Shown here piece after piece: positions 1 to 64,000 of a stretch of 64,000 nt of DNA (its first letter is position 1; every line of letters begins with the position of its first letter). The notes beneath the pieces were generated by a model that saw nothing but the letters and a program-made list of their open reading frames with translations, ran no database searches and was not told the DNA's origin. A program made the translations under genes and the position numbers. The stretch is from NCBI GenBank assembly GCA_027887005.1, contig JAPCJI010000001.1:186001-250000 (forward strand), written 5' to 3'. The DNA is from Nitrososphaerota archaeon (lineage in GTDB: Archaea; Thermoproteota; Nitrososphaeria; Nitrososphaerales; Gagatemarchaeaceae).

Positions 1-13
1 TTAGACCTTGACA

Positions 14-1261
14 ATGAATCAGCACCGCAAGAGACTGCACGTTGTCATCTGTGGATATTATGGAAAGGGCAACCTCGGGGACGAAATCATACTCGAAACC
101 ATGCTTCGCTCAATGCGAGCAGCTTTCCCGGAAACGACTTTCGTCGTCTTCTCGGACAATCCACGGCAAACGTCTCAGAGCTTCGGCGTGGCAAGCGTGA
201 TGAAAAGGGGGAGCTGGTTCGATTGGCTGAGGCGAATCCGAGTTCTCATTTCCGCGGACCTGTTCATATTGGGCGGTGGTGGGATCCTAATGGATTATGG
301 CGCCTCAGCTGCGGTCTTGCTGAAAGGGCTTGAACCTCTGGACGTTGCACAGCTCCTTGGGGTCCCGACGATGACCTACGGAATAGGGGTGGGGGACGTG
401 TATACCGGAAAGGGGCAGGATGCCCTCAGGACGAGGTTGAATGAAACAAGTGTCGTCTGCGTACGTGACAGGGACTCTCAAGTAAGACTCGCCGAACTCG
501 GGGTCCAGAAGTGCGTTGTGACTGGCGATCCTGGAGTTACGATTTCCGACCAATTTGGGATTGGGTACGGACAGAGGGCCTTGCATGTTTCTTCGCCCCA
601 AGTCAGTGTCTTCCTGCGGCATTGGTTCGTGAATAAGGACGAAACCACAGACATCCGAACTTGGGAGCGCTTCGAGGACAACCTCGCGGAGTTTCTCGAC
701 ATCCTAGTTGAAACCCGTGCCGCATCAGTAGTCTTCGCGCCCATGCGGACCGTTTCGTCGAGGGACGACGATCGCGTTGTCGCAAAGGAGGTAGTTGATA
801 GGATGACCCAAAAGAAGGCCGCTACCATCCTCGAAGGCGAACCATCCACTAGCAAGTTGATGGAGCTCGTAAGCCAGAGCGACCTGGTCGTGGGGATGCG
901 ACTTCATTCTGTCATCTCGGCAGCGTCAGTCGGAACTCCCACGATCGCGGTAAGCTATGCCTCGAAAGTCGAGAGCTTCATGCAGTCGATTGGGGCGGCC
1001 GAGTGGGTACTCAGACCCGACCAGTGCTCCGTGGAAACGCTCCAAGGTCTATCAGAGAAGGTTTTCGCCGGGAACTATCCTAGGGAGACTTTACGGGTTG
1101 GCTTGGAGAAATTGAAGGAGTCAGAGAGACAGAATGTGGCTCATGCAGCCGACCTTTTGCTTCGAGCGGAAGGCCGACGGAGGAGGTTGTCAAAAGCAAT
1201 GGCAGGGCTGGGGATTGCGACCGGCGTGAAGAGGAGAAGGACGAATCAGAATGGAACCTGA
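14..1261 (+). CDS. Polysaccharide pyruvyl transferase family protein (CsaB-like)
   Basis: Predicted to transfer pyruvyl ketal groups from phosphoenolpyruvate onto a cell-surface sugar. The N-terminal half has the family pattern of a Rossmann-like strand followed by YGKGNLGDE (near residues 18-26), then FILGGGGILMDYG. The C-terminal half has VVGMRLHSVISAASVGTP, the family's conserved GxRxH-type segment. The length of about 415 residues is normal. I chose the ATG at 14; a TTG six bases earlier is also open. It overlaps the next gene by 11 bases, so the two are probably translated together. The acceptor sugar cannot be read from sequence. Nothing upstream is visible. Confidence 0.85.
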   Translation: MNQHRKRLHVVICGYYGKGNLGDEIILETMLRSMRAAFPETTFVVFSDNPRQTSQSFGVASVMKRGSWFDWLRRIRVLISADLFILGGGGILMDYGASAAVLLKGLEPLDVAQLLGVPTMTYGIGVGDVYTGKGQDALRTRLNETSVVCVRDRDSQVRLAELGVQKCVVTGDPGVTISDQFGIGYGQRALHVSSPQVSVFLRHWFVNKDETTDIRTWERFEDNLAEFLDILVETRAASVVFAPMRTVSSRDDDRVVAKEVVDRMTQKKAATILEGEPSTSKLMELVSQSDLVVGMRLHSVISAASVGTPTIAVSYASKVESFMQSIGAAEWVLRPDQCSVETLQGLSEKVFAGNYPRETLRVGLEKLKESERQNVAHAADLLLRAEGRRRRLSKAMAGLGIATGVKRRRTNQNGT

Positions 1262-2639
1262 TCCCACATATCAGGCAGACTATTTCGACGATGATTCTAA
1301 TCATGACAAGTTCATCGAGCTTGAGAGCACCCAGGTCCATTCCGGCACCGTTCTTTTCAGAGTCTCATACCACGAGTCTCTCAGCAGGTACCTTACCACC
1401 GGGCTCTTCTACCTGAACTATGATTTCCCCCTAGAATCAGTTCCCCCCTCCATTCTGTCGATCCCTCTCTTGGGTTTGCTCCTGCCATTCGGATGGTTGA
1501 CGGGTGCGGAGGTTCGGGTGGGAGACGTTGACGCCAAGTATCTAGACTCGCTGCCGGAAGTGGCCCTGGAGTTCAAGAAGATGTTCCCAACGATGAACTT
1601 CTCGGGGAAAATCCGGGCGCACCCTGTCAAGAACGACTCGGAGTGGCGCCAAGATAGTTATTGCCTCCTGTACAGCGGGGGAGTTGACTCCACGTGTTCT
1701 CTTATCCGGAACTATGAGAAGAGGCCGTCACTAATGACCGTAAGGGGGACCCCCGACATCCGCCTCCATGAAGAGCAGTATTGGACTCGGGTGAGGGGAC
1801 GGATCCAACCTTTCATCAAGAGCATGGGGCTGGAGGCTCACGTTGTGGAGACCAATGCCATAGACATGGTCAACCTAGCGGCTTTGAAAGCTGATTACAA
1901 GGGGCTGGTTAGGCATGGCTGGTGGGAGGAACTCGCCCATGGCTTGTTCCTTTTAGGCGCATGCGCACCTTACACCTTCCACAACCAAATTGGCAGCGTC
2001 ATGATAGCCGCGTCATATACGAAGAAGAACCAAGAACCGTGGGGGTCCAGTCCAATGACCGACGAAAAGGTTAGGTGGGGAGGGACTCGGGTAATCCACG
2101 ATTCCTACGACCTTAGCAAGGTAGAAAAAATTTCCCAAGTCCTCGTTCCATTCATGAGGAACCGCGGCAGCCCGATTCCACTCAGGGTTTGCACCGGGAA
2201 GAGGGGAGCAAGGCTCGCGAGCAACCAGCTGAACTGCGGGCAGTGCGCCAAATGCATGGCGATTGAACTTTCCCTAATAGTCTCTGGGGTTGACGCGGGC
2301 CAAAACGGATTCGACATTTCCCCCCCTACCCTAATGGTGCTAAGACAGAATCTCGAGGCCGGGTGGTTCGGCCCGAAGGACTATCCAATCCCCTGGAGAT
2401 TCATCAAGGAAAACATTAGCTCTACACCGGAAAGTGTCGTTGCCGGGCACCCCGGACTTGGCGAGTTCCTTGACTGGCTAGCGGACTGGGATGAGAGGCC
2501 GACGAAGAAAAGAAGGCGCTACGCGGACAAGGTGGCGCCTCCAGGTAGCCGGCGGAGGGACTTCGCCAGCGCGATCTTAGGGAAGAAGGGGAAGCTGGAA
2601 CCAGGCGTCATGAATGCGGATGTCGGGCAGCATGCCTAA
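1251..2639 (+). CDS. PP-loop ATP pyrophosphatase-like protein
   Basis: Residues 142-147 read SGGVDS, the ATP-binding PP-loop of N-type ATP pyrophosphatases (the QueC, asparagine synthetase and tRNA thiolation superfamily). A later cysteine cluster, NCGQCAKC near residue 347, could bind zinc or an iron-sulfur centre. These enzymes adenylate a substrate before an amide, thiol or ring-forming step; the substrate here is unknown. It overlaps the pyruvyl transferase by 11 bases. That context suggests a role in surface-glycan or capsule chemistry, which is inference. The C-terminal 60 residues are basic and low in complexity. Confidence 0.75.
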   Translation: MEPDPTYQADYFDDDSNHDKFIELESTQVHSGTVLFRVSYHESLSRYLTTGLFYLNYDFPLESVPPSILSIPLLGLLLPFGWLTGAEVRVGDVDAKYLDSLPEVALEFKKMFPTMNFSGKIRAHPVKNDSEWRQDSYCLLYSGGVDSTCSLIRNYEKRPSLMTVRGTPDIRLHEEQYWTRVRGRIQPFIKSMGLEAHVVETNAIDMVNLAALKADYKGLVRHGWWEELAHGLFLLGACAPYTFHNQIGSVMIAASYTKKNQEPWGSSPMTDEKVRWGGTRVIHDSYDLSKVEKISQVLVPFMRNRGSPIPLRVCTGKRGARLASNQLNCGQCAKCMAIELSLIVSGVDAGQNGFDISPPTLMVLRQNLEAGWFGPKDYPIPWRFIKENISSTPESVVAGHPGLGEFLDWLADWDERPTKKRRRYADKVAPPGSRRRDFASAILGKKGKLEPGVMNADVGQHA

Positions 2640-2769
2640 CACGAGGCCTTGGCCAAATACCACTCGTAGTCAAAGAGAATCTTGGTCAGGCAAGGTCTTG
2701 AGCCAGATGCATACGGGATTTGGCTATTCGGTCTGTCTTCCCTGACGCCCCTTGCGGTGTTTGCCCAGT

Positions 2770-3498
2770 CTAGGCTCGGATCCCCGCTGGATGACTAAAG
2801 GCCACCTTTCGCGCCAGAAACAGGATCGAGATTGAGAGCAGGAGTACCGGCACGAGGCCCAGAGGGAACTCGGGAACGCCCGGCGCACATTCCGCGGCGC
2901 TACAGGTACCATGCGTAGTCGTGGTCGTCTGGGTAACAATTACCAAGTTGGAACCCGCCGTCGAGCTGGATTGAGTATTCACCGTGGTGGTGGACTGGTC
3001 TGGCGCTCCGAACAACCCCGTGGAGGTGCCAGCAACGCTTGTCTGAATTTGTTCCGTGCTAGTGCCTACGGTGCTTGTCTGGACATGCTGAGTGGAAGTG
3101 GTCTCAGTCGAGGCTGAGCTCGTCAGAGCGGTTCCTTGACTGGTGCTCACGTCGGTCGTTGTCGCGACGACAGTCGTACTGCCGTGCGAATCGGAGGTTG
3201 AACCTACAGAATCGCTGCTATCGGTCGACGTTGCGGTAGAGGAAACGGATTGGGCGCTCGTGTCCGAACCGGTGGATTGCTGGGTACTTGTGGTCGAGTC
3301 AGGCGAGTGGGCTACAGTCGTTGTTGAACCAGAGGGGTGTGGGGTGGTAGTTGTCAAACCGGAGGGGAGTGAGTTGGTCGCAGAGTTGGAAGATCCTGCA
3401 GGCAATCCGGAACCCAGGGCGAGGAAGAACGCGATCGCCAAGAGGAAGAAAGCGAATGAAGTAATGATTACTGACCGGCGCGACTTGCTCAACGACAT
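2770..3498 (-). CDS. Ser/Thr-rich secreted protein with PEFP-type C-terminal sorting signal
   Basis: An N-terminal signal sequence (about residues 8-32) is followed by about 170 residues made almost only of Ser, Thr, Gln and Gly, a mucin-like stalk that could be heavily O-glycosylated. The C-terminus carries the tripartite pattern of archaeosortase targets: GVPEFPLG, a hydrophobic span, then a short basic tail with RK. A CSAAEC pair lies just before it. It is divergent from the archaeosortase gene 163 bases away, so it is probably that enzyme's cognate substrate. Expected location is the cell surface after cleavage and attachment at the tail. No enzymatic domain is seen. Confidence 0.75.
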   Translation of the reverse strand: MSLSKSRRSVIITSFAFFLLAIAFFLALGSGLPAGSSNSATNSLPSGLTTTTPHPSGSTTTVAHSPDSTTSTQQSTGSDTSAQSVSSTATSTDSSDSVGSTSDSHGSTTVVATTTDVSTSQGTALTSSASTETTSTQHVQTSTVGTSTEQIQTSVAGTSTGLFGAPDQSTTTVNTQSSSTAGSNLVIVTQTTTTTHGTCSAAECAPGVPEFPLGLVPVLLLSISILFLARKVAFSHPAGIRA

Positions 3499-3661
3499 GC
3501 AGGAGTGTCGCTCTAATCAGTATAAGCATTTGGGATTATTTGGCAATTGAAATATGGCTTTTCGTTGGTTCAAGTCTAGAAGTTGCGACCCCCTTACACC
3601 ACTTGGAGGCCTCCCCTTCACCAGTTAATTCCAACGGAATGAGAACTATGTTTCGTGGATT

Positions 3662-4588
3662 TTGTCCGTCCACGCTTTTATAGGAAGTCAGCCCCTTTCA
3701 TACGAAGCTACCACGATCAAGCTTACACGAGCTCACGCATTCGTCCTGAGCATAGCCGCCACTTTCCTGCTGCCGCTGGCGATTCCGGGCGTGGGCCTGG
3801 ATTACGAGTTCTTCATCATAACCGTGTTAGTCCTGCTCGCCTGGTTCATTTTCAGGTGGGACAGGATTAAGGAGATTTCCCGGCGGTCTGGGAAGGCTGA
3901 AGTCTTCTTGGGTTCTACCCTGATTGTTGCGGACTACGCTTTCAACGCGCTTAGGCAGTCGAGCGTAGGAATCGTCGACCTTCTCGTAATCTTTGTCGGG
4001 GCTATTATCGCCTCATACGGGATCAGGTCTCTGAAGTTCTTCTGGGTCCCGGCCACCTATGGGATAATCCTCTTGCTCGGCTATCAGATCGAAAGCCTCA
4101 CTCCGAACTACGTCGTTCTGCAGAGCTGGTTGGCCGGGGTCATGGCGTCGATCCTTAACGCAGTGGGTGTCGGCTCCACGGCCACGGGTCACGTTGTCTC
4201 TATGACCGCGCCCGATGGCACGCGATTGTTGCTAGACGTATCGGGGCCATGTACCGGGTTGCAAGGGATCCTCGCCTTCGGCATGCTCTCCACGCTGGCT
4301 CTGCTAGACCTAAAGCCTAAGATGTCTCGGACAATCCCGATTTTCGCCATCGGTTTTGCGGGAGCTTTTCTGGTCAATATCGTCAGGCTCCTTGCGATGT
4401 TCTTGACCTACGAGTATTTGGGCGTCGACGCAGGGGCCTTCGTGCACATTTACATTGGGTACTTCGTGTTCATTGTGTGGGTCGTGGCTTTCTGGGCGAT
4501 CGCTTACAGGTACCTGGGTCCCGTTACGAGTCCTACAGCACAGCCCGCCTCTATGCCAAGTCTACTAGACTCAGGCAACCCGGTCTGA
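3662..4588 (+). CDS. Archaeosortase/exosortase family transpeptidase
   Basis: A polytopic membrane protein of 308 residues with about eight transmembrane segments. It carries the family's active-site layout: Cys197 in SGPCTGLQG, Arg242 in NIVRLLAMF, and His262 in FVHIYIGYF. Archaeosortases cut proteins with PGF-, PEF- or related C-terminal tails and move them to an anchor. Two PEFP-tailed proteins lie in this window (2770-3498 and 20953-22185). The start is uncertain: TTG at 3662 is the first possible one, but a TATA-like TTTTATA lies inside codons 5-7, and no ATG or GTG follows before the first membrane helix. Confidence 0.85.
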   Translation: MSVHAFIGSQPLSYEATTIKLTRAHAFVLSIAATFLLPLAIPGVGLDYEFFIITVLVLLAWFIFRWDRIKEISRRSGKAEVFLGSTLIVADYAFNALRQSSVGIVDLLVIFVGAIIASYGIRSLKFFWVPATYGIILLLGYQIESLTPNYVVLQSWLAGVMASILNAVGVGSTATGHVVSMTAPDGTRLLLDVSGPCTGLQGILAFGMLSTLALLDLKPKMSRTIPIFAIGFAGAFLVNIVRLLAMFLTYEYLGVDAGAFVHIYIGYFVFIVWVVAFWAIAYRYLGPVTSPTAQPASMPSLLDSGNPV

Positions 4589-4804
4589 AGACGATCGCCG
4601 CCGACGCTTCGCGAGGCAGTTCTTGGTCAGGTTACTAGTCACGGCGATCGTGACTTCGCAATAACCTATCTGGAAGGAATATTATTGTGTTAATCATCCT
4701 AGCGATGACTGACCCGAGAAGTGCGGCCCACCATTAGATGAGGTTGGAGACTTCCCCTATGCAGTCAATCGACTTTACACTGCACGGAACCGGCGGGTCT
4801 CTTG

Positions 4805-4812
4805 TTTAAATA
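4805..4812 (+). promoter_or_regulatory. TATA box of the CBS/zinc protein
   Basis: TTTAAATA is centred about 26 bases before ATG 4834, so the transcript is probably leaderless. This favours ATG 4834 over the ATG six bases earlier. Confidence 0.6.
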
Positions 4813-4827
4813 AATCCCGAAGGACTG

Positions 4828-5403
4828 ATGGCCATGGTTCTTGACCTCCCGACAGGCAACATAGCCAGGCGCGAACTAATCAAGATCGACGAGGACAAGT
4901 CGGTCTTTGACGCAGCCAAGATGATAGTCGAGAACAACAGGGGTAGTGTTCTGGTCACCAGGGGAGGCGAGAGCATCGGGATACTGACTGAAAGGGACGT
5001 GATGAGAAAGGTGGTCGCCAGATCCCTGGACCCGAAGTCCGTCAAGGTGAAGGAAGTGATGACATCTCCTCCGGTGACAATCGACAAGGACAGGCCGCTC
5101 CGCGAAGCTGTAGAAGTAATGAACAGGAAGAAAATCAGGAGAATGCTCGTAACGGAGAAGGGCAAGATCATTGGCGTCTTCACCATCAGGGATGTCGTCA
5201 AACACATGAGGACTTGCACCTACTGCGGCAAGGAGATCAGGTCGATCCTGGAGAGTGAGAAGCCCGAGCCCTACGCCGAGTGCGAGTGTGGATCCAGGTA
5301 TCACAGGAATTGCGTCGAGACTGTGGTGAATTGCCTGAACTGCGGAAGAACGTTAGTCACGAGCGTTTCATATCCAGAGCCGTCAGAGACGTTCAGCGGC
5401 TAA
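4828..5403 (+). CDS. CBS-pair protein with C-terminal zinc-binding domain
   Basis: Residues 10-130 form two CBS motifs, each with the typical ILTERDVMRKV or VFTIRDVVKHM ending; such pairs bind adenine nucleotides and act as energy sensors. The C-terminal 60 residues hold four Cys clusters (CTYC, CEC, HRNC, CLNC) that look like a RING-type or double zinc ribbon. The protein is soluble, 191 residues from ATG 4828, or 189 if the leaderless ATG 4834 is used. CBS plus zinc proteins are common in archaea as regulators, but the target here is unknown. Flanking genes give no clear clue. Confidence 0.85.
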   Translation: MAMVLDLPTGNIARRELIKIDEDKSVFDAAKMIVENNRGSVLVTRGGESIGILTERDVMRKVVARSLDPKSVKVKEVMTSPPVTIDKDRPLREAVEVMNRKKIRRMLVTEKGKIIGVFTIRDVVKHMRTCTYCGKEIRSILESEKPEPYAECECGSRYHRNCVETVVNCLNCGRTLVTSVSYPEPSETFSG

Positions 5404-5499
5404 GGGTGTCTCCTTCATCTCCTTACCCTCCAAGCGCGAGCATAGGATTCGCAAACCTGGGAGAGAAATCCTTCTCGTCGGGAGACATAGTTGAGGAAT

Positions 5500-5592
5500 A
5501 GGCGCCCGGTTGGGCCTTGAAATTCTAGGCGGGCGCCCTCTACAGACTTGGCGAGCGAGGGCGCCCTCGAATATTCGATGGCGCCCTCTCGG
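5500..5592. repeat. Family B dispersed repeat, cluster of three GGCGCC motifs
   Basis: Contains GGCGCCC-GGTTGGGCCTTG and a second unit GGGCGCCCTCGAATATTC followed by GATGGCGCCC. The second unit is matched at 18536-18562. It fills most of the gap between the CBS gene and the YbjQ gene. Confidence 0.6.
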
Positions 5593-5652
5593 TTGCCACG
5601 GTAAGTTTCACCGTGTTTATCTACGAGGGTTCCTCGGAAGAATCGGTAACCG

Positions 5653-6048
5653 TTGAAATCCCCCACCGTGCCGGAGCCGTTCACGCCCCCGCCTGACATA
5701 TTCCTCGTGACGACGCCGTTCGTATCAGGGTATCACGTGACTCGTGTCGTTGGTGCGACATTTGGGTTAATCGTAAGGTCCAGGGGACTGGGGCAGAACA
5801 TATGGGCCTTCTTCCGGGCCTGGGGTGGCGGGGAAATCAAGGTGTATACGGAGCTCCTCGAGCAAGTACGTCATCAAGCCCTCCAACGCCTCGCCGATCA
5901 TGCAAATAGCCTAGGAGCAAACGCAGTCGTCTCCATTGGTTTTGACACATCAGAGATGGGCGGAGCGATGACGGAGGTTCTCGCCTACGGGACCGCGGTG
6001 GTTGTGGAGAAAGACGCCCAACCTGCACAGCCCGTTGCCCTTCACTGA
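5653..6048 (+). CDS. YbjQ family (DUF74) protein
   Basis: The central 90 residues match the YbjQ pattern: VTTPFVSGYHVTRVVG, then a GLGQNIWAFFRAW loop, GGGEIKVYTELLEQVR, and ANSLGANAVVSIGFDTSEMG. These small soluble proteins form pentamers and are called putative heavy-metal-binding, but their role is not settled. The start is TTG 5653; a GTG at 5668 would also leave the domain whole. The last 15 residues are not part of the family core. Confidence 0.85.
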   Translation: MKSPTVPEPFTPPPDIFLVTTPFVSGYHVTRVVGATFGLIVRSRGLGQNIWAFFRAWGGGEIKVYTELLEQVRHQALQRLADHANSLGANAVVSIGFDTSEMGGAMTEVLAYGTAVVVEKDAQPAQPVALH

Positions 6049-6050
6049 AA

Positions 6051-6087
6051 TGGCGCCCTGGCCGGGCCTTGTCATGAATGCTGGCCC
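6051..6087. repeat. Family B dispersed repeat
   Basis: GGCGCCCTGGCCGGGCCTTG followed by TCATGAATGCTGGCCCC, right after the YbjQ stop codon. The second GGCGCC end has decayed to TGGCCCC. Confidence 0.65.
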
Positions 6088-6140
6088 CTTGTAAGGACAA
6101 TCCATTTGATGCGATGCCAGGCGTCGGGGGCACTCCCATA

Positions 6141-6716
6141 TTACAGTAACCGGGCAGTCCGCTTGCTCCCGAGCACGTACCCAGCCGAGAGGCCGAATAG
6201 CGCCCCGCCAAGATGGGCGAGCCAGTCGACGTAGGAAAGCCCGAAGCTGCTGAAGACGAACACCAGGAGGAACCAGCTCAGCAGGCTGTAGTTGACCCGA
6301 CGCTGGACTGCGTAGTCTAGCGCCACCGCACCTGCGAGCAACCCGAAGATCCCTCCAGAGGCGCCGAAGCTTATCTCCCTGGGGCCGTTGAGGAGGCTGA
6401 ACAGGTTCCCCGCCAGCCCCGAGGTGACGAACACGGCATAGTATTCGGCCGGCGCTAACGCGTCAGACAGAAGCCCGTCGAGCCAGACCACGGCCAGGGC
6501 GTTGAACAAGACGTCTACGACTCCGAGCGAGTTTGGAAGGACGACCAGAAGGGAGGTGAACAGCTGCCAGTACCAGCCGCGATAGACGAGGGAGTTATCC
6601 TGGAGGAAGAGGTAGGTCAGTGGGACCCCCCCGAAGCTCACAAGCGAGGAGACCAGCCCGACGACGAGGCCTCCGACGATTCCCAGCGCAAGGTTCCTGC
6701 CCTGCTTTGAGACCAC
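6141..6716 (-). CDS. Rhomboid family intramembrane serine protease
   Basis: A protein of 191 residues with six predicted membrane helices. The catalytic Ser120 lies in SFGASGGIFG and the partner His168 in DWLAHLGGALFGLSAGY, the standard rhomboid dyad. It also has RGWYWQLFTS near residue 46, matching the conserved WR-type loop. Such enzymes cut single-span membrane proteins inside the bilayer. The start is GTG. Single-span substrates are plentiful in this window, but no direct link can be shown. Confidence 0.85.
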   Translation of the reverse strand: MVSKQGRNLALGIVGGLVVGLVSSLVSFGGVPLTYLFLQDNSLVYRGWYWQLFTSLLVVLPNSLGVVDVLFNALAVVWLDGLLSDALAPAEYYAVFVTSGLAGNLFSLLNGPREISFGASGGIFGLLAGAVALDYAVQRRVNYSLLSWFLLVFVFSSFGLSYVDWLAHLGGALFGLSAGYVLGSKRTARLL

Positions 6717-6860
6717 GCCCTAGGAGCGCCAGGAAGGGTGTTTAGGCGTTAGACCCACTGGGCCCCTGTTCGGGCCTTTCCGCTGTGCACGATGACTGCC
6801 AGTCATTTAGAACCACCACTGAAGGCTCGGTCCTAATGGGCGCAGGTTCTCTTCGGCTGA

Positions 6861-7118
6861 CTAGGTCGGTTTCTGCTCTGTGGAGTCTGGTACCGGCCCG
6901 GTGGGCATTTCTGGGATGTCAGTGATGGGTTCGGGGGGAGGAGTGGTCGCCATGGTGTACCCTATCCAGCCAAGGATGGCCAGCAGGGCGAACACCGCGA
7001 GGAAGGCGCTTATCTCGAGCACGAGCACAGTCCAGTACCATATCAGGAGCCCGTAGACGATTACTCCGATTATGCTTCCCGCGAGGATGCCTCCGCCGAT
7101 TAGCTTGTCGTTGGCCAA
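6861..7118 (-). CDS. Small two-helix membrane protein
   Basis: 85 residues with two hydrophobic helices (about 8-29 and 33-55), then a proline-rich acidic tail that is probably cytoplasmic. An ATG start and a clean upstream region support it as real. I do not recognise the family. Confidence 0.6.
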   Translation of the reverse strand: MANDKLIGGGILAGSIIGVIVYGLLIWYWTVLVLEISAFLAVFALLAILGWIGYTMATTPPPEPITDIPEMPTGPVPDSTEQKPT

Positions 7119-7434
7119 GGCTTGTAAGGCTGCTTCTCAACTTTAGGATATAATGCTTCCCTCCCGACTCCGATCCCGCTCCGCACGTCAGAGTCACAAT
7201 TGACGGGGGCCCACTGTTCTGTGGATTGAATGGGCTACGCCAGCGTGCGCATTGCGAGGAGCGTCAATCGGATGATACCGAAGGCCCGACGGGACATCAG
7301 GGTGGACTGGGAAACGTGGGCTCGGAGATGAAAGACTTCTCATCGCGTTGGTCTCTCCTGGCTAATCTAGTCGACGGGGGAACGACGATATGGAAGAATA
7401 ATCCCTACTGATACTTCCCAGAACGGAAAGAACG
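7119..7434. other. Intergenic region
   Basis: No convincing gene. It holds GGCCCGACGGGA near 7282, which matches the GGGCCCGACGGG half of repeat family A without its palindrome. Confidence 0.5.
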
Positions 7435-7442
7435 CTTTAATC
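7435..7442 (+). promoter_or_regulatory. TATA-like box upstream of TTG 7471
   Basis: CTTTAATC lies 29-36 bases before the TTG start, the same layout as the three cyclase genes. Confidence 0.5.
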
Positions 7443-7470
7443 GATTTCGAGAGGTCTGGAAGGACAGCGC

Positions 7471-8025
7471 TTGAAACGTCAAAGTGTCGGGTCAGCTGAC
7501 GGTCGACATAGGAAATCCAGCCCTCGCAGGACGATGAAACGGAAGGGTAAGGCAAAGACGACGATAATCTTTCCATTCTCTCCGGATTCAGTTCCAAGTT
7601 CCTCGAATCTGCCCTTCTCTGAAAAGAGTCCATATCAAGAGAGCGTTGAGTCTCAGAAACCTCAGGAACACGTATTTGGCACCCCCCAAGTCAAAGTTGG
7701 CTCCGAACCAGCCAATGCACCAGTGGTCGTAGCTCACGAGACTGCAACGGCTTCAAAGGAGACTAGCCCGCTTCCTTCCATCAGCTACAGCGAATGGCCC
7801 CCATCCTCTTCTCGGATGTCCGCCAGAGGCTTCTTCCAGGTGGGAAGCCTGATTCGACTTAGGCTGGGCGCGTTGGTCGGATGGACAAGTATAGCAGGAA
7901 CCGGAGCTCTCCTACTGCTAAACAGGGGAGGGCCGTTCCCGGCGACGCAACTTAGTGAACTCCTTGCGACCTGGGCAGGGGTATCCGGAATACTCTGGGT
8001 CGTCTCGGCGAGACTGAAGAAGTAA
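7471..8025 (+). CDS. Hypothetical protein with C-terminal membrane helices
   Basis: 184 residues. The first 115 are basic then Ser/Pro-rich and look disordered. Residues 125-180 hold two hydrophobic helices, VGWTSIAGTGALLLL and LLATWAGVSGILWVVSA. The TTG start is chosen because a TATA-like CTTTAATC sits at the usual distance. The family is not recognised. Confidence 0.45.
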   Translation: MKRQSVGSADGRHRKSSPRRTMKRKGKAKTTIIFPFSPDSVPSSSNLPFSEKSPYQESVESQKPQEHVFGTPQVKVGSEPANAPVVVAHETATASKETSPLPSISYSEWPPSSSRMSARGFFQVGSLIRLRLGALVGWTSIAGTGALLLLNRGGPFPATQLSELLATWAGVSGILWVVSARLKK

Positions 8026-8233
8026 GGCTAGCTGAGTCGCAGAAGCTCCAAACCCCTCTCAGCGGGCCTGGAGGGATTTGACCAGTTTGGTGTGCAAATC
8101 CATTCGTGCAATCCCGCGGGGAAGTCTTTGAAGGTCCCAGACAGACAGAATCAACCCATTTTATCCAAGAACCGAACTTGTCCTGAGTTCAACGGAAAGC
8201 GGGGGTCGCTGCCGCCGGATCGCTAGGGGTAAG

Positions 8234-10174
8234 TTAGCCCTCGTAGGGTAGGTGAACCTTCCTGAAGACCTCCCCGAGGCGGGGATCCTCGCGAGCCTTC
8301 TTGAACAGGGGATGGTAGCGCGCGGTGACGGGGTCGAAGGTGTGATTTTCCGCGGCCCTGTACATTTGTTCGAAGAATCTGTCCTTGTCTCCAAGGGCCA
8401 AGTAGATGAATCCTGCTTGGGGAGCGCCGATCCATCCTGGCCCCTTTCCAGAGTCCAGCTTTGCGATCATCTCCCGAGCTGTCTTCTCATCACCCGTCAA
8501 GGCCGCAAGATAACCCCTGTTCAGGTATGTGCTGGTCAAGGTCGGGCCAATCCTCTCCATCTCCCTCACGGTCTCCTCCGCCTGCTCGTAGTCTCCCTTG
8601 CTTACATAGTAATCGAACATGTTACGATACGTGCGGTACGGCTCCAAGTGAAACGTCTTCTTCCAGTGGTCCATGGCTTCCTCGCTTCTACCTGTGAAGA
8701 AGTAAGCTCTGCCCAGCGTAGATATCGCCCTTGGTGAAAGAGGATCCAGCTGGTAGGCCTTCTCCGCCGCCCTGACAAACTCCTTTGAGTCTCCTAGTGC
8801 GGCTGACTCGCTGGCCAGTTCGACATAGGCATCGGCCAAGTTGGGGTTGAGCTCCAGGGCCCTTCTGAGCTGGAGCAAAGAGCTTTGATCCTCGTCTGCC
8901 ATCCCCATGATTGAGGCCAGGCTGCTGTGCGCCTCCGCTAGGTTTTCGTCTAGCTCCAGAGCCTTCAAGGCAGCTGCACGACCCTTATCGATCCCCTCCT
9001 GAAACTGGATGTAACCTCCGTTGCCGAGCCAAAGGTAGCAACCAGAAATTCCTGCGTAAGCCCTGGCGAACTTAGGGTCCCTAGCCACCGCCTGTTCGAA
9101 GAGGCTCAAGGCGTTTCTGAGCGGGTCCTCCCCCCCTTCTGGTCGGTGGACCAGCTGCATCCCCTGCAGGTAATACGAATAGGCAACCGTGTCTTCAGTT
9201 GCTCTACTCTCCAACGCCTTCTTCTCAGAGTCAAGGAGGTGGATTTTCAACTCCCCCACCACTTTTTCGGCTATATCCGTCTGCACAGCGAAGATGTCTT
9301 CCAGTTCTCTGTCGTACCTGGAGGACCAAAGGTGCTCCTCTGTGTTGGCATTGATCAACTGGGCGGTGACTCTGATCCTGTTCCCCGCTTTCCTGATGCT
9401 TCCCTCTACAAGCGAACCTGCCTTGAGCTCACTCCCGATTTGAAGGGCGTTCTTTTTCACGCCCTTGTAGTTCATCACAGAGGTCCTGGCTATCACGCCC
9501 AGCTCCCTAACCTGGCAGAGCCTGTCGATCAACTCCTCCGTGAGGCCGTCAGCGAAATACTCGTCGTTGGGCTCGGGGCTCATGCTCGAAAAGGGAAGGA
9601 CTGCTATCCTCTTCGAGTCCAGCTGCAGGACCTGCCTAGGGCTACTCTCTTCCCAGGGCATCACAACCTTGTAAACCTCCATCGGCTCGGCAACGTTCTT
9701 CAGAGACCTTGGCCCAAGGCTCGAGAGCTGAAGGTCTACCCTGTCGCGGATGAGATCGTATACCCGATGGGTGATACACACCCCGCCATCCTCGGAAACG
9801 GCCTCTATCCTGGACGCGACGTTCACAGCGTCGCCCGAAATGTCTCCCTGAGACTCGACCACCTCCCCTACGTGGACGCCTATCCTGAGATGAACCCTCT
9901 TGTCAGTGGCAAGGGAGAGGTTGAACTCCCGGGTCGCCCTTTGAATGTCGTAAGCGCACCTGACCGCATCCACGGCGTTTGGAAACTCGACAAGGAAGGC
10001 GTCACCCATGGTCTTGACCTCTCTACCATTGTGTCTCCCGAGAATTGGCCTAACGAGTTTTCTTTGCTCCTCGACCAAGGCGAGCGAAAGCGACTCATTC
10101 CTTTGCGCCAAGGCGGTGTATCCTACCATATCAGTGAACATGATCGCGGCCAGCCTCCTTTGACTCTGGGACAA
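8234..10174 (-). CDS. Class III adenylate cyclase-TolB-TPR protein (paralog 1)
   Basis: Predicted to make cAMP. The N-terminal 190 residues are a class III cyclase domain with IMFTDMVGYT (metal Asp), VKTMGDAFL (adenine-contacting Lys and second metal Asp) and GDISGDAVNVASR (purine Asp, transition-state Asn and Arg), so it looks active. Residues about 190-330 are a FlgO/TolB-like domain (IAVLPFSSMSP, GLTEELI). The rest is TPR repeats. I place the start at TTG 10174 rather than the upstream open codon at 10243: this gives 646 residues, against 645 in both paralogs, and aligns all three N-termini. No membrane or DNA-binding part is seen. Confidence 0.85.
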   Translation of the reverse strand: MSQSQRRLAAIMFTDMVGYTALAQRNESLSLALVEEQRKLVRPILGRHNGREVKTMGDAFLVEFPNAVDAVRCAYDIQRATREFNLSLATDKRVHLRIGVHVGEVVESQGDISGDAVNVASRIEAVSEDGGVCITHRVYDLIRDRVDLQLSSLGPRSLKNVAEPMEVYKVVMPWEESSPRQVLQLDSKRIAVLPFSSMSPEPNDEYFADGLTEELIDRLCQVRELGVIARTSVMNYKGVKKNALQIGSELKAGSLVEGSIRKAGNRIRVTAQLINANTEEHLWSSRYDRELEDIFAVQTDIAEKVVGELKIHLLDSEKKALESRATEDTVAYSYYLQGMQLVHRPEGGEDPLRNALSLFEQAVARDPKFARAYAGISGCYLWLGNGGYIQFQEGIDKGRAAALKALELDENLAEAHSSLASIMGMADEDQSSLLQLRRALELNPNLADAYVELASESAALGDSKEFVRAAEKAYQLDPLSPRAISTLGRAYFFTGRSEEAMDHWKKTFHLEPYRTYRNMFDYYVSKGDYEQAEETVREMERIGPTLTSTYLNRGYLAALTGDEKTAREMIAKLDSGKGPGWIGAPQAGFIYLALGDKDRFFEQMYRAAENHTFDPVTARYHPLFKKAREDPRLGEVFRKVHLPYEG

Positions 10175-10203
10175 ACCTGACTTCGAGTTCGGGTCACGCC
10201 AGC

Positions 10204-10212
10204 GATAAATCC
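10204..10212 (-). promoter_or_regulatory. TATA box of cyclase paralog 1
   Basis: Reads GGATTTATC on the minus strand, about 34 bases before TTG 10174. The same TTTATC precedes the other two paralogs. Confidence 0.6.
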
Positions 10213-10497
10213 CTTTTGGGGAGTGTGAAGAACGTCCAAACATCGGCAGTGGCTTCGGACATGGACGCGACGCTAGGAACGCAATTTGAACGAGCTCCTA
10301 GCAATTCACGCGTATGGTCAAGATTAGCCAGAATCGAGTCGCTTTCACCGAACTGAGTTCAATCTGGGTTGTATAGAAAATGGGGTCGCCCGGATACGAA
10401 CCTCAAGTTCAATGCGCACCCTCGCCCGGCCGACTTCAATTTCCCTTCCTGTTCGCTTCCCCCTAACCTTCATTAGATTCCAGGTCGAAACTGCGTC

Positions 10498-11073
10498 GTG
10501 TCTGTCTATTATGAAGGCGCCGAGCCGCCAGACTATCCGTCGCGCCATCTCCTGATCCGCTCGCTGGCTCTGACATTCGCAGCCTCAATCCCGTTCCTGT
10601 TCTTCCTGCTCCTAGGCGCCGTGGGTCTGCTCCTCTACGGGGTCGCCCTCTTCTACCTGTTCCTGCTGGTCTTTGCCCAGATCTACTACCTGCCCGAGAA
10701 CTCCAAACCGTCGATAGTGGAACGGCTCCGTCTCCATAGATGCCCCTATTGCATGCGCTGGTCTTCTCGCATGGTCGACAGGCGGGCTGTAGGGGAAGAG
10801 ACGAACCAGTCCACGCCGACGCCTCAGGTCGTCCTCTCCGCCCAGGCGATGGTCGGGCCAGACAGCTTCCTGCCCGGCGACGGGATGGTGGTGAAAGACG
10901 CTCGGATCGAGAACGTCGAGCCCGAAGTTGAAGAAGTTACGTTCAAGGAGTCCTTCAAGTGTTCGCGGTGCGGCAAGACATGGACCAGGGACGTCACCCA
11001 TGCCACAAAGATGATCCTAAAGCCTCGGATGAAGGAAGAGGCCGAGGCTAAGTGGCAGGACGCAGACCTCTGA
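10498..11073 (+). CDS. Membrane protein with split zinc ribbon
   Basis: 191 residues. A double hydrophobic segment lies at about 20-66. CPYC near residue 82 and CSRCGKTW near residue 155 form a zinc ribbon split by a 70-residue insert. The C-terminus is charged. The start is GTG 10498. The family is not recognised; it may be a membrane-tethered zinc protein facing the cytoplasm. Confidence 0.6.
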   Translation: MSVYYEGAEPPDYPSRHLLIRSLALTFAASIPFLFFLLLGAVGLLLYGVALFYLFLLVFAQIYYLPENSKPSIVERLRLHRCPYCMRWSSRMVDRRAVGEETNQSTPTPQVVLSAQAMVGPDSFLPGDGMVVKDARIENVEPEVEEVTFKESFKCSRCGKTWTRDVTHATKMILKPRMKEEAEAKWQDADL

Positions 11074-11283
11074 CGCCTCCCTGCTGAAGGGAATCCCTAG
11101 GGAAGACGATTCTCGTAGAGGGTGTCGCGCGCAGTTGGGAGCGAGAAATGGGTTCGAACCCAATCACCTTCGGCCCCTAGCCGGGCTATCTGGAACATTC
11201 TAGAACAGAGCCGGAGATGAAATGAGAATGCTGATCACTTCACGGTCAGAAACTGCACAACGTTCTTCAGTCACCTTCAGTCT

Positions 11284-14200
11284 TTGCATACGTTGGGCCC
11301 TCGCAGCGGGTCGAAACTAGTCGCTCTTATCGTGATTATGCTCCTTGCGGCCCCCTTCCTCGCGCTGATTCCGTCTAGGGCACAGGCGGCTGGCCCTCCG
11401 GGGACGGTGCCGGTCGTCCTGACGGTCTACCCCCGGGGAGCCCCCACGGCGACATTCAGTCTGAGTGGATGCGGCGTTTCGCCCGCGACAATACCTGGCG
11501 ATGGACTCGCCCACACCGTAGTGGCCGAATCAGGCTGTGGCGTGATCGTGGCCGCTCCGACTCCCGGGTCAGACATGCGGTTCGTCTTTCCGTCTGCGAG
11601 CCTGGGTGCAAGCAACAGCACCGTGATAACGGTAGGCTCCGCTTCTCTGATTTCTCTAACTTACTATTACCAAGTCGGGGAGTACGTCTCTTTCAATGTA
11701 ATCGGCGGAGGCTCGCCCAGTCCCGTTCCTAGCCTTCTGTACTCCTACGTCGGAACAAACCTCACGCAACCTTTGTCGACCACCCCCACCCACGACTGGT
11801 TAGATTGGATTGACCCGTCGACGGGTAAGTACCTGCACGTCTCGCCTGCGGCAATCTTCGCCCCCGGGTCGAGTTCCGAGAGGTGGGCAAATAATGGAAC
11901 CTTCGCCGTGAAGCAGACCGCTGGAGGAACCATCATCCCGTCCTACCACCACCAGTACTATCAGTTTCTCTCATATTCCGTCACCAACGGTCATAGCGCG
12001 ACCGCCCCCTTTGTCGACGGCTCCCAGTTTGGATACCCCTTCTCCTCCAAGCTGGGGACCCCGTCAATTCCGACCTGGTTCGACGCCATTGGCAACCTCA
12101 CTTTCAGCAGCACCACAGACAGCACAGGCGCAAAGCTGGTCCCCAACCCGGCGTGGGTTTCGGCTCTTCAGTCGCAGAACACCATCATAGCGTATTCTCC
12201 CGTGTCGGTCACGTCGACCACAACCACCAGCTCGTCGTCGAGCGTAAGCTCCAACACCACCACCCCCACCATCACTACCACGCCGGGATCCACGTCATCT
12301 TCGACTGGGGGCGTGAATCTCGTCTTGCTTGTCCTCCTTCTGGGGTTCACAATCCTAGTGGCAGCAGCTGTCTTCCTGTGGCGTAGAGGTATCATTCTTG
12401 CGGGCGACAAGCCGAAGGGTCCAGGCGGCGCGCCTGAGGAAGGGGGGGCCACGGGCACCGGGGGACCTGGAAGTGGTCCTGGAGCCGGTCCAGGAAGCGG
12501 TCCAGGAAGCGGCCCGGGGGGAGGTCCAGGAGGGATTCCGGTGGGTGGCGAGCCCGTCCCTCCTCCGGTCGTCCCCCACGGAGCACCTGAAGGGTGCGCT
12601 CTCTCGTCACATTGGCTCCATCACAGGTTGGAAATGGGCCTGCTTCCTGGAGGGAGCAAGGACGCTCCCAACAAGTTCACCACCCCCCCGGACGAACCAG
12701 TCCCACTGAGAGCTGGGGCGACCGACGTCCATCTGCTCATCCAGGAGTGTTCCTGCCCCGGAATAGCAGGAGACTTGAGCAGGAAGACGATCAGCATGGC
12801 GGCCAAGCTTCGGGTCGAGTGGGAGATCGTTGAGGGGGAGGGCGGATTCGTCGACCAGAGTCGGGGGACGCCCCGTCAGTCTGACAAGGGCGACGAAGTG
12901 CTCTTCCAACCCGGCCGGGTTGACCCGAAGTCAGGCTCGAAAGCAAAGACAGTCAAGGTCAGGGTCAAGGCTGTCCACGACGACACGACGAAGCCCCCAG
13001 ACCACGCCGAGGTGACTTCACTCATCACGATGGAGATATCGAGGAGTACCGCCCCCGGCGGCCCGGCCGCTGCAGCAGGCCAGGCGTCGAAGGACGAATA
13101 CCTGTACAACTACTGGGTAGAGGACGGCCCGCCTGTCAAAGGCCCGGACCCGCCGCCGGACATGACCGCAGACTGCGTACCGGGTCACGATTGGGCCCAG
13201 GCAGAGGAGATCCAGGGGCAGATCTCGTTGATGCCTCTGTCCTGCAACCCAGGCGACCTCGTCAGGCTTGGGGCGATGGGCACCGACGCGGACGAACTCA
13301 GGCTCGTGTGCACACCCTCAGGCAAGGTTTGCAAACTCCCCTCTCCGACCTCGGGCTCGGTCCTGAGCGACCCCCTCACATATTCTTGGAAGGCGGACAG
13401 GGGCGACTTTCCACTCAAAGAACTGTACGAGAAGCTGCACGGGAAACCTCCTGGGGCAGGCGGTTGGGAAGGGGGTCAGGTCGTCGTCTGGCGGGCCCCT
13501 GGGGAGGCCTGCGACGCGAAGATAACGCTCCAGATGAGGGATTCTGGCGCGGAGTTCCCCGACAAACCCAAGGAACTGCAAGCTGACGTCAGGGTCGGCA
13601 ACCCAAGCCCGAGCACGCCTGCTACGCCGCCTCCCCCAACCGTCATCCCGCCACAGACGTCCAAGGCACAAGTCGGGACCTGTTGTGGCCCAGATGTCAC
13701 CGATAACGTGCTGGGGGCCATGCTTAAGATGATGAACGACTTCTTTTCTTGGAGCAGGGAGAAGCAGTCCACAGAGTTGGGATACCTCACACGGATCCCT
13801 CTGGCTGGGGACGATGGCTCGAAGCCCAATTTCAACAACGCCTGGGACATAACCGAACTAGCCCCGTCTGAAGAGAGAGGGGACATTACAGTCTCCCGAA
13901 AGAACCCTGTCCCACACAGAGGACCCGCCACACCTGTGGCAGGAGGGTACAAGGCCACGCTGAGCCCCTACGTCGGCCGCTGCATGAATCCAACCGACCC
14001 TTGCTACCCATCGGTTGTGTTCCTCGGCAACTGTCATCATCCCCAAGTCGTGAACTACATAGAATGGGGCGTCTTGGCGCGACTTGATGAATGGATGAAG
14101 GTAATTGAACGTTTGGAGGACTTGAAAGCCGTAAACGCCCAATATTTCAAGAATCATCCCGAAGAGAAAGAAACAGCGTCACCGCAGGCCGCGACCCGGC

Positions 14201-14526
14201 AGTATCTGGCAACGACCCTAGGTGACTTCCACACCCTCAGGAGCGGACTGTTGGACGCTAATTATCAGGACCAGGTGGCGATGGTTGAGGTGGGGTGGCG
14301 GCTTGCAGACGATTATCTAGTGCGAAAGACGAACGGAAAGCTTCCGTACAAGCTGAAGGAGGTGAACAAGGCGGCCCTCGAGGGCATCTTGGAGTCATTG
14401 CAGAACAACTCAAGAGGGACGGCAGCCTGCAAGACAAATTGCGGTCGCTACCTCTCGTCCATGTCGTTTAGATACAATTTCGGCGATGAAGAATTGAGGC
14501 TCGGAATCCCTCTGGCAGAACTCTGA
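11284..14526 (+). CDS. Large secreted-stalk / cytoplasmic-domain membrane protein
   Basis: 1080 residues. It has a signal sequence (about 10-36), an outer domain to about 300, a Ser/Thr stalk, one membrane helix near 342-366, then a Gly/Pro-rich linker (about 372-420) made of repeated PGSGPG units. About 650 cytoplasmic residues follow, with several Cys pairs. The last 270 residues hold CGPDVTDNVLGAMLKM, AWDITEL and VNYIEWGVLARLDEW. From memory this resembles a C-terminal domain found in bacterial proteins linked to extracellular contractile injection systems; that match is tentative. Start TTG 11284 keeps the basic signal n-region. Function unknown; the 807-aa protein at 27916 has the same plan. 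Confidence 0.7.
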   Translation: MHTLGPRSGSKLVALIVIMLLAAPFLALIPSRAQAAGPPGTVPVVLTVYPRGAPTATFSLSGCGVSPATIPGDGLAHTVVAESGCGVIVAAPTPGSDMRFVFPSASLGASNSTVITVGSASLISLTYYYQVGEYVSFNVIGGGSPSPVPSLLYSYVGTNLTQPLSTTPTHDWLDWIDPSTGKYLHVSPAAIFAPGSSSERWANNGTFAVKQTAGGTIIPSYHHQYYQFLSYSVTNGHSATAPFVDGSQFGYPFSSKLGTPSIPTWFDAIGNLTFSSTTDSTGAKLVPNPAWVSALQSQNTIIAYSPVSVTSTTTTSSSSSVSSNTTTPTITTTPGSTSSSTGGVNLVLLVLLLGFTILVAAAVFLWRRGIILAGDKPKGPGGAPEEGGATGTGGPGSGPGAGPGSGPGSGPGGGPGGIPVGGEPVPPPVVPHGAPEGCALSSHWLHHRLEMGLLPGGSKDAPNKFTTPPDEPVPLRAGATDVHLLIQECSCPGIAGDLSRKTISMAAKLRVEWEIVEGEGGFVDQSRGTPRQSDKGDEVLFQPGRVDPKSGSKAKTVKVRVKAVHDDTTKPPDHAEVTSLITMEISRSTAPGGPAAAAGQASKDEYLYNYWVEDGPPVKGPDPPPDMTADCVPGHDWAQAEEIQGQISLMPLSCNPGDLVRLGAMGTDADELRLVCTPSGKVCKLPSPTSGSVLSDPLTYSWKADRGDFPLKELYEKLHGKPPGAGGWEGGQVVVWRAPGEACDAKITLQMRDSGAEFPDKPKELQADVRVGNPSPSTPATPPPPTVIPPQTSKAQVGTCCGPDVTDNVLGAMLKMMNDFFSWSREKQSTELGYLTRIPLAGDDGSKPNFNNAWDITELAPSEERGDITVSRKNPVPHRGPATPVAGGYKATLSPYVGRCMNPTDPCYPSVVFLGNCHHPQVVNYIEWGVLARLDEWMKVIERLEDLKAVNAQYFKNHPEEKETASPQAATRQYLATTLGDFHTLRSGLLDANYQDQVAMVEVGWRLADDYLVRKTNGKLPYKLKEVNKAALEGILESLQNNSRGTAACKTNCGRYLSSMSFRYNFGDEELRLGIPLAEL

Positions 14527-14560
14527 CCAATTGCCTCAATCCCCGCGAGAGAGTTTGTTC

Positions 14561-14602
14561 AGGCGCCCACCTGAACTGGGAAGGCCCAGCCAGGGCGCTC
14601 TC
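14561..14602. repeat. Family B dispersed repeat, reverse orientation
   Basis: GGCGCCC at the left end and CCCAGCCAGGGCGCTC at the right, lying between the 1080-aa gene and the convergent signal peptidase gene. Confidence 0.55.
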
Positions 14603-14614
14603 CATCACTCTCAA

Positions 14615-15439
14615 CTATCTAGGGAGGCCTGAAACACAGCTCGGGCAGACAGTCAGGAGGAGTCCATTAGAGCACTCGAAATTGGTGGCAGTCGTCGAGC
14701 AGACAGGGCAGAGTGTCCTGTTCACTTTCCACCCTGCATCCAACCCTCCCTTCTTGATCCAGTCGACCAGCGCCAGGACCCTTCCATCCGTAATCTGGTC
14801 AGGGTTCAAGTCTTGGATGTAGTTGACTGCCAGCTCGAACTTCTTGAAAACCCCGTCAGGTAGCTCTCCGTTCAGCGACATCTGGGCAAGGGCGCCTAGG
14901 AAAGCCCCCTTCTCTTCATCCTTCTTCGCCTTTGCTTCACTCCCCCCTATGTACGCGAATGTGATCAGCCCCACAATGGTGACGAGCCCCTGCGGGGACT
15001 GGGCGAACATGACAACGAGGCCCACCTTGGGGATCACGACTTCCGGAGTGCCAAGGATTCTGGCCGAGGGAACGAGCCCCGGGTCAGGCTGTTGGTTGTT
15101 GTCCCCCTTCGTTTCATAGTTGATCGTCCTATCGCTCTGAATGACCGTGCCTACTATCCTGTGGATGAGGACGGGCTTCAGGAGGGAATCGAGGGCCGAT
15201 ATCCCGGTCCCGCTCTGGACAAATACGATGACGGTGCCGTTGGGGATCTCCCCCTGGGGCGCCGAGTGGAAGACGACCAGGTCCCCGTTCTGCAGCGCGG
15301 GGTACATGCTGTTGCCATTGACTACCGTCATCGGATAGGTCAGGGTCCCCATGGAGATCGGAAGGAGTATCGCGGCGGCGAACAAAGCGATGAGAAGGCT
15401 GATTCCAAGCCTCTTCGGGAGCCCCTTGGGTAGCCTCAT
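14615..15439 (-). CDS. SipW-like type I signal peptidase (S26B) with C-terminal zinc ribbon
   Basis: Cuts signal peptides at the outer face of the membrane. Ser44 in NGNSMYPAL, His93 in LIHRIVG and Asp113 in TKGDNN mark the archaeal/ER-type Ser-His enzyme. Membrane helices lie at about 11-30 and 137-165. The last 35 residues add a four-Cys zinc site (CPVC and CPSC), an unusual extension. It overlaps the 550-aa secreted protein by four bases (ATGA), so it is coupled to that gene. Having its own peptidase beside two secreted proteins mirrors bacterial SipW-TasA loci, so these are likely its substrates. Confidence 0.8.
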   Translation of the reverse strand: MRLPKGLPKRLGISLLIALFAAAILLPISMGTLTYPMTVVNGNSMYPALQNGDLVVFHSAPQGEIPNGTVIVFVQSGTGISALDSLLKPVLIHRIVGTVIQSDRTINYETKGDNNQQPDPGLVPSARILGTPEVVIPKVGLVVMFAQSPQGLVTIVGLITFAYIGGSEAKAKKDEEKGAFLGALAQMSLNGELPDGVFKKFELAVNYIQDLNPDQITDGRVLALVDWIKKGGLDAGWKVNRTLCPVCSTTATNFECSNGLLLTVCPSCVSGLPR

Positions 15440-17088
15440 GTCAACACCTTCAAGGGCACCTGGAAGTTGGTGGGTTGGCCCACTCCCCAGTAAAGGGTAG
15501 CGGCGGAGGAAGAGGCTGTGACCACCACTGAAAGGTAATCGTTGGCGGGAACGCTCACAGTTGCTTCGGCGAAGGTCATCGTGTACTGTGCCTCAGCGGT
15601 CCCGAGCACAGAAGAGGGGACGTTGCTAGCCACCGTCGTGACCACGGTCCCGGTCGACCCTGTGATGTAGATCGAGACCGTGACCTTGTTAGAGGAAAGG
15701 CTGCCCAGAGAAACGGCTGGCAGGGCGCCGCCCGGTGGAGAGGCCCTTGCCCTCCCCCAGTTGAAGTAAAGCCCGTCCGGGTTGCCCGCAACGCTCGCGC
15801 CTACCGAGCACCAGTACAGTTGCGCCGAACCGGTGATCGGGTGCTGAGGGGTGGAGGCAGCATAGGCAGAGTAGAAACTAGTCGAAACGATCCCTGAAAA
15901 GGAAGTCGAACCCGTTCCAGGGTAGGCAAGTCCGGCATAGTACCAGGTGAGAGCCGCATCCACGCCCCCTCCTGCTACCTTGGTAGCCGCCCCGGCCGCA
16001 ACGTAGACATAACCATACAGCGTCCCGGCGTTCCCCACGACCTCCGATTCGGCGTTTATCGTCCCTGATCCGGCTGTGGTGCTATCACAAAACCCGGCCA
16101 GTCCTTGAAGGTTGCCCGCGTCCCCAGTCTGAATTTCTGAATACGACTCCGCTATCTCCCCATAAGTGGGATTGGCAGCCGGCAGCGGAGTGGTGAGGAT
16201 CATGTTCACCCTGTTGGACGAGCCGTATCCTTTCAGACTGAGGACGTTGATCGACGAGCCGCCAGCTATTGGATTGGCTACTCCTGTGGTCTTTGCCAAT
16301 GTGTTAGAGGCTCCATTGTTGAAGCTTGCCACCGCCGTGTTCCCGTTGAAGTAGAGGTCGAACACGTTCGCCCCGTTGTCGTAAGCGGCGTAGGTGGTCG
16401 ACAGATGGGGAGATTCTCCCCGATATGCCCCATCGAACTCTGTCGATGTGGGTAAGAACACCATGTAGATCGTGAGCGAGCCGCCGCTCCCGGCAAGGGA
16501 TGAGGTCAGCTTCACCCAGAAGGTCGCCGTGGTCGACGCGGTTGAGCAGGGTCCGTAGGGGGCGGCGCTCCCGCATCCTTCGAGCCATGAATACAGTTTC
16601 GTCGAGCAGAGGGTGTTCAGGCAAAACCCGATGTTTCCCAGGTCAGAGGTTTCATACGCTGAGTACAGAGATGGGTTCGGCTGGACAATGACTTGCAAGG
16701 TATTGGGGGTGGCAGAGCCTTGGTTGTTGGTCAGGGTGATTGGGACGTAGCTGTATGCAGCTGCCGCAGCCCAGAAGTCGAAGACCCAGTTGCCCGCGCT
16801 GACTGTGGTCGCGCTGACGAACTGGGGTGACCATAGGTACCCCGAGGTCGCTTGGGGTATCGAGTACGAGCCCGACGTGCCAGAAGGAGTCTGGGCAGTG
16901 TTTGTGCTGGGGGTCGAGCTCCCCGGGCCGGATGCGGTCTCGAAATACACGTTTGTCAGGGTCCCGTACTTGGTCTGAAGGTTCGTAGTAGAGACCGTCA
17001 CGGACGTGGCGAAGGACTGGACAGCCAGGACTGCTATGATGAGCAGGGCGATAGTGAGGAGCCTCAAGGTCCGGGCGACCTCCAGCAA
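15436..17088 (-). CDS. Secreted DUF2341-like surface protein
   Basis: 550 residues. A basic start and one hydrophobic signal (about 9-27) end in QSFATSV. Residues about 165-260 match the DUF2341 pattern: a SWLEGC stretch, ATFWVKL, LTIYMVFLP, FDGAYRGESPHLS and YDNGANVFDLYFN, a concanavalin-like fold often found in archaeal surface proteins. The rest is Ser/Gly/Thr-rich beta sequence. It lies 64 bases after the 170-aa secreted protein and is coupled to the peptidase gene. It is probably an extracellular or matrix component; ligand unknown. Confidence 0.7.
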   Translation of the reverse strand: MLEVARTLRLLTIALLIIAVLAVQSFATSVTVSTTNLQTKYGTLTNVYFETASGPGSSTPSTNTAQTPSGTSGSYSIPQATSGYLWSPQFVSATTVSAGNWVFDFWAAAAAYSYVPITLTNNQGSATPNTLQVIVQPNPSLYSAYETSDLGNIGFCLNTLCSTKLYSWLEGCGSAAPYGPCSTASTTATFWVKLTSSLAGSGGSLTIYMVFLPTSTEFDGAYRGESPHLSTTYAAYDNGANVFDLYFNGNTAVASFNNGASNTLAKTTGVANPIAGGSSINVLSLKGYGSSNRVNMILTTPLPAANPTYGEIAESYSEIQTGDAGNLQGLAGFCDSTTAGSGTINAESEVVGNAGTLYGYVYVAAGAATKVAGGGVDAALTWYYAGLAYPGTGSTSFSGIVSTSFYSAYAASTPQHPITGSAQLYWCSVGASVAGNPDGLYFNWGRARASPPGGALPAVSLGSLSSNKVTVSIYITGSTGTVVTTVASNVPSSVLGTAEAQYTMTFAEATVSVPANDYLSVVVTASSSAATLYWGVGQPTNFQVPLKVLT

Positions 17089-17152
17089 CGAATGCTTCGA
17101 GTGAAAGAAGGGGTCACTGCGAGCCTAGGCTCGCTTCCGTCCCCCATTGGGT

Positions 17153-17665
17153 CTACGCCACCGTGACTACGATACCGGCCGGCGCGGTGAACGATGCTCC
17201 AGCAGTATCCAGAAGGAACGTCATAGTCTGGCCTGCAGTGATGGATGCAAGCGTTGTAACGGTCAGGGCGAATCCGAGCGTGGAATAGCCAGCACCGGTG
17301 TTCCAAGTGACGGTAAGGGTGTATGTGGTGCTTGGACTGGCAGCGGCATTGAGGGTAAGGGTGACAGAATAGTACCAGTGCCCGGCCGTCAGAGCCGTCT
17401 GGCAAGTACCGCCGTTCGCCCATGTGCATGGCAGAGTCGAAGCAGCTCCTGTCGCCTGGACCACGGAGAACCCGTTGCTCGCCGCCGTGAAGCCACCTAC
17501 GACGTTGTAGTAGACACCGTTCACGCCCTGGTAGGTGTTTGTGGTCACATTCACGCTAGCAGCGTAGGATACCCCTGAGAAGACGACGATGGCCAGGAGC
17601 GGCAGGAGGTACCTCATTCGCAGCCTCCGCCTTGATGCCGGCTTTCTCGTGTACGTTTCCACCAT
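17153..17665 (-). CDS. Small secreted beta-sandwich protein (TasA/pilin-like candidate)
   Basis: 170 residues with a basic n-region, a hydrophobic core LLPLLAIVVFSGVSYA and a likely cut before ASVNV. The mature part is about 135 residues of beta-forming, Thr/Ser/Ala-rich sequence with one Cys pair (PCTWANGGTC). ATG 17617 is a second possible start. It is the first gene of a three-gene operon with the 550-aa protein and a SipW-like peptidase. By position it resembles TasA-like fibre subunits and archaeal donor-strand pili, but this rests on context and composition, not on a recognised motif. Confidence 0.65.
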   Translation of the reverse strand: MVETYTRKPASRRRLRMRYLLPLLAIVVFSGVSYAASVNVTTNTYQGVNGVYYNVVGGFTAASNGFSVVQATGAASTLPCTWANGGTCQTALTAGHWYYSVTLTLNAAASPSTTYTLTVTWNTGAGYSTLGFALTVTTLASITAGQTMTFLLDTAGASFTAPAGIVVTVA

Positions 17666-17706
17666 CTTACTTCCTAGCCGAAAAGGGGCCCTCTCCCTTA
17701 TTATTG

Positions 17707-17731
17707 TATTATGGAGTAGTACTCTATAATA
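17707..17731. promoter_or_regulatory. Near-perfect 25-bp palindrome, likely RHH operator
   Basis: Arms TATTATGGAGTA and TACTCTATAATA around a central G. They pair except for one offset pair on each side, a G facing a T. It sits just upstream of the minus-strand TATA-like AATAATA and between divergent genes, so the RHH protein at 17831 probably binds here. Confidence 0.65.
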
Positions 17732-17738
17732 TGGAATG

Positions 17739-17757
17739 ACAACCTATGTTATGTTGT
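17739..17757. promoter_or_regulatory. Second inverted repeat in the same intergenic region
   Basis: ACAACCTA-TGT-TATGTTGT; the arms pair with one mismatch. It lies eight bases from the first palindrome and may be a second operator half or a separate site. Confidence 0.45.
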
Positions 17758-17803
17758 AAGATGGTTTCGAGAATTTGCACAGGAGTACTTGCGATTGTTT
17801 AGG

Positions 17804-17809
17804 TTATAT
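17804..17809 (+). promoter_or_regulatory. TATA box of the RHH regulator
   Basis: TTATAT is centred 25 bases before ATG 17831, so the transcript is leaderless. Confidence 0.55.
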
Positions 17810-17830
17810 CTTAGTGTTCCTTGGTGAAAC

Positions 17831-18400
17831 ATGAAATTGAGCAAGCAAAAAGAGACGCATCTGAGCCACCAAAAAGAGACACATGTGATCCGCACCGTCA
17901 GAATTCCAGCGTCGATGGACAAGGCGCTGCGGAAGATCGCCTTCGATGGAAACACGAGTGTCAACGCACTCGTCGAAGCCTCTTTGACGAAGTTCATCGA
18001 GTTTGACCAATATGCAGAGGAACTCGAATACGCCACTGTACGGAAGGCCTTCCTCATCAAGGGCTTGGAGTACTTTGATGAAGGTGAAATCCGTGATTTC
18101 GGGAAGTGGGCCGCGATGGAGTCAACTTCAGAACTCCTCCAGTTCTTTGGCGTGGGCTCCAATCTTGATTCCATCTTCCATATCTTCGAGACGGTCATTT
18201 CGAAGTACGGGAGACTCTTCACTTTCCATCACGAGTCTGATGGCAAGACACACAGAATCTTGCTCAATCACAGATTGGGAAAGAATTGGTCCATATTCTT
18301 CGATGCGAACCTGAAAACCCTCTTTGCAAGGTTAGGAATTGACCTGCAGACTGAAGTGAGCACGAACTTCGTTAGGGCGCACTTCGTCGAGAAACCATGA
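17831..18400 (+). CDS. Ribbon-helix-helix regulator with large C-terminal sensor domain
   Basis: 189 residues. Residues about 18-58 form an RHH DNA-binding unit (HVIRTVRIPASMDKALRKIA, then NTSVNALVEASLTKFIEF). Residues 60-189 form a mixed alpha/beta domain of unknown ligand. An odd short duplication, KQKETHLSHQKETH, opens the protein. The gene is divergent from the secreted-protein/SipW operon, with two palindromes between them. It is therefore probably an autoregulated switch for that operon. Confidence 0.75.
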   Translation: MKLSKQKETHLSHQKETHVIRTVRIPASMDKALRKIAFDGNTSVNALVEASLTKFIEFDQYAEELEYATVRKAFLIKGLEYFDEGEIRDFGKWAAMESTSELLQFFGVGSNLDSIFHIFETVISKYGRLFTFHHESDGKTHRILLNHRLGKNWSIFFDANLKTLFARLGIDLQTEVSTNFVRAHFVEKP

Positions 18401-18696
18401 GAATCGCCCCAACTAATCTACCCAACAGCGACTACAAGTAATCTGTGGATGTTTGGCGGAGGAGTGAATCGATCCCTCCGGACCCGCAGCTCCCGTCTGT
18501 CGGGGCGCGAACCTAAACTGCAGAGTCCCGGCCAGGGCGCCTCTCAATATTCAAGGGCGCTCTATCATTCGGGAACCCTGCGGCATGTATCGTTCATGAC
18601 CGGCCGCCTCCCTCTCGCTGCTGGCCGGTGCAGTGCCCGAAACTCGAATCCAGCCCGCCGATAATGTGCCTTTCTGTCATCTGGGAGGTGCAAAGG
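18401..18696. other. Intergenic region before cyclase paralog 2
   Basis: The open frame continues upstream of the chosen cyclase start but does not look coding. The only structure seen is the family B repeat at 18502-18562. Confidence 0.5.
18502..18562. repeat. Family B dispersed repeat with extra AATATT unit
   Basis: GTCCCGGCCAGGGCGCC followed by TCTCAATATTCAAGGGCGCTC, the same two-unit form as at 5500-5592 in opposite order. Confidence 0.65.
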
Positions 18697-18704
18697 GTTT
18701 ATCC
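18697..18704 (+). promoter_or_regulatory. TATA box of cyclase paralog 2
   Basis: GTTTATCC, about 32 bases before TTG 18733. Confidence 0.6.
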
Positions 18705-18732
18705 AACGCCCCCCTCGGAGACCCTCAGAACC

Positions 18733-20670
18733 TTGATTCAGGAAGGGCGCAGGCTTGGGGCCATCATGTTCACAGACATGGTTGGGTATACCGCACTTTC
18801 CCAGGCCAACGAGACGCTCGCTCTCAAGCTCTTAGAAAGTCACAGGAGTCTTATCAGACCTCTTTTTGTAAAGCACAACGGGAGGGAGATAAAGACAATA
18901 GGGGACGCCTTCCTGGTCGAGTTCGAGAGTGCGCTTCAGGCGACCGAATGCGCAGTCGAACTGCAGCAGGCCCTCCACCAACAGGAGGAACACTCCCCCG
19001 AAAGGGTCCTCGTCAGGGTCGGAATCCACGTAGGCGACGTTGTCCATCGTGAAGGGGACGTGTACGGGGACGCGGTGAACATCGCGTCGAGAATCTACCC
19101 TCTGGCATCAGGCGGGGAGATATGCATCAGTGCCCAGGTCTTCGACCAGGTAAGGAACAAGGTTCCTTTCCGGTTCGTGAAGCTGGAGCCGAAGGAGCTT
19201 AAGAACGTCACATTTCCCATCGACGTGTACAAGCTCGAACTCCCCTGGGAGAAGGGCCAGAGGGAGAAGGGGAACGAGCCCCTCCCTCCCGACAGGATAG
19301 CCGTCCTCCCCTTCGTGAACATAAGCCCTGACCCCAACGACGAGTACTTTGCCGACGGCCTCACGGAAGAGCTGATCACGAGCCTGTCTCTGGTGAAGGG
19401 TTTGAAGGTGATCGCCCGCACCTCGGTAATGAACTACAAGAAGAAGGAGATGAACGTCTCACAGATAGGGAGAGAGCTCGGCGTGGGGACTGTGGTGGAG
19501 GGGAGCGTCAGGAAGGCGGGGAACAGGATCAGGGTGACTGTGCAGGTGATAGAGGTGGACACCGAGGAGCACCTATGGGCCTCCAAGTACGACGCCAGCC
19601 TCGACGATGTCTTCGCGGTCCAAAGCGACATCGCAGACAAGGTGGCACAGTCTCTCCCGGGGGCCCTCAAGGCCAGGCATACCGAAGCCCCCGAGAAGGA
19701 GACCCAGGACACGACCGCCTACATGGACTTCCTTCAGGGGAGGGACTTGATGTACGCGAAGGAGGAGGGTCCGCTGCGCCAGTCGTTGCAATTCTTCCAG
19801 CAGGCCATGGACAGGGACCCGCACTTCGCGAGGGCCCACGTCGGGATGGCCCAGGCGTACCTCACTCTCGGGAGCGGCGGATTCATCTCCTGGGCGGAGT
19901 CGATCGAGACTGCGAAGTCTTTCTTGAGGCGAGCCCTAATCATCAACGAGAGCCTCGCCGAGGCCCATTCGCTTCTTTCTCGTGCGGCGTTCATGGGTGA
20001 CGAGCCGTATTCAGTCATGGAGTCCGAGGCGCGCAGGGCGATTGAGCTCAACCCTAACTTGGCCGGCGCCTACGAAGACCTTGGGGCGGTGAAGGCAATC
20101 CAGTCGTCCCCTGAGGAGTGGGTCCACCTACTCGAGACTGCGTACCAGCTCGACCCCCTTTCTTCTCAGGTGATCGAGAGGCTGAGCGCAGCCTACATGT
20201 ACACCGGACGAGAGGCGGAGGCCCTCAACCATCTGCGGAGGACGCTCCACCTGAACCCGATGAACACTCACCGATGGATGAGTCTTTACCATACCTACAA
20301 AGGGAACCTGGACGACGCCGAAAGGGAGCTCGCCCAGCTGGAGTCCCTTGCCCCGACCTGGGAGTTCACGATGCTGACCAAGGGGTACCTGGCGGCTCTC
20401 AGGGGGAACAGAAATGTGGCTGAGGAGATGATTGCAGCCCTTGACCAGAGCCACAAGAGCGGATGGGCACGTTCGTCCCTGGCCGGCTTCATCCGTTACG
20501 CCCTCGGGGACATTGACGAATTCTTCCGGTACATGCACAACGCCGCCGAGGACCACACGCTGCGGGCCACCGACCTGATGTACTCCCCCCTCTTCGCCAA
20601 GGCAAGGGCCGACCCACGCATGAAAACCGTTCTCGCCGTATCAGGAATAGATCTCCCCTCCAATGCGTGA
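18733..20670 (+). CDS. Class III adenylate cyclase-TolB-TPR protein (paralog 2)
   Basis: 645 residues from TTG 18733, which aligns with paralogs 1 and 3 (QEGRRLGAIMFTDMVGYT). Cyclase residues are intact: Asp15, IKTIGDAF with Lys and Asp, and GDVYGDAVNIASR with Asp, Asn and Arg. The TolB-like part has IAVLPFVNISPDPNDEYFAD; TPR helices follow. It is more diverged than paralogs 1 and 3 in the loop after the cyclase core (LHQQEEHSPERV). The C-terminal TPR part has the same ENHTF/EDHTL-type segment as paralog 1. It is soluble with no DNA-binding domain. An upstream extension to 18628 is open but unsupported. Confidence 0.85.
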   Translation: MIQEGRRLGAIMFTDMVGYTALSQANETLALKLLESHRSLIRPLFVKHNGREIKTIGDAFLVEFESALQATECAVELQQALHQQEEHSPERVLVRVGIHVGDVVHREGDVYGDAVNIASRIYPLASGGEICISAQVFDQVRNKVPFRFVKLEPKELKNVTFPIDVYKLELPWEKGQREKGNEPLPPDRIAVLPFVNISPDPNDEYFADGLTEELITSLSLVKGLKVIARTSVMNYKKKEMNVSQIGRELGVGTVVEGSVRKAGNRIRVTVQVIEVDTEEHLWASKYDASLDDVFAVQSDIADKVAQSLPGALKARHTEAPEKETQDTTAYMDFLQGRDLMYAKEEGPLRQSLQFFQQAMDRDPHFARAHVGMAQAYLTLGSGGFISWAESIETAKSFLRRALIINESLAEAHSLLSRAAFMGDEPYSVMESEARRAIELNPNLAGAYEDLGAVKAIQSSPEEWVHLLETAYQLDPLSSQVIERLSAAYMYTGREAEALNHLRRTLHLNPMNTHRWMSLYHTYKGNLDDAERELAQLESLAPTWEFTMLTKGYLAALRGNRNVAEEMIAALDQSHKSGWARSSLAGFIRYALGDIDEFFRYMHNAAEDHTLRATDLMYSPLFAKARADPRMKTVLAVSGIDLPSNA

Positions 20671-20822
20671 AGACAGTGGACCTTGTCATGGAGCCTGCGT
20701 GCAACTGTTTGCTTCTCCGCGTGCTGGTGCCTCCCTTTCATCGATGGTGAAGGTCATTCGTCTCTTTGCATAGTCTTTCACGTTCTGAATCAGGATAGCG
20801 CGCAAGTCTTCTACTCATATCT

Positions 20823-20893
20823 GGGCGCCTACATAGACCGACGAGTCCCGACCAGGGCGCCCTGGCCGGGACTTTACATCTAATGTTGGCGCC
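20823..20893. repeat. Family B repeat, head-to-head dimer
   Basis: Two units share one central GGGCGCCC: the left reads GGCGCCTACAT...GTCCCGACCA, the right GGCCGGGACTTTACAT...GTTGGCGCC. The roughly 70-bp whole is a large imperfect palindrome between convergent genes, so it could also act as a terminator. Confidence 0.7.
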
Positions 20894-20952
20894 TCTTCAT
20901 ACGAAGGTGCGAAGCGAATCAGCAAGCTAGGCGGGGTCTGAACCTATCGAAG

Positions 20953-22185
20953 TCAGGTTGGACGTTTGGTCCTAGGTCTAACCAACAGATAGGTCGAAAC
21001 CAGAAGGATGGTCAGAACCACTGCGGCCAGGGGCTGATACGGGAACTCTGGAATTCCTCCCCCTCCGCCTGTTGTGCTCGACGCGGTGCTCTGAGTCGTG
21101 GTCGGACTTTGGCTGGTGGTAGGCGTGGTAGTGGCACTGGATGTGGTGGTCGACGACGCCGCACTCTCCGATATTACCGAGACCGTGCTGTCGCCAGCGT
21201 TGGTTACGAACATCTCACCCTTGCCGGAGTCATAGGCCAGGCCGAAGGCACCGGCTCCCACCTTCAAGGTCGTAACCACGGCGTTGGTGCTGTCCGAAAT
21301 GACCGAGACCGTGCCGTCGACAACATTGGATGCGAAAATCTCACCCGTGTGAGAGTCATAGGCCACTTCTTCTGGAGTGAGCCCCACGGTCACGTTTGCA
21401 ACGATAGTATTGCTGCTATCCGATATGACCGTGACAGTGTTGACGCCAGCATGGGTCACGAATACTTCGCCTTTTGCAGAATCATAGGCTACGCCATAGG
21501 CCACGCCTGCCTGTGGGGGGTATATCGTGGGTATGGTTGCAATCACGGTATTGCTGCCGTCCGATATGACCCCGACCGTGTCGTAACCCTGGATGGCCAC
21601 GAATATCTCGCCTTTGCCGGAATCATAGGCCATGCCAGCGATCGGCACGTACGTGGCGGCTGCCAAGTTTATGGTTGCAACTACAGTGTTGGTGCTGTCC
21701 GATATGACCGACACGTCGGGGGGAATGTCGTCGGAATTCGTCACGAATATCTCACCCTTGGCGGAATCATAGGCTATGCCCACGGGATCCGATCCCACGG
21801 TCACGTTTGCCACAACAGAGTTGGTGGTATCCGAGATGACCGAGACCGTGCCGAGTTTCGTGGCGGCGTTACCATTGGTCACGAATATCTCTCCCTTACC
21901 AGAATCATAGACTACGGCATAGGGCGCGTACCTCATGGGCACGGTTGCAACCACACTGTTGGTGCTGTCCGATATGACCGATACAGTGTCGGAGCCCGCA
22001 TTGGTCACGAACACTTCGCCTCTGGCAGAATCGTAGGCTGCGTAGTAATCGTAGGGCTGATAAGTGCCGGGCTTGCCCACCGGTATCGTGGCTGTTACCA
22101 CAAAGCCATAGGCCGAATGGGCGGTTGACAAGGCAAAGACCGCAACGAGTACTAGACCAAAAAGTTGCCAGACTTTGGTTTTCAT
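20953..22185 (-). CDS. Secreted YVTN seven-bladed beta-propeller with PEFP sorting tail
   Basis: 410 residues. A signal peptide (1-27, ending HSAYG) precedes seven copies of a YDSxKGExFVT / VISDSTN repeat, enough for one closed seven-bladed propeller. A Ser/Thr stalk (about 330-375) leads to GGGIPEFPY, a hydrophobic span and an RPRTKRPT basic tail. The tail matches that of 2770-3498, so this is a second likely substrate of the archaeosortase at 3662. YVTN propellers are surface-layer or binding proteins; the ligand is unknown. Confidence 0.85.
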   Translation of the reverse strand: MKTKVWQLFGLVLVAVFALSTAHSAYGFVVTATIPVGKPGTYQPYDYYAAYDSARGEVFVTNAGSDTVSVISDSTNSVVATVPMRYAPYAVVYDSGKGEIFVTNGNAATKLGTVSVISDTTNSVVANVTVGSDPVGIAYDSAKGEIFVTNSDDIPPDVSVISDSTNTVVATINLAAATYVPIAGMAYDSGKGEIFVAIQGYDTVGVISDGSNTVIATIPTIYPPQAGVAYGVAYDSAKGEVFVTHAGVNTVTVISDSSNTIVANVTVGLTPEEVAYDSHTGEIFASNVVDGTVSVISDSTNAVVTTLKVGAGAFGLAYDSGKGEMFVTNAGDSTVSVISESAASSTTTSSATTTPTTSQSPTTTQSTASSTTGGGGGIPEFPYQPLAAVVLTILLVSTYLLVRPRTKRPT

Positions 22186-22248
22186 AAGAAATTCCCCGGG
22201 TATCGTTCAAAAGACAAGCGTATTTACGGGTGTTGCACGTTTGAGTCC

Positions 22249-22286
22249 GGGCCCGACGGGAGTCGCTTAGATAACTAAGCGAATCC
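22249..22286. repeat. Family A repeat (GGGCCCGACGGG plus palindrome)
   Basis: GGGCCCGACGGG then AGTCGCTTAG-ATAA-CTAAGCGAATCC, a hairpin of about ten pairs. It lies between divergent promoters. Confidence 0.7.
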
Positions 22287-22378
22287 TCCTTTCAACATGG
22301 TCTCTCTACAACATGCGTTAGGTGTCCAATATCAGAATTCACTTGTCCTTTTTGTCAGTGTACGCGAGTTATGGCGCG

Positions 22379-22387
22379 GATAAATAG
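22379..22387 (+). promoter_or_regulatory. TATA box of the ABC transporter operon
   Basis: GATAAATAG, about 37 bases before ATG 22420. Confidence 0.5.
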
Positions 22388-22419
22388 TGCAGGGCTCTTG
22401 TCATCGGTGATGCCAGCGG

Positions 22420-23364
22420 ATGATTGAAACTGAAAATCTCACGAAGAGATTCGGTGGCCTCACAGCCGTTGACAACCTGACCCTCAAAGTCAACGATGGG
22501 GAAGTTTTTGGCTTCCTCGGGCCCAACGGGGCAGGGAAGACCACCACCGTGCGGATGCTCTGCTGCCTCATCTCGAAGACGAGCGGCGAGGCCAGGATTG
22601 GCGACTACGACATAGGGAGGAACGAGGACGCCCTAAAGATCAGGAAGCTCATCGGCTTGGTGCCTGACAACGTGGGCCTCTACGACGACCTGAGCGCCTA
22701 TGACAACCTGGACTTTTACGGCAAGCTGTATGGCTGCACGGAGGCCCAGAGGAAGGAGAACATCCAGCGATTCCTTACGATGCTCGGGCTGTGGGAGAAG
22801 AGGGACGTCATGGCGGGAACCTTCTCCAAGGGGATGAAGCAGAAGCTCGCCATCGCGCGCGCCCTCATACACGAGCCAAAGCTCCTCTTCATGGACGAAC
22901 CCACGGCCAACTTGGACCCCGAGTCCGCCAAGACTGTCAGGGATTTCATCCTCGAGCTGAAGAAGGAGAAGAGAACCATCTTTCTCAACACGCACAACCT
23001 GGACGAGGCCCAGAGGATATGCGACAGGATTGGGATCTTGAAAACAAAGCTCATCGCGACGGGTACTCCCCAGGAACTCGAGAGGGCGCTGAGCAGCGGA
23101 GGAGGCACGAGGAGGACAGTCGTGCTGCTTCAGGAGCAAGCGACGGGCGCGATTCTGGCGGGAGTGAGGAAGCTCCCCGCCGTGGGAGGCGTCACAGCAG
23201 AAGGGAACAAGCTAGAGGTCGCGTTGAGCGACCCTGAGAAGCAGAACGCTTCTGTTGTCGAGGCGATCGCCAAGGCCGGAGGGCACATCCAGTCTGTGAC
23301 GATAGTCGGCGCCTCACTTGAAGACGTCTACCTGAAGCTGGTGAAGGAAGGAGGGGGGAGTTAG
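22420..23364 (+). CDS. ABC transporter ATP-binding protein (ABC-2 type)
   Basis: 314 residues. Walker A GPNGAGKT (34-41), signature FSKGMKQ (135-141) and Walker B LLFMDEP (155-161) followed by TANLD, with the switch His in LNTHNLDEA. The C-terminal 90 residues are the extra domain common in exporters of the ABC-2 class. The next gene, six bases on, is its permease. Together they pump an unknown substrate or support membrane biogenesis. Confidence 0.9.
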   Translation: MIETENLTKRFGGLTAVDNLTLKVNDGEVFGFLGPNGAGKTTTVRMLCCLISKTSGEARIGDYDIGRNEDALKIRKLIGLVPDNVGLYDDLSAYDNLDFYGKLYGCTEAQRKENIQRFLTMLGLWEKRDVMAGTFSKGMKQKLAIARALIHEPKLLFMDEPTANLDPESAKTVRDFILELKKEKRTIFLNTHNLDEAQRICDRIGILKTKLIATGTPQELERALSSGGGTRRTVVLLQEQATGAILAGVRKLPAVGGVTAEGNKLEVALSDPEKQNASVVEAIAKAGGHIQSVTIVGASLEDVYLKLVKEGGGS

Positions 23365-23369
23365 GAACC

Positions 23370-24113
23370 GTGCGGCTCTCCCAGTCCTGGATCGTAGCGG
23401 CGAAGGACTTCAAGACTTTCCGCAGGAAGAAGAACATCATCTATTCGTTAGTCATCATTCCGCTTCTCGTCGCCATTCTCATCCCCGCAGTCATAGGCTT
23501 CGTCGGCCAGAGGAACACCAGCCGCACGTCCCCTGCCGAGCTGGTGGTCCTGCTACCTGCGTTCCTCTTCTTCTACGTCATTCTGGCCGCGTATCTCTCT
23601 ACTCCGATAGCATCGTACACCATCGCTGGCGAAAAAGTCGAGAAGAGCCTTGAGCCGCTGCTTGCGACGCCAACAACAGACGGCGAGATTCTCCTCGGAA
23701 AGGGGATAACTGCCTTCTTTCCGCCGCTGGCTGCGGTGCTGGGAGGATCCGCGCTCTTCATGCTTCTCATGGATCTTACCACCGTGGACAAGCTTGGTTA
23801 CTACTATTTCCCAAACTGGAATTCAGCCATCGTTATACTCCTGCTTCTTCCGCTCGCTTTGTTGATGAGCGTACAAATGAATGTAATCGTGTCCTCGAGG
23901 GTGACCGACATCAGATCTGGACAACAACTCGGGGCGCTGACAATCATTCCGTTTGTGGGGCTGTATGTCGCTGGGGAGCTGAACTTGATCAACCTCGGAG
24001 ACGCCAGCAACCTGCTGATAGTTGCGGGAGCTTTGGTCGTGGTAGACGTGCTGCTTTTCTTCGTCTCGAGAGCGACCTTCCGCAGAGAGGAGATACTGAC
24101 AAGATGGAAGTAG
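23370..24113 (+). CDS. ABC-2 type transporter permease
   Basis: 247 residues with six predicted membrane helices and an N-terminal amphipathic stretch (AAKDFKTFRRKKN), as in ABC-2 permeases. EKVEKSLEPLLATPTTDGEILLGK is the typical coupling segment between helices 2 and 3. The start is GTG 23370, directly after the ATPase gene. Substrate unknown. Confidence 0.85.
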   Translation: MRLSQSWIVAAKDFKTFRRKKNIIYSLVIIPLLVAILIPAVIGFVGQRNTSRTSPAELVVLLPAFLFFYVILAAYLSTPIASYTIAGEKVEKSLEPLLATPTTDGEILLGKGITAFFPPLAAVLGGSALFMLLMDLTTVDKLGYYYFPNWNSAIVILLLLPLALLMSVQMNVIVSSRVTDIRSGQQLGALTIIPFVGLYVAGELNLINLGDASNLLIVAGALVVVDVLLFFVSRATFRREEILTRWK

Positions 24114-24160
24114 ACGGCCTCTGCTTCGAAGCCGATCCAAAACTTGGACGGCGCGATTCT

Positions 24161-24168
24161 CTTATATG
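24161..24168 (+). promoter_or_regulatory. TATA box before ATG 24192
   Basis: CTTATATG is centred about 27 bases upstream of ATG 24192 and fixes that start over the open frame at 24144. Confidence 0.6.
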
Positions 24169-24191
24169 TTCTGTCACCCTTCGCAAAACGC

Positions 24192-24476
24192 ATGGCCGAA
24201 TCCAGTTTCGAAGTAGGAGAGAAGGAGAAGCACACGATTACAGTAGATCATGACTGGGCAACGAAGCATATTCGCATCGAGCTGGACGGAGAGAAGCTGG
24301 CCGATGAATACTACTACTCGCTCAGTGCGAAGACGTGGTCTTTCGACGTAGGAAGCTCTGAGGTGCACAAGGTCGAAGTCAGACTAGGAATGACTTTGCC
24401 CCTAGTCGCAATTTTCAAGAGGAGGGAAGTGAAGGTGCTCGTGGACGGGAAGCCAGCGCGGAGTTCGAGCACCTGA
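24192..24476 (+). CDS. Small beta-rich hypothetical protein
   Basis: 94 residues from the ATG chosen by its TATA box. The sequence alternates short strands (HTITVDHDW, IRIELDGEKL, WSFDVGSSEVHKVEVRLG, EVKVLVDGK), suggesting one beta-sandwich. This pattern recalls FAIM1-like folds, but I do not claim a family. Soluble, no signal. Confidence 0.6.
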   Translation: MAESSFEVGEKEKHTITVDHDWATKHIRIELDGEKLADEYYYSLSAKTWSFDVGSSEVHKVEVRLGMTLPLVAIFKRREVKVLVDGKPARSSST

Positions 24477-24597
24477 AACCGAGGATATGGCGCTACGCAG
24501 CAGTGTCGCCATCGGAACCCCGTCGGAATCGAAGTCGTATTAGATTCGGTACTTGGACTTCAAAAAAGGGGAGGGGTATTCGACCCTTGCAAGAGGC

Positions 24598-24635
24598 GGG
24601 CCCGACGGGATGCGATTGAATAATCAAGCGAATCC
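24598..24635. repeat. Family A repeat
   Basis: GGGCCCGACGGG then ATGCGATTGA-ATAA-TCAAGCGAATCC. Same order and orientation as 22249-22286. Confidence 0.7.
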
Positions 24636-24664
24636 GAAGCCGAGGATCAGAAGATGGTGACGGC

Positions 24665-25246
24665 ATGAGAAGAATATTCTTGTACATGACAGTGACCTTC
24701 GACGGATTTCTATCTGGCCCGCATAACGAGCTCGACTGGTTTGTGCCAGGTCAGGACGACGAGATGAACAAAGACATACTGCGGATATTGGATAGCGCGG
24801 ATTCGCTAATGATGGGCTACCCGACTGCCCCAGGAATGATGGCTTACTGGAAGGAGGTGGGAGAGAAGAGAGCGGATCCAAAGTGGATGCTTGACATTGC
24901 AGATGCGATGGATAACAAACGCGTTTTTGTGATCTCCAACGAGAATGAAGACCTGAAGATGGAAAACGCGGAACTTGTTGTTGCAAAGAACGACAAGGAG
25001 TTGACCTCCGCAGTGAAGAAGCTAAGGGAAAGCAAGGGGGGGAACATCTGCATTCTGGGAGGCGTTCGTACCGCGCAGAATCTTTCAAGATTGGACCTAA
25101 TCGACGAGTATATTCTGATGGTGCACCCGGTTGCGATAGCTCATGGCAAGCCTCTTTTCATCAGCAAGACGGGGCTAGAATCTGTCAGCTCCAAGTCATA
25201 CAATTCGGGGGTCATGCAGATGCGCTTCCGTCCGGCAAGAGTCTGA
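24665..25246 (+). CDS. Dihydrofolate reductase / RibD C-terminal family protein
   Basis: 193 residues. It opens with MRRIFLYMTVTFDGFLSGP, the family's first strand and loop, and has ICILGGVRTAQNLSRLDLIDEYILMVHPVAIAHGKPLF, the hallmark NADPH-binding GG segment and following strands. Such stand-alone proteins reduce a pterin- or pyrimidine-like substrate with NADPH, but the real substrate is rarely known. ATG start; family A repeats flank it on both sides. Confidence 0.85.
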   Translation: MRRIFLYMTVTFDGFLSGPHNELDWFVPGQDDEMNKDILRILDSADSLMMGYPTAPGMMAYWKEVGEKRADPKWMLDIADAMDNKRVFVISNENEDLKMENAELVVAKNDKELTSAVKKLRESKGGNICILGGVRTAQNLSRLDLIDEYILMVHPVAIAHGKPLFISKTGLESVSSKSYNSGVMQMRFRPARV

Positions 25247-25389
25247 GTGGGACTCCTAAGCTATCTGACTTGCAGCTTCAGTCGACCCTTTCATCGGTGG
25301 TCAGGGAATCGGATTCGCTGAATTTGAAACCTGATTGAATCTGCGAACCTGCGACCGCACAGCACAAACTCGCGAGACCACATTTCGCA

Positions 25390-25417
25390 GGATTCGCTTA
25401 ATAACTTAAGCGGGTCC
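25390..25417. repeat. Family A palindrome without the GC box
   Basis: GGATTCGCTTA-ATAAC-TTAAGCGGGTCC, the hairpin part only. Confidence 0.6.
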
Positions 25418-25463
25418 AGGCAAGAATTCGGCTCTTCGCAAACTAGTTGAACGTGAAAAGTTG

Positions 25464-25503
25464 GCGGGCCTGGTGGGATGCGCTTAGATAATTGAGCGAA
25501 TTC
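25464..25503. repeat. Family A repeat, diverged
   Basis: GCGGGCCTGGTGGG then ATGCGCTTAG-ATAA-TTGAGCGAATTC. Both this and the previous copy lie between convergent genes. Confidence 0.6.
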
Positions 25504-25529
25504 TCGCATACGTCGCAAGCCGTTTCATG

Positions 25530-26117
25530 CTACAGAAGGAAGGGAATCAACCGCTTCGTCCTGCGCATATACTCCGAATACGGCCCGTCGAGGTCACGAA
25601 CCAACGCCCGCTCCTCCACCACTATCCTGTAACCATAGACAACACCGCTAATCACAAACAGAACCAGGACTCCTACCAGGGATTGAGTCGCGAAGCCGAT
25701 TCCCACGAAGGTGGCTATTGCGCCGCCGTAGCCTGGGTGCCGAACCAGCTTGTAGGGCCCCGAGTCCACAACCTTGTGGTCTTTCAAGACGCCGACCCTG
25801 AACAGAAAGAACTCCCTGAGGGTCATGATCGCCCATTCCCTGATTACGATGCCGACGAACATGAGGGTAATCCCGACGAGGAAGGTCCAGTCGGGGAGGA
25901 GTGTGACGTTGGCGCCTCCCAGCGAGAAGGCCACTACAATCGCCGCGAAGGTGCCGATGAAGATCAGCAGAGCCGACCCTCTGTCTTCCTGCGTCCTCCT
26001 CTCTCTTCTGCCTCCTCTCCCTATGATTAACGGTTCGACGATGAAAGTGATGAGAAGCCACAGCCCGAAGACGACGTAGAATACGGCGAGTTCGATCGCC
26101 GGATGAAGAAGGCTCAA
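25530..26117 (-). CDS. Isoprenylcysteine/phospholipid methyltransferase-like membrane protein
   Basis: 195 residues with four to five membrane helices. The C-terminal half has the ICMT-family pattern VDSGPYKLVRHPGYGGA and then EERALVRDLDGPYSEYMRR, the SAM-binding and catalytic parts. It methylates a lipid or prenyl-linked substrate, unknown here. It overlaps the flavodoxin gene by four bases (ATGA), so the genes are co-translated. Confidence 0.8.
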   Translation of the reverse strand: MSLLHPAIELAVFYVVFGLWLLITFIVEPLIIGRGGRRERRTQEDRGSALLIFIGTFAAIVVAFSLGGANVTLLPDWTFLVGITLMFVGIVIREWAIMTLREFFLFRVGVLKDHKVVDSGPYKLVRHPGYGGAIATFVGIGFATQSLVGVLVLFVISGVVYGYRIVVEERALVRDLDGPYSEYMRRTKRLIPFLL

Positions 26118-26665
26118 ACCGCCGGGACCGTCCGAAGAGCCTCCGCGATGTCGTCAGCCCAGGCCCCGATTTCACTCCAGTCGCGAAAGTCTCCCTCGGG
26201 CATCGACTTGCGGGCTTCCTCGCTCCGGCGGACCATCCTGTACATGAAACCAGTGGCACCCGTCAACTTCGAGCCGTCCAGCACTCCGAAGAAGATCTTG
26301 TGCTCGCGCGGCCTGACCGCCATCAGCTCTTCCAGCTCTTTCGGCCCTGACACCGACACGTCCAGCAGGTCTTGCCCCTTGGGGTTGGTCCTGCTCGTCC
26401 CCACGGGCCCACTACTGAAGAGCCAGACGGGCCTTCCTAAGAGGAGTCGCTTGTTCCGAGAAAGGAACTGCTTCGCCTCTTTCATCCAGTGGAACATGTA
26501 AACGGCACTCCCGACGACAAAAGCGTCGTAGCCACTGACGTCACTGACAGAGGTGACCTCTTGGACGTCAACCTGCAACCCCAGCGCCCGCAGCTTCTCT
26601 CCGATGAACTCGGCAATGCCTCTTGTGCTCCCGGCCTTGCTCGCATAGGCCACGAGGATCTTCAT
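26114..26665 (-). CDS. Flavodoxin-domain protein (HemG-like)
   Basis: 183 residues. ASKAGSTRGIAEFIG (8-22) is the FMN phosphate loop; VGSAVYMFHWMKEAKQF and WLFSSGPVG are the ring-contact loops. The size and the C-terminal extension (HKIFFGVLDGSKL) fit the HemG-type or menaquinone-linked protoporphyrinogen oxidase group, but an electron carrier role is equally possible. It sits in the middle of a three-gene operon with four-base overlaps on both sides. Confidence 0.85.
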   Translation of the reverse strand: MKILVAYASKAGSTRGIAEFIGEKLRALGLQVDVQEVTSVSDVSGYDAFVVGSAVYMFHWMKEAKQFLSRNKRLLLGRPVWLFSSGPVGTSRTNPKGQDLLDVSVSGPKELEELMAVRPREHKIFFGVLDGSKLTGATGFMYRMVRRSEEARKSMPEGDFRDWSEIGAWADDIAEALRTVPAV

Positions 26666-27144
26666 TTGGGCCCTCCCACACTAATCGCGTACGGTATCCG
26701 ATTGAACCTCTTCTCCCAGGCGAACATCAACTGGCCGAAGAGGAGGGCCTGAATTAGGAGTTCGATGGCTACAACCACGTAATAACCCAAGGGAATTGAA
26801 ACGTAATAGACGGACTGATCGAGACTCGCGATGAGCTCTCCAATGACGAAGATGACTGACGACATTGCCAGACACCCATAGAGCCTTCCCAACTCGAGCA
26901 CTCTTTTCCGAAATGGGTAGAAAACAAACCCAAGGAGGAGTCCATGGAGAATCGCCGCCGGGAAGACCACAGATTGGGAAGGGATTTCTCGGAGGAAGGA
27001 GAGAGCGTTCGAAGACGGGGGATAATACTGGGCTTCTCCTAGCCCGATGCCGATGAATCCCGCGACATAAGACGAAACAACGTAGGCCAACATAGCACCC
27101 ACGAAGAACGTCAGTGTGGATTTCGCCGAAGCCATGCTTTCCAC
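26662..27144 (-). CDS. Four-helix membrane protein
   Basis: 160 residues with about four hydrophobic helices (near 9-30, 55-75, 90-108, 118-140). It is the first gene of the operon with the flavodoxin and the methyltransferase and overlaps the former by four bases. ATG 27135 is a second possible start. Family not recognised. Confidence 0.65.
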   Translation of the reverse strand: MESMASAKSTLTFFVGAMLAYVVSSYVAGFIGIGLGEAQYYPPSSNALSFLREIPSQSVVFPAAILHGLLLGFVFYPFRKRVLELGRLYGCLAMSSVIFVIGELIASLDQSVYYVSIPLGYYVVVAIELLIQALLFGQLMFAWEKRFNRIPYAISVGGPK

Positions 27145-27181
27145 TCCAAGTCTGCAAGGGAGTTCATAATCATCGTGGCGA

Positions 27182-27197
27182 TTCTCATAATTGAGAA
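27182..27197. repeat. 16-bp inverted repeat
   Basis: TTCTCA-TAAT-TGAGAA, just upstream of the three-gene operon start; a near copy is at 30632-30647. Confidence 0.4.
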
Positions 27198-27257
27198 ACG
27201 GCTTGGAAATTGCAGATGGTTAACGGAGGAGGCGTAATGACAACCACGAATCCAAAA

Positions 27258-27304
27258 GGATTCGCTTGATTTTCTAAGCGAATCCTAGACGCGGGCCCGA
27301 CGGG
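27258..27304. repeat. Family A repeat, hairpin followed by GC box
   Basis: GGATTCGCTTG-ATTTT-CTAAGCGAATCC, then GCGGGCCCGACGGGG. The GC box continues into CTCGCTT, as if a second unit began here. Confidence 0.65.
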
Positions 27305-27346
27305 GCTCGCTTTCATACAGGTTCGATTCTTGTCCTAGCATGAAAG

Positions 27347-27382
27347 TCCCTGGCCGGGCCTTGTCGGTCCATGTAGGCGCCC
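27347..27382. repeat. Family B dispersed repeat
   Basis: GTCCCTGGCCGGGCCTTGTC then GGTCCATGTAGGCGCC. The first GGCGCC end is altered. Confidence 0.6.
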
Positions 27383-27437
27383 CAAGGTGAGAACCCGGGA
27401 TGAAGTCCCGACGATCTACCTTCGCTACTTCGTACGG

Positions 27438-27788
27438 CTACCTTGAGAGTCCAAGGAGGTATTGCCTGAGCCTTGCAGCTACGAGGACGTCTGCGGAATC
27501 TCCACCTTGTTTGTAGCACTCTAGCGCTTTCTCGCAAAGCGGCAGAGCCTGCTTGGCCTTTGACCTCCCGTCTATCTGCTGAGAAAGGATCATCTTGATC
27601 GCTTCAAGATACCAGTTGCCCGCCTCCTGGCGGTCCTCAAGCCTCGTATTGCATTCTGCCAGCCACTTGCAGTATTCTACCCTCTCCAGCGGAGACCTGG
27701 ATTCGTCTGCAACCTCTCGTTCCAGCGAAGAAACCGCCCTTCCGTACTCCCCATTGTGGATGAGAACAACTATTTCCTGCAGACTCAT
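27438..27788 (-). CDS. Small TPR-like helical protein
   Basis: 116 residues, all helical, with two to three TPR-like helix pairs (EYGRAVSSLEREV, YCKWLAECNTRLEDRQEAGNWYLEAIK, ALPLCEKALECYKQGG). It probably binds a protein partner. ATG start. It may belong with the 807-aa gene upstream, whose cytoplasmic end is also helical, but this is a guess. Confidence 0.6.
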   Translation of the reverse strand: MSLQEIVVLIHNGEYGRAVSSLEREVADESRSPLERVEYCKWLAECNTRLEDRQEAGNWYLEAIKMILSQQIDGRSKAKQALPLCEKALECYKQGGDSADVLVAARLRQYLLGLSR

Positions 27789-27915
27789 CAGCGACCAGAG
27801 AACCGCTTGAGGTCATAAGAAGTCGTGTATCAGTTAGGTGACCTTCGACTCAAAACACAAAGGTTCGTTACCAAGGGCCTGAAGACACAGAACGTTACTT
27901 GGTCTTAATCGAAGG

Positions 27916-30339
27916 CTAGTCGTCGGGTGAAGGGCCCATGCTGAGGCCCTTCAACACTTCGTCTGGAGGCGGTGGGGGCATCGAAATCGTTTCCTTAGAG
28001 CCAGACTCTTGTAAGTTGAGACACCTCACCAGGTCCTCCCTTGCTTGCTCTAGGTCGTGCCAGGCGTTCCTCACATCTCGGTAAATCCTAAGGCGCCTGG
28101 CGTCGTCCAAGCGCCCTGCCCATTTCGCCTCGTCGGCAGTTTCGAGGAATGCCATCTGCTCTTTGTAGCGTGCAAGCGCCGAGTCGAAGGCCAGTCTTTC
28201 CTTGCTGCAGTCCTTCTTCTGGGTCTTGGCCTTATCCGACGGTGTCACCTCCCCCCCTCCGGGAGGTATGACGGGAGGTACGGGCGGCCCACCCGGCCTG
28301 GATCCACCTCTGAAGAGGTAGTACAGAAGAGCTCCGATTGCCACCAGGGCGAGTAGAACTGCTATCCCCAAGTCCAGATTTGGAACTCCTGGGATCAGGT
28401 CACCCCCTCCACCGGTTGCCGTGAGTACCGTGCTAGACTGTGATGTGAGAGAGCTGCTGGACTGGGAGTGGGACTGGATGCTCGAACTCGAACTTTGGGT
28501 AGTCGAGCCTGAAGTGGAGGAAGATGTAGACGTTGTCGAGGAGGTCGAGGTTGCCGGCAACCCGCTGACGTTAAGCGTGTACACCTGGGCAACTTGATCG
28601 CTGGTCGTCTTTCCGTTGACAAAGAACCACCCCTGTGAGAGACTCGAGAAGACCACCGAAGTGGCATAGGCGAAACCGTAGGCGCCGAGTCGAAGGCCAG
28701 AGAGCGAGGGTTGGCCAGCTTCCGCGGCGTTTACGTTGTAGACATTGATCGCCAGAGGGTCGGTGGTATTCCCTGAAGCGCTGATCCACGCAGCCAGGCC
28801 GTTGTCGTACAAGATTGGCAAGGTGGCCCCTACTGTTGCATAAGCCCCTATCAAGAGCGGCGGCCCTCCGATGTTGACGGCGGGGAGCAGACGGCCCTTC
28901 CCTGTTGCCTGATCATAGAGTTCGTATGCCTGCAGGTAGGTGCTGGTCGAATTGGTGAAGTCCCACAACACTGTGTTCCCGTCAATCCCGAACGCCTGTG
29001 CGCCAGGGAAGCTCCCCAGGGGGTAGAGGTTGTGGAAGAGCGTCCCATTGCTGTTGATGAACGTACGACCAGGGTCGTATACCCAGACCACGCTGTTGCT
29101 CGGGTTGCTTGTGTCCGGCGAGACCCAGAGGAGCCTGCCGCCGTCGGTGATGGAAGCTCTGATGTACTCTCCGAAATTGCCCGGGTTGGGTATCTGGTAG
29201 ACAGCGTTTCCGTTTGAGTTGTCCAGGAGCCAAAACGACGAATTGGCTGGGGTGTCGGACCCCAGGTAGGTCCTGAAAACGAGCAAGTTTCCGGTGTAAC
29301 TGATGAACCCGCCAAAGCACCCGATGCCGTTTCCGGGCGATGAGACGGAGCAAGACTGGAGACCGAACGATGCGTTACCGACCCGGGGCGCGAAGGCATA
29401 GACGCTCTTGCCGTCGATGAATATGTGGCCAACCGTCTCGTGCTGGCGCAGGGAACAGCCTCCAGCTGGGGTGTCCAATTGGTAGCTCGACATGAAGTAG
29501 GCCACGTGCCCCTCGGGGCCGCCCATGAAACCCGCGAAGGGGTCACCACTGTTGGGTGCTACTTGGAGTACTGTGGGGTCGAAGAAGAATGTAATGTTAT
29601 TGCCAGCTTGGTCGAGGCAGGGCGTCTGCACGATCTGGTAATCGTTTGGCGTGACCTGGGTCCAGGCGGCGCCATAGGCCCTCACTACCTCGTTGCTATA
29701 CGCGGGTGGATAGCCGGATTGAAGGACATGCGGGAAAGGGGCAGCTCCGACCGCACCTCCCCCCGACGCGAGAAGGTACGGGAAGAGGAAGTTGCAGTAG
29801 ATGGCGGTGGTGAGGTTTGCTGTCAGGCACTTGTTCGCTGGGGTCGCCGGGCTGTGGAGGGGTATCAACTGTGAAGTCCCAAAATTGGTGTCGAATACAC
29901 CGAGGCTCGTGTTGAGATATGGATACGCGCTGTTCACGAAGCCCCTGATGTATCCATCATCGAGGCCAGGGCACCCGGTGGACGCCGGTATGCCGCACCA
30001 CACCGCGGGAGTCCAGTTCGGCGGCCCGGACACGTCCTTTGCGGTCGGGGCAGAGCAGCCGGCACAGAGAGAAGCATAGCCGTCCTTGGTGGTACCGTTG
30101 GAGAATGTCGACCAGGCCGCGAGCGCCCCCTTGGATGGTCCCTGCACAGTGCCGTACCCTGCCAGGAATCTGCTGTCGGCGAGGAGGAAGCTGTCAGTCT
30201 TGCCGTTGGTTAGCTTGATCAGCTGAGGCGGGTCTGTCTTGGCTGCGGCGGCGCCGAGACCGAAGACTGTCAGAGCAGGCAACGACACGAGCAGGAGTGC
30301 AATCGACAGGGAGGTTAGAGTCCTCGTCCTGTCGGTCAA
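27916..30339 (-). CDS. Large secreted-domain / cytoplasmic-helix membrane protein
   Basis: 807 residues. A signal (about 8-32) leads to an outer region of about 580 residues, rich in beta strands and Cys pairs, with propeller-like SFWLLDNSNGNAVYQI and VVWVYDPGRTFIN blocks. A Ser/Thr/Gln stalk (about 590-640) precedes a single helix LDLGIAVLLALVAIGALLYYLF. The cytoplasmic end has a Pro/Gly linker and a charged helical domain (RLAFDSALARYKEQMAFLE). Outer sensor, stalk, helix, then inner partner-binding domain is the likely plan. The 1080-aa protein at 11284 is built the same way. Family unknown. Confidence 0.7.
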   Translation of the reverse strand: MTDRTRTLTSLSIALLLVSLPALTVFGLGAAAAKTDPPQLIKLTNGKTDSFLLADSRFLAGYGTVQGPSKGALAAWSTFSNGTTKDGYASLCAGCSAPTAKDVSGPPNWTPAVWCGIPASTGCPGLDDGYIRGFVNSAYPYLNTSLGVFDTNFGTSQLIPLHSPATPANKCLTANLTTAIYCNFLFPYLLASGGGAVGAAPFPHVLQSGYPPAYSNEVVRAYGAAWTQVTPNDYQIVQTPCLDQAGNNITFFFDPTVLQVAPNSGDPFAGFMGGPEGHVAYFMSSYQLDTPAGGCSLRQHETVGHIFIDGKSVYAFAPRVGNASFGLQSCSVSSPGNGIGCFGGFISYTGNLLVFRTYLGSDTPANSSFWLLDNSNGNAVYQIPNPGNFGEYIRASITDGGRLLWVSPDTSNPSNSVVWVYDPGRTFINSNGTLFHNLYPLGSFPGAQAFGIDGNTVLWDFTNSTSTYLQAYELYDQATGKGRLLPAVNIGGPPLLIGAYATVGATLPILYDNGLAAWISASGNTTDPLAINVYNVNAAEAGQPSLSGLRLGAYGFAYATSVVFSSLSQGWFFVNGKTTSDQVAQVYTLNVSGLPATSTSSTTSTSSSTSGSTTQSSSSSIQSHSQSSSSLTSQSSTVLTATGGGGDLIPGVPNLDLGIAVLLALVAIGALLYYLFRGGSRPGGPPVPPVIPPGGGEVTPSDKAKTQKKDCSKERLAFDSALARYKEQMAFLETADEAKWAGRLDDARRLRIYRDVRNAWHDLEQAREDLVRCLNLQESGSKETISMPPPPPDEVLKGLSMGPSPDD

Positions 30340-30698
30340 AGGGTGTGAAGCACTCGACTCAATCTCAAATTTAGACTACTTGAAACCAAAGGCACGCCTG
30401 ATGGCTATAAGGGTGCAATGGTCATCAGGGCATCCGTTACGAGTCTGTTACCATGTTCCAATCGTTCCTGTCTTCCGTCCAAGTTTAGGCTCGATTTGTG
30501 GGACACTTCGTAGGCCTACGAAAGGTCTCTTGGATGTCATGGGTTCATGAGATGTCGGCCCGAAGGTAATCACGGCGAGAGGGTGTCCAGAAGTGGGCCC
30601 GAACTGGAAGTGGCCATGACGGCTTGATGCCTTCTCATTACTGAGAAAGGTGTTACGACCTTAAAGACGGGCTCGAAACGCTCAAGCTCCACTGGTGA
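30340..30698. other. Intergenic region
   Basis: No gene seen. Holds the inverted repeat TTCTCA-TTAC-TGAGAA at 30632-30647 and a TATA-like CTTAAAG near 30660 for the next gene. Confidence 0.4.
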
Positions 30699-31310
30699 TT
30701 GATCTCAGTGAGCCTACTAAATCGTCCCTTGGGATACGTTACAGGGGGTTTCGCCATCCTAGGATATCTCTTCTTCACTGCCATTGCCTACATAATGTAC
30801 CCTTCCGCATATACTCCAACCGCCAACTGGTTGAGCGACCTCGGCAACTACAGCCGGAATCCAGCCGGCGCCTTATTCTATGATGTCGGCGTCTTTCTGA
30901 CCGGTGCTTTGATAGCGGCCTTCGCAATCAGCTATCTCGCTTGGCGAAAGGAGTTGAGGCGCAGAGGCCAGGTGCTGCTCTCGATCGGCGTGGTTTCAGG
31001 GGTGGCTGCGGGAGTCTCTCTGGCGTCGACAGGTTTCTTTCCGCTCCCGACGCCCGTTCACGGTCTGATAGGGATGTCGTTCCAGATCAACATGGCCGAC
31101 CTAATCGTATTCTCGACCGTCGCTCTCCTTAGGCACCCCAAGTTCATCCGCCCAATCGCATACTTTGCCTTTGTCTCCGTCATAGCTGACTTGAATTTCA
31201 GTGTCCTAAACAACACCCCAATCTTCGAGTGGTTGGATATCGGCTTGTTCCTTGTCTATGCCGCCCTAATGGCTTTCAATTTCAGAAAGAGCTTTTCTCT
31301 AAGGCAGTGA
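30699..31310 (+). CDS. DUF998 family membrane protein
   Basis: 203 residues with six membrane helices. NWLSDLGNYSRNPAGALFYDVGVFLTG and FPLPTPVHGLIGMSFQINMADLIVF are the conserved DUF998 loops. Function of the family is unknown. TTG 30699 or GTG 30708 is the start. Confidence 0.8.
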   Translation: MISVSLLNRPLGYVTGGFAILGYLFFTAIAYIMYPSAYTPTANWLSDLGNYSRNPAGALFYDVGVFLTGALIAAFAISYLAWRKELRRRGQVLLSIGVVSGVAAGVSLASTGFFPLPTPVHGLIGMSFQINMADLIVFSTVALLRHPKFIRPIAYFAFVSVIADLNFSVLNNTPIFEWLDIGLFLVYAALMAFNFRKSFSLRQ

Positions 31311-31569
31311 AGAGCGCAAGTTCTTTGAGTTTCTTCTGGTAATCAGAGTCTGACGGAAACTAACTGCTCCGGCTGGAATGGTTCAATGGGCTGGCCAACG
31401 TAGCTCAAATCGAGCTTCTTTAGAAACAACGGAGTCTATTCTGAGCTTATTCTGAGCTGGGGTCGGCGAGATTCGACAGGTAGAGCGTGCAGATCCGTGT
31501 TCAGATGGGCCAGCCCCCAAACAGGTTCTGAGAGTGGATTTCAATCGTGAATGCGAAGTTGGTCAATGC
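31311..31569. other. Intergenic region
   Basis: Non-coding as far as I can see. It has an 11-base tandem pair TATTCTGAGCT near 31437 and lies before a family B repeat. Confidence 0.4.
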
Positions 31570-31610
31570 AGGCGCCCTGGCCGGGACTTGTCATAATATG
31601 TAGGCGCCCC
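31570..31610. repeat. Family B dispersed repeat, best full copy
   Basis: GGCGCCCTGGCCGGGACTTG then TCATAATATGTAGGCGCCCC. This copy is close to the consensus of the family and has GGCGCC at both ends. Confidence 0.75.
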
Positions 31611-31659
31611 AACAATTGAAAGGATAGTAGTGGAGCGGCACCAAAGGGTCCGCTACCCC

Positions 31660-32541
31660 TTAGCGGCTGGGCTTTCCGACTCTGAAGAGTGCACCTAAAT
31701 AAACTCCGAGCAGGACGAGCGCACTTCCCGCTATGAATGCGAGGTTAACCACTTCCCCCTCAAACAACGCCGCAAGAAGAACTGTCACAATCGGAACGAG
31801 AACGAAAGAGTAGTTGGTTGCAGTCGCAGTCCACCCAGACAGAACATAGAGGTAGAGTACGGAGGAAGCTGAACCGACGAGGACCAAGTAAGCAAATGCA
31901 ATGGAAGTGGTCGGCTGGACTGGCAACAGCCATGCCTCGCCCACCAGAGCCGACAACGCAAGAAGCATCAGCGAACCGGTTGTCATCGCCACGGCAAGTG
32001 TCGCAAACGGATCTGATTGAGGGAAGTGCTTGAGGGCGATGCTCGTTTCTGCGCTGCACAAAATTGCGCCTGCCAAGGCCAAGAGCGAGAGCAGTGGGAT
32101 GCGTGACGTCAGCTGCGCCTGAAACACTATGGCTGTCCCGGCCAGCGCGACAAGTGCGCCCATGATCCCACGTAATCCCAGATGCTCTTGGTTTTGAGCA
32201 GAAGCAAGAAAGAGTGTCGAGAGGGGAACCAGCGCAAAGATAACAGAGGTCAGCCCAGCTTGCACATTCACAAGGGCATAATAGAAGAAGGCGTTACTTG
32301 CTCCGAAGCCCAAGACCCCGTAGACCAATGCTCCCAGAAGTGCTTTTCCCCTCGGCAGAGCAATCCTTCGCATGGCGACGATTGCAATGAACAGGATAGA
32401 AGATACCGAGAATCTGAGACCAGCGCCCCAGAAAGGCGGCAGTTCGAAGTTACTCAGTCTGACGGCAACGTAGACACTCCCGCTTATGACGATGATTCCG
32501 AAGAAGGCGAGGAGAAGGCTGTTGGGATTGCGACTAGGCAC
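31660..32541 (-). CDS. EamA/DMT superfamily permease
   Basis: 293 residues with ten predicted helices in two five-helix halves, as usual for the family. Typical parts are PPFWGAGLRFSVSSILF in half one and SVLYLYVLSGWTATATNYSFVLVPIVTVLLA in half two. It exports small metabolites or amino acids; substrate not readable. ATG start. Confidence 0.9.
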   Translation of the reverse strand: MPSRNPNSLLLAFFGIIVISGSVYVAVRLSNFELPPFWGAGLRFSVSSILFIAIVAMRRIALPRGKALLGALVYGVLGFGASNAFFYYALVNVQAGLTSVIFALVPLSTLFLASAQNQEHLGLRGIMGALVALAGTAIVFQAQLTSRIPLLSLLALAGAILCSAETSIALKHFPQSDPFATLAVAMTTGSLMLLALSALVGEAWLLPVQPTTSIAFAYLVLVGSASSVLYLYVLSGWTATATNYSFVLVPIVTVLLAALFEGEVVNLAFIAGSALVLLGVYLGALFRVGKPSR

Positions 32542-32870
32542 TAGCTCGACGGGCGAAAGTTACCTTTTATCTGTGCCCTTGGCAGAGTGAAGATGGCAAG
32601 CGGTGCGCCCTGGCCGGGACTTTCCTTACTAGGATAGAGAGGAGCTAACCCCATTAGCTTCCTTGCGAACTAGTCTCGCGGCCCAGGGGTGGTGTTCTGA
32701 CCGAGGTTGCGCCGGCCTGATGAAGGCGATGAAGATAGCGTGGGCGTTCTTGGCCGCGGCCGTAGCCTGGGGAAACCCGGGTGCACCCCTGTGGAGGAGC
32801 GACAAAGGGCACGTCAGCTTCCCTCGCAATGAAGTGAGAGGGGGCCCAAATCGACTAAAATGACCGACCG
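32542..32870. other. Intergenic region
   Basis: Holds a partial family B repeat at 32603-32630 (GCGCCCTGGCCGGGACTTTC). No gene is supported; short open frames on both strands look like chance. Confidence 0.45.
32603..32630. repeat. Family B repeat, left half only
   Basis: GTGCGCCCTGGCCGGGACTT; the right GGCGCC end is missing. Confidence 0.55.
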
Positions 32871-32871
32871 A

Positions 32872-32879
32872 CTTTTATA
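32872..32879 (+). promoter_or_regulatory. TATA box of the small pilin-like gene
   Basis: CTTTTATA followed by GGAAGT; the same string occurs at the 5' end of the archaeosortase gene. It is 14-21 bases before ATG 32893 and 29-36 before ATG 32908, so the latter start may be used. Confidence 0.5.
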
Positions 32880-32892
32880 GGAAGTACCTGCG

Positions 32893-33117
32893 ATGGGACA
32901 AGGTGAGATGATGAGGAATCTGATTAGCTACTTCATGGCGATGCTCAAAGGATTGACCCTTTCCATCGAGAGGAAGTTTGCACTCCTCAGTACGAAACGT
33001 GGACTCGCGCCGATAGTGTGGGCAGCAGTCATCATGATCATACTTGTATTCGGAACGATTACCGTGTATATACTTGTGGTCCCGGGCCCTGGTTCTGTCA
33101 CCGTCGTATACCCGTAG
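32893..33117 (+). CDS. Small pilin-like protein with class III-type signal
   Basis: 74 residues. KRGLAPIVWAAVIMIILVFG near residues 35-54 resembles archaeal type IV pilin signals, where a prepilin peptidase cuts after KRG before a hydrophobic helix. The mature part would be only about 37 residues. The leader is long (about 34 residues), which is unusual. A TTTTT run after the stop (33124) may end transcription. A small single-span membrane protein is the alternative. Confidence 0.5.
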   Translation: MGQGEMMRNLISYFMAMLKGLTLSIERKFALLSTKRGLAPIVWAAVIMIILVFGTITVYILVVPGPGSVTVVYP

Positions 33118-33225
33118 CTGTAGGGTTTTTCAGAAGGTCTGGAACTCCCCGAGACAATCTTGTTGATTTAGACGGCCCTCTCACCTCATAACGAACCATC
33201 AGACGATCCTGCTCCCGATGAGAAG

Positions 33226-34368
33226 GTGTTGAGGCGCGTCTGGCTGTTTTCTCTTGTCGTCGGCGTCGGGACTGTGGCGGGATTCTTCTGGTACGCGAAC
33301 TATGCCCATGGGCACAACTGGATCCCTCTCGGGTACGACTCCTACTATTACGTCGGTTGGATCAACCAGGTCGTCGCCTCAGGGCCTCTGCAGTTCGCTG
33401 CGTCTCAGCACTACGTCGATTTCCTATATCCGATCGTGGCCAGCGTCCCCGTGTATCTGGGAGCCTCAGCCGACATCGTGGAGATAGTCCTCCCGATTCT
33501 TCTAGCGTGCGCACTGGTCGCGGCCACTGGAATCCTTGCCCTGGAGTCGAAGGATTGGAGGGTCGTGATACTCTCGGTCGCGTTCTCGGGCGGGTGGTTC
33601 GCGGTCTACAGGATGGGCGCTGATTTTCACGCGAACCTGTTCGCGTTTCCACTCCTCATCCTAGCTTCGGCGCTGCTCATCCGGGCCGCGAGAAGGGGAG
33701 AGGCCTCAGGGCCTATTCTTGGGGGGTTCTTGGCCCTGGTTGTAGTTGCGGGCGCGGCCCACGTTGAGACGACGGACTTCTTCATTGCGGCTTGGTTTGT
33801 TGCTTTCGTGCCGCTGGGATGGAAGACCAGTTCTGGCTCGTGGAGATGGAGTTCGTTCATGGTAGTGGCAGGGGCGCTGACAGCTTCCCCCTTCACCCTC
33901 GCGTACTTCCAGGGGGTGGCCGGGGGTCTCGGGGGTCAGTACTGCGTCCTCCCCGCCTACTGGTTGGAGGTCTTCGGGCCTGGGGCAGGGTTGGCGATAC
34001 TCGGGCTGGGGACCTTGGCGTGGCGATACAAGGCCCAGGCCTCCGAGGGATACCTGACGAAGCTCTTGCTTTCTTGGTCCGCTTTGGCCCTGGGGATTGG
34101 GGTCCTGGGATACGTCGCCCAGGTCCCGATTTCCTTCTCCGACAGGGCGCTTCTCCTCTTTCCTCTGCCCATCGTCTCATCATTCGGGATGTTATGGCTG
34201 GTGGGCAACATCCCAAGGCTCCAAGGGTTCTCACAGACAAGGTTGCTGGCCGTTCTGGTGGTGATAGTACCACTTTTGACCGCCCCCCTGGTCTTCAGCT
34301 ACACCGCCCCGCACTTCATATATTTCGCTGAGCACGGCCCCTCCTTGGTAACGTGTGCAACAGGGTGA
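33226..34368 (+). CDS. Polytopic membrane protein, GT-C glycosyltransferase-like
   Basis: 380 residues with about nine to ten helices. PLGYDSYYYVGWINQVVASG after the first helix resembles the acidic first loop of GT-C enzymes that use lipid-linked sugars. ADFHANLFAFPLLIL and AAHVETTDFFIAAWF are similar to conserved helices of such families. It opens the glycan cluster and overlaps nothing; the epimerase start follows 34 bases later. GTG start. Catalysis is inferred, not shown. Confidence 0.65.
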   Translation: MLRRVWLFSLVVGVGTVAGFFWYANYAHGHNWIPLGYDSYYYVGWINQVVASGPLQFAASQHYVDFLYPIVASVPVYLGASADIVEIVLPILLACALVAATGILALESKDWRVVILSVAFSGGWFAVYRMGADFHANLFAFPLLILASALLIRAARRGEASGPILGGFLALVVVAGAAHVETTDFFIAAWFVAFVPLGWKTSSGSWRWSSFMVVAGALTASPFTLAYFQGVAGGLGGQYCVLPAYWLEVFGPGAGLAILGLGTLAWRYKAQASEGYLTKLLLSWSALALGIGVLGYVAQVPISFSDRALLLFPLPIVSSFGMLWLVGNIPRLQGFSQTRLLAVLVVIVPLLTAPLVFSYTAPHFIYFAEHGPSLVTCATG

Positions 34369-34402
34369 CTTTACGGATCTGCAAAGGAGGTCGAACGATA
34401 CA

Positions 34403-35356
34403 TTGAACGGCCAAGAGGTCCTCGTGACGGGGGGAGCGGGGTTCATTGGTAGCCATCTCGTAGACAGACTCGCCGGCGAGGGGTTCAGTGTGGTCGTGCT
34501 TGACAACCTTTGGACGGGACACCTCGACAACATAAGGGCGCAGCTTGAATCGTCGAGGGTCCGGTTCGTCAAGGGGGACGTCAGAGACTACTCCACCTTG
34601 AGAGACCTGAGCGAGGGGATGGGGGCGGTGTTTCACCTCGCTGGAATCGCGAACGTATCTTGGTCGATTCAGAACCCAGGCGCGACCCATGAGGTCAATG
34701 CCACGGGGACGCTCAACGTCCTGAGGGCCGGCGTCGAGGCAGGGGTAGCCAAGGTCATCTTCGCTTCGTCCAGCGCCGTCTATGGGAATCCGCTTAAACT
34801 CCCGATAGACGAGGACCACCCTGTGAGCCCGATGTCCCCGTACGCGGCCAGCAAGGCGGCGGCGGAGGGGTACGCTCGCGCCTTTGCCAGTTCTTCCGGC
34901 CTCTCATCAATCTGTCTTCGGCTCTTCAACGTCTATGGTCCACGCCAGGCAGAAGGAGACTCCGGTGGCGTCATCGCTAGGTTCGCCACGATGCTAGCCG
35001 GGGGCATCCCTCCGGTCATCTACGGGGACGGGGAGCAGCGGCGGGACTTCGTGTACGTGGAAGACGCCGTGGAAGGCCTCATGGGAGCTTTCAGGGCCGA
35101 AGGCGGGTCTGGTGAGGCCTACAACATCGGGAGCGGGAAGGCCTTCTCGGTCAACGAAGTCTTCACCATGCTGCGACATAGCCTCGGGAAGGAAGGAATC
35201 CAGGCAGATTACCGTCCCGCTCAGCCAGGGGAGATCAAAGAGAGCGTTGCGGATGTCAAGAAGGCGGCTGAGCTGCTCGGGTTCAAGCCAGCAGTCTCCC
35301 TTGAGGAGGGGCTCAGGCTCACTATCCAGAACGTGGTGGCGCGTGCAGGCGGGTAG
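34403..35356 (+). CDS. NAD-dependent sugar epimerase/dehydratase (GalE-like)
   Basis: Extended SDR enzyme acting on nucleotide sugars. VLVTGGAGFIGSHLVDRLA is the NAD-binding site and YAASKAAAE holds the catalytic Tyr-x3-Lys, with Ser in FASSSAVYG. A C-terminal sugar-binding part follows, with YGDGEQRRDFVYVEDAV. I chose TTG 34403 because AAAGGAGGT lies at 34383-34391; the open frame reaches back to 34355. It overlaps the next glycosyltransferase by 14 bases. Probably UDP-glucose or UDP-GlcNAc 4-epimerase type. Confidence 0.85.
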   Translation: MNGQEVLVTGGAGFIGSHLVDRLAGEGFSVVVLDNLWTGHLDNIRAQLESSRVRFVKGDVRDYSTLRDLSEGMGAVFHLAGIANVSWSIQNPGATHEVNATGTLNVLRAGVEAGVAKVIFASSSAVYGNPLKLPIDEDHPVSPMSPYAASKAAAEGYARAFASSSGLSSICLRLFNVYGPRQAEGDSGGVIARFATMLAGGIPPVIYGDGEQRRDFVYVEDAVEGLMGAFRAEGGSGEAYNIGSGKAFSVNEVFTMLRHSLGKEGIQADYRPAQPGEIKESVADVKKAAELLGFKPAVSLEEGLRLTIQNVVARAGG

Positions 35357-36236
35357 CACGCGAATAGTGGTGGCCATCCCGGCCTGCAACGAAGAGAGGA
35401 ACATTGCCGCGGTCATTATCGCCGCACAGAAACATGCGAATGAAGTAGTGGTCTGTGATGATGGTTCCACGGACATGACAGCTGAGATTGCGGAGCGACT
35501 GGGGGCAGTCTTGGTGAAACACGACACACATATGGGGTATGGGGCGGCCCTGAGGAGCGGGTTCGAAAAGGCGATTCAACTTGGGGCCGACTTGATTGTT
35601 TCGCTAGACGCTGACGGCCAACACGACCCTGACGACATACAGCATTTGATTGAGCCTCTCATCAATCGCAAGGCAGACATCGTCATAGCATCCAGGTTCC
35701 TGGAGGGCCAATCAGCTACCCCCGGATACAGGAAGTTTGGAATCGAAGTCATAAATTCCGTAGCACGGAGCAAGAAAATGGGAGTAACAGACAGCCAATC
35801 GGGTTTCAGGGCGTATACACGGGAGGCTTTGCTCAAGGTCCTTCCCGCTGAAATGGGGATGGCCGCGAGCACCGAGATCCTGCTGAAAGCGAGGGAGTCG
35901 GGGCTCCGGGTTCAGGAGATCTCGTCGAGGATCAAGTATGACACGAATACTTCGAAGCACAACCCGGTTGGGCATGGACTTGACGTGCTGTTTGGTCATG
36001 TCAAGCAGTTGACCTTCAGGCATCCGCTCATGCTCTACGGTATCCCTGGGGTGATTCTCTCTGGAATCGCACTCGCCACCGGACTCTTCCTGTTACGGCT
36101 CTTCAACGCAGAGGGATACTTCAGCATCCCTCTTGCGCTCCTCACCGTCGGTTTCGGCGTCGTTGGCGTGTTGCTCATTGTGGTCGCCCTCATAGTATGG
36201 ACGATGGTCAGCCTCTTCCGGGAAGGACGTGCTTGA
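35343..36236 (+). CDS. Family 2 glycosyltransferase, DPM-like, with two C-terminal helices
   Basis: GT-A fold: RIVVAIPACNEERNI, VVCDDGSTD, and LIVSLDADGQHDPDDI with the DxD metal site, then SQSGFRAYTREAL. Two hydrophobic helices at the end anchor it in the membrane, as in dolichol-phosphate or undecaprenyl-phosphate sugar transferases. The open frame runs back to 35112 inside the epimerase gene, but GTG 35343 starts just before the domain. Confidence 0.85.
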   Translation: MQAGSTRIVVAIPACNEERNIAAVIIAAQKHANEVVVCDDGSTDMTAEIAERLGAVLVKHDTHMGYGAALRSGFEKAIQLGADLIVSLDADGQHDPDDIQHLIEPLINRKADIVIASRFLEGQSATPGYRKFGIEVINSVARSKKMGVTDSQSGFRAYTREALLKVLPAEMGMAASTEILLKARESGLRVQEISSRIKYDTNTSKHNPVGHGLDVLFGHVKQLTFRHPLMLYGIPGVILSGIALATGLFLLRLFNAEGYFSIPLALLTVGFGVVGVLLIVVALIVWTMVSLFREGRA

Positions 36237-36378
36237 GCAGTAGGAATTGGACAAGGATGGGCACTAAGTCTCAATGAAGACGACTCAAATCCTGGGTTGA
36301 TGCCCTTCGGAAACGATAGCTAGGGTCTCTCATGTCTTCTCCCCTCAAGTTGTAGGCGACCCGTTCAGCTCATATGAA

Positions 36379-37437
36379 TTGTCATTGCGGCAGTCACAGA
36401 CTCGAAGAATCGTGGTTTTCACATGGAACGTGGCTAACAGGCAGAGTGTGACTGAACGTATCAATCCCAATTTCACTGTGAAGAGGATTCGGGGAGTGAA
36501 CCTCGCCCTAAGGCCTCTCTTCTCTGAATACCCGCTAATTCCGAGCTTGGACACTGAGATTTCGAGTTGCAATCCAGGCCTGATAGATGCCCATTCGCAT
36601 CTGTTCCTTCCCTCCTTTCAGGCCATCAGAATTGCAAAGAAGCTGGGTATACCTTCGGTACTGACAGTCCATGGAGTGATGGCTCAGCGTGATAATGTCA
36701 CCAACCTGCTTCAAGAAGCGTACCTCCGTTTGGTAGCCTCGAGGGCGCTCGCTGACGCCACCGTGGTTGTATGTCTGACAAAGAGGGACGCAGATACGAT
36801 GGCCCATTTCGGCTGCCCTCAAGAGAAAATTAGAATCGTTCCCAACGCTGTTGACGCCGAATTGTTCAGTCCTGGACCGCACAGAGATGAAAAAACTATC
36901 CTTTGGGTAGGTCGCATGGTCCCTGAGAAGGGAGTTCGGCACCTCGCCGAAGTCATCGATCTCGTCATTGAAGGTGACAAGACGACGCGCTTCGTCATCA
37001 TAGGGGATGGACCTCTGCGACGACTCCTCCATGACTCGATAGCTGGTCGCGATTGGCAAAATAGGGTCTCAATTCTGGGGCGTCAATCAAGAGAAGTCGT
37101 TTCCGAGTGGATGGGCAGAGCCTCCGTTTTCCTGTTCACGTCTTCGCGTGAAGGATTTCCAAAGGTGATCCTGGAAGCGCTGTCGTCAGGCTTGCCGATA
37201 GTGTCTTTTGACCTGCCTGGTCTAAATGGAGTGGTCGAACACGGACTCGATGGCCTTATGGTTCCTCCTGGAGACACAGCGGCCATGGCAAAATCGGTCC
37301 TGTCGATTGTCGGTGATTCTGATCTTGGGAAGAAGCTCGGTCAGCACGGGAGGAAACGAGTCCTTGATACCTACACCTGGGAACTAGTTTTGGACTTGCT
37401 TTCGAACGTCTATCTCGAAGCTCTCTCGATGGTATAA
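36379..37437 (+). CDS. Family 4 glycosyltransferase with unclear start
   Basis: GT-B fold. The C-terminal half has ILWVGRMVPEKGVRHLAEVI and the donor-site FTSSREGFPKVILEALSSGLPIVS. The N-terminal half has VLTVHGVMAQRDN. The first normal start, TTG 36379, would drop the conserved first strand. Upstream codons in the same frame, back to about 36317, read IARVSHVFSPQ and then VVGDPFSSYEL, as expected for GT4 N-termini, but contain no ATG, GTG or TTG. Either an unusual start (ATA) is used or the 5' end is damaged. Confidence 0.75.
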   Translation: MSLRQSQTRRIVVFTWNVANRQSVTERINPNFTVKRIRGVNLALRPLFSEYPLIPSLDTEISSCNPGLIDAHSHLFLPSFQAIRIAKKLGIPSVLTVHGVMAQRDNVTNLLQEAYLRLVASRALADATVVVCLTKRDADTMAHFGCPQEKIRIVPNAVDAELFSPGPHRDEKTILWVGRMVPEKGVRHLAEVIDLVIEGDKTTRFVIIGDGPLRRLLHDSIAGRDWQNRVSILGRQSREVVSEWMGRASVFLFTSSREGFPKVILEALSSGLPIVSFDLPGLNGVVEHGLDGLMVPPGDTAAMAKSVLSIVGDSDLGKKLGQHGRKRVLDTYTWELVLDLLSNVYLEALSMV

Positions 37438-37449
37438 GAAGGGGAGATC

Positions 37450-38442
37450 ATGTCGGACCATACTGTAGCTGTCGTTGGTGGGTCAGGCTTCATTGGCTCG
37501 TCCATTGCAGCCAGAATGGCGAAGAAATATCGAACGATTGTTGTTGACCAGAAACGCTCCAACCTGGCCAGGGGGGTGGAGTTCAAAGCCTGTGATATCC
37601 GGAATCCGAAGGAGGTCAGACAATCACTGGCGGACGTAGACTTGGTAATCCACACTGCGATCATTCAGATACCAGCGATTAACTCTGAGAAGAGGCTCGG
37701 CTATGATGTGAACGTTTTGGGAACCCAGAATGTCTGCGAAGCAGTCGAGGACAACCCCGGTATCAGAGGCCTAATTCTTGCTGGGACTTGGCACACAATC
37801 GGAGAGAGTGCCATCGATGGCATGGTAGATGAGGGGTTCGGATACAGGCCGGACAAGGTCGAGGACAGAGCCAGGCTCTACGCTATCTCGAAGATTGTCC
37901 AAGAGTCAATCGTACGGTACTTTGATGAGCTTTCACCAAAGGTCTTTGGAATCATCCGAATGGGCACTGTTCTAGGTGAAGAGATGCCCGCGCTGACTGT
38001 CGCAAACTTGTTCATCCAGAAGGGATTGAAGGGTCAGCCGATTACCCCTTACAAACACAGCATGCACAGACCCATGCTCTACGTTGATGTCAATGACGTA
38101 ACCAAAGCGTTTCAGAGATTCTCAGACATGATAGTCCAAGGCAAGATTCTGAAGGACGGTAACAGCTTGAATCATGTCGTAAATGTAGTATATCCGAAGC
38201 CAATCACTATCCGCGAATTGGCCTTCGTGGTGCGTCGAGAGGTTCTCAGACTCACGGAAGGGAATACGCGACCCAGGGTCGAGGTGGTGGACGATGGCCT
38301 GCACGAACTCTTCGGACCATGGGAGAAGAGTAAGTTCGAAGCCGACACCAAAAAGGCCAACATTTTGTTGGGGCTCAGTACCCTCGTCAGCCCGGAGGAG
38401 TCGATTCGTAGCATTATCAAGGGAAGACTTCGCGTCAGGTGA
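37450..38442 (+). CDS. NAD-dependent epimerase/dehydratase (extended SDR)
   Basis: 330 residues. VAVVGGSGFIGSSIAARMA is the cofactor site, YAISKIVQE the Tyr-x3-Lys pair, and HRPMLYVDVNDVTKAF the typical late segment. It differs from the 34403 enzyme in lacking the GDGEQRRDF loop, so the substrate is probably different. ATG 37450 follows AAGGGGAG. It lies 12 bases after the GT4 gene. Confidence 0.8.
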   Translation: MSDHTVAVVGGSGFIGSSIAARMAKKYRTIVVDQKRSNLARGVEFKACDIRNPKEVRQSLADVDLVIHTAIIQIPAINSEKRLGYDVNVLGTQNVCEAVEDNPGIRGLILAGTWHTIGESAIDGMVDEGFGYRPDKVEDRARLYAISKIVQESIVRYFDELSPKVFGIIRMGTVLGEEMPALTVANLFIQKGLKGQPITPYKHSMHRPMLYVDVNDVTKAFQRFSDMIVQGKILKDGNSLNHVVNVVYPKPITIRELAFVVRREVLRLTEGNTRPRVEVVDDGLHELFGPWEKSKFEADTKKANILLGLSTLVSPEESIRSIIKGRLRVR

Positions 38443-38476
38443 CCTCGGTGAACGGTGGAGCTCTCGTGAAACAAGA

Positions 38477-39613
38477 ATGAAGAGGGTTCTCTTGATTTCT
38501 CCCGAGTACCCTCCCTTTGGGAGCGGCATTGGGAATGTAGTTTCTAATTTGAAGACAGAACTGGAGACACTTGGAATAGGGGTAGATCTCATTAGCAGAG
38601 GGAGTCGGGAATCGCCTTGCATGACTGTAGAATCCGGATTACCCGGAATCGCAGGGCTGATACCCTTTTGGGAACGGGCCTCACGTAAAGCGGCGGCACG
38701 AAGGCAAGATTACGATTTGGTTTGGATGCACTCACCATTGCTCGTCAATGTTCGCCAATTGTTTTCTTTCACGAACCTAATGATTACATTCCACAGCAGC
38801 TATCTTGGGTACTACGAGGCATTCAAGTCTCACGGTCATGTTCGACTCGTATCCTACTACAGGCTAGCTAGCACACTTCAGAAACGCTTCCTGAGGGAAC
38901 TTTCATGCAATAAGAGCGTCATGGTAACTGCAGTTTCTCCCTCGGTTGCGGCTGAACTCCGCTCTAACGGGCTCGATTATCCTGTACAGACTGTCCCCAA
39001 TGGCATAGGCACACTGAGCAACAATGCATTGATTGAGAACAACATGCGGGCAAAGCTTCTTGATTTGTGCCATGCGCCAAGCGGTGACGACGAACGGATC
39101 TTGGTTTACTCCGGTCGCATTTCCGAAGTTAAGCAAGTTGGTCTGTTGTTGCGCCTTTTCGGCCAAATCCACAATTTGGAACCAAAAACTCACCTTCTGA
39201 TCCTAGGAACTGGCAACCTTCACCTACGTATGGCGAAGCAAGCTGGGTCGCTTACAAATGTCCACATCATGGGGGAGTGCTCACAGGCAGAAGTCTTTGG
39301 ATTTCTAAGAGGAGCAGACGCATACGTTTCTCTCTCCTGCTACGAAGGACTGCCTCTCGCGGTTCTAGAAGCAGCTTCTTGTCGACTCCCGTTAGTCTTG
39401 TCAGATATTCCTGCTCATAGGTACATCTTGAGCAGGTTTGAGAATCCGAGAGTCCTGCTCAACTCCAGAGATCCTGACCCAACCGAAGTCCTATCTTTTC
39501 TAGAACGCGTAGGTCCTCAGAATGGAGTTGGCCAAGTCCTGCCATCGGAATTTGCTTGGGCCCGAATAGTTCGTAACTATCTCAGTTTGGTGCGACTGGA
39601 CCCAGATTCTTAG
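38477..39613 (+). CDS. Family 4 glycosyltransferase
   Basis: Starts MKRVLLISPEYPPFGSGIGN, the standard GT4 first strand and glycine loop, at ATG 38477; the frame is open back to 38294 inside the epimerase gene but that part is not GT-like. The C-terminal domain has ILVYSGRISEVKQVGLLLRLFG and SLSCYEGLPLAVLEAASCRLPLVLSD with the donor-binding Glu. Soluble or peripheral. Confidence 0.85.
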   Translation: MKRVLLISPEYPPFGSGIGNVVSNLKTELETLGIGVDLISRGSRESPCMTVESGLPGIAGLIPFWERASRKAAARRQDYDLVWMHSPLLVNVRQLFSFTNLMITFHSSYLGYYEAFKSHGHVRLVSYYRLASTLQKRFLRELSCNKSVMVTAVSPSVAAELRSNGLDYPVQTVPNGIGTLSNNALIENNMRAKLLDLCHAPSGDDERILVYSGRISEVKQVGLLLRLFGQIHNLEPKTHLLILGTGNLHLRMAKQAGSLTNVHIMGECSQAEVFGFLRGADAYVSLSCYEGLPLAVLEAASCRLPLVLSDIPAHRYILSRFENPRVLLNSRDPDPTEVLSFLERVGPQNGVGQVLPSEFAWARIVRNYLSLVRLDPDS

Positions 39614-39732
39614 CTCAACAGTAGCTCTGAGGATGGGTCGCCTACCGCTCGTTTGCCATAACGTGTGCTCACATAATGACATGCTGCCACATCACTCTTA
39701 TCTTGAGCATTATTTGTTCCGGCAGACAGCAG

Positions 39733-40839
39733 ATGAAAATCCTCAGCGTTTGTGAGAGACTTCAAGACGACGCATATTCTTGGAGAGTCAAGAATATCTT
39801 GGGACAGCTAGGGGTTCACGGGAATAGTGTCAAACTCGTAGAGAACTATTCCCTGTCAAGACAGAATTGGTTATCGAAAATGTTCCATTTCCCGGTGTCG
39901 ATGGTTAGAACCCTTGGTGAGGCATGTGGAGATTCCTACGACTTGATTTATGGCAACAGTCAAGCAATGGCCTACTGTCTGCTAGGAGGATTTGGTCGAA
40001 TTCCTTTGGTATTCGACATGCATGGGTTCCCGGCCGAAGAATATCGACTGCAAAGTCTGGCCTACGGGAAGGCTGCAGCGCGTAATCCTAGTTACTTGGG
40101 GCGGGTTCTAGCGAATCGACTTGAGCTTGCACTTTCTGACACAATTGTTTGTGTTTCGAAAACTCAGATGATAATGCTAGGCAAATCATACCGGATTCCA
40201 CGGGAGAAAATGGTCTATGCCACCAATGGCGTCGATGTCAGCTTCTTCACCCCACATTCAAACGCCGAGACGAGAGACCTAAGAAAGAGCATTGGGCTGG
40301 ACGGGAAGCTTGTCTTCGGGTACATTGGGAGCGTTGACAAGTCCTCGAACAACTGGTTGGGTGTCCAGCAGGTGATCAAGACGGCACAGGCAATTCAGGA
40401 TTCGGAAGTGGGGTTCCTAATCGTCGGTGGAAGAGCAAGTCAGCGAAGCGGGAACCTCGTGATCGTCAAACGCCAACCCAGAGATAGGCTGAATGAGTAT
40501 TATGCCGCCTGTGATGTGCTTGTACTTCCTCTTGCAAAGCACACATCCATGAACATAGCCTCCCCCACAAAATTCGCAGAATACGCCGCCGTGGGTAGGC
40601 CTATCATGTCGACAGATGTAGGTGACCCGCCTGACTTCATAAGAAGGAGTGATTGCGGGATGATAATTCCAGATTTCGAAACTGATACAATGATTGAAGC
40701 GATAATGAGATTCAAAGAAATGTCAAGCGGAAGATTGAACCAAATGGGTGCCAGATCACGAATCCTTGCGGAACAAAGCTTCGATTGGAACAAGATTGGC
40801 GTCACGCTCTCGAAAGCCCTTCTCAAATATCAGAGGTAA
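39733..40839 (+). CDS. Family 4 glycosyltransferase
   Basis: Starts MKILSVCERLQDDAYSWRVK at ATG 39733; the frame is open back to 39676. LVFDMHGFPAEEY and LFGYIGSVDKSS-like segments (VFGYIGSVDKSSNNWLGVQQ) mark the two halves. PTKFAEYAAVGRPIMSTDVGD is the donor site, a GT4 variant where the usual EG is replaced by PTKFAEY. Sits between another GT4 and the 772-aa membrane protein. Confidence 0.8.
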   Translation: MKILSVCERLQDDAYSWRVKNILGQLGVHGNSVKLVENYSLSRQNWLSKMFHFPVSMVRTLGEACGDSYDLIYGNSQAMAYCLLGGFGRIPLVFDMHGFPAEEYRLQSLAYGKAAARNPSYLGRVLANRLELALSDTIVCVSKTQMIMLGKSYRIPREKMVYATNGVDVSFFTPHSNAETRDLRKSIGLDGKLVFGYIGSVDKSSNNWLGVQQVIKTAQAIQDSEVGFLIVGGRASQRSGNLVIVKRQPRDRLNEYYAACDVLVLPLAKHTSMNIASPTKFAEYAAVGRPIMSTDVGDPPDFIRRSDCGMIIPDFETDTMIEAIMRFKEMSSGRLNQMGARSRILAEQSFDWNKIGVTLSKALLKYQR

Positions 40840-40856
40840 TAGCTTGATGGAAATTC

Positions 40857-43175
40857 TTGTCCTATTCGACCGCTTCCTCGCTAGGTTACGCCGGGATCAG
40901 ATTGGCGCTTCTTAGCGGCCTCCTCGCTGGCGTCATGTGTTTCCTCCCTGGTCCGTTCCTCTTGGACTATCTGGCGAAGTTAGGGAGGGTGAGAGTCTCC
41001 AAAACTGAAATGGTGGTGCTGGGAAGCTTGGTTTGGAACTTCGCATGGGTTAGCGCGGCATACCTCGTCGCAATTCTTACGTCATCGATTGCTGTATTCT
41101 ACTTGTTCTCGCTTGGAATTGGGGCAGCGACAATCCTCCTCGACCTTTACGAAACTCTCAGACGCAAGCCTCACTTCAGGCTCCCATCCATCGACCTCGA
41201 TAGTACACTCGCCTTGGCGCTGATCGCAGTCTTGGGTGCTGTCATAGCCATCGAAATAGCGGCGCACTCAATTTACGAGGAGTTTGACGCAATATTCTAT
41301 TATCTTCCTGTAGCGAAGTCCATTGTGCTGACTGGCGGCCTGCACTTCGATCCCTTGCACGCTACTGGTCTCACAACTACACTGTCACCAGCATTGCCTC
41401 TGATGTATGGTTCGGTCCTATTCTTTTCTGGCTCGCTAATGGAGTTCGGACTAGCCGTGAGAATCATTCCCTTGGCATACGTTATTCTTACGTCATTGGG
41501 AGTGTACCTCCTCTCATTTGGAATACTCGAAGATTCCAAGTTGGCGCTTGTTTCAACAGTCTGCTTCTTATCACTGCCAGTCCTAATGAGCATGTCTCTC
41601 GACTATAGCCTCTACCTTGACATGGGTTTCGTCTTCGCAGCGACAGTTTCGATGTATCTGGTCGTCAGAGTTGGAAGATACAAGTGGAGTGATTCCTTCG
41701 GATGGCTGGCTCTTGGCGTTTCGCTGGGCCTATTGCTGCTGACAAAGGATACAGCGTTCTTCATCGTACCGTCTTTGTTCATCCTGGCTATCATGCCTCG
41801 TTTGCGCAGTCTTGAGAGGAATCTGGCTGCTCTACTCGGTGCTTTGGTATTTACAGGAATCTACACTTTCTTTTTCGTAGTTGATATTCTATTCTTCTCT
41901 GAACTAGGAATCGTCGCCGCACAGACAACAATTCTTGGAACATTAGTTCTGGCATTCATCACTCTCCGTCGAGTGGGGTTCGACAATCTCATTGCCCCCC
42001 GCAGGCGACAAATCCTGCTGCTGATTGTCCCGTCCGCCCCAACTATCGTCTTCATAATTCGGAATATCGTACAATACAGGGTGGTGAGCTTTGATCTCAT
42101 ATGGTTTAACGCGGTGGCGGCTCGCGCCTCCAACCTAATTGCCCATTCTAGCGTTCAGGCTCCTCTTTTCGTTGTACCCACTTTCCAGAATCTCTTCGTG
42201 ATTTTTTCCAGTTATGACGCAGGGTTCATCTTCCTTTTGCCCATGGTTCTAGGCATTCTATGTCTTCTCTTCGTCCATGAAATACGATCGGAGACAAAAT
42301 CGGTTTACCTTCTTTTTTGGCTGATGCTCATTGGTGCATGGGGATGGCTTTTCAATTTCGCTTATGTCGGTCCGAATCTCAGGCCCTTGTATGACTTCGC
42401 ACCAATCATCGCATTGCTGGCCTCTGCTGGTGTGGGTTTCGTATCTAGAACGTGGAGGGTCCAAAACTCAATGGTCATTAGACTGGTCTTCTTCGCTTCA
42501 CTTGCACTGCTTTACTTATGGGCAGGCCCTCTGAACATCGGCTCTGGCGGAGTAGAACTCCTCAGTTACAACTTTTCTTCCATCGCAGTCCCAACGCTGC
42601 AGAGTCTTTCAATCCTGTCCATCCTCTTTCTCATCGCTTTCGTACCGATTCGCTACTTCAACCTAGTCCGATCGCAAGACTCCCGTCGCGTGGGCAGAAT
42701 CATGGTAACTGGAGCCATTCTTCTAATTCTTGTCTTCCCGGCATACTCATTCGGTTCAGCGAATCTGGGCAATACACAAGCTGCCACGACCGTTCCACAG
42801 GGATGGGAAAACAATCTCTCTCAAGTCATAAGCTACATTAATCTCAACCTGAAAGACAATTACAGTATCATGACTTTCTACGCCTTGCCGATAGCTTACT
42901 TCACTAATCATCCCATCATCGAGATGACGAGATGGTTCGGAGTCACGTCAGTCCTGGGATTAGTCGGGGCCAACGCATCCATTGCTATAGATGCTTTGGT
43001 CAAAGATGGCATAAGATACCTGTTGATTCCCAAGCCTGTCAACAGTCAATATCAGTACTATCTTTCCCTCGCTCAGAACTTCACTTTTCTTAGCCCTCAG
43101 GGCCTGAGCACAGACCTCAGATTGGTCCTACTATCAGATTTCACAGACTATCAGCTTTACAGAGTATTGGGCTAG
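40857..43175 (+). CDS. Large polytopic GT-C-like glycosyltransferase
   Basis: 772 residues with about 14 or more helices and a soluble C-terminal domain. HSIYEEFDAIFYYLPVAKSI after an early helix matches the acidic first loop of GT39/PMT-type enzymes. LLLTKDTAFFIVPSLFIL is a further family-like helix. The tail (about 640-772) is outside the membrane and ends in SDFTDYQLYRVLG. TTG start. It ends the first glycan cluster and probably uses lipid-linked sugars. Confidence 0.7.
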   Translation: MSYSTASSLGYAGIRLALLSGLLAGVMCFLPGPFLLDYLAKLGRVRVSKTEMVVLGSLVWNFAWVSAAYLVAILTSSIAVFYLFSLGIGAATILLDLYETLRRKPHFRLPSIDLDSTLALALIAVLGAVIAIEIAAHSIYEEFDAIFYYLPVAKSIVLTGGLHFDPLHATGLTTTLSPALPLMYGSVLFFSGSLMEFGLAVRIIPLAYVILTSLGVYLLSFGILEDSKLALVSTVCFLSLPVLMSMSLDYSLYLDMGFVFAATVSMYLVVRVGRYKWSDSFGWLALGVSLGLLLLTKDTAFFIVPSLFILAIMPRLRSLERNLAALLGALVFTGIYTFFFVVDILFFSELGIVAAQTTILGTLVLAFITLRRVGFDNLIAPRRRQILLLIVPSAPTIVFIIRNIVQYRVVSFDLIWFNAVAARASNLIAHSSVQAPLFVVPTFQNLFVIFSSYDAGFIFLLPMVLGILCLLFVHEIRSETKSVYLLFWLMLIGAWGWLFNFAYVGPNLRPLYDFAPIIALLASAGVGFVSRTWRVQNSMVIRLVFFASLALLYLWAGPLNIGSGGVELLSYNFSSIAVPTLQSLSILSILFLIAFVPIRYFNLVRSQDSRRVGRIMVTGAILLILVFPAYSFGSANLGNTQAATTVPQGWENNLSQVISYINLNLKDNYSIMTFYALPIAYFTNHPIIEMTRWFGVTSVLGLVGANASIAIDALVKDGIRYLLIPKPVNSQYQYYLSLAQNFTFLSPQGLSTDLRLVLLSDFTDYQLYRVLG

Positions 43176-43269
43176 TCTGAAATCAAACATAGACCAAGGT
43201 ACTTGTCTTGCCAAACTTGGAACCAAATGGCAACAAACCGCCCTCCTGAGTCCTAGGAGTGTCAGATGA

Positions 43270-43533
43270 CTAGTACAGTCTGATCGCCCAGGTGCCGTTC
43301 CCCGTCAGCCACCTCCTCCCGACGTATAGCGCCATCATGAAGGCCCAGGCTAGGTCGTCATGGAGCCCTTCCGGGTGAGCGTACCTCGGCTTGTCCCAGG
43401 CCCCAATGACCATCTCCTGCTCCTTGAGCTGCTTCTTCAGCTCGTCGGTGCCAGAGCCGAACTCCACCACGCCCTTCTGAAGGCAAGCCCCGGCGCACTC
43501 CACCATCGCGTACTTGACCGGTGCCCTCTCGCG
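43270..43533 (-). pseudogene. C-terminal fragment of a terminase large subunit-like gene
   Basis: About 87 residues in frame after a TAG at 43534-43536. VKYAMVECAGACLQKGVVEF, then ELKKQLKEQEMV and PEGLHDDLAWAFMMAL fit the end of a viral packaging nuclease, where H-DDL sits near the C-terminus. The ATPase part is absent. A viral relic by appearance; the family is judged from memory. Confidence 0.5.
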
Positions 43534-43555
43534 CTAGCTCTTTCCCTCACTCGTG

Positions 43556-43843
43556 ATGAACGAGTGCCAGATTGAAAGCGGCAGGAGAATCGTGGACAGC
43601 CTGATCGGGAGCAGCTCGACGATAGCGGACGGTGAGAGGAGGGTGCCCAAGGGGTACAAGCTGATCCTCGGAGAAAGGTCATTCGTGCAAGTCTGATACG
43701 TCCAACTACATCGGAAAAGACACTTCCGCGTTAACGGGGGTGAAATCGCCAGGCTCGAGTTTGTTGTGACTGGATTTAGGCCCCTGACTGTCGTTGCAAG
43801 GCCCCTGCTGAGGTTCGAGAGGGGCATTCTGGAACTGGTCTGA
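43556..43843 (+). pseudogene. Broken gene with one in-frame TGA
   Basis: A 95-codon frame interrupted by TGA at 43694-43696. The part before reads IESGRRIVDSLIGSSS and VPKGYKLILGERSFVQV; the part after reads FRVNGGEIARLEFVV and RPLTVVARPLLRFERGILEL. Both look like one real protein. Its 3' end is repeated at 49460-49496. Family not recognised. Confidence 0.45.
43781..43817 (+). repeat. Left copy of a 37-bp direct repeat
   Basis: 31 of 37 bases match 49460-49496 in the same direction, including CTGTCGTTG and GCCCCTGC. It bounds the replicon-like region. Confidence 0.5.
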
Positions 43844-43953
43844 CCGAAGCAAAAACAGTTCTGGTGGAATGCTGGAACCCCGATTTCCTCGGGGGTGCGC
43901 AATCCTTATGGTCGTGACTTGGTTGATTTCGTGTCCGTGCCGGGTTTGTTCAA

Positions 43954-44574
43954 TTGTCGATAGGTGCAAGCGGAAAGGCACTCTTCTGCGACGTGGGGGG
44001 TGTCCTGATCGCGGACCCCTGGGCGCTGACCGCGAAGAAGCTGGGCAAGGACTATGGTCTAGACTCTTCCAAGGCATACGTCAGGTTAGTAGAGTACAGC
44101 AAGTTGCTCGATTTGAATCGGCTAACCCTCTTCGGACTTTGGCGAAGATTCTCTGGTTCGTCGTCGACCGAGATACCATATGCACACTTCAGGAGGCTCT
44201 TTCTTGGTGAGTCGCTTGTCAAGATACCCGAAGTCTGGGATTCTGTCCAATGGTTGCGAGACTCAGCGGGCTTTTCGGTCTATGCGCTCAGTAACATGTG
44301 CAAGACTGTGTGGGTGTCTCTCCAGGAGAAGTATGCCATTAGGTCGTTGTTCGACGGAGAGACACTCTCGTACGCGTGTGGCATGATGAAGCCTGACTCT
44401 CGGATATTCAGGCTCGCCCTCAAGCGGGCCCGCCGAAGTCAAGCGGAGAGCACTTTTCTGGACGATTCTGAAATCAACGTTGCCGCGGCCCTGTCGGTTG
44501 GGCTAATGGCGCACAAAGCCAGTTCTCCTGCGGCGACGGCCCGATTCCTAAGATCGCTGGCAGGGAAGGCATGA
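43954..44574 (+). CDS. HAD family hydrolase
   Basis: 206 residues. Motif I is FCDVGGVLI (Asp13; the second Asp is Gly, as in many small HADs), motif II YALSN, the motif III Lys in GMMKPDSRIF and motif IV FLDDSEIN. Likely a phosphatase or dehalogenase-like enzyme of the subfamily with a helical cap. The start is TTG 43954. It lies inside the relic region and looks intact. Its 3' end overlaps an antisense gene fragment. Confidence 0.8.
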   Translation: MSIGASGKALFCDVGGVLIADPWALTAKKLGKDYGLDSSKAYVRLVEYSKLLDLNRLTLFGLWRRFSGSSSTEIPYAHFRRLFLGESLVKIPEVWDSVQWLRDSAGFSVYALSNMCKTVWVSLQEKYAIRSLFDGETLSYACGMMKPDSRIFRLALKRARRSQAESTFLDDSEINVAAALSVGLMAHKASSPAATARFLRSLAGKA

Positions 44575-44692
44575 CGTCAGTGCAATTCCAGAGTCTTCCG
44601 ACCAGCTTTGCGAGGGTGATGGGTTTGTTGGTCTTGTAGTCTGTCTCATCAATCTCGCCCGTCTCTACCCATTGCTCGAAGGCGTCCCTCAG
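44567..44692 (-). pseudogene. Fragment of a small conserved protein (GRLWNCTD motif)
   Basis: In frame after TAG and TGA: LRDAFEQWVETGEID, then TNKPITLAKLVGRLWNC and TDVMPS. The LVGxLWNCTDxMP string recurs, from memory, in small uncharacterised prokaryotic proteins. It has no start codon and overlaps the end of the HAD gene. Confidence 0.45.
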
Positions 44693-44702
44693 CTATCATT
44701 GA

Positions 44703-45026
44703 TTATCCATCTGGGTCGAGCCTCACACGAGAATGCTGGTTGAGAACACTTGCTGGGATGAGCCACTCTCGGTATGTTTTTCCCTCTTCGACCCATTCCC
44801 ACTTGGCGAGTTGCCTTGGTGGGAGGTCGACGTCAAGCACCATTAATGCCCCTTCCTTCGTCCCTTCGTTGCTGTCCAGTGGACGGTCCGAGACCCACAC
44901 ACCCCTGAAAGTTCTCTCGGTCAAGTAAGACCCCTCATCGTCTCGGAACCCTTCCCGGAGGATCATCCTTGCCGTTTCTACGGTTGTTCGGTGATAGAAC
45001 CTTATCTTGCCGACTTTTCTCCTCAT
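44703..45026 (-). CDS. Small protein, possible ADP-ribosyltransferase-like fold
   Basis: 107 residues. KIRFYHRTTVETARMILREG opens like the H-x-T strand of RNA 2'-phosphotransferase/ART folds; FRGVWVSDRPLD and KTYREWLIPASVLN are later conserved-looking blocks. If it is an ART it could modify RNA or protein; no clear catalytic Glu motif is proven. It is the last gene of the replicon operon, 69 bases after the ATPase gene. Ordinary conserved hypothetical is the alternative. Confidence 0.5.
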   Translation of the reverse strand: MRRKVGKIRFYHRTTVETARMILREGFRDDEGSYLTERTFRGVWVSDRPLDSNEGTKEGALMVLDVDLPPRQLAKWEWVEEGKTYREWLIPASVLNQHSRVRLDPDG

Positions 45027-45095
45027 TCTTCGCCCCGAATCCTGGATTGAAGCAGTAGTGCCTTCTCAATGATTAGTGTTGTTTTTCGGAGATGA

Positions 45096-46490
45096 TTAGT
45101 CATCTGAATTAGAGGACACCCTGATTGACCCACCATCTCCGAATACTAACCCTAATCCCACGTCGCGCTCCTTGTCGGTTACATTTTCGTACTTGTTTGT
45201 TTCAATCTGACTGGGGTCTACCAGAGACCACTCGTATCCCTTATCTTCGTTGCCGCTTTTTTCGACGAAATTCAACAAGCTGAGGTCCTCCAGAACTCTC
45301 TTGGCTGTCTCGGTCGGCAGACCCGCCCTTTGGCCTATGATACTCGTCTTGGCACTCTCCGTTGTAAGTTTGCCCAGAATCGAGACCCTTCTAGCGTCTA
45401 TCGTGTCTCCTGCCACGCGAGAAAGGAACTTCATTACCCCTGAGTCTATCTCTTCTCTCCCTAGGATTGCAACCAAGCACCACGCCAACTTTAGGAGTTG
45501 TTTGTACAGCCTCGCAATCCCCTCGGATTGCGGGAGATACTGTATCGTGCCCCGCCAGTCTCTCGGTACTCCTGTCCTCGCGTTCGCAGTGAAGCAGGCC
45601 AACTTGACTAGGCTGTCACTCTGCTCCTCAGAAAGCTCAAGCTGCTTGACCTCCACTGACGAGAGAAACGCTGCCGTCTGTGATCGAATCTTCTGCCTGA
45701 TTCCATCTTCATTCCCTGCCGCCCTGCTGGCGCGTTTGCCCGTCTTGAAAGGGTCGACACTCTTGACTCGCATCTTCAGGAACCTTTCTCCAAGAAGGCT
45801 CATGACGGTGTCGTAGAAGTCGATGACCGGGGTCACGCCCGCGAGTAGCGTTATTCGCGCCTTCACATTCTGATACTCGGCTCCCTCGTTCCCGGACCCC
45901 TTTGATAGATAGCCGTCGAATATCTCTCTCAACTGTGCAAGGATTTCGTTCCTGGCGTCCCTGCTCTTCTCGAGGATCGTCGTGAAGTCCTTGATCGTAA
46001 GGATCTTCCCGTTCAATCGGTGAAGGAGGCCCACCTTCTTGCGCTGACCTGAGATGAAGGTGTTGACGGTCAAGGTCGACAGAGGGAACACAAGGTCGTT
46101 TGGCTCTTCCCCTAGTGACCTGATTATCTCGGTCTTGATGGAAGAGGGTGGACCTACGAGGAGGGACCATACGGGATCGCCTTCAAGCTGGTTAGAGACG
46201 GCGGTCGCTAGGCAGAAGAGGATTGGCCCATCATCCTCGATGTGAAAGTGCTCATGCCATGTCCTGAGCAGGTCGGCGAGGCTGATTTCATCGGTCTCGG
46301 GGGCGACGACATCCCTCGAAAGGAAACTGTCGAACTTGTACCCGCAGAGACACTCAAGATACCGGCCATCGTCGCAGACCTTTACGAGCCGCATTCCGTC
46401 ACGTGGACAGGATCTCCCCAATTCGTCAGAGTCTGCGCTCTTGTTAGCCTTCCGAACTCGTTTCCTCTTGGTCTGAGAGTGTTCCTTCAT
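45096..46490 (-). CDS. AAA+ ATPase of a mobile replicon (MCM-like/phage type)
   Basis: 464 residues from ATG 46490, which overlaps the upstream stop (ATGA). An N-terminal zinc ribbon (CPRDGM and CLCGYKF) leads to a P-loop at 113-120, GPPSSIKT, in which the usual Gly before Lys is Ile. ILTIKDFTTIL looks like a Walker B-type Asp strand; ITLLAGVTPVID is sensor-like and LLGERFLKMRV holds an Arg-finger-like Arg. The C-terminal part is a winged helix (TSIIGQRAGLPTETAKRVLEDL). Likely a replicative helicase or loader working with the primase. The odd P-loop may lower activity. Confidence 0.75.
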   Translation of the reverse strand: MKEHSQTKRKRVRKANKSADSDELGRSCPRDGMRLVKVCDDGRYLECLCGYKFDSFLSRDVVAPETDEISLADLLRTWHEHFHIEDDGPILFCLATAVSNQLEGDPVWSLLVGPPSSIKTEIIRSLGEEPNDLVFPLSTLTVNTFISGQRKKVGLLHRLNGKILTIKDFTTILEKSRDARNEILAQLREIFDGYLSKGSGNEGAEYQNVKARITLLAGVTPVIDFYDTVMSLLGERFLKMRVKSVDPFKTGKRASRAAGNEDGIRQKIRSQTAAFLSSVEVKQLELSEEQSDSLVKLACFTANARTGVPRDWRGTIQYLPQSEGIARLYKQLLKLAWCLVAILGREEIDSGVMKFLSRVAGDTIDARRVSILGKLTTESAKTSIIGQRAGLPTETAKRVLEDLSLLNFVEKSGNEDKGYEWSLVDPSQIETNKYENVTDKERDVGLGLVFGDGGSIRVSSNSDD

Positions 46491-47116
46491 TGAGAGATGC
46501 GCCTCCTTGCGGCCTCCCCCCTCTTCACTGCCCTCTGAACGACGCGAACCCATCGAGGCGACCTGGACCTTCCGCGGTGTCGTGGCTTGAAGTAGTAGAC
46601 CACGCCCCGCTTGGAGAGCTTCACCCTGGAGCCTGATGAGAAATCGGCGAACCCCTGCTTTTGGAGAGCTTCGAGAACGACACGGGTTCTCTCCTTGCCT
46701 CCCCTCTTCACGGCCTCATGGACACGCGCCGCTAGGACTGCTCGTGTGAAGTCCCACTCTTTCACTTGGTCCATCGCAGGTTTCAGGCCCTCCCGCTTCA
46801 GCTGGGCCCGGAGTTCCTCGGCCACTTCAGAGAGTTCCGTTCTTGCCCTCGCCCGCTCCCTGGTCTCCATCTGGTTCATTACCTCCGTCTGCTTGGCCAT
46901 GGCCTTCTCTATCCCGACGCCAACCTGAAGGGCCTGCTTGTCTTCATTCGTGATCCTGCTCTCGGTCCCGAAGATCTCATTGAGGGTCAGCTGGATCTGG
47001 GGGAGGAGGAAGCCGCTCTTGTCTGTCCCGAACTTCGACGACCTGGCATCATGCTCCGCTTCCTCTCGGGTCGAGAAACGGTGTGCCCACGCTTCGAGCC
47101 TCGGATACTTGCCCAT
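46487..47116 (-). CDS. Basic helical protein of the replicon operon
   Basis: 209 residues. A long charged helix, perhaps a coiled coil, spans about 65-125 (MAKQTEVMNQMETRERARAR). A basic C-terminal part (KPRHRGRSRSPRW) may bind nucleic acid. It overlaps the ATPase gene by four bases and follows the primase gene by seven. Family not recognised. Confidence 0.65.
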   Translation of the reverse strand: MGKYPRLEAWAHRFSTREEAEHDARSSKFGTDKSGFLLPQIQLTLNEIFGTESRITNEDKQALQVGVGIEKAMAKQTEVMNQMETRERARARTELSEVAEELRAQLKREGLKPAMDQVKEWDFTRAVLAARVHEAVKRGGKERTRVVLEALQKQGFADFSSGSRVKLSKRGVVYYFKPRHRGRSRSPRWVRVVQRAVKRGEAARRRISQ

Positions 47117-47123
47117 CTACCAT

Positions 47124-48104
47124 TCACCTGCTGCTCGTCCAGTAGCCTTCGATCCGGCTGTGCTCGTATCTCTTGTCATGATGCTTCGCAGACCCGCCAG
47201 GACAATTGCACACCACAAGACGCGGGGGGCCGGAGACCTTTCTTTCACTGGAGAACTTCGGGCCCACTCTAATCCTTAGCTCTCTGCAGTTCCGGATGTA
47301 ACCGGCCTTCGAGAGCGGCCCGGCCTTGGTCGAATCGAGAAGGAACTGGACCTGGTCCCAGGTCATCCCGGGCTCGCGGTCTACGACGTAGCAGCCGTGC
47401 TGCGTCATGTAGATGTCCCAATCAGTGAGAGCGTTGTCTTTGATGAACTGCAAGAGGTCGTCGATCCCCAGGCCTTCGTTCAGGTCAACATCGAAACAGA
47501 ATGTCGGCTGGACCCAGGTGACTCCGAGCGTCGCGATCAACCTTGAGGGCTCAAGGTTCGCCGGGGGTGTCGGAAGGACACTGACCCTTCTCTTTCGTTC
47601 AGGCTCTTGCCATCCGAGCTTCCGGGCGTATCCGTTGACGAGTTCTTCGAAATCGTCGACTACAGCTATCGGGACCTCCGGGTTCGTTACCTGGTATCGC
47701 CCATCGAAGGAACCCGGCAGGATGATGTAATTTCCGACGCCCTGGACTTCTATCCCAAAAACGGACCGGAACCTGTCGATCGAGCGGCAGAGTGACTTTG
47801 ACGCATAGAGAAGATGGTAGCCTCTCGATGGCGTTAGGTGTTTTCGCGTCACCGGGAGCATGCCGACGAGTCCCTTGGCCTTCTCAACGTTTTCGATGTC
47901 GACATCGACCGCCACATGGCCAAGCCCGGTAATCCCAGCTACGCCAGCTGCGTTCTGCCAAGGCAGCTGGACAACCTCTTCCTTCGTCTGTCTTCGACTC
48001 TTCCATTGTCTCCATTTTACCAGCGGGCGTTTCTTGAGGTTAACTGGAATAGCGTTCCACCCTTCGCTCCAATACTCAAGCGCGATGGCCGAGAAGTCGT
48101 GCAT
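47124..48104 (-). CDS. Bifunctional primase-polymerase (prim-pol) domain protein
   Basis: 326 residues. The N-terminal 180 residues match prim-pol: WNAIPVNLKKRPLVKW, HVAVDVDIE with the two metal Asps, and TPSRGYHLLYAS with the catalytic His. It starts DNA synthesis in plasmids and viruses of archaea. The C-terminal 140 residues are less clear and may be a helical primase domain. ATG start; seven bases after the 102-aa gene. The motifs look intact. Confidence 0.8.
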   Translation of the reverse strand: MHDFSAIALEYWSEGWNAIPVNLKKRPLVKWRQWKSRRQTKEEVVQLPWQNAAGVAGITGLGHVAVDVDIENVEKAKGLVGMLPVTRKHLTPSRGYHLLYASKSLCRSIDRFRSVFGIEVQGVGNYIILPGSFDGRYQVTNPEVPIAVVDDFEELVNGYARKLGWQEPERKRRVSVLPTPPANLEPSRLIATLGVTWVQPTFCFDVDLNEGLGIDDLLQFIKDNALTDWDIYMTQHGCYVVDREPGMTWDQVQFLLDSTKAGPLSKAGYIRNCRELRIRVGPKFSSERKVSGPPRLVVCNCPGGSAKHHDKRYEHSRIEGYWTSSR

Positions 48105-48110
48105 GCTTTC

Positions 48111-48419
48111 CTAGCCTTCGTCTCCTTTCCGCTCAGTCTCCTGCCCACGTGGTTCGTCTAGGCCTAGCTCGGCATCGAGATAGCTCAATACAATGTGCCT
48201 CGTCTTGGCAAGCTCCTCTTCCGTCAGCCCCGCCGATGGCATGTTGGTGAGGATGCGAAGACAGCGGTCTAACGTCTGCAGTTTGTCAGGGACCGCACGA
48301 GTCGCACACTCTTTGAGGACATTCTTGATCCTCTCTCCGGCCTGTTCCCCTTTCTCCAGCGCGGCTCCGGTCACGTCGCCTCGGCCTCCATGGATCCCTT
48401 CGCGAAGGAGAGGATCCAC
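48111..48419 (-). CDS. Small helical protein of the replicon operon
   Basis: 102 residues, acidic and helical (LQTLDRCLRILTNMP, EEELAKTRHIVLSYLDAEL). It overlaps the 42-aa gene upstream by 49 bases in another frame. Family not recognised. Confidence 0.5.
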   Translation of the reverse strand: MDPLLREGIHGGRGDVTGAALEKGEQAGERIKNVLKECATRAVPDKLQTLDRCLRILTNMPSAGLTEEELAKTRHIVLSYLDAELGLDEPRGQETERKGDEG

Positions 48420-48499
48420 TTCCGCCAGGTTAAGGCGCCTTTAGCCTCCTTCAAGCGCTCAAATTCTGCGTCATCGAACGCCAGGACGAGACTCTTCAT
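48371..48499 (-). CDS. 42-aa protein, short DNA-binding-like unit
   Basis: Reads MKSLVLAFDDAEFERLKEAK then GALTWRKWILSFAKG. A strand followed by two helices resembles ribbon-helix-helix or similar small regulators seen in archaeal elements. Own ATG at 48499; it overlaps the next gene in another frame. Confidence 0.5.
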   Translation of the reverse strand: MKSLVLAFDDAEFERLKEAKGALTWRKWILSFAKGSMEAEAT

Positions 48500-48604
48500 C
48501 GATTGATAGTATCCCTGAGGGTCTTAAGACACGTCAAGCCAAAGTACGCAAAAAAGCCGACGGGCCTCAGAATGGCTTGGATATGCTTCAGAATACCCCG
48601 GAAG

Positions 48605-49412
48605 CTATTCCCTGATACCCTTCGGCTTCGAGAGACTTACAAACGACCTTTTCGGGATTCCAGAGGCTTCGGAAATCTGGCTCGCCCCAACGATATTCTC
48701 TTTTCTCACGCGCAACTTCTTCCAATCGATTTCTCTTACTGCGAGATTCCAGCAGTGTGCTGCCACTGTTCTGGGGTTGCGCGATGCGAGAAAATCGGGG
48801 CTCGCTTTCATTGTGCGGTCGTAAATCGATATGGCTTCGAAATACGCGGACCGCAGAGCCCTCAGCGTCTGGAGCTCGTCTTCGCGATGAACCATCCTCT
48901 GAAGTCCCCTATAGATCAAATCGACATACTTCTTCGCTGGAGTTACCGGGATGTTTCCTATCCAATCTCGCATCGGCTTATCGAGACTTGCGTAGATTCG
49001 CTCAAATGCACTCTGAAGTCGGTAGCGGTTCCAGCGGCTGTGGAGTTGCCGGCCATCTTCCCTCTTCTTGAGTGCCTCCGCAATATCATTAGCACCAGTT
49101 TTCGCAGAACCATGCTTCTTTCCGGCGATATAGACGCAGAAGGCGGCCCTCTTCGACTGCTGCACGCTTCATGGTTGGGAGGCGATCTGCCATGACCAGA
49201 GCCTCAGCCCTGATTGCATCTCCGGTGACCAGCTCATCGCACACAAAGCCGATTGTTCTCTCCAGCTTCTCCGAAGTGCGGTTTACCTGAGAAAGTGTCG
49301 GGGAGAGGCCCATGGCCTTCATGTCCGCGCTCTTCAATTGCTTGCCTCCCAGTTTTTCCCTCCGAACGGATGACGAGAGAGTGGAATCATCCGCGTGGCT
49401 GGTGCCGGTCAA
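48605..49412 (-). pseudogene. Broken transcription factor B (TFB) gene
   Basis: Two frames join into one TFB-like protein. The first (49412 downward) has HADDSTLSSSV, then LGGKQLKSADMKA, the core of the B-finger, and NRTSEKLERTIGFVCDEL of cyclin repeat one. The frame then shifts near 49150-49165 and goes on as RAAFCVYIAGKKHGSAKTG and, in repeat two, SRNPRTVAAHCWNLA and IVGASQISEASGIPKRS. The zinc ribbon that should lie upstream is missing at about 49440, where a repeat begins. No single frame makes a whole TFB. Confidence 0.65.
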
Positions 49413-49459
49413 GTAACGCCTGCAAGGCCCGGTCGATATATACGCCTGGACAGCCTGGT

Positions 49460-49496
49460 CCCCTGGCTGTCGTTGTGAAGCCCCTGCAGAGGCTCG
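49460..49496 (+). repeat. Right copy of the 37-bp direct repeat
   Basis: Matches 43781-43817 at 31 of 37 bases. In frame it would encode PLAVVVKPLQRLAI, like the left copy's PLTVVARPLLRFERG. Confidence 0.5.
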
Positions 49497-49512
49497 CTAT
49501 TTGAGAATCCAA

Positions 49513-50253
49513 TTACAATTGCTGTTTGCCGCAACTCGGGCAAAATACGGCTGGGGTCGGCATCTTGGATCCGCAGAATTGACAGAATTTGGTTCCCTGG
49601 CTTGGAATTCGAGGCATTTGGTAAGGCACTCTTTGACCTGGAGAGGTTGAAACCTGCTGCATAGTGGTCTGTCGAAGGGCTTGAGACTGTTCCTTGCTGG
49701 TCTGAATGACGTTCTCGACGATGCCCTTCACCACGAGCACGTCGGATACCCCATTCATCTTCACGTCCCCTGAGAAACCTACACCAGTGAATGATACATC
49801 TCCGAAATTCAATATCCTCCCAAAGATCCCCTGATGGACAATCGTCCCTGTCATCCATTCGATCTTGAGGTCATGGGATGCCCGACCGAGAATCCCGCGC
49901 TTGATGTAGATGCGCCTGTTCGAGACGAAATACTCCGCTGAAATCACGTAAAGGAGGACAAGGATCCAATCGAAAAAGGCAAACACAGTGAACCAAAGGA
50001 AGCCAACCTGCCCTGAGATTCCAACCCAGACAAATACAAAGAGCACGATAATGAAACCGAAGACGATTGATCCCGCGTATGAGGCATAACTCTGCCTCCC
50101 ATACCAAACAGGCTGTTCTCCTTCGGAGAGCGCAAGCAGCCCGGGAACCCTGATGTTAGTCCCTAACGTATCCTCCAATAGACCAACCCTGGGATAACCA
50201 CTTGCTTGACTGAGCTGTGAGTTATAGGTCTTGACTCGAGCGCGCCCGAACAA
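49513..50253 (-). CDS. PH-domain membrane protein with double zinc ribbon
   Basis: 246 residues. Two membrane helices (about 60-105) precede a YdbS/bPH2-like domain (RRIYIKRGILGRASHDLKIE, then FGDVSFTGVGFSG and KMNGVSDVLVVKGI). A linker leads to a C-terminal CQFCGSKMP and CPSCGKQ zinc pair. Likely a peripheral regulator at the membrane. TTG start. The zinc tail is like that on many archaeal membrane proteins. Confidence 0.75.
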   Translation of the reverse strand: MFGRARVKTYNSQLSQASGYPRVGLLEDTLGTNIRVPGLLALSEGEQPVWYGRQSYASYAGSIVFGFIIVLFVFVWVGISGQVGFLWFTVFAFFDWILVLLYVISAEYFVSNRRIYIKRGILGRASHDLKIEWMTGTIVHQGIFGRILNFGDVSFTGVGFSGDVKMNGVSDVLVVKGIVENVIQTSKEQSQALRQTTMQQVSTSPGQRVPYQMPRIPSQGTKFCQFCGSKMPTPAVFCPSCGKQQL

Positions 50254-50269
50254 GCAGGGAATGGATTCG

Positions 50270-50426
50270 CTAGGTCCCAGCCAGCAGGTCTATCTTCGTG
50301 ATTATACCCTCGGCCTTCTCCCCGGACGACACGAGGACCGCAGGGAGATACCTGAACATGGAAAAAAGGGCCTCCACCGGGGTGTCTCTCCCGACGACCT
50401 CGTACACCTGCTAGACGTGATCTGAA
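50270..50426 (-). pseudogene. CBS-domain gene fragment, copy 1
   Basis: Encodes SDHV-stop-QVYEVVGRDTPVEALFSMF, then RYLPAVLVSSG and EGIITKIDLLAGT. This is the C-terminal CBS half of a larger protein; an in-frame TAG cuts it. About 80% alike, by eye, to 53338-53580. Confidence 0.6.
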
Positions 50427-50522
50427 TAGGTGGAATCTGAGATACTCCCCCGGAGGGCCTGAACTGTGCCCTTCTGGTCGCGTACGTCGGGGGCCTCGCT
50501 ATGGACCTCGTGTTGGCCAGGA

Positions 50523-50542
50523 GGTCCCGGCCAGGGCGCAGT
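50523..50542. repeat. Family B repeat, half copy
   Basis: GGTCCCGGCCAGGGCGCAG, next to the promoter of cyclase paralog 3. Confidence 0.5.
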
Positions 50543-50557
50543 TTCCTCCCGTAACGG

Positions 50558-50564
50558 CTTTATC
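50558..50564 (+). promoter_or_regulatory. TATA box of cyclase paralog 3
   Basis: CTTTATC, 30-36 bases before TTG 50594. Confidence 0.6.
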
Positions 50565-50593
50565 ATCCAGGCCTCCTTGAATGAAGGGACCCC

Positions 50594-52531
50594 TTGTTTC
50601 AAGGCGAACGCAGGTTAGCGGCAATAATGTTCACCGATATGGTCGGTTACACCGCCCTAGGACAGAAAAACGAATCGCTTTCACTAGCTCTGGCTGAAGA
50701 ACAACGGAAACTGCTGAGACCGATCTTCGCCAGACACAACGGCAGAGAAGTCAAGACTATGGGCGACGCATTCCTTGCGGAGTTTCCCAGCGCGCTTGAG
50801 GCGGTGAGATGCGCCTACGACGTCCAGAGGGCAACCAGAGAATTCAACTTCGCCTTGTCCGACGAGAAGAGGGTGCATCTGAGAGTAGGTGTTCACCTCG
50901 GGGACGTTGTAGAATCCGGAGGCGACATCTCTGGCGACGCTGTCAACATTGCTTCAAGAATCGAGTCCCTTGCAGAGGATGGAGGCGTCTGTCTCAGCCA
51001 GCAGGTTTACGACCACATTCAGAACAAGTTCGAACTCCCATTGCAGAGTCTTGGAAGAAAGCTCTTGAAGAATGTCAGCGTGCCGATAGAACTATACAAG
51101 ATTGTGATGCCATGGATTCACGACGAAGGTGCAACATCGCCGCCGTCCGAGCAGAGGAGAATAGCTGTTCTCCCGTTTGCCAACTTCAGCCCCGACCCCA
51201 ACGATGAATACTTCGCTGATGGCATGACAGAGGAGATCATATCAACCGTGTCGAGAGTCATTGGTCTGCAGGTCATCTCGAGGACCTCCGTAATGGGTTA
51301 CAAAGGCACGAACAAGAGGGTCAATGAGATAGGTCGGGAACTTCGGGTTGGGTCGTTGCTTGAAGGTAGCGTGAGGAAGTCGGGCAGCAGGATGCGCATT
51401 ACGGTGCAATTGATCAACGTGGGAGACGATCAGCCTCTTTGGTCTCAAAGCTATGACAGAGAATTGAATGACATCTTCGCACTGCAGAGTGATATTGCGA
51501 AACAGGTAGCAAACACACTAAGCTTGAGGATACTGCTGAAGGAAGGGGGACTTGTCGACAGGAAACCCACCAAGGACGTAGGGGCCTACGAACTTTATCT
51601 GAAGGGGAGACATCAATGGAACAAGAGGACCAAGGAAGGTCTACACAGCGCGATCGAACATTTCCAAAGGGCCGTCGAGAGAGATCCTGCCTTCGCCCTC
51701 GCATACAGCGGGATGGCTGACTGCTATACCGTGCTTCCGGGATACGACCCTCAGCCTCAACTTGAGAGTTTTCGCAAGGCAAAGGAGTTCTCCATCAAAG
51801 CCCTTGAGCTAGACGACACGCTTGCCGAAGCGCACACCTCTCTGGCCCTCTCTTTGTCAAATTACGAATGGGATTGGAAGGGAGCTGAGAGGGAGTTCAG
51901 CCGAGCGATCCAACTCAATCCGAACTACTCCACTGCCCACCAATGGTACGGCACGCACCTGATATGGTATTCAGGTATATTCGAGGAAGGAGTACGGGAG
52001 ATGCGCCGAGCAGCTGATTTAGATCCACTTTCTCCCATCATAGGAGCGAATCTAGCACATGCCTACGCATATGCATCCAAGTGGGACGACGCAGTCATCC
52101 AATGCGAGAAGGTCCTTGACTTACAGCCAGACTTCTGGCCCGCACGAAATTTCTTGATGCAGGCATATCGTGCGAAGTCAATGTACAAAGCGGCAATCGA
52201 TGAGGGAGTCAACGCCCTCAGAATGGCGCCCAACGACATCTGGGTAAAGACAGGGCTTGGCCTAAGTTTTGGCATGGCAGGGCTGCAAGAAGAGGCAAGG
52301 AAAATTCTCGGTGAATTTCTGGAGCTTCAGAAAAACCATTTTGTTCCGCCTCTCGCCTTCATTAGCCTATACTTCTCACTTGGCGAGATTGAGAAGATGT
52401 ACGAATGGATGCAGAAGGCATATGACCAACACGACATCTCAGTACCACAGCGGCGGTGGGACCCTGACTTCGCGAAGATCCGTGCTGACGCAAGGTTCAC
52501 GGACCTCATGAAGAGAGTAGGTCTAGACTAG
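50594..52531 (+). CDS. Class III adenylate cyclase-TolB-TPR protein (paralog 3)
   Basis: 645 residues. All canonical cyclase residues are present: Asp15 and Asp58 (metals), Lys54 and Asp111 (adenine), Asn118 and Arg122 (transition state). The TolB-like part has IAVLPFANFSPDPNDEYFADG. The TPR region differs from paralogs 1 and 2: it has DVGAYELYLKGRHQWNKRTKEGL and AYSGMADCYTVLPGYD, as in many bacterial TolB-TPR proteins, and ends in FTDLMKRVGLD. TTG start; frame and length match the other two. Soluble. Confidence 0.85.
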   Translation: MFQGERRLAAIMFTDMVGYTALGQKNESLSLALAEEQRKLLRPIFARHNGREVKTMGDAFLAEFPSALEAVRCAYDVQRATREFNFALSDEKRVHLRVGVHLGDVVESGGDISGDAVNIASRIESLAEDGGVCLSQQVYDHIQNKFELPLQSLGRKLLKNVSVPIELYKIVMPWIHDEGATSPPSEQRRIAVLPFANFSPDPNDEYFADGMTEEIISTVSRVIGLQVISRTSVMGYKGTNKRVNEIGRELRVGSLLEGSVRKSGSRMRITVQLINVGDDQPLWSQSYDRELNDIFALQSDIAKQVANTLSLRILLKEGGLVDRKPTKDVGAYELYLKGRHQWNKRTKEGLHSAIEHFQRAVERDPAFALAYSGMADCYTVLPGYDPQPQLESFRKAKEFSIKALELDDTLAEAHTSLALSLSNYEWDWKGAEREFSRAIQLNPNYSTAHQWYGTHLIWYSGIFEEGVREMRRAADLDPLSPIIGANLAHAYAYASKWDDAVIQCEKVLDLQPDFWPARNFLMQAYRAKSMYKAAIDEGVNALRMAPNDIWVKTGLGLSFGMAGLQEEARKILGEFLELQKNHFVPPLAFISLYFSLGEIEKMYEWMQKAYDQHDISVPQRRWDPDFAKIRADARFTDLMKRVGLD

Positions 52532-52623
52532 ACCCAGCGCCAATCATTTCGCAGTCTTCCCCCTATCCGACGATGACGTTCATGTATCGAAGGTTCTCAT
52601 ATCAAAGGACGTTCCCCGATGTT

Positions 52624-52662
52624 GGGGCGCCAACCTAGACTAACAGGGCCTGGCAAGGGCGG
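52624..52662. repeat. Family B repeat, reverse orientation
   Basis: GGCGCCAACCTAGACTAAC then AGGGCCTGGCAAGGGCGG, diverged in the core. Confidence 0.5.
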
Positions 52663-52753
52663 CAAACAATGATTCGAGTTTGGGCCCAGTTTCGGCAGGG
52701 TAGACCATTCGTGTCCGACGGGGATCGAGGGGTAAACCGTGCTAGAGCTGGAT

Positions 52754-53005
52754 TCATTGGTAGACCTTGCTTCGATGCCCGATTTTTAACACTAGGACGT
52801 CGCCATCTATGACAGTGTAAATCACCCTGTAATCCCCGACACGAATCTTGAACAGACCTTTGAATTCCCCCACCATCGGTTCCTCTGCGTTGAGGTTGTC
52901 GCCGAGAACCGTTCGTATCCCTCTGAGTATCCTTTCGACCTCTTTTGGGTTGATCTTCTTAAGATCTCGACTGACGGAAGACTTGTAGAGAATCCTACCG
53001 GACAA
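52754..53005 (-). CDS. relE: RelE/ParE-type toxin
   Basis: 83 residues with the RelE-like plan: KSSVSRDLKKINPKEVERIL helices, then LKGLF-like strands (FKGLFKIRVGDYRVIYTVID) and VLVLKIGHRSKVYQ. RelE proteins cut mRNA in the ribosome; the basic and Tyr residues needed for this (KIRVGDYRVIY, GHRSKVY) are kept. It overlaps the antitoxin gene by 11 bases. Confidence 0.85.
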   Translation of the reverse strand: MSGRILYKSSVSRDLKKINPKEVERILRGIRTVLGDNLNAEEPMVGEFKGLFKIRVGDYRVIYTVIDGDVLVLKIGHRSKVYQ

Positions 53006-53210
53006 GCTTGACCAGTTCTTTCTCTGACACCACTCGGTCGTTCTTGTCGTTCAACCTGTGCAGAGCCAGCATATAGTCCTCGTATTCTGCCAGGTATTCG
53101 CGCAATGCCTTGGTGACGATGTAGGTCTTTGGGCGGTCTAGGGACTTGGCCAGGTCGTCTAATTGCTTTGCAACGTCTTCTGGCAACCTCACGGATACGG
53201 CTTCGCTCAT
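52995..53210 (-). CDS. RHH antitoxin of the RelE pair
   Basis: 71 residues. SVRLPEDVAKQLDDLAKSLD and RPKTYIVTKALREYLAEYED form a ribbon-helix-helix unit that binds DNA; the tail NDKNDRVVSEKELVKLV probably wraps the toxin. ATG 53210 lies just after the 9-bp operator repeats, so it probably represses its own promoter. Confidence 0.85.
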   Translation of the reverse strand: MSEAVSVRLPEDVAKQLDDLAKSLDRPKTYIVTKALREYLAEYEDYMLALHRLNDKNDRVVSEKELVKLVR

Positions 53211-53211
53211 T

Positions 53212-53238
53212 TACATGTAAGACATGAATGACATGTAT
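53212..53238. promoter_or_regulatory. Three tandem 9-bp operator repeats of the toxin-antitoxin pair
   Basis: ACATGTAAG, ACATGAATG and ACATGTATT follow each other without gaps. They lie between the minus-strand TAAATA box (53236-53241) and ATG 53210, so a bound RHH protein would block transcription. Confidence 0.6.
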
Positions 53239-53337
53239 TTAGCCTTGCCGATGGTAACAGTGGGAGAGGCGACATCGGAAACCTGACCAAGCTTCTTCTG
53301 GAGTAGGAAAGGTATCTGGCTAGCCAGCCACGCTGTC

Positions 53338-53580
53338 TCACGTCCCGGCAGCGAGCAGATCTATCTTAGTGATTATCCCGACTACGTTCTTTCCGGACGA
53401 CACGAGGACCGCGGGGAGGACCCTGAACAGGGAGAGCAGGGCCTCCACAGGAGTTTCCCTCCCGACGACCGGGTATGCCAGCTGGACGTGGTCCCCCGAC
53501 CCTCTAGTCCGGGACCTTGCCGGGTTTTGCCTACGCGTTGCGTCAAGCAGTATGCCAGACCCGATGTCTTGGTCGATCAT
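53338..53580 (-). pseudogene. CBS-domain gene fragment, copy 2
   Basis: 80 codons: GDHVQLAYPVVGRETPVEAL, then LSLFRVLPAVLVSSGKN and VVGIITKIDLLAAGT. This is one CBS motif with no partner and no enzyme part, so it is probably the broken C-terminus of a larger protein such as a cystathionine beta-synthase-like enzyme. Confidence 0.6.
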
Positions 53581-53751
53581 GGTTGCCCTGATTTCTCATC
53601 GTCGTCAATGTGATCGAGCCTCTTGCGCTATGCAAACTCGAACTCCTTCACCGTCAGACCTGGCTGAGAGATTCGATGAAGTCGAAATTGCTTTTCGACC
53701 ACCTCGCTTCCCTCGACCTCCTTCGCGGAGTCGTTCTGACCGCGGCTGCGG

Positions 53752-53759
53752 CTTAAATA
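53752..53759 (+). promoter_or_regulatory. TATA box of the family 2 glycosyltransferase
   Basis: CTTAAATA; predicted transcript start near 53782, leaving a leader of about 28 bases before ATG 53810. Confidence 0.5.
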
Positions 53760-53809
53760 GCCAAACGCCAAGAAACATGAGTAGCCTTGCAACCCAAGGG
53801 TAACCGCGG

Positions 53810-54766
53810 ATGAGGGCTGCGGCTCAACGCCCTTCTTCAATGTCGACGGCGAGCAAATCTTCTGATTCGGATCCGCTAGTTTCTGTCGTGATGCCTAATC
53901 TGAACAAGGGAGATCTAATAGAAGCCGCGATCAGGAGCGTTCTCGAACAAACGATAAAGAACCTCGAATTGGTAATTGTCGACGATGCTTCGACAGACAC
54001 CTCTTCCGAAATCGCCCGACGTTATGCCGAGAAGGATGCCCGGATAACTCTAATCAGACACACGGCTACGCGGGGAGTCTCGGCAGCGAGGAACACGGGA
54101 ATTCGCGAAGCCCGCGGCGCTATAATTGGGTTCATCGACTCGGACGACACGTATGCCCCCTCAAAGCTGGAAAAACAGCTAGACGCCCTGGACAAGGAGC
54201 GAGTCCCCGCCGTCATCTATTGTGACTTCGGAAAAATAGATGCACAGGGCAAGGAACTACCACCAGACAGGCGGCCTCATTACAAGAAAGACGGCATGAT
54301 TTTCGGAGATATATTGGAATACAAATTCGGAATTAAGGCTACGATCTTGCTCCCCAAAGTATGCTTCCAAAAAGTAGGATTGTTCGATGAATCCCTTCCT
54401 TTGGCAGAAGACCTTGATATGGTTCTCCGCTTGTCTTGGCTGTATCCGTTCAGATGTCTTGATGAGAAGTTGTACAGTTACAGAATTTCTCCTGGGAACA
54501 CGGAAGATCGTCTGTCTCAGTCCTCCATCAACTTCTATCGAGCACTTGTCATTGAGAGGCACTACAGGCGCACGAGTTCGACCCTGACACGTGACCAGAA
54601 GAGAACGGTAGGGCTAAACCTCACCGTCTTGTATAGCCGTAGCTCCCATGCGGGAAAAACGATCCGCTATGGTCTCAGCAGCTATGATAGTTTAAGGTAC
54701 CTCCTCATCGCGCCTTTCCGAGGCCACGGTCTTAGACAAGTCCTACATCTGTCAAAGACTGATTGA
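53810..54766 (+). CDS. Family 2 glycosyltransferase
   Basis: 318 residues. VSVVMPNLNKGDLIEAAIRS, VIVDDASTDTSS, GVSAARNTGIREARG and IGFIDSDDTYAPSKLEKQ give the GT-A core with the metal DxD in DSDD. PLAEDLDMVLRLSWLYPF holds the ED acceptor motif. ATG 53810 or 53840. Opens the second glycan cluster. Confidence 0.85.
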   Translation: MRAAAQRPSSMSTASKSSDSDPLVSVVMPNLNKGDLIEAAIRSVLEQTIKNLELVIVDDASTDTSSEIARRYAEKDARITLIRHTATRGVSAARNTGIREARGAIIGFIDSDDTYAPSKLEKQLDALDKERVPAVIYCDFGKIDAQGKELPPDRRPHYKKDGMIFGDILEYKFGIKATILLPKVCFQKVGLFDESLPLAEDLDMVLRLSWLYPFRCLDEKLYSYRISPGNTEDRLSQSSINFYRALVIERHYRRTSSTLTRDQKRTVGLNLTVLYSRSSHAGKTIRYGLSSYDSLRYLLIAPFRGHGLRQVLHLSKTD

Positions 54767-54941
54767 TGAAGCATCAGACATGTCCGTCGGAAAGGCGCAC
54801 GAAGAAGATTCTTGCTTTACGCTTCCGGCAAGAAAGCCTACAAGACGAACTCTTCTTCGTTTCTGAGGCGGTTACAGGGGTGACTGGGATATCCAAAGAT
54901 ACGACTTTGCGTCGCTTGCGCGGACGAGCCGAGTTGGGGGC

Positions 54942-55865
54942 TTGCCTCGCGACTCATTTTCGAGGCTGAGTCTGGTACAACAGGCCCTCCCCCGGGTCGG
55001 GGGCATCGAATCAATCTATGTCGTAGGGAGCGTAGCCAAAGGAACCAACACCGATCAGAGCGACCTGGACGTACTCATCGTAACGAAGTTTCCGACATAT
55101 CTAGGCCGGTTCGGCAAGCTCATGAAGCTCTACCGACTTGGCGTAGACGTTAACCTCGTAAGCGCTTCGCTGATTTCAAGGCTGAAGAGTGGCCAACCAT
55201 CCTCGCTCATTCCGTATCTCGCTAACTACAGGAAATGTAATATTGTCGTGCATGGCAAGGACATCCTGCCGGAAGTTCTCCCAAGGATGGATAGGCATTC
55301 CTTCGCACTCTACGCCTTTGACAGAGCTGCGAATTGGGTGACGCTGTTAGGGGCCAATTCAAACTCAATCGGGTTCAAGGATCCGAGCAGAAGTAGAAGA
55401 ATGTTGCTCAAGCGCGCCGAGCGCATAATGAAGGAGGAGGCCAAGGTACCATTCGAGTGGCGAGAGTTCGGTGCTCGTTTGAAGGAGCAGGCTTCTGGGG
55501 ATATGAATCCGCGCCTCATATGTCGGTTAATTGCCGACATGCTGGAACAAAGGATTAATGACTTGAGATTCTCCGCTCTGGACCAGGCTCACTACGTTCT
55601 GATAAATCTCCTTACTCGCAGAAGATTTCTGTGGCGGACACTTGTGAACAGGACTCCGATTCAGGAGCGTTACCTGCGGGCACTATTCCTCTTGTTCAAA
55701 AGCGGTAGCGGGGAAACGGAAAGGATCTTTGACGCCATGCCGCTAGTGGGAGTTCAGCCTGCCCTATCGAAATCGAATGATTTCGGCTCGGTGTGGATGC
55801 GAGTCCAAAGAGCAGTTCTAGAAGACTACCAGACGATGATGGGTTTGGGAGGGGTGCTGCAGTAG
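54942..55865 (+). CDS. Nucleotidyltransferase-domain protein
   Basis: 307 residues. YVVGSVAKGTNTDQSDLDVLIV holds the G-S motif (29-30) and the DxD metal site (Asp41, Asp43) of the MNT/pol-beta fold. The remaining 250 residues are helical. It could transfer a nucleotide to a protein or small molecule. TTG start; the frame is open a little upstream without a start. The 175-base gap before it holds a 68-codon frame I do not trust. Confidence 0.75.
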   Translation: MPRDSFSRLSLVQQALPRVGGIESIYVVGSVAKGTNTDQSDLDVLIVTKFPTYLGRFGKLMKLYRLGVDVNLVSASLISRLKSGQPSSLIPYLANYRKCNIVVHGKDILPEVLPRMDRHSFALYAFDRAANWVTLLGANSNSIGFKDPSRSRRMLLKRAERIMKEEAKVPFEWREFGARLKEQASGDMNPRLICRLIADMLEQRINDLRFSALDQAHYVLINLLTRRRFLWRTLVNRTPIQERYLRALFLLFKSGSGETERIFDAMPLVGVQPALSKSNDFGSVWMRVQRAVLEDYQTMMGLGGVLQ

Positions 55866-55965
55866 TCAAGAAGGAGAGCGCGCGCGAAGGGGGAAGCGGA
55901 TTCGGGGTAGTCGATGTTCTTGGAAGCGTACGATACTAAGCTTGTCCGTTCTTATTTGTATGGTC

Positions 55966-56802
55966 TTATGACTGTGAAGTTGTCCATAGGGTTTCGCTGT
56001 AGCTGTCTGTCGAGCTTCCGGGCGGGCTCCCTCTGACTGCAGCGAAGTATTGGTCGACCATCTGAGACCCGTAAATGTTCATGGCTTCGTATTTGCTTTT
56101 CATATCTGACATGCTGAGCTTCACCAGAACCGGGCGGTAAACGCGCCCGAGGTCATCGTGGGCAACATCGAGAGGACGTCTGCTGTATGGTTGATCGTCC
56201 ACGTAGTACAAGTTCGCATTCAAGTCACGGGCTGCCCGGGTCGCGGCATGACACACGAGCCTATGGTCCACGTGTTGTCTGCTCCCATATGGCCAGGGCA
56301 AGAGCACGTTCGCGACGCCAGTTTCCTTGATCGTCCTCTCCAGGAGGCTCCTAAGCTTCGTCGAGAGCCGTTCATCAGGGCCCAATGGCCAATCGGGGTC
56401 CATGATCGCCCTACCGTACCTTACCTTGCAATCTGGGAGGTCGAAGTACTTGGTCTTTGCGCCTATGCTCCTAGAGAAGGAGATGTCCTCTGACAACCGG
56501 ATCCTTGACACCTTGTAGGTTTCTTCCAGGTCCAGCAGTCTGGCTAGCAGATCGACTCGCGACCCGCCGAAATGGCCCCCATTCTTACGTAGGGCATTGA
56601 AGAGTTCATTGGGCCGAGGTAGAAGCTTGGGCAATGTTTGTCTCTGGAAGAAGATTCGCCTGTCGATGACCATGTAATTACTGCGAATGAAGGCAGTTAC
56701 GAGGTACAAGGGCCTGGGCAACACGTTCTTCTGCAGCATGCCGAAAGCTTGCATTACTGTGTCATCTGAATGAGGTGAGACCAGGACAGTACCCTCTGAC
56801 AC
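55966..56802 (-). CDS. PIG-L/LmbE-type deacetylase
   Basis: 278 residues. SPHSDDTVM (9-17) and HVDH (177-180) are the zinc-binding motifs of GlcNAc-PI de-N-acetylase-like enzymes. It removes acetyl groups from amino sugars, fitting a glycan cluster. GTG start. It is the only gene of the cluster on the minus strand and converges with the nucleotidyltransferase gene. Confidence 0.8.
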   Translation of the reverse strand: MSEGTVLVSPHSDDTVMQAFGMLQKNVLPRPLYLVTAFIRSNYMVIDRRIFFQRQTLPKLLPRPNELFNALRKNGGHFGGSRVDLLARLLDLEETYKVSRIRLSEDISFSRSIGAKTKYFDLPDCKVRYGRAIMDPDWPLGPDERLSTKLRSLLERTIKETGVANVLLPWPYGSRQHVDHRLVCHAATRAARDLNANLYYVDDQPYSRRPLDVAHDDLGRVYRPVLVKLSMSDMKSKYEAMNIYGSQMVDQYFAAVRGSPPGSSTDSYSETLWTTSQS

Positions 56803-56913
56803 GATAACTTGTCTGAAAGTAGACCAGTGAAAAGGTTTGAAAAACCGGTCGAGCGGGTGTTCATCGTTTCATCGGGACTGACTGTTTATGAGTGCGCTCA
56901 TCATTTGGTGTGA

Positions 56914-58074
56914 TTGGAGTGGGGGTGGGATGTGGGTGGTGAAGCCTTGAGAATAGCGATGGTGCAACCAAACATGACCTCCATCGGCGGAGCGGAGAGG
57001 GTATTGTCGTACGTGGCCACGAGGCTAGCCCGCAAAGAGGAAGTGGGAATCTTCACATTTCGCATGGGGCGAGAAACTGTTCCTGAGTACGGTCCCGTGC
57101 AAATACACGAGATAACTGGGAGGCCCAGCATCCGCGGTCGGCTTCGAAGATATTTTCAATGGCGGTTGATGAATAAGCTCGCAGAAGAGATAAACAAATG
57201 GCGACCCGACGTCGTCTTGCTCAACCAAGGCATTTGGCTCGCGGATTGGCTGAGCTCAAGCATGGGAAAGACGCCTCTCATCATGTACCTCCACGGAACG
57301 GTTGAGATTGAACAGGCGCGAAAAAAGGTCGACCAGATTTCTCGAGAGAAGCCACATTTCCTCCTACGACCATACTCAAATCTCGTTTCTCGCAGACGAT
57401 ATACGAAGGTTGGCCTCGGGCTGACCAGGCTCGTTCTGTGCACGTCGAGGTATGTCGAGGAAACCGCGAAGGGTTCCTGGCCAGGCGTTTCGACACGCGT
57501 GATCTACAACGGGGTGGATCACCAGCGCTTCTTCCCTATCTGGGAGGATGAAGGGTACGCTCTGTGCATTAGCAGGATTTCGGAGGAGAAGAATTTGAAG
57601 TTGCTTCTCAGGTCATTTGGGTCTAGCGGCTATCCTGTGCTGATATGCGGTGCCATATCCCCCCCAGGGGACGTGTTCAAGATGGCTCTCCTGAACGAGC
57701 TCATGCAGTTGAGAGGTACGGTCCAATTGGAGATTGATCTGGACCAAGGGAAATTGCTGGAAAGGCTGCAAAGATGCAGTGTGTTCCTTCACCCTGGAGT
57801 CAACGAAGGGTTTCCACTGGCTGTAATGGAGGCGATGGCTTGCGGCAAAGCGATAGTCGCACACAGGAGTGGAGGGACGATCGAGTGCCTGGACCGAGCG
57901 GGAGTATTGCTGGGCGATGACGACGATTGGAGAACGACAACGGATCACCTCATGGGGGATGTCGCGCTCAGAAGGAAAATGGGTGAAGCTGCTCATTCCC
58001 GTTCTTTGAATTTCGATTGGAATCGCACCAGCTCTGAAGTCCGTGAAGCGTGCGGTTCGGTCGTCCGCAAGTAG
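56914..58074 (+). CDS. Family 4 glycosyltransferase
   Basis: GT-B fold: RIAMVQPNMTSIGGAERVLS is the first strand and loop, LIMYLHGTVEIEQ mid-domain, ALCISRISEEKNLKLLLRSFG and NEGFPLAVMEAMACGKAIVAH the donor site. A TATA-like TTTAT is 25-29 bases before TTG 56914, making that start plausible; TTG 56947 would also keep the domain. Confidence 0.85.
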   Translation: MEWGWDVGGEALRIAMVQPNMTSIGGAERVLSYVATRLARKEEVGIFTFRMGRETVPEYGPVQIHEITGRPSIRGRLRRYFQWRLMNKLAEEINKWRPDVVLLNQGIWLADWLSSSMGKTPLIMYLHGTVEIEQARKKVDQISREKPHFLLRPYSNLVSRRRYTKVGLGLTRLVLCTSRYVEETAKGSWPGVSTRVIYNGVDHQRFFPIWEDEGYALCISRISEEKNLKLLLRSFGSSGYPVLICGAISPPGDVFKMALLNELMQLRGTVQLEIDLDQGKLLERLQRCSVFLHPGVNEGFPLAVMEAMACGKAIVAHRSGGTIECLDRAGVLLGDDDDWRTTTDHLMGDVALRRKMGEAAHSRSLNFDWNRTSSEVREACGSVVRK

Positions 58075-58091
58075 CAAACTGGTTACAGGGT

Positions 58092-58114
58092 AGAACAGGG
58101 CCTCCACCGGAGTG
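58092..58114. repeat. CBS fragment copy 3 (23 bp)
   Basis: AGAACAGGGCCTCCACCGGA followed by GTG; on the minus strand it encodes TPVEALF, as in copies 1 and 2. Confidence 0.45.
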
Positions 58115-58181
58115 CGCGCGCTCGCTGCCCGCGTCCTCGCTGTGTTCAAATATTAAGCGGACGAAAGAGCGGGGCGAAGTC

Positions 58182-58328
58182 ATGAGTCTGATTCCCAGCT
58201 TCGGGACTCATGATCCCTTTGCGCATTGGAATGCGAAATCCGAAGAGTTAACAGTACCTGGATGTACCAAGGTTAGGTCGAGGCGCTTGTCGTTGGATAG
58301 CGCTCATCTGAGGAAAAACAGAGAGTAG
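58182..58328 (+). CDS. Possible 48-aa leader or small protein
   Basis: ATG 58182 opens MSLIPSFGTHDPFAHWNAKS and its TAG shares bases with the GTG of the FkbM gene (TAGTG), so the two would be coupled. A TATA-like CAAATATTAA lies about 30 bases upstream. No family; weak. Confidence 0.35.
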   Translation: MSLIPSFGTHDPFAHWNAKSEELTVPGCTKVRSRRLSLDSAHLRKNRE

Positions 58329-59110
58329 TGATTATGAGGCTCCCAAGACCCGAGTCGGCGTTTCAGAGGCTCTTACTCGATACAAAATACATCAGGTTTC
58401 TCGGAAGAAGGATGTTTCCCACCTATACTTCGAGGCTGGACGACGGGACGCGGCTCATGCTCAGAACGTCAGGTGAAGAGGGTTCAATCGTCGAAGAGAT
58501 CTTCGAGAAAAGAATCTACGAGAAGTATTTCAGGCCCGAAGCCGGCCAAACCGTTGTCGATGGTGGTGCCCAAATTGGATGCTTCACCCTGAGATCAGCA
58601 AGACTGGTCGGTGGCCGAGGAAAGGTACTGTCGTTCGAACCATTTTCTGGTAACTATGCGCGGTTGAAGAGGAACGTCGAGTTGAACAACTTGGGGAACA
58701 CGAAGACGTTCAACTTTGCCCTAGGCGACTCAGATGCAGAGGCAGACATATGGTTAGGCAGGAACCCTGGGTCCCACACACTGCTCCGTGAACGTTGGAA
58801 GGACATAGCGACTCGGGGCTCAGAGAAGGTCCGATTGCGGAAACTCGACAGCGTCATGGAGGAGCTGGGTGATCTCCGTGTCGACTTCGTCAAATTGGAC
58901 ACGGAGGGCTCGGAGTTGCCAATACTGAAAGGAGCGGCAAGAACGCTGGATAAGTACCATCCAAGAATAGTCGGAGAAGCACATCCGACCTTCAGTTCTC
59001 CTGGGAAGGAGATCATCGACTTTCTCCGCGGGTTCGGATACGACGGTAGGGTAGAGGGCTATTACACCAATGAGCTGTTCTACGCTTGGGAGAAAGAAAC
59101 CGGAGCCTAG
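58328..59110 (+). CDS. FkbM family methyltransferase
   Basis: 260 residues. QTVVDGGAQIGCFTLRSA is the SAM-binding loop; VLSFEPFSGNYARLKRN and VDFVKLDTEGSELPILKGA are the other hallmark blocks. It O-methylates a sugar or other hydroxyl. GTG 58328 or ATG 58334 starts it. Last gene of the second glycan cluster. Confidence 0.85.
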   Translation: MIMRLPRPESAFQRLLLDTKYIRFLGRRMFPTYTSRLDDGTRLMLRTSGEEGSIVEEIFEKRIYEKYFRPEAGQTVVDGGAQIGCFTLRSARLVGGRGKVLSFEPFSGNYARLKRNVELNNLGNTKTFNFALGDSDAEADIWLGRNPGSHTLLRERWKDIATRGSEKVRLRKLDSVMEELGDLRVDFVKLDTEGSELPILKGAARTLDKYHPRIVGEAHPTFSSPGKEIIDFLRGFGYDGRVEGYYTNELFYAWEKETGA

Positions 59111-59477
59111 GTAGGCAGACTGATTGCAGTGTTCCACTTACCAAGTGGACTCCCTTCGGACTTGATCATTAGAGAGATTTCGTCGCCTCCAGCACCGGTC
59201 CTGCCAGAAGCGCCGATCTCTTCTTCGAGCGCGCTCTTCCTCATCAAATGGTCCAGCGCCCAATCCGATACTTAGGCGAACCTTGGATTCTTCAGGGCTC
59301 GGAGAGAGGGTTAAGTGAAGATGCGCCCCTGGAACAGGTGGATAAAGGATTCAGACCCAGCCCGGCAGCAACAACACCCCCTGGTGGGAGTCGCACTCCT
59401 ACGCCGAACGTGTACAAGGTGGGGTCGGTCCAGAGACTCCGAGGAAGATTCAGAAAAGAAGGGGGCGTGTCCGTAGT
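59111..59477. other. Region without a supported gene
   Basis: Short open frames on both strands. One minus-strand frame (from about 59246) reads MRKSALEEEIGASGRTG and ends at the FkbM stop; it could be debris. No repeat or RNA gene is seen. Confidence 0.35.
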
Positions 59478-60644
59478 CTAGGCGGACACGATGCTCGGGT
59501 CACGTCTTCTGCGAGACGCCACAAAGACGAGCGCCAGTGCGCCTATGGCGGCCGCAGTTCCGATCACCGCCAGGCTGGCCGCGTTGAGTCCCTGGACGGC
59601 AGAGCCATTGGCCGAGGTCGGGGAAGCGGTCAGGAGAGCCACGGGGGCGTCAGTCGACGAAAACCCCGGTATCCTCCCTTTGGCTGGGGCCTGAGTTGAG
59701 CCGGCGGCACTGTTCGACCCGGTCTGGTTTGTTGCCGGAGCCGGGACTCCAGGAGGTACGCTCACCCCGAGGGGGATAGGAGCGTAGAACATCACCGGCT
59801 GCTTCTGGAGGGTGATGGTCCCGCTCGTCTGGGGCGGAAGTATGAGCGTCTGGCCTTCCAGGGAGACCCAAGTGGTCTGTCCGGGTGTGGTGCCGTTGAC
59901 CGACTTGCCCCCAGACGAGGTGGTGCCGTTTGACCCGCCGCCTGGAACTGCCGTTGGGAATGAAAGGTAGCTCGTGACCAGCAGGGGGGCCTTCGGCATC
60001 TCCAGGACCACGTTGCCGTCTGCGCCTGTCTGGAGGTTCGAGACTACGTTGGGGCCATAATAGTAGTAGTTGCCTATGACTGACGCGTAGACCCAGGCGC
60101 CCTGGGCCGCTGTGCCGTTTGCGTAGACGACGTGCACGCTGACCTTGGTGGTGGGGAGGGCGGAGGCGTTCTCCGTGGCGATGGTGAAGCTAGAAGGCCC
60201 TGTGATCTGCTCGACTGCGTAGCCGTACTCGGCGGTGTTCAGCAGACGGATGTACAAAGCAGACGTCCCGCTGCCGTTCGCTGTCGAGCCGGCCGGGGAC
60301 GCGCAGACATTACAGGGGAAGAAGGGCGGGCTGTAGGTCGCTGAGACGGTGAAGAGATACGTTCCATCCGGCAGCTCCATGGCCGCCGCGGGATAGTTGC
60401 TCTGGTAGTACGCCACCTGATAGCCTGAGGTGTTGTAAGCCGTGAGGGTGTAGGAGTAGGGTAGGGCGTGGCTCGTTTGGACGAAGACCTGAACGTTGTC
60501 GAAGCCGGTGGCCGCCGAGGCCCTCACAGGGGAGGTTCCGACCCCCGCTAGCAGGACGAAAGTCAAGATTGAAGCGAGTGCAAGGCCGAGAACCTTGCTT
60601 CTTCGCGGAGGCGCGTTTTCGCGCCTGAGATAGTTCGTAGACAT
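59478..60644 (-). CDS. Secreted beta-rich surface protein with C-terminal anchor helix
   Basis: 388 residues from ATG 60644; the frame is open to 60773 but that part crosses a family B repeat. A basic n-region and signal (KVLGLALASILTFVLLAG) lead to a carboxypeptidase-regulatory-like strand pattern (MELPDGTYLFTVSATY and AVVVH-like blocks). FPCNVC is one Cys pair. A Ser/Pro stalk and a final helix LAVIGTAAAIGALALVFVAS with RRRR anchor it. No PEF motif, so it is not an obvious archaeosortase target. Confidence 0.65.
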   Translation of the reverse strand: MSTNYLRRENAPPRRSKVLGLALASILTFVLLAGVGTSPVRASAATGFDNVQVFVQTSHALPYSYTLTAYNTSGYQVAYYQSNYPAAAMELPDGTYLFTVSATYSPPFFPCNVCASPAGSTANGSGTSALYIRLLNTAEYGYAVEQITGPSSFTIATENASALPTTKVSVHVVYANGTAAQGAWVYASVIGNYYYYGPNVVSNLQTGADGNVVLEMPKAPLLVTSYLSFPTAVPGGGSNGTTSSGGKSVNGTTPGQTTWVSLEGQTLILPPQTSGTITLQKQPVMFYAPIPLGVSVPPGVPAPATNQTGSNSAAGSTQAPAKGRIPGFSSTDAPVALLTASPTSANGSAVQGLNAASLAVIGTAAAIGALALVFVASRRRRDPSIVSA

Positions 60645-60752
60645 TGTCTTTCTCTGGCTACCCTTGGGAAGCAGGGGTGATAGGCCTATCCTCCAGAACG
60701 TGGGTTCGAGTGCTGTTCTAGTGGCCCGAACGGGGCATCTACCAAGGCTGGC

Positions 60753-60772
60753 AAGTCCCGGCCAGGGCGCCA
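60753..60772. repeat. Family B repeat, half copy
   Basis: AAGTCCCGGCCAGGGCGCC, ten bases from a family A copy. Confidence 0.55.
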
Positions 60773-60782
60773 CCAGTCACTA

Positions 60783-60822
60783 GGATTCGCTTAATTATCC
60801 AAGTGCATCCCGTCGGGCCCGC
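60783..60822. repeat. Family A repeat, reverse orientation
   Basis: GGATTCGCTTA-ATTAT-CCAAGTGCATCC then CGTCGGGCCCGC, the complement order of 22249 and 24598. Confidence 0.65.
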
Positions 60823-60878
60823 AGACAGATATCCAAACTCCCCGCTTTGTTCAACTTGGGTTGATATCCCGGCGACCG

Positions 60879-61310
60879 CTATTGAACGATTAGCTCGCCG
60901 CTCTGCATGGCCCAGTGAATCGTGCAGAAGATCAAGCAGTATATCTGAAACGTTCCTGTTTTGTCAGCGACAAACGAGACCTTGAAAGTCTGCCCTGGTG
61001 CCACTGAGTTTATGTTGCCGTCGAGAAAGTGCGTGATTTGGAATCCGTGGGCCTGGTGGTCGGAGTTGTAGACCGAAATGGTCACCTCCGTTCCCTTCTG
61101 CACCCTGATCATTGGCCACGTGTTCTGGGGTACGCCGTGGTCGACGCTGTCATTGTACCCATTGGCGCTGACGACTATCAGGAAACCGCCTGACGGCTTC
61201 GTGCCGGGACCTTCCTTCCCCAGATTCAAGGAGTACGCAACCACCACCGTGGAACCAACTATGAGAGAGATGACCAGGATCAGAATGGTGGTAGGGCGGT
61301 CCAGCTTCAT
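60879..61310 (-). CDS. Membrane-anchored cupredoxin with CuA-like site
   Basis: 143 residues. One N-terminal helix (8-28) anchors an outer cupredoxin domain. His88 in DHQAHGF, Cys125, Cys129, His132 and Met135 in YCLIFCTIHWAM resemble the CuA centre of cytochrome oxidase subunit 2, but the Cys-to-His spacing is one residue shorter (Cx3Cx2Hx2M). It lies ten bases after the ZIP-like gene, so they form an operon. It may take or carry copper outside the membrane. Confidence 0.75.
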   Translation of the reverse strand: MKLDRPTTILILVISLIVGSTVVVAYSLNLGKEGPGTKPSGGFLIVVSANGYNDSVDHGVPQNTWPMIRVQKGTEVTISVYNSDHQAHGFQITHFLDGNINSVAPGQTFKVSFVADKTGTFQIYCLIFCTIHWAMQSGELIVQ

Positions 61311-61320
61311 GACTTCTCAC

Positions 61321-62118
61321 CTAGGCGTGGAATAGTGCTGCGAGATAAATGCAGACAAGACCGAAGACCAGCCACAAAGCAATCTTCAGGGAGTCTGTGG
61401 GAGTTGCGACTTCTGGCCCTTGGAAGAGGGGTTTTGCCAGTCGGATTGCGGCATATACTGAGGTCCCCGTCCCAAGGGCGAAAAGATAGGTCGCGTCGTA
61501 ACTGATGTAGTAACCGGTAGCAGCTCCAACTAGCGACGGCACAACAAACAGGATTGTCAACAAAACCAGGTCTTTTACCCTGCTTAGAGTTCCTCTGATC
61601 TGGTTTCGCGAATAGACAACGTAGACCGCCCCTATCATCATCGGCTCGAATGCCTTGTGAAGTGCATACGCTATTCCCGCGCTGACGCCTCCGAAAGCAT
61701 CCAGCAGCTGGGTGCCCGAGGTGGATGCTGCGGTACTCCCGAACGCAGTACCTTCACCGAACCCATGAATTCCCACCGCAAGCGCCACCAAGAGCGGAAT
61801 CCTGAGGTCAAAAGTCCCAACCTCCGACCCAGTCGAAAACAGTCCTCTGTCCGCTGATAAGAGCAGGATGACACCTACGACGAAGAGAAGCATGACTGCA
61901 GCTTGGCTGGCTCCGCCGCTGAAGCCTTGGTTAACTTCCAGGTTTGAGGACCCACCAATGGTGTCGACGAAGAACCAGAGGAAGATGCCCAAAGCAAAGG
62001 CGTTCAGATACCTGGGTTTTACGAGCGAACCGAGGCTGGTGACCACCATCAATCCCAGGAATGCTGGACCAGCGGTGGAGGCCAACCATGCCAGGAAGCT
62101 GGTGGAGAAGTCCAGCAT
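61321..62118 (-). CDS. ZIP-like metal permease
   Basis: 265 residues, seven to eight helices. VGIHGFGEGTAFGS (His118, Glu122) and ALHKAFEPMMIG (His154, Glu158) match the metal-site helices 4 and 5 of ZIP transporters, where the usual HNxPEG and HxxPEG are altered. It probably moves a divalent metal; with the cupredoxin next door copper is possible. ATG start. Confidence 0.7.
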   Translation of the reverse strand: MLDFSTSFLAWLASTAGPAFLGLMVVTSLGSLVKPRYLNAFALGIFLWFFVDTIGGSSNLEVNQGFSGGASQAAVMLLFVVGVILLLSADRGLFSTGSEVGTFDLRIPLLVALAVGIHGFGEGTAFGSTAASTSGTQLLDAFGGVSAGIAYALHKAFEPMMIGAVYVVYSRNQIRGTLSRVKDLVLLTILFVVPSLVGAATGYYISYDATYLFALGTGTSVYAAIRLAKPLFQGPEVATPTDSLKIALWLVFGLVCIYLAALFHA

Positions 62119-62223
62119 GCATTGCGATATGTGGCCTGGAATCAGTTTAACTGTTGTGGCTCAATCCGTGAACCCCGCTAAGGCTTAAATTTTGAGAGTG
62201 GCTCCCAGAGTTGGTTCGCGCCA

Positions 62224-62508
62224 ATGTTTCTCAGCTTGCAGGAGGCAATCGTCCACACAACCACAGTAACTCTTTCGATCGTCGTTTTGGGAATTTCCGT
62301 AGCTGCCTACCGGAGGAGGGGTGGCAACAGGTATGCTGCGCTCACCATTGCCTTCCTCTTCTTAGCTCTAAGCGAGGTGGTCCAATTTGTGGAGTCCGCA
62401 TCACTCAACGCATCCATCTTTGTCCCTGTGCTCGAAATCCACCTATCGCATTTGCTTGATCTGGCGATGCTCGTCAGTTTTGGATTCGCCTTGGTGACCA
62501 AGGGATGA
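62224..62508 (+). CDS. Three-helix membrane protein
   Basis: 94 residues with three helices (about 8-28, 35-57, 68-90). It overlaps the winged-helix gene by four bases (ATGA). Such pairs of a small membrane protein and a regulator recur in archaea. ATG start. Confidence 0.65.
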   Translation: MFLSLQEAIVHTTTVTLSIVVLGISVAAYRRRGGNRYAALTIAFLFLALSEVVQFVESASLNASIFVPVLEIHLSHLLDLAMLVSFGFALVTKG

Positions 62509-63023
62509 AAGTGGGGAGCACGTCAGTGAGTCTGAACCGCGCACGAATCGTAGACGCGGTCGAACGCTCGCCAGGTATACACCTGCGTGCCCTTCAGAGG
62601 GTGGTGGGCCTTTCGTTCACGACCGTGAGGTATCACATCTCGAACTTGGCAAATGCGGGTGAGATAGAATGCTCCGTCGTAGGTAGATACACGAGGGTCT
62701 TCCCGAGGGGATTCCCTGAGTCTGAAAGGAGCCTCGCCTCGATCCTCCTGGGAGGTAGTTCCAGGCGGGTCCTAAAAGAGGTCTTTGAAGCCAAGGTCGC
62801 ATCGAACAAGGAGATTTCAATCGCGACAGGTCTCGCGGAGTCGACTGTCTCGAAGCACATGAGACGACTTCTGAGTCTCGGAATCGTGTCTAGAACTGGT
62901 CCCTTCGAAGGGAGACCCGGGTATGCGATGAAAGACCCGGGCCGCGTCACCCGGCTGGTGCGTGCCGGGAGCGTCCAACTAGAACGAGCTTCAGAACGAT
63001 ATGTTGAGTTGTGGGACTTCTGA
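62505..63023 (+). CDS. Double winged-helix transcription regulator
   Basis: 172 residues. The first wHTH is GIHLRALQRVVGLSFTTVRY, then HISNLANAGEI; the second is NKEISIATGLAESTVSKHMR then RLLSLGIVSR. Both have full recognition helices. It overlaps the genes on both sides, so the three genes are one operon. Ligand unknown. Confidence 0.8.
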   Translation: MKVGSTSVSLNRARIVDAVERSPGIHLRALQRVVGLSFTTVRYHISNLANAGEIECSVVGRYTRVFPRGFPESERSLASILLGGSSRRVLKEVFEAKVASNKEISIATGLAESTVSKHMRRLLSLGIVSRTGPFEGRPGYAMKDPGRVTRLVRAGSVQLERASERYVELWDF

Positions 63024-64000
63024 AAAGCAACCTTGATGATCGAGCGCCTGGTGCATTTCTTGTTTTCGCCTGCGTGGCCATCTCCCTTATTGGAGTCTCT
63101 TCGATCGCAGGAATAGCCAGCTCAGCCCAAGGAACTTCGATCAAGTTCTCGGCTTCTTCGATTCTGTCCGACCCCATGCCCATCAAGGAGTACTCTGTCC
63201 CTCTCCAGAATGCAGGCCCCGAATCAATCGCAACCGCCTCAGATGGTTCATTCTGGATCGCCGAATACAAAGCTGGAATGATAGCACACTTCTTCCCCTC
63301 AAATGGCACATTCAGCCAGTTCTCTGTCCCCGAATCCAGGGCCCTCCCGACCTACATTACGCTTGATGTTTCAGGGCGCGTTTGGTTCTCCGACCAGAAG
63401 GACTTTGGGAGCATATGGATGTTCGACCCATCCGTACTGAAATTCACTCAGCATAGCATCCCCACGCCGTTTTCCTATCCAGTTGGGGTGCTCGCTGACG
63501 GGCAGAATAACATTTGGTTCGCCGAGGACTCCGGCAACAAGCTCGGAGAACTCACCTATCCGAGCTATTACATGGAGGAGTTCTCGTTGCCGAACCCTAA
63601 CTCAGGCCCTGCAGAACTCGCACTTCAACCGGGCGGAGTGGAACTCTGGGTTACTGAGAGTCTAGGAAATCGGATTGCGAGATTCGACATGGTGACTCAC
63701 GCCTTCAGCGAATTTCTGCCTTATGTTCTATTCAATTCGCCCGTGGGAATAGTCTTGGACTCGATGAACAACGTTTGGGTCTCTGAGCACGGGGGGAGCT
63801 CGATAGTTCGCTTCGATCCGACGACTGGTAGTTTCACGAAGTTCCTGACATCACCGCCCGATGCAAACTCCTCATATGGGAACTCGGCCCCAGCAACACT
63901 CGCTATTGACAAACTGGGGCGCTTCTGGTTTGTCGAACACTTCTCCAACAGGATCGGCAGGTTCGACCCCGTCACGAAGTCGGTGGACGAATTCGTTATT
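63011..64000 (+). CDS. Secreted NHL/Vgb-like beta-propeller (cut by window end)
   Basis: 330 codons are seen; the frame is open to the window end. GTG 63011 overlaps the regulator gene by 13 bases. A signal (FLVFACVAISLIGVSSIAG) is followed by repeats such as GRVWFSDQKDFGSIWMFDP, NNIWFAEDSGNKLGEL and NNVWVSEHGGSSIVRFDPTT, about 40-50 residues each, as in streptogramin lyase-like and NHL propellers. It is probably a surface sensor or lyase-fold binding protein. Start and end both uncertain. Confidence 0.75.
   Translation, partial: MGLLKSNLDDRAPGAFLVFACVAISLIGVSSIAGIASSAQGTSIKFSASSILSDPMPIKEYSVPLQNAGPESIATASDGSFWIAEYKAGMIAHFFPSNGTFSQFSVPESRALPTYITLDVSGRVWFSDQKDFGSIWMFDPSVLKFTQHSIPTPFSYPVGVLADGQNNIWFAEDSGNKLGELTYPSYYMEEFSLPNPNSGPAELALQPGGVELWVTESLGNRIARFDMVTHAFSEFLPYVLFNSPVGIVLDSMNNVWVSEHGGSSIVRFDPTTGSFTKFLTSPPDANSSYGNSAPATLAIDKLGRFWFVEHFSNRIGRFDPVTKSVDEFVI

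Follow-up and report, generated by a model that had tools for sequence, protein, structure and literature searches.

Does this locus encode a dedicated system for an extracellular fibre in an archaeon, and does the regulator beside it belong to that system? The question is raised by positions 14615–18400 of the window (the whole stretch of DNA analysed here, 64,000 nucleotides from an archaeal genome of 1.6 Mb in 26 contigs), which an earlier note had described as an RHH-controlled extracellular fibre or matrix locus. Three co-directional genes occupy the minus strand at 14615–17665, in line with the single operon described there, and a divergent gene lies on the plus strand at 17831–18400. 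The first, here named SMALL (17153–17665; 170 aa), encodes a predicted secreted beta-sandwich protein and has an alternative start at an internal ATG (17617, after GGAGG). The second, MID (15436–about 17067), encodes another predicted secreted protein; its likely start is a TTG at 17067, and the longest open reading frame begins at 17088. The third, SPase (14615–15439; 274 aa), encodes an S26B (SEC11-like) signal peptidase with a C-terminal extension. MID and SPase, the last two genes of the operon, overlap by ATGA at 15439–15436, exactly as reported. A search of the window for tRNAs and RNA elements found none. We conclude with moderate confidence that SMALL-MID-SPase is a patchily distributed extracellular fibre system with a dedicated peptidase and donor-strand-joined subunits, and that its probable product is an adhesive surface fibre, made by a logic like that of TasA/SipW but with no relation to TasA in sequence. 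This reading draws on the computed gene order, a module common to SMALL and MID together with its confinement, the predicted folds, and a C-terminal domain exclusive to these peptidases; donor-strand polymerisation, cleavage by the cassette's own peptidase, adhesion and a role for the peptidase tail domain are what we infer.

To establish what is conserved, relatives of the locus were searched for across the phylum. The conserved unit is a self-contained three-gene cassette, SMALL-MID-SPase, rather than the four-gene order first claimed, and the RHH gene is a local neighbour outside it. The cassette is complete in eight loci: that of the window, four more in Nitrososphaerales (L018, L019, L021 and L022), one in Marsarchaeota G2, unchanged in gene content and order (L072, found by scanning contigs with a peptidase alignment) and one in each of two further families (L146 and L147, from a phylum-wide profile search). 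Two other loci (L017 and L020) carry SMALL-MID followed by the end of the contig, and one genome (G031) holds an orphan copy of the peptidase (L152). The SMALL query against 101 relatives gave matches in 12 genomes, of which six, the window's own included, were strong; weak matches (G016, G023, G035, G046, G076, G078, G042 and G106) were left out of the cassette count. Among 400 genomes of the order, 8 matched SMALL (two weakly); among 300 sampled from the class, the window's own was the only one. The cassette is rare and patchy across the phylum. By the named relatives of its peptidase, the window belongs to Nitrososphaerales of Gagatemarchaeaceae type. The nearest cassette to that of the window belongs to the MAG SubAcS15-57, of the same genus, and a genome of the same family, Candidatus Gagatemarchaeum stordalenia (soil group I.1c), is among the peptidase relatives. 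SMALL homologues heading the cassette in other Nitrososphaerales genomes are about 39–75% identical to the query. Since similarity is as high (∼75%) for the SMALL protein of L017, a member of another family, as for that of the congener L018, horizontal transfer of the cassette is suggested, with the deep branches of the tree poorly resolved. Both cassette subtypes are present in two families (f1 and f9), and one genome (G084) carries two cassettes, one of each subtype. A viral origin was rejected, relatives being absent from the viral contigs searched, as was a plasmid origin, for which the search returned no full-length plasmid match. A cyclase gene adjoins the cassette; its gene family is too large to serve for an empty-site comparison.

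The divergent gene (17831–18400, plus strand; 189 aa) had been presented as an RHH regulator and as part of the system, with two palindromes in the intergenic region. Its product matches RHH_1 weakly and below cut-off (E = 0.051; 14 bits against 20.5), although it belongs to a real and large Nitrososphaerales paralogue family, with relatives scattered through 42 of 101 related genomes at up to nine per genome. In the genomes searched, none of the remaining Nitrososphaerales contigs that bear a cassette carries such a relative. In L017 and L020 the genes just upstream of SMALL are instead of the winged-helix type and mutually 45% identical over 69 aa. When the 165-bp intergenic region was shuffled 400 times with dinucleotides preserved, the 25-bp, near-perfect palindrome at 17707–17731 (TATTATGGAGTAGTACTCTATAATA), which lies in the promoter region of the operon, 41 nt ahead of the SMALL start, was matched in 0 of 400 shuffles, whereas the second, at 17739–17757, was reached in 174 of 400 and is a product of chance. 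In the congener L018, the region upstream of SMALL retains a related inverted repeat, at a distance of 29 nt, and also the string TACTA-G/C-TCCATAATAC, and for this reason the first palindrome is a plausible candidate operator. The divergent layout around one better-than-chance palindrome and its counterpart in the congener would thus suit a single self-regulated switch unit made of the RHH gene and the operon, an arrangement compatible with the fibre reading. We lean against it while allowing it a real chance: cassettes elsewhere in Nitrososphaerales do without the RHH gene, its relatives are scattered paralogues, related winged-helix genes take the upstream place in two loci, and the palindrome could equally control the RHH gene alone. 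Of the proposed RHH-controlled fibre or matrix, it is the TasA-like operon logic that recurs, in eight loci of one archaeal phylum, but the RHH gene is not conserved with it.

SMALL consists of a signal peptide (residues ∼17–35), a conserved tail (∼36–55) and a sandwich head (56–170). The AlphaFold model of 17153–17665 (pLDDT 69.5, from a seven-sequence alignment) has a beta sandwich at residues about 56–170, with a pLDDT of 71–93 per ten-residue block (most ≥75) from residue ∼60 onwards, and leaves the tail unplaced at a pLDDT of about 30 (residues 29–55 all <50) though it is strongly conserved. The input alignments for SMALL and MID were shallow (7 and 12 rows) and single chains only were folded. 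A search of SMALL against PDB sequences returned nothing at E ≤ 10, and a fold search (Foldseek, PDB) gave weak, low-TM, Ig-like matches, with TasA and thread chains absent from the best 50. Nine SMALL members compared with Pfam and NCBIfam at E ≤ 10 matched neither camelysin nor SipW-cognate models, nor any informative family. The small secreted beta protein of the earlier note is borne out by the predicted sandwich, but kinship with TasA, camelysin or AbpA failed every sequence and profile test run. SMALL is a candidate major fibre subunit, and a conserved but unplaced N-terminal tail beside a sandwich is what donor-strand assembly would lead one to expect; low confidence in the tail can equally mean a flexible linker.

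The tail is also where SMALL and MID meet. Their signal peptides and ∼20 residues past the cleavage site are homologous (in SMALL at 17486–17611, minus strand; hhalign E = 5.1e-10, probability 97), and their heads are not detectably related (hhalign probability 8); homology of the whole proteins, suggested by a first profile match (probability 94), was rejected once that match was traced to the signal peptide and tail alone. Cleavage is predicted after SYA or YAA and before SVxV, and the tail has the consensus SVxVTxxTYQxxxGxY. A profile of this putative processing and assembly module, run against eight cassette genomes, recovered the cassette proteins with E values no higher than 2.9e-4 (no higher than 1.2e-10 for all except one) and, outside them, nothing below E = 0.039; in two congeners without the cassette the best value was E = 0.014. 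That the module is confined to proteins of the cassette, with nothing convincing elsewhere in these genomes, is well supported, as is the pairing of the three genes. The putative minor subunit would thus carry a donor-type tail, as in TapA/TasA, though the match includes the signal peptide.

Behind this module, MID (minus strand) appears from alignments and models to be a jelly-roll core with one loop that holds exchangeable domains. The shortest forms (∼190–220 aa) comprise the signal peptide and tail and then a single jelly-roll core, and an inserted domain is absent from MID of L017, L019, L072, L146 and L147. The AlphaFold model of the core shows the same split as SMALL, a well-modelled head and an unplaced tail, and its structural matches are to the PaL/CocE-type hydrolase jelly roll, at E = 5e-6, and, at E about 5e-4, to carbohydrate-binding modules. 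In the window and in L018, a DUF2341-containing domain (approximate extent in the window 15691–16755) splits the core between WVFDFWA and VSIYITGSTG; the two halves, placed by fragment alignment, match the 194-aa MID of L068, in which no insert breaks the core. In L021 and L022, a different beta-type domain sits at the core-loop site and another one earlier. The DUF2341-type label given to the window protein stands by homology, because PF10102 (DUF2341) is above cut-off in the congener orthologue of L018 (E = 2.6e-7; 31.4 bits against 23.4), although a profile search of the window MID itself did not detect it. With such lectin-like loop domains, MID is a candidate tip, anchor or adhesin.

In the proposed mechanism, Sec would export SMALL and MID, and the cassette's S26B peptidase would remove the signal-peptide type common to both. 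The freed N-terminal tail of SMALL could then serve as a donor strand that completes the sandwich of its neighbour in a growing SMALL polymer. MID, whose jelly-roll head is unrelated but whose tail is the same, would enter that polymer as its tip, its anchor or an adhesin. The common tail could also stem from peptidase recognition alone, in which case the products would be a matrix or coat of non-polymeric, secreted, lectin-like proteins. The homology of SMALL and MID does begin within the signal peptide and span the cleavage site, and the MID heads, with their DUF2341 domain, are like carbohydrate-binding modules. However, the module is conserved for ∼20 residues past the cleavage site, and signal peptidases usually read less far than that; moreover, two SMALL genes in tandem (L021) and SMALL-like genes in tandem (L148 and L150) fit structural subunits. 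We consider a non-polymeric coat rather unlikely.

The signal peptidase assignment was upheld: SPase exceeds the cut-off of the archaeal signal peptidase I model TIGR02228 (E = 2.5e-21; 76.2 bits against 51.85), its nearest solved structures are SEC11A/C, and the catalytic motifs SMxP and IH are kept, Ser44 and His93 being the same in all six cassette peptidases that were aligned. By these matches it is classed as a SEC11-type S26B enzyme. It is highly improbable that a SipW orthologue and its substrate, a genuine archaeal branch of the TasA/camelysin/AbpA family, are encoded here: the operon logic and N-terminal tail are like those of TasA/TapA and SPase matches the SipW model NF046067 at E = 1.1e-14, but its 54.5 bits fall far under the cut-off of 190 and under the score of the general archaeal model, and SMALL gave the negative family, sequence and fold searches described above.

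Beyond its catalytic part, SPase carries the feature that had been singled out as an unusual C-terminal zinc ribbon, and two CxxC pairs were confirmed in its C-terminus. The tail (14627–14941, minus strand) is helical-looking in sequence at first and then has these pairs, as CxxC...CPxC, a motif that is degenerate in L072, L146 and L147; a profile of the tail searched against 300 genomes of the phylum matched cassette peptidases only. Hydropathy shows a positively charged N-terminus, a membrane segment at ∼11–29 and a second hydrophobic stretch ending at ∼167, a pattern suggesting that the catalytic part lies outside and the last ∼105 residues are cytoplasmic. In the fibre reading, this predicted cytoplasmic helical and zinc-ribbon tail may couple the peptidase to a cytosolic partner or signal. 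More speculatively, the cassette may represent a new class of archaeal donor-strand fibre independent of TasA, with a transferable cassette, unrelated heads on a common tail, exchangeable lectin-like loop domains and a dedicated peptidase that senses or recruits a partner in the cytosol through its cytoplasmic zinc-ribbon tail; taken as a whole, this fuller proposal is possible but falls short of being the expected outcome. Attachment and matrix formation are little understood in the uncultivated soil group I.1c Thaumarchaeota, and adhesion, biofilm and pili go unmentioned in the Gagatemarchaeaceae genomics paper (PMC10640624); the cassette offers a directly testable candidate. If the fibre reading is true, a design of peptidase plus tailed subunits arose or spread in archaea outside the TasA family, and the exclusive domain on SPase raises a new question, the control of signal-peptide processing.

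Several known systems invite comparison, the closest being the tapA-sipW-tasA operon of Bacillus subtilis. As described in excerpts of PMC9674648, TasA polymerises via an N-terminal donor strand and the N-terminus of TapA resembles that strand, a pattern that the SMALL and MID tails resemble. In both systems, a dedicated signal peptidase shares its operon with two substrates (putative ones in the cassette), a major and a minor secreted protein whose N-terminal tails are related, and there is a beta-sandwich head (PMC9674648). They differ in gene order and in that the cassette is without a TasA/camelysin or SipW-cognate match, its MID has a head of CBM-like jelly-roll type into which domains are inserted, and its peptidase has a helical and zinc-ribbon tail. 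In its catalytic domain, SPase is like archaeal signal peptidase I (TIGR02228) and SEC11, whereas ordinary archaeal signal peptidase I copies are without the C-terminal domain. The threads of Sulfolobus acidocaldarius also follow a tail-plus-head design, and the thread protein Saci_0406 is, like the cassette proteins, archaeal, processed by signal peptidase I and built of an N-terminal tail strand and a beta head (excerpts of PMC9715654); it has no sequence match in the cassette, and those excerpts report no dedicated peptidase for the thread cluster. AbpA bundling pili of Pyrobaculum calidifontis, TasA-related in structure and donor-strand-complemented (as reported in excerpts of PMC9674648), are archaeal donor-strand fibres, as the cassette's proposed product would be, but an AbpA-like match was not found in the cassette. 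Pyrodictium cannulae are likewise made of an archaeal secreted beta protein, CanA, whose N-terminal segment contacts neighbouring protomers and whose N-terminally truncated form fails to polymerise (excerpts of PMC12326000); unlike the fibre proposed here, the CanA fibre is hollow and driven by divalent ions, and no sequence link to it was found. The archaeal fibre literature, as far as excerpts of PMC9715654, PMC9674648 and PMC12326000 cover it, thus holds several tail-plus-head fibres, none with such a dedicated peptidase. At the level of the system, the cassette is akin to tapA-sipW-tasA, yet by this comparison it forms a separate family.

Genes resembling SMALL, the secreted cassette protein with a predicted beta sandwich, occur in tandem in the genome family f79 (L148:7210-8795, L149:3365-4947 and L150:3922-5170), adjoined in these loci by a large hydrophobic gene (about 435-500 aa); no peptidase gene was found within the stretch fetched around them. 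A lone copy of the C-terminal domain of SPase, the cassette's signal peptidase, was located in genome G031 (L152:5368-5790). The catalytic part is absent from this copy, which represents either the remnant of a decayed cassette or a gene that stands on its own.

Within the window, a large secreted-looking protein (1080 aa; 11284-14526) contains a Gly/Pro-rich linker and returned no match in a family search. The RHH-type regulator (17831-18400) belongs to a family whose proteins are about 190 aa long and share a conserved C-terminal domain. This family has expanded across the Nitrososphaerales, and in several genomes the regulator's relatives lie divergent to an adjoining transcription factor B-like gene (L121, L126, L132, L134 and L136). 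The N-terminal part of the RHH protein includes LSKQKETH/LSHQKETH, encoded by a 24-nt tandem duplication at 17838-17885. A class III nucleotide cyclase that carries TPR repeats is encoded at 18628-20670; its family numbers 11 copies in the window's genome and 15 in congener G009, a striking expansion by archaeal standards.
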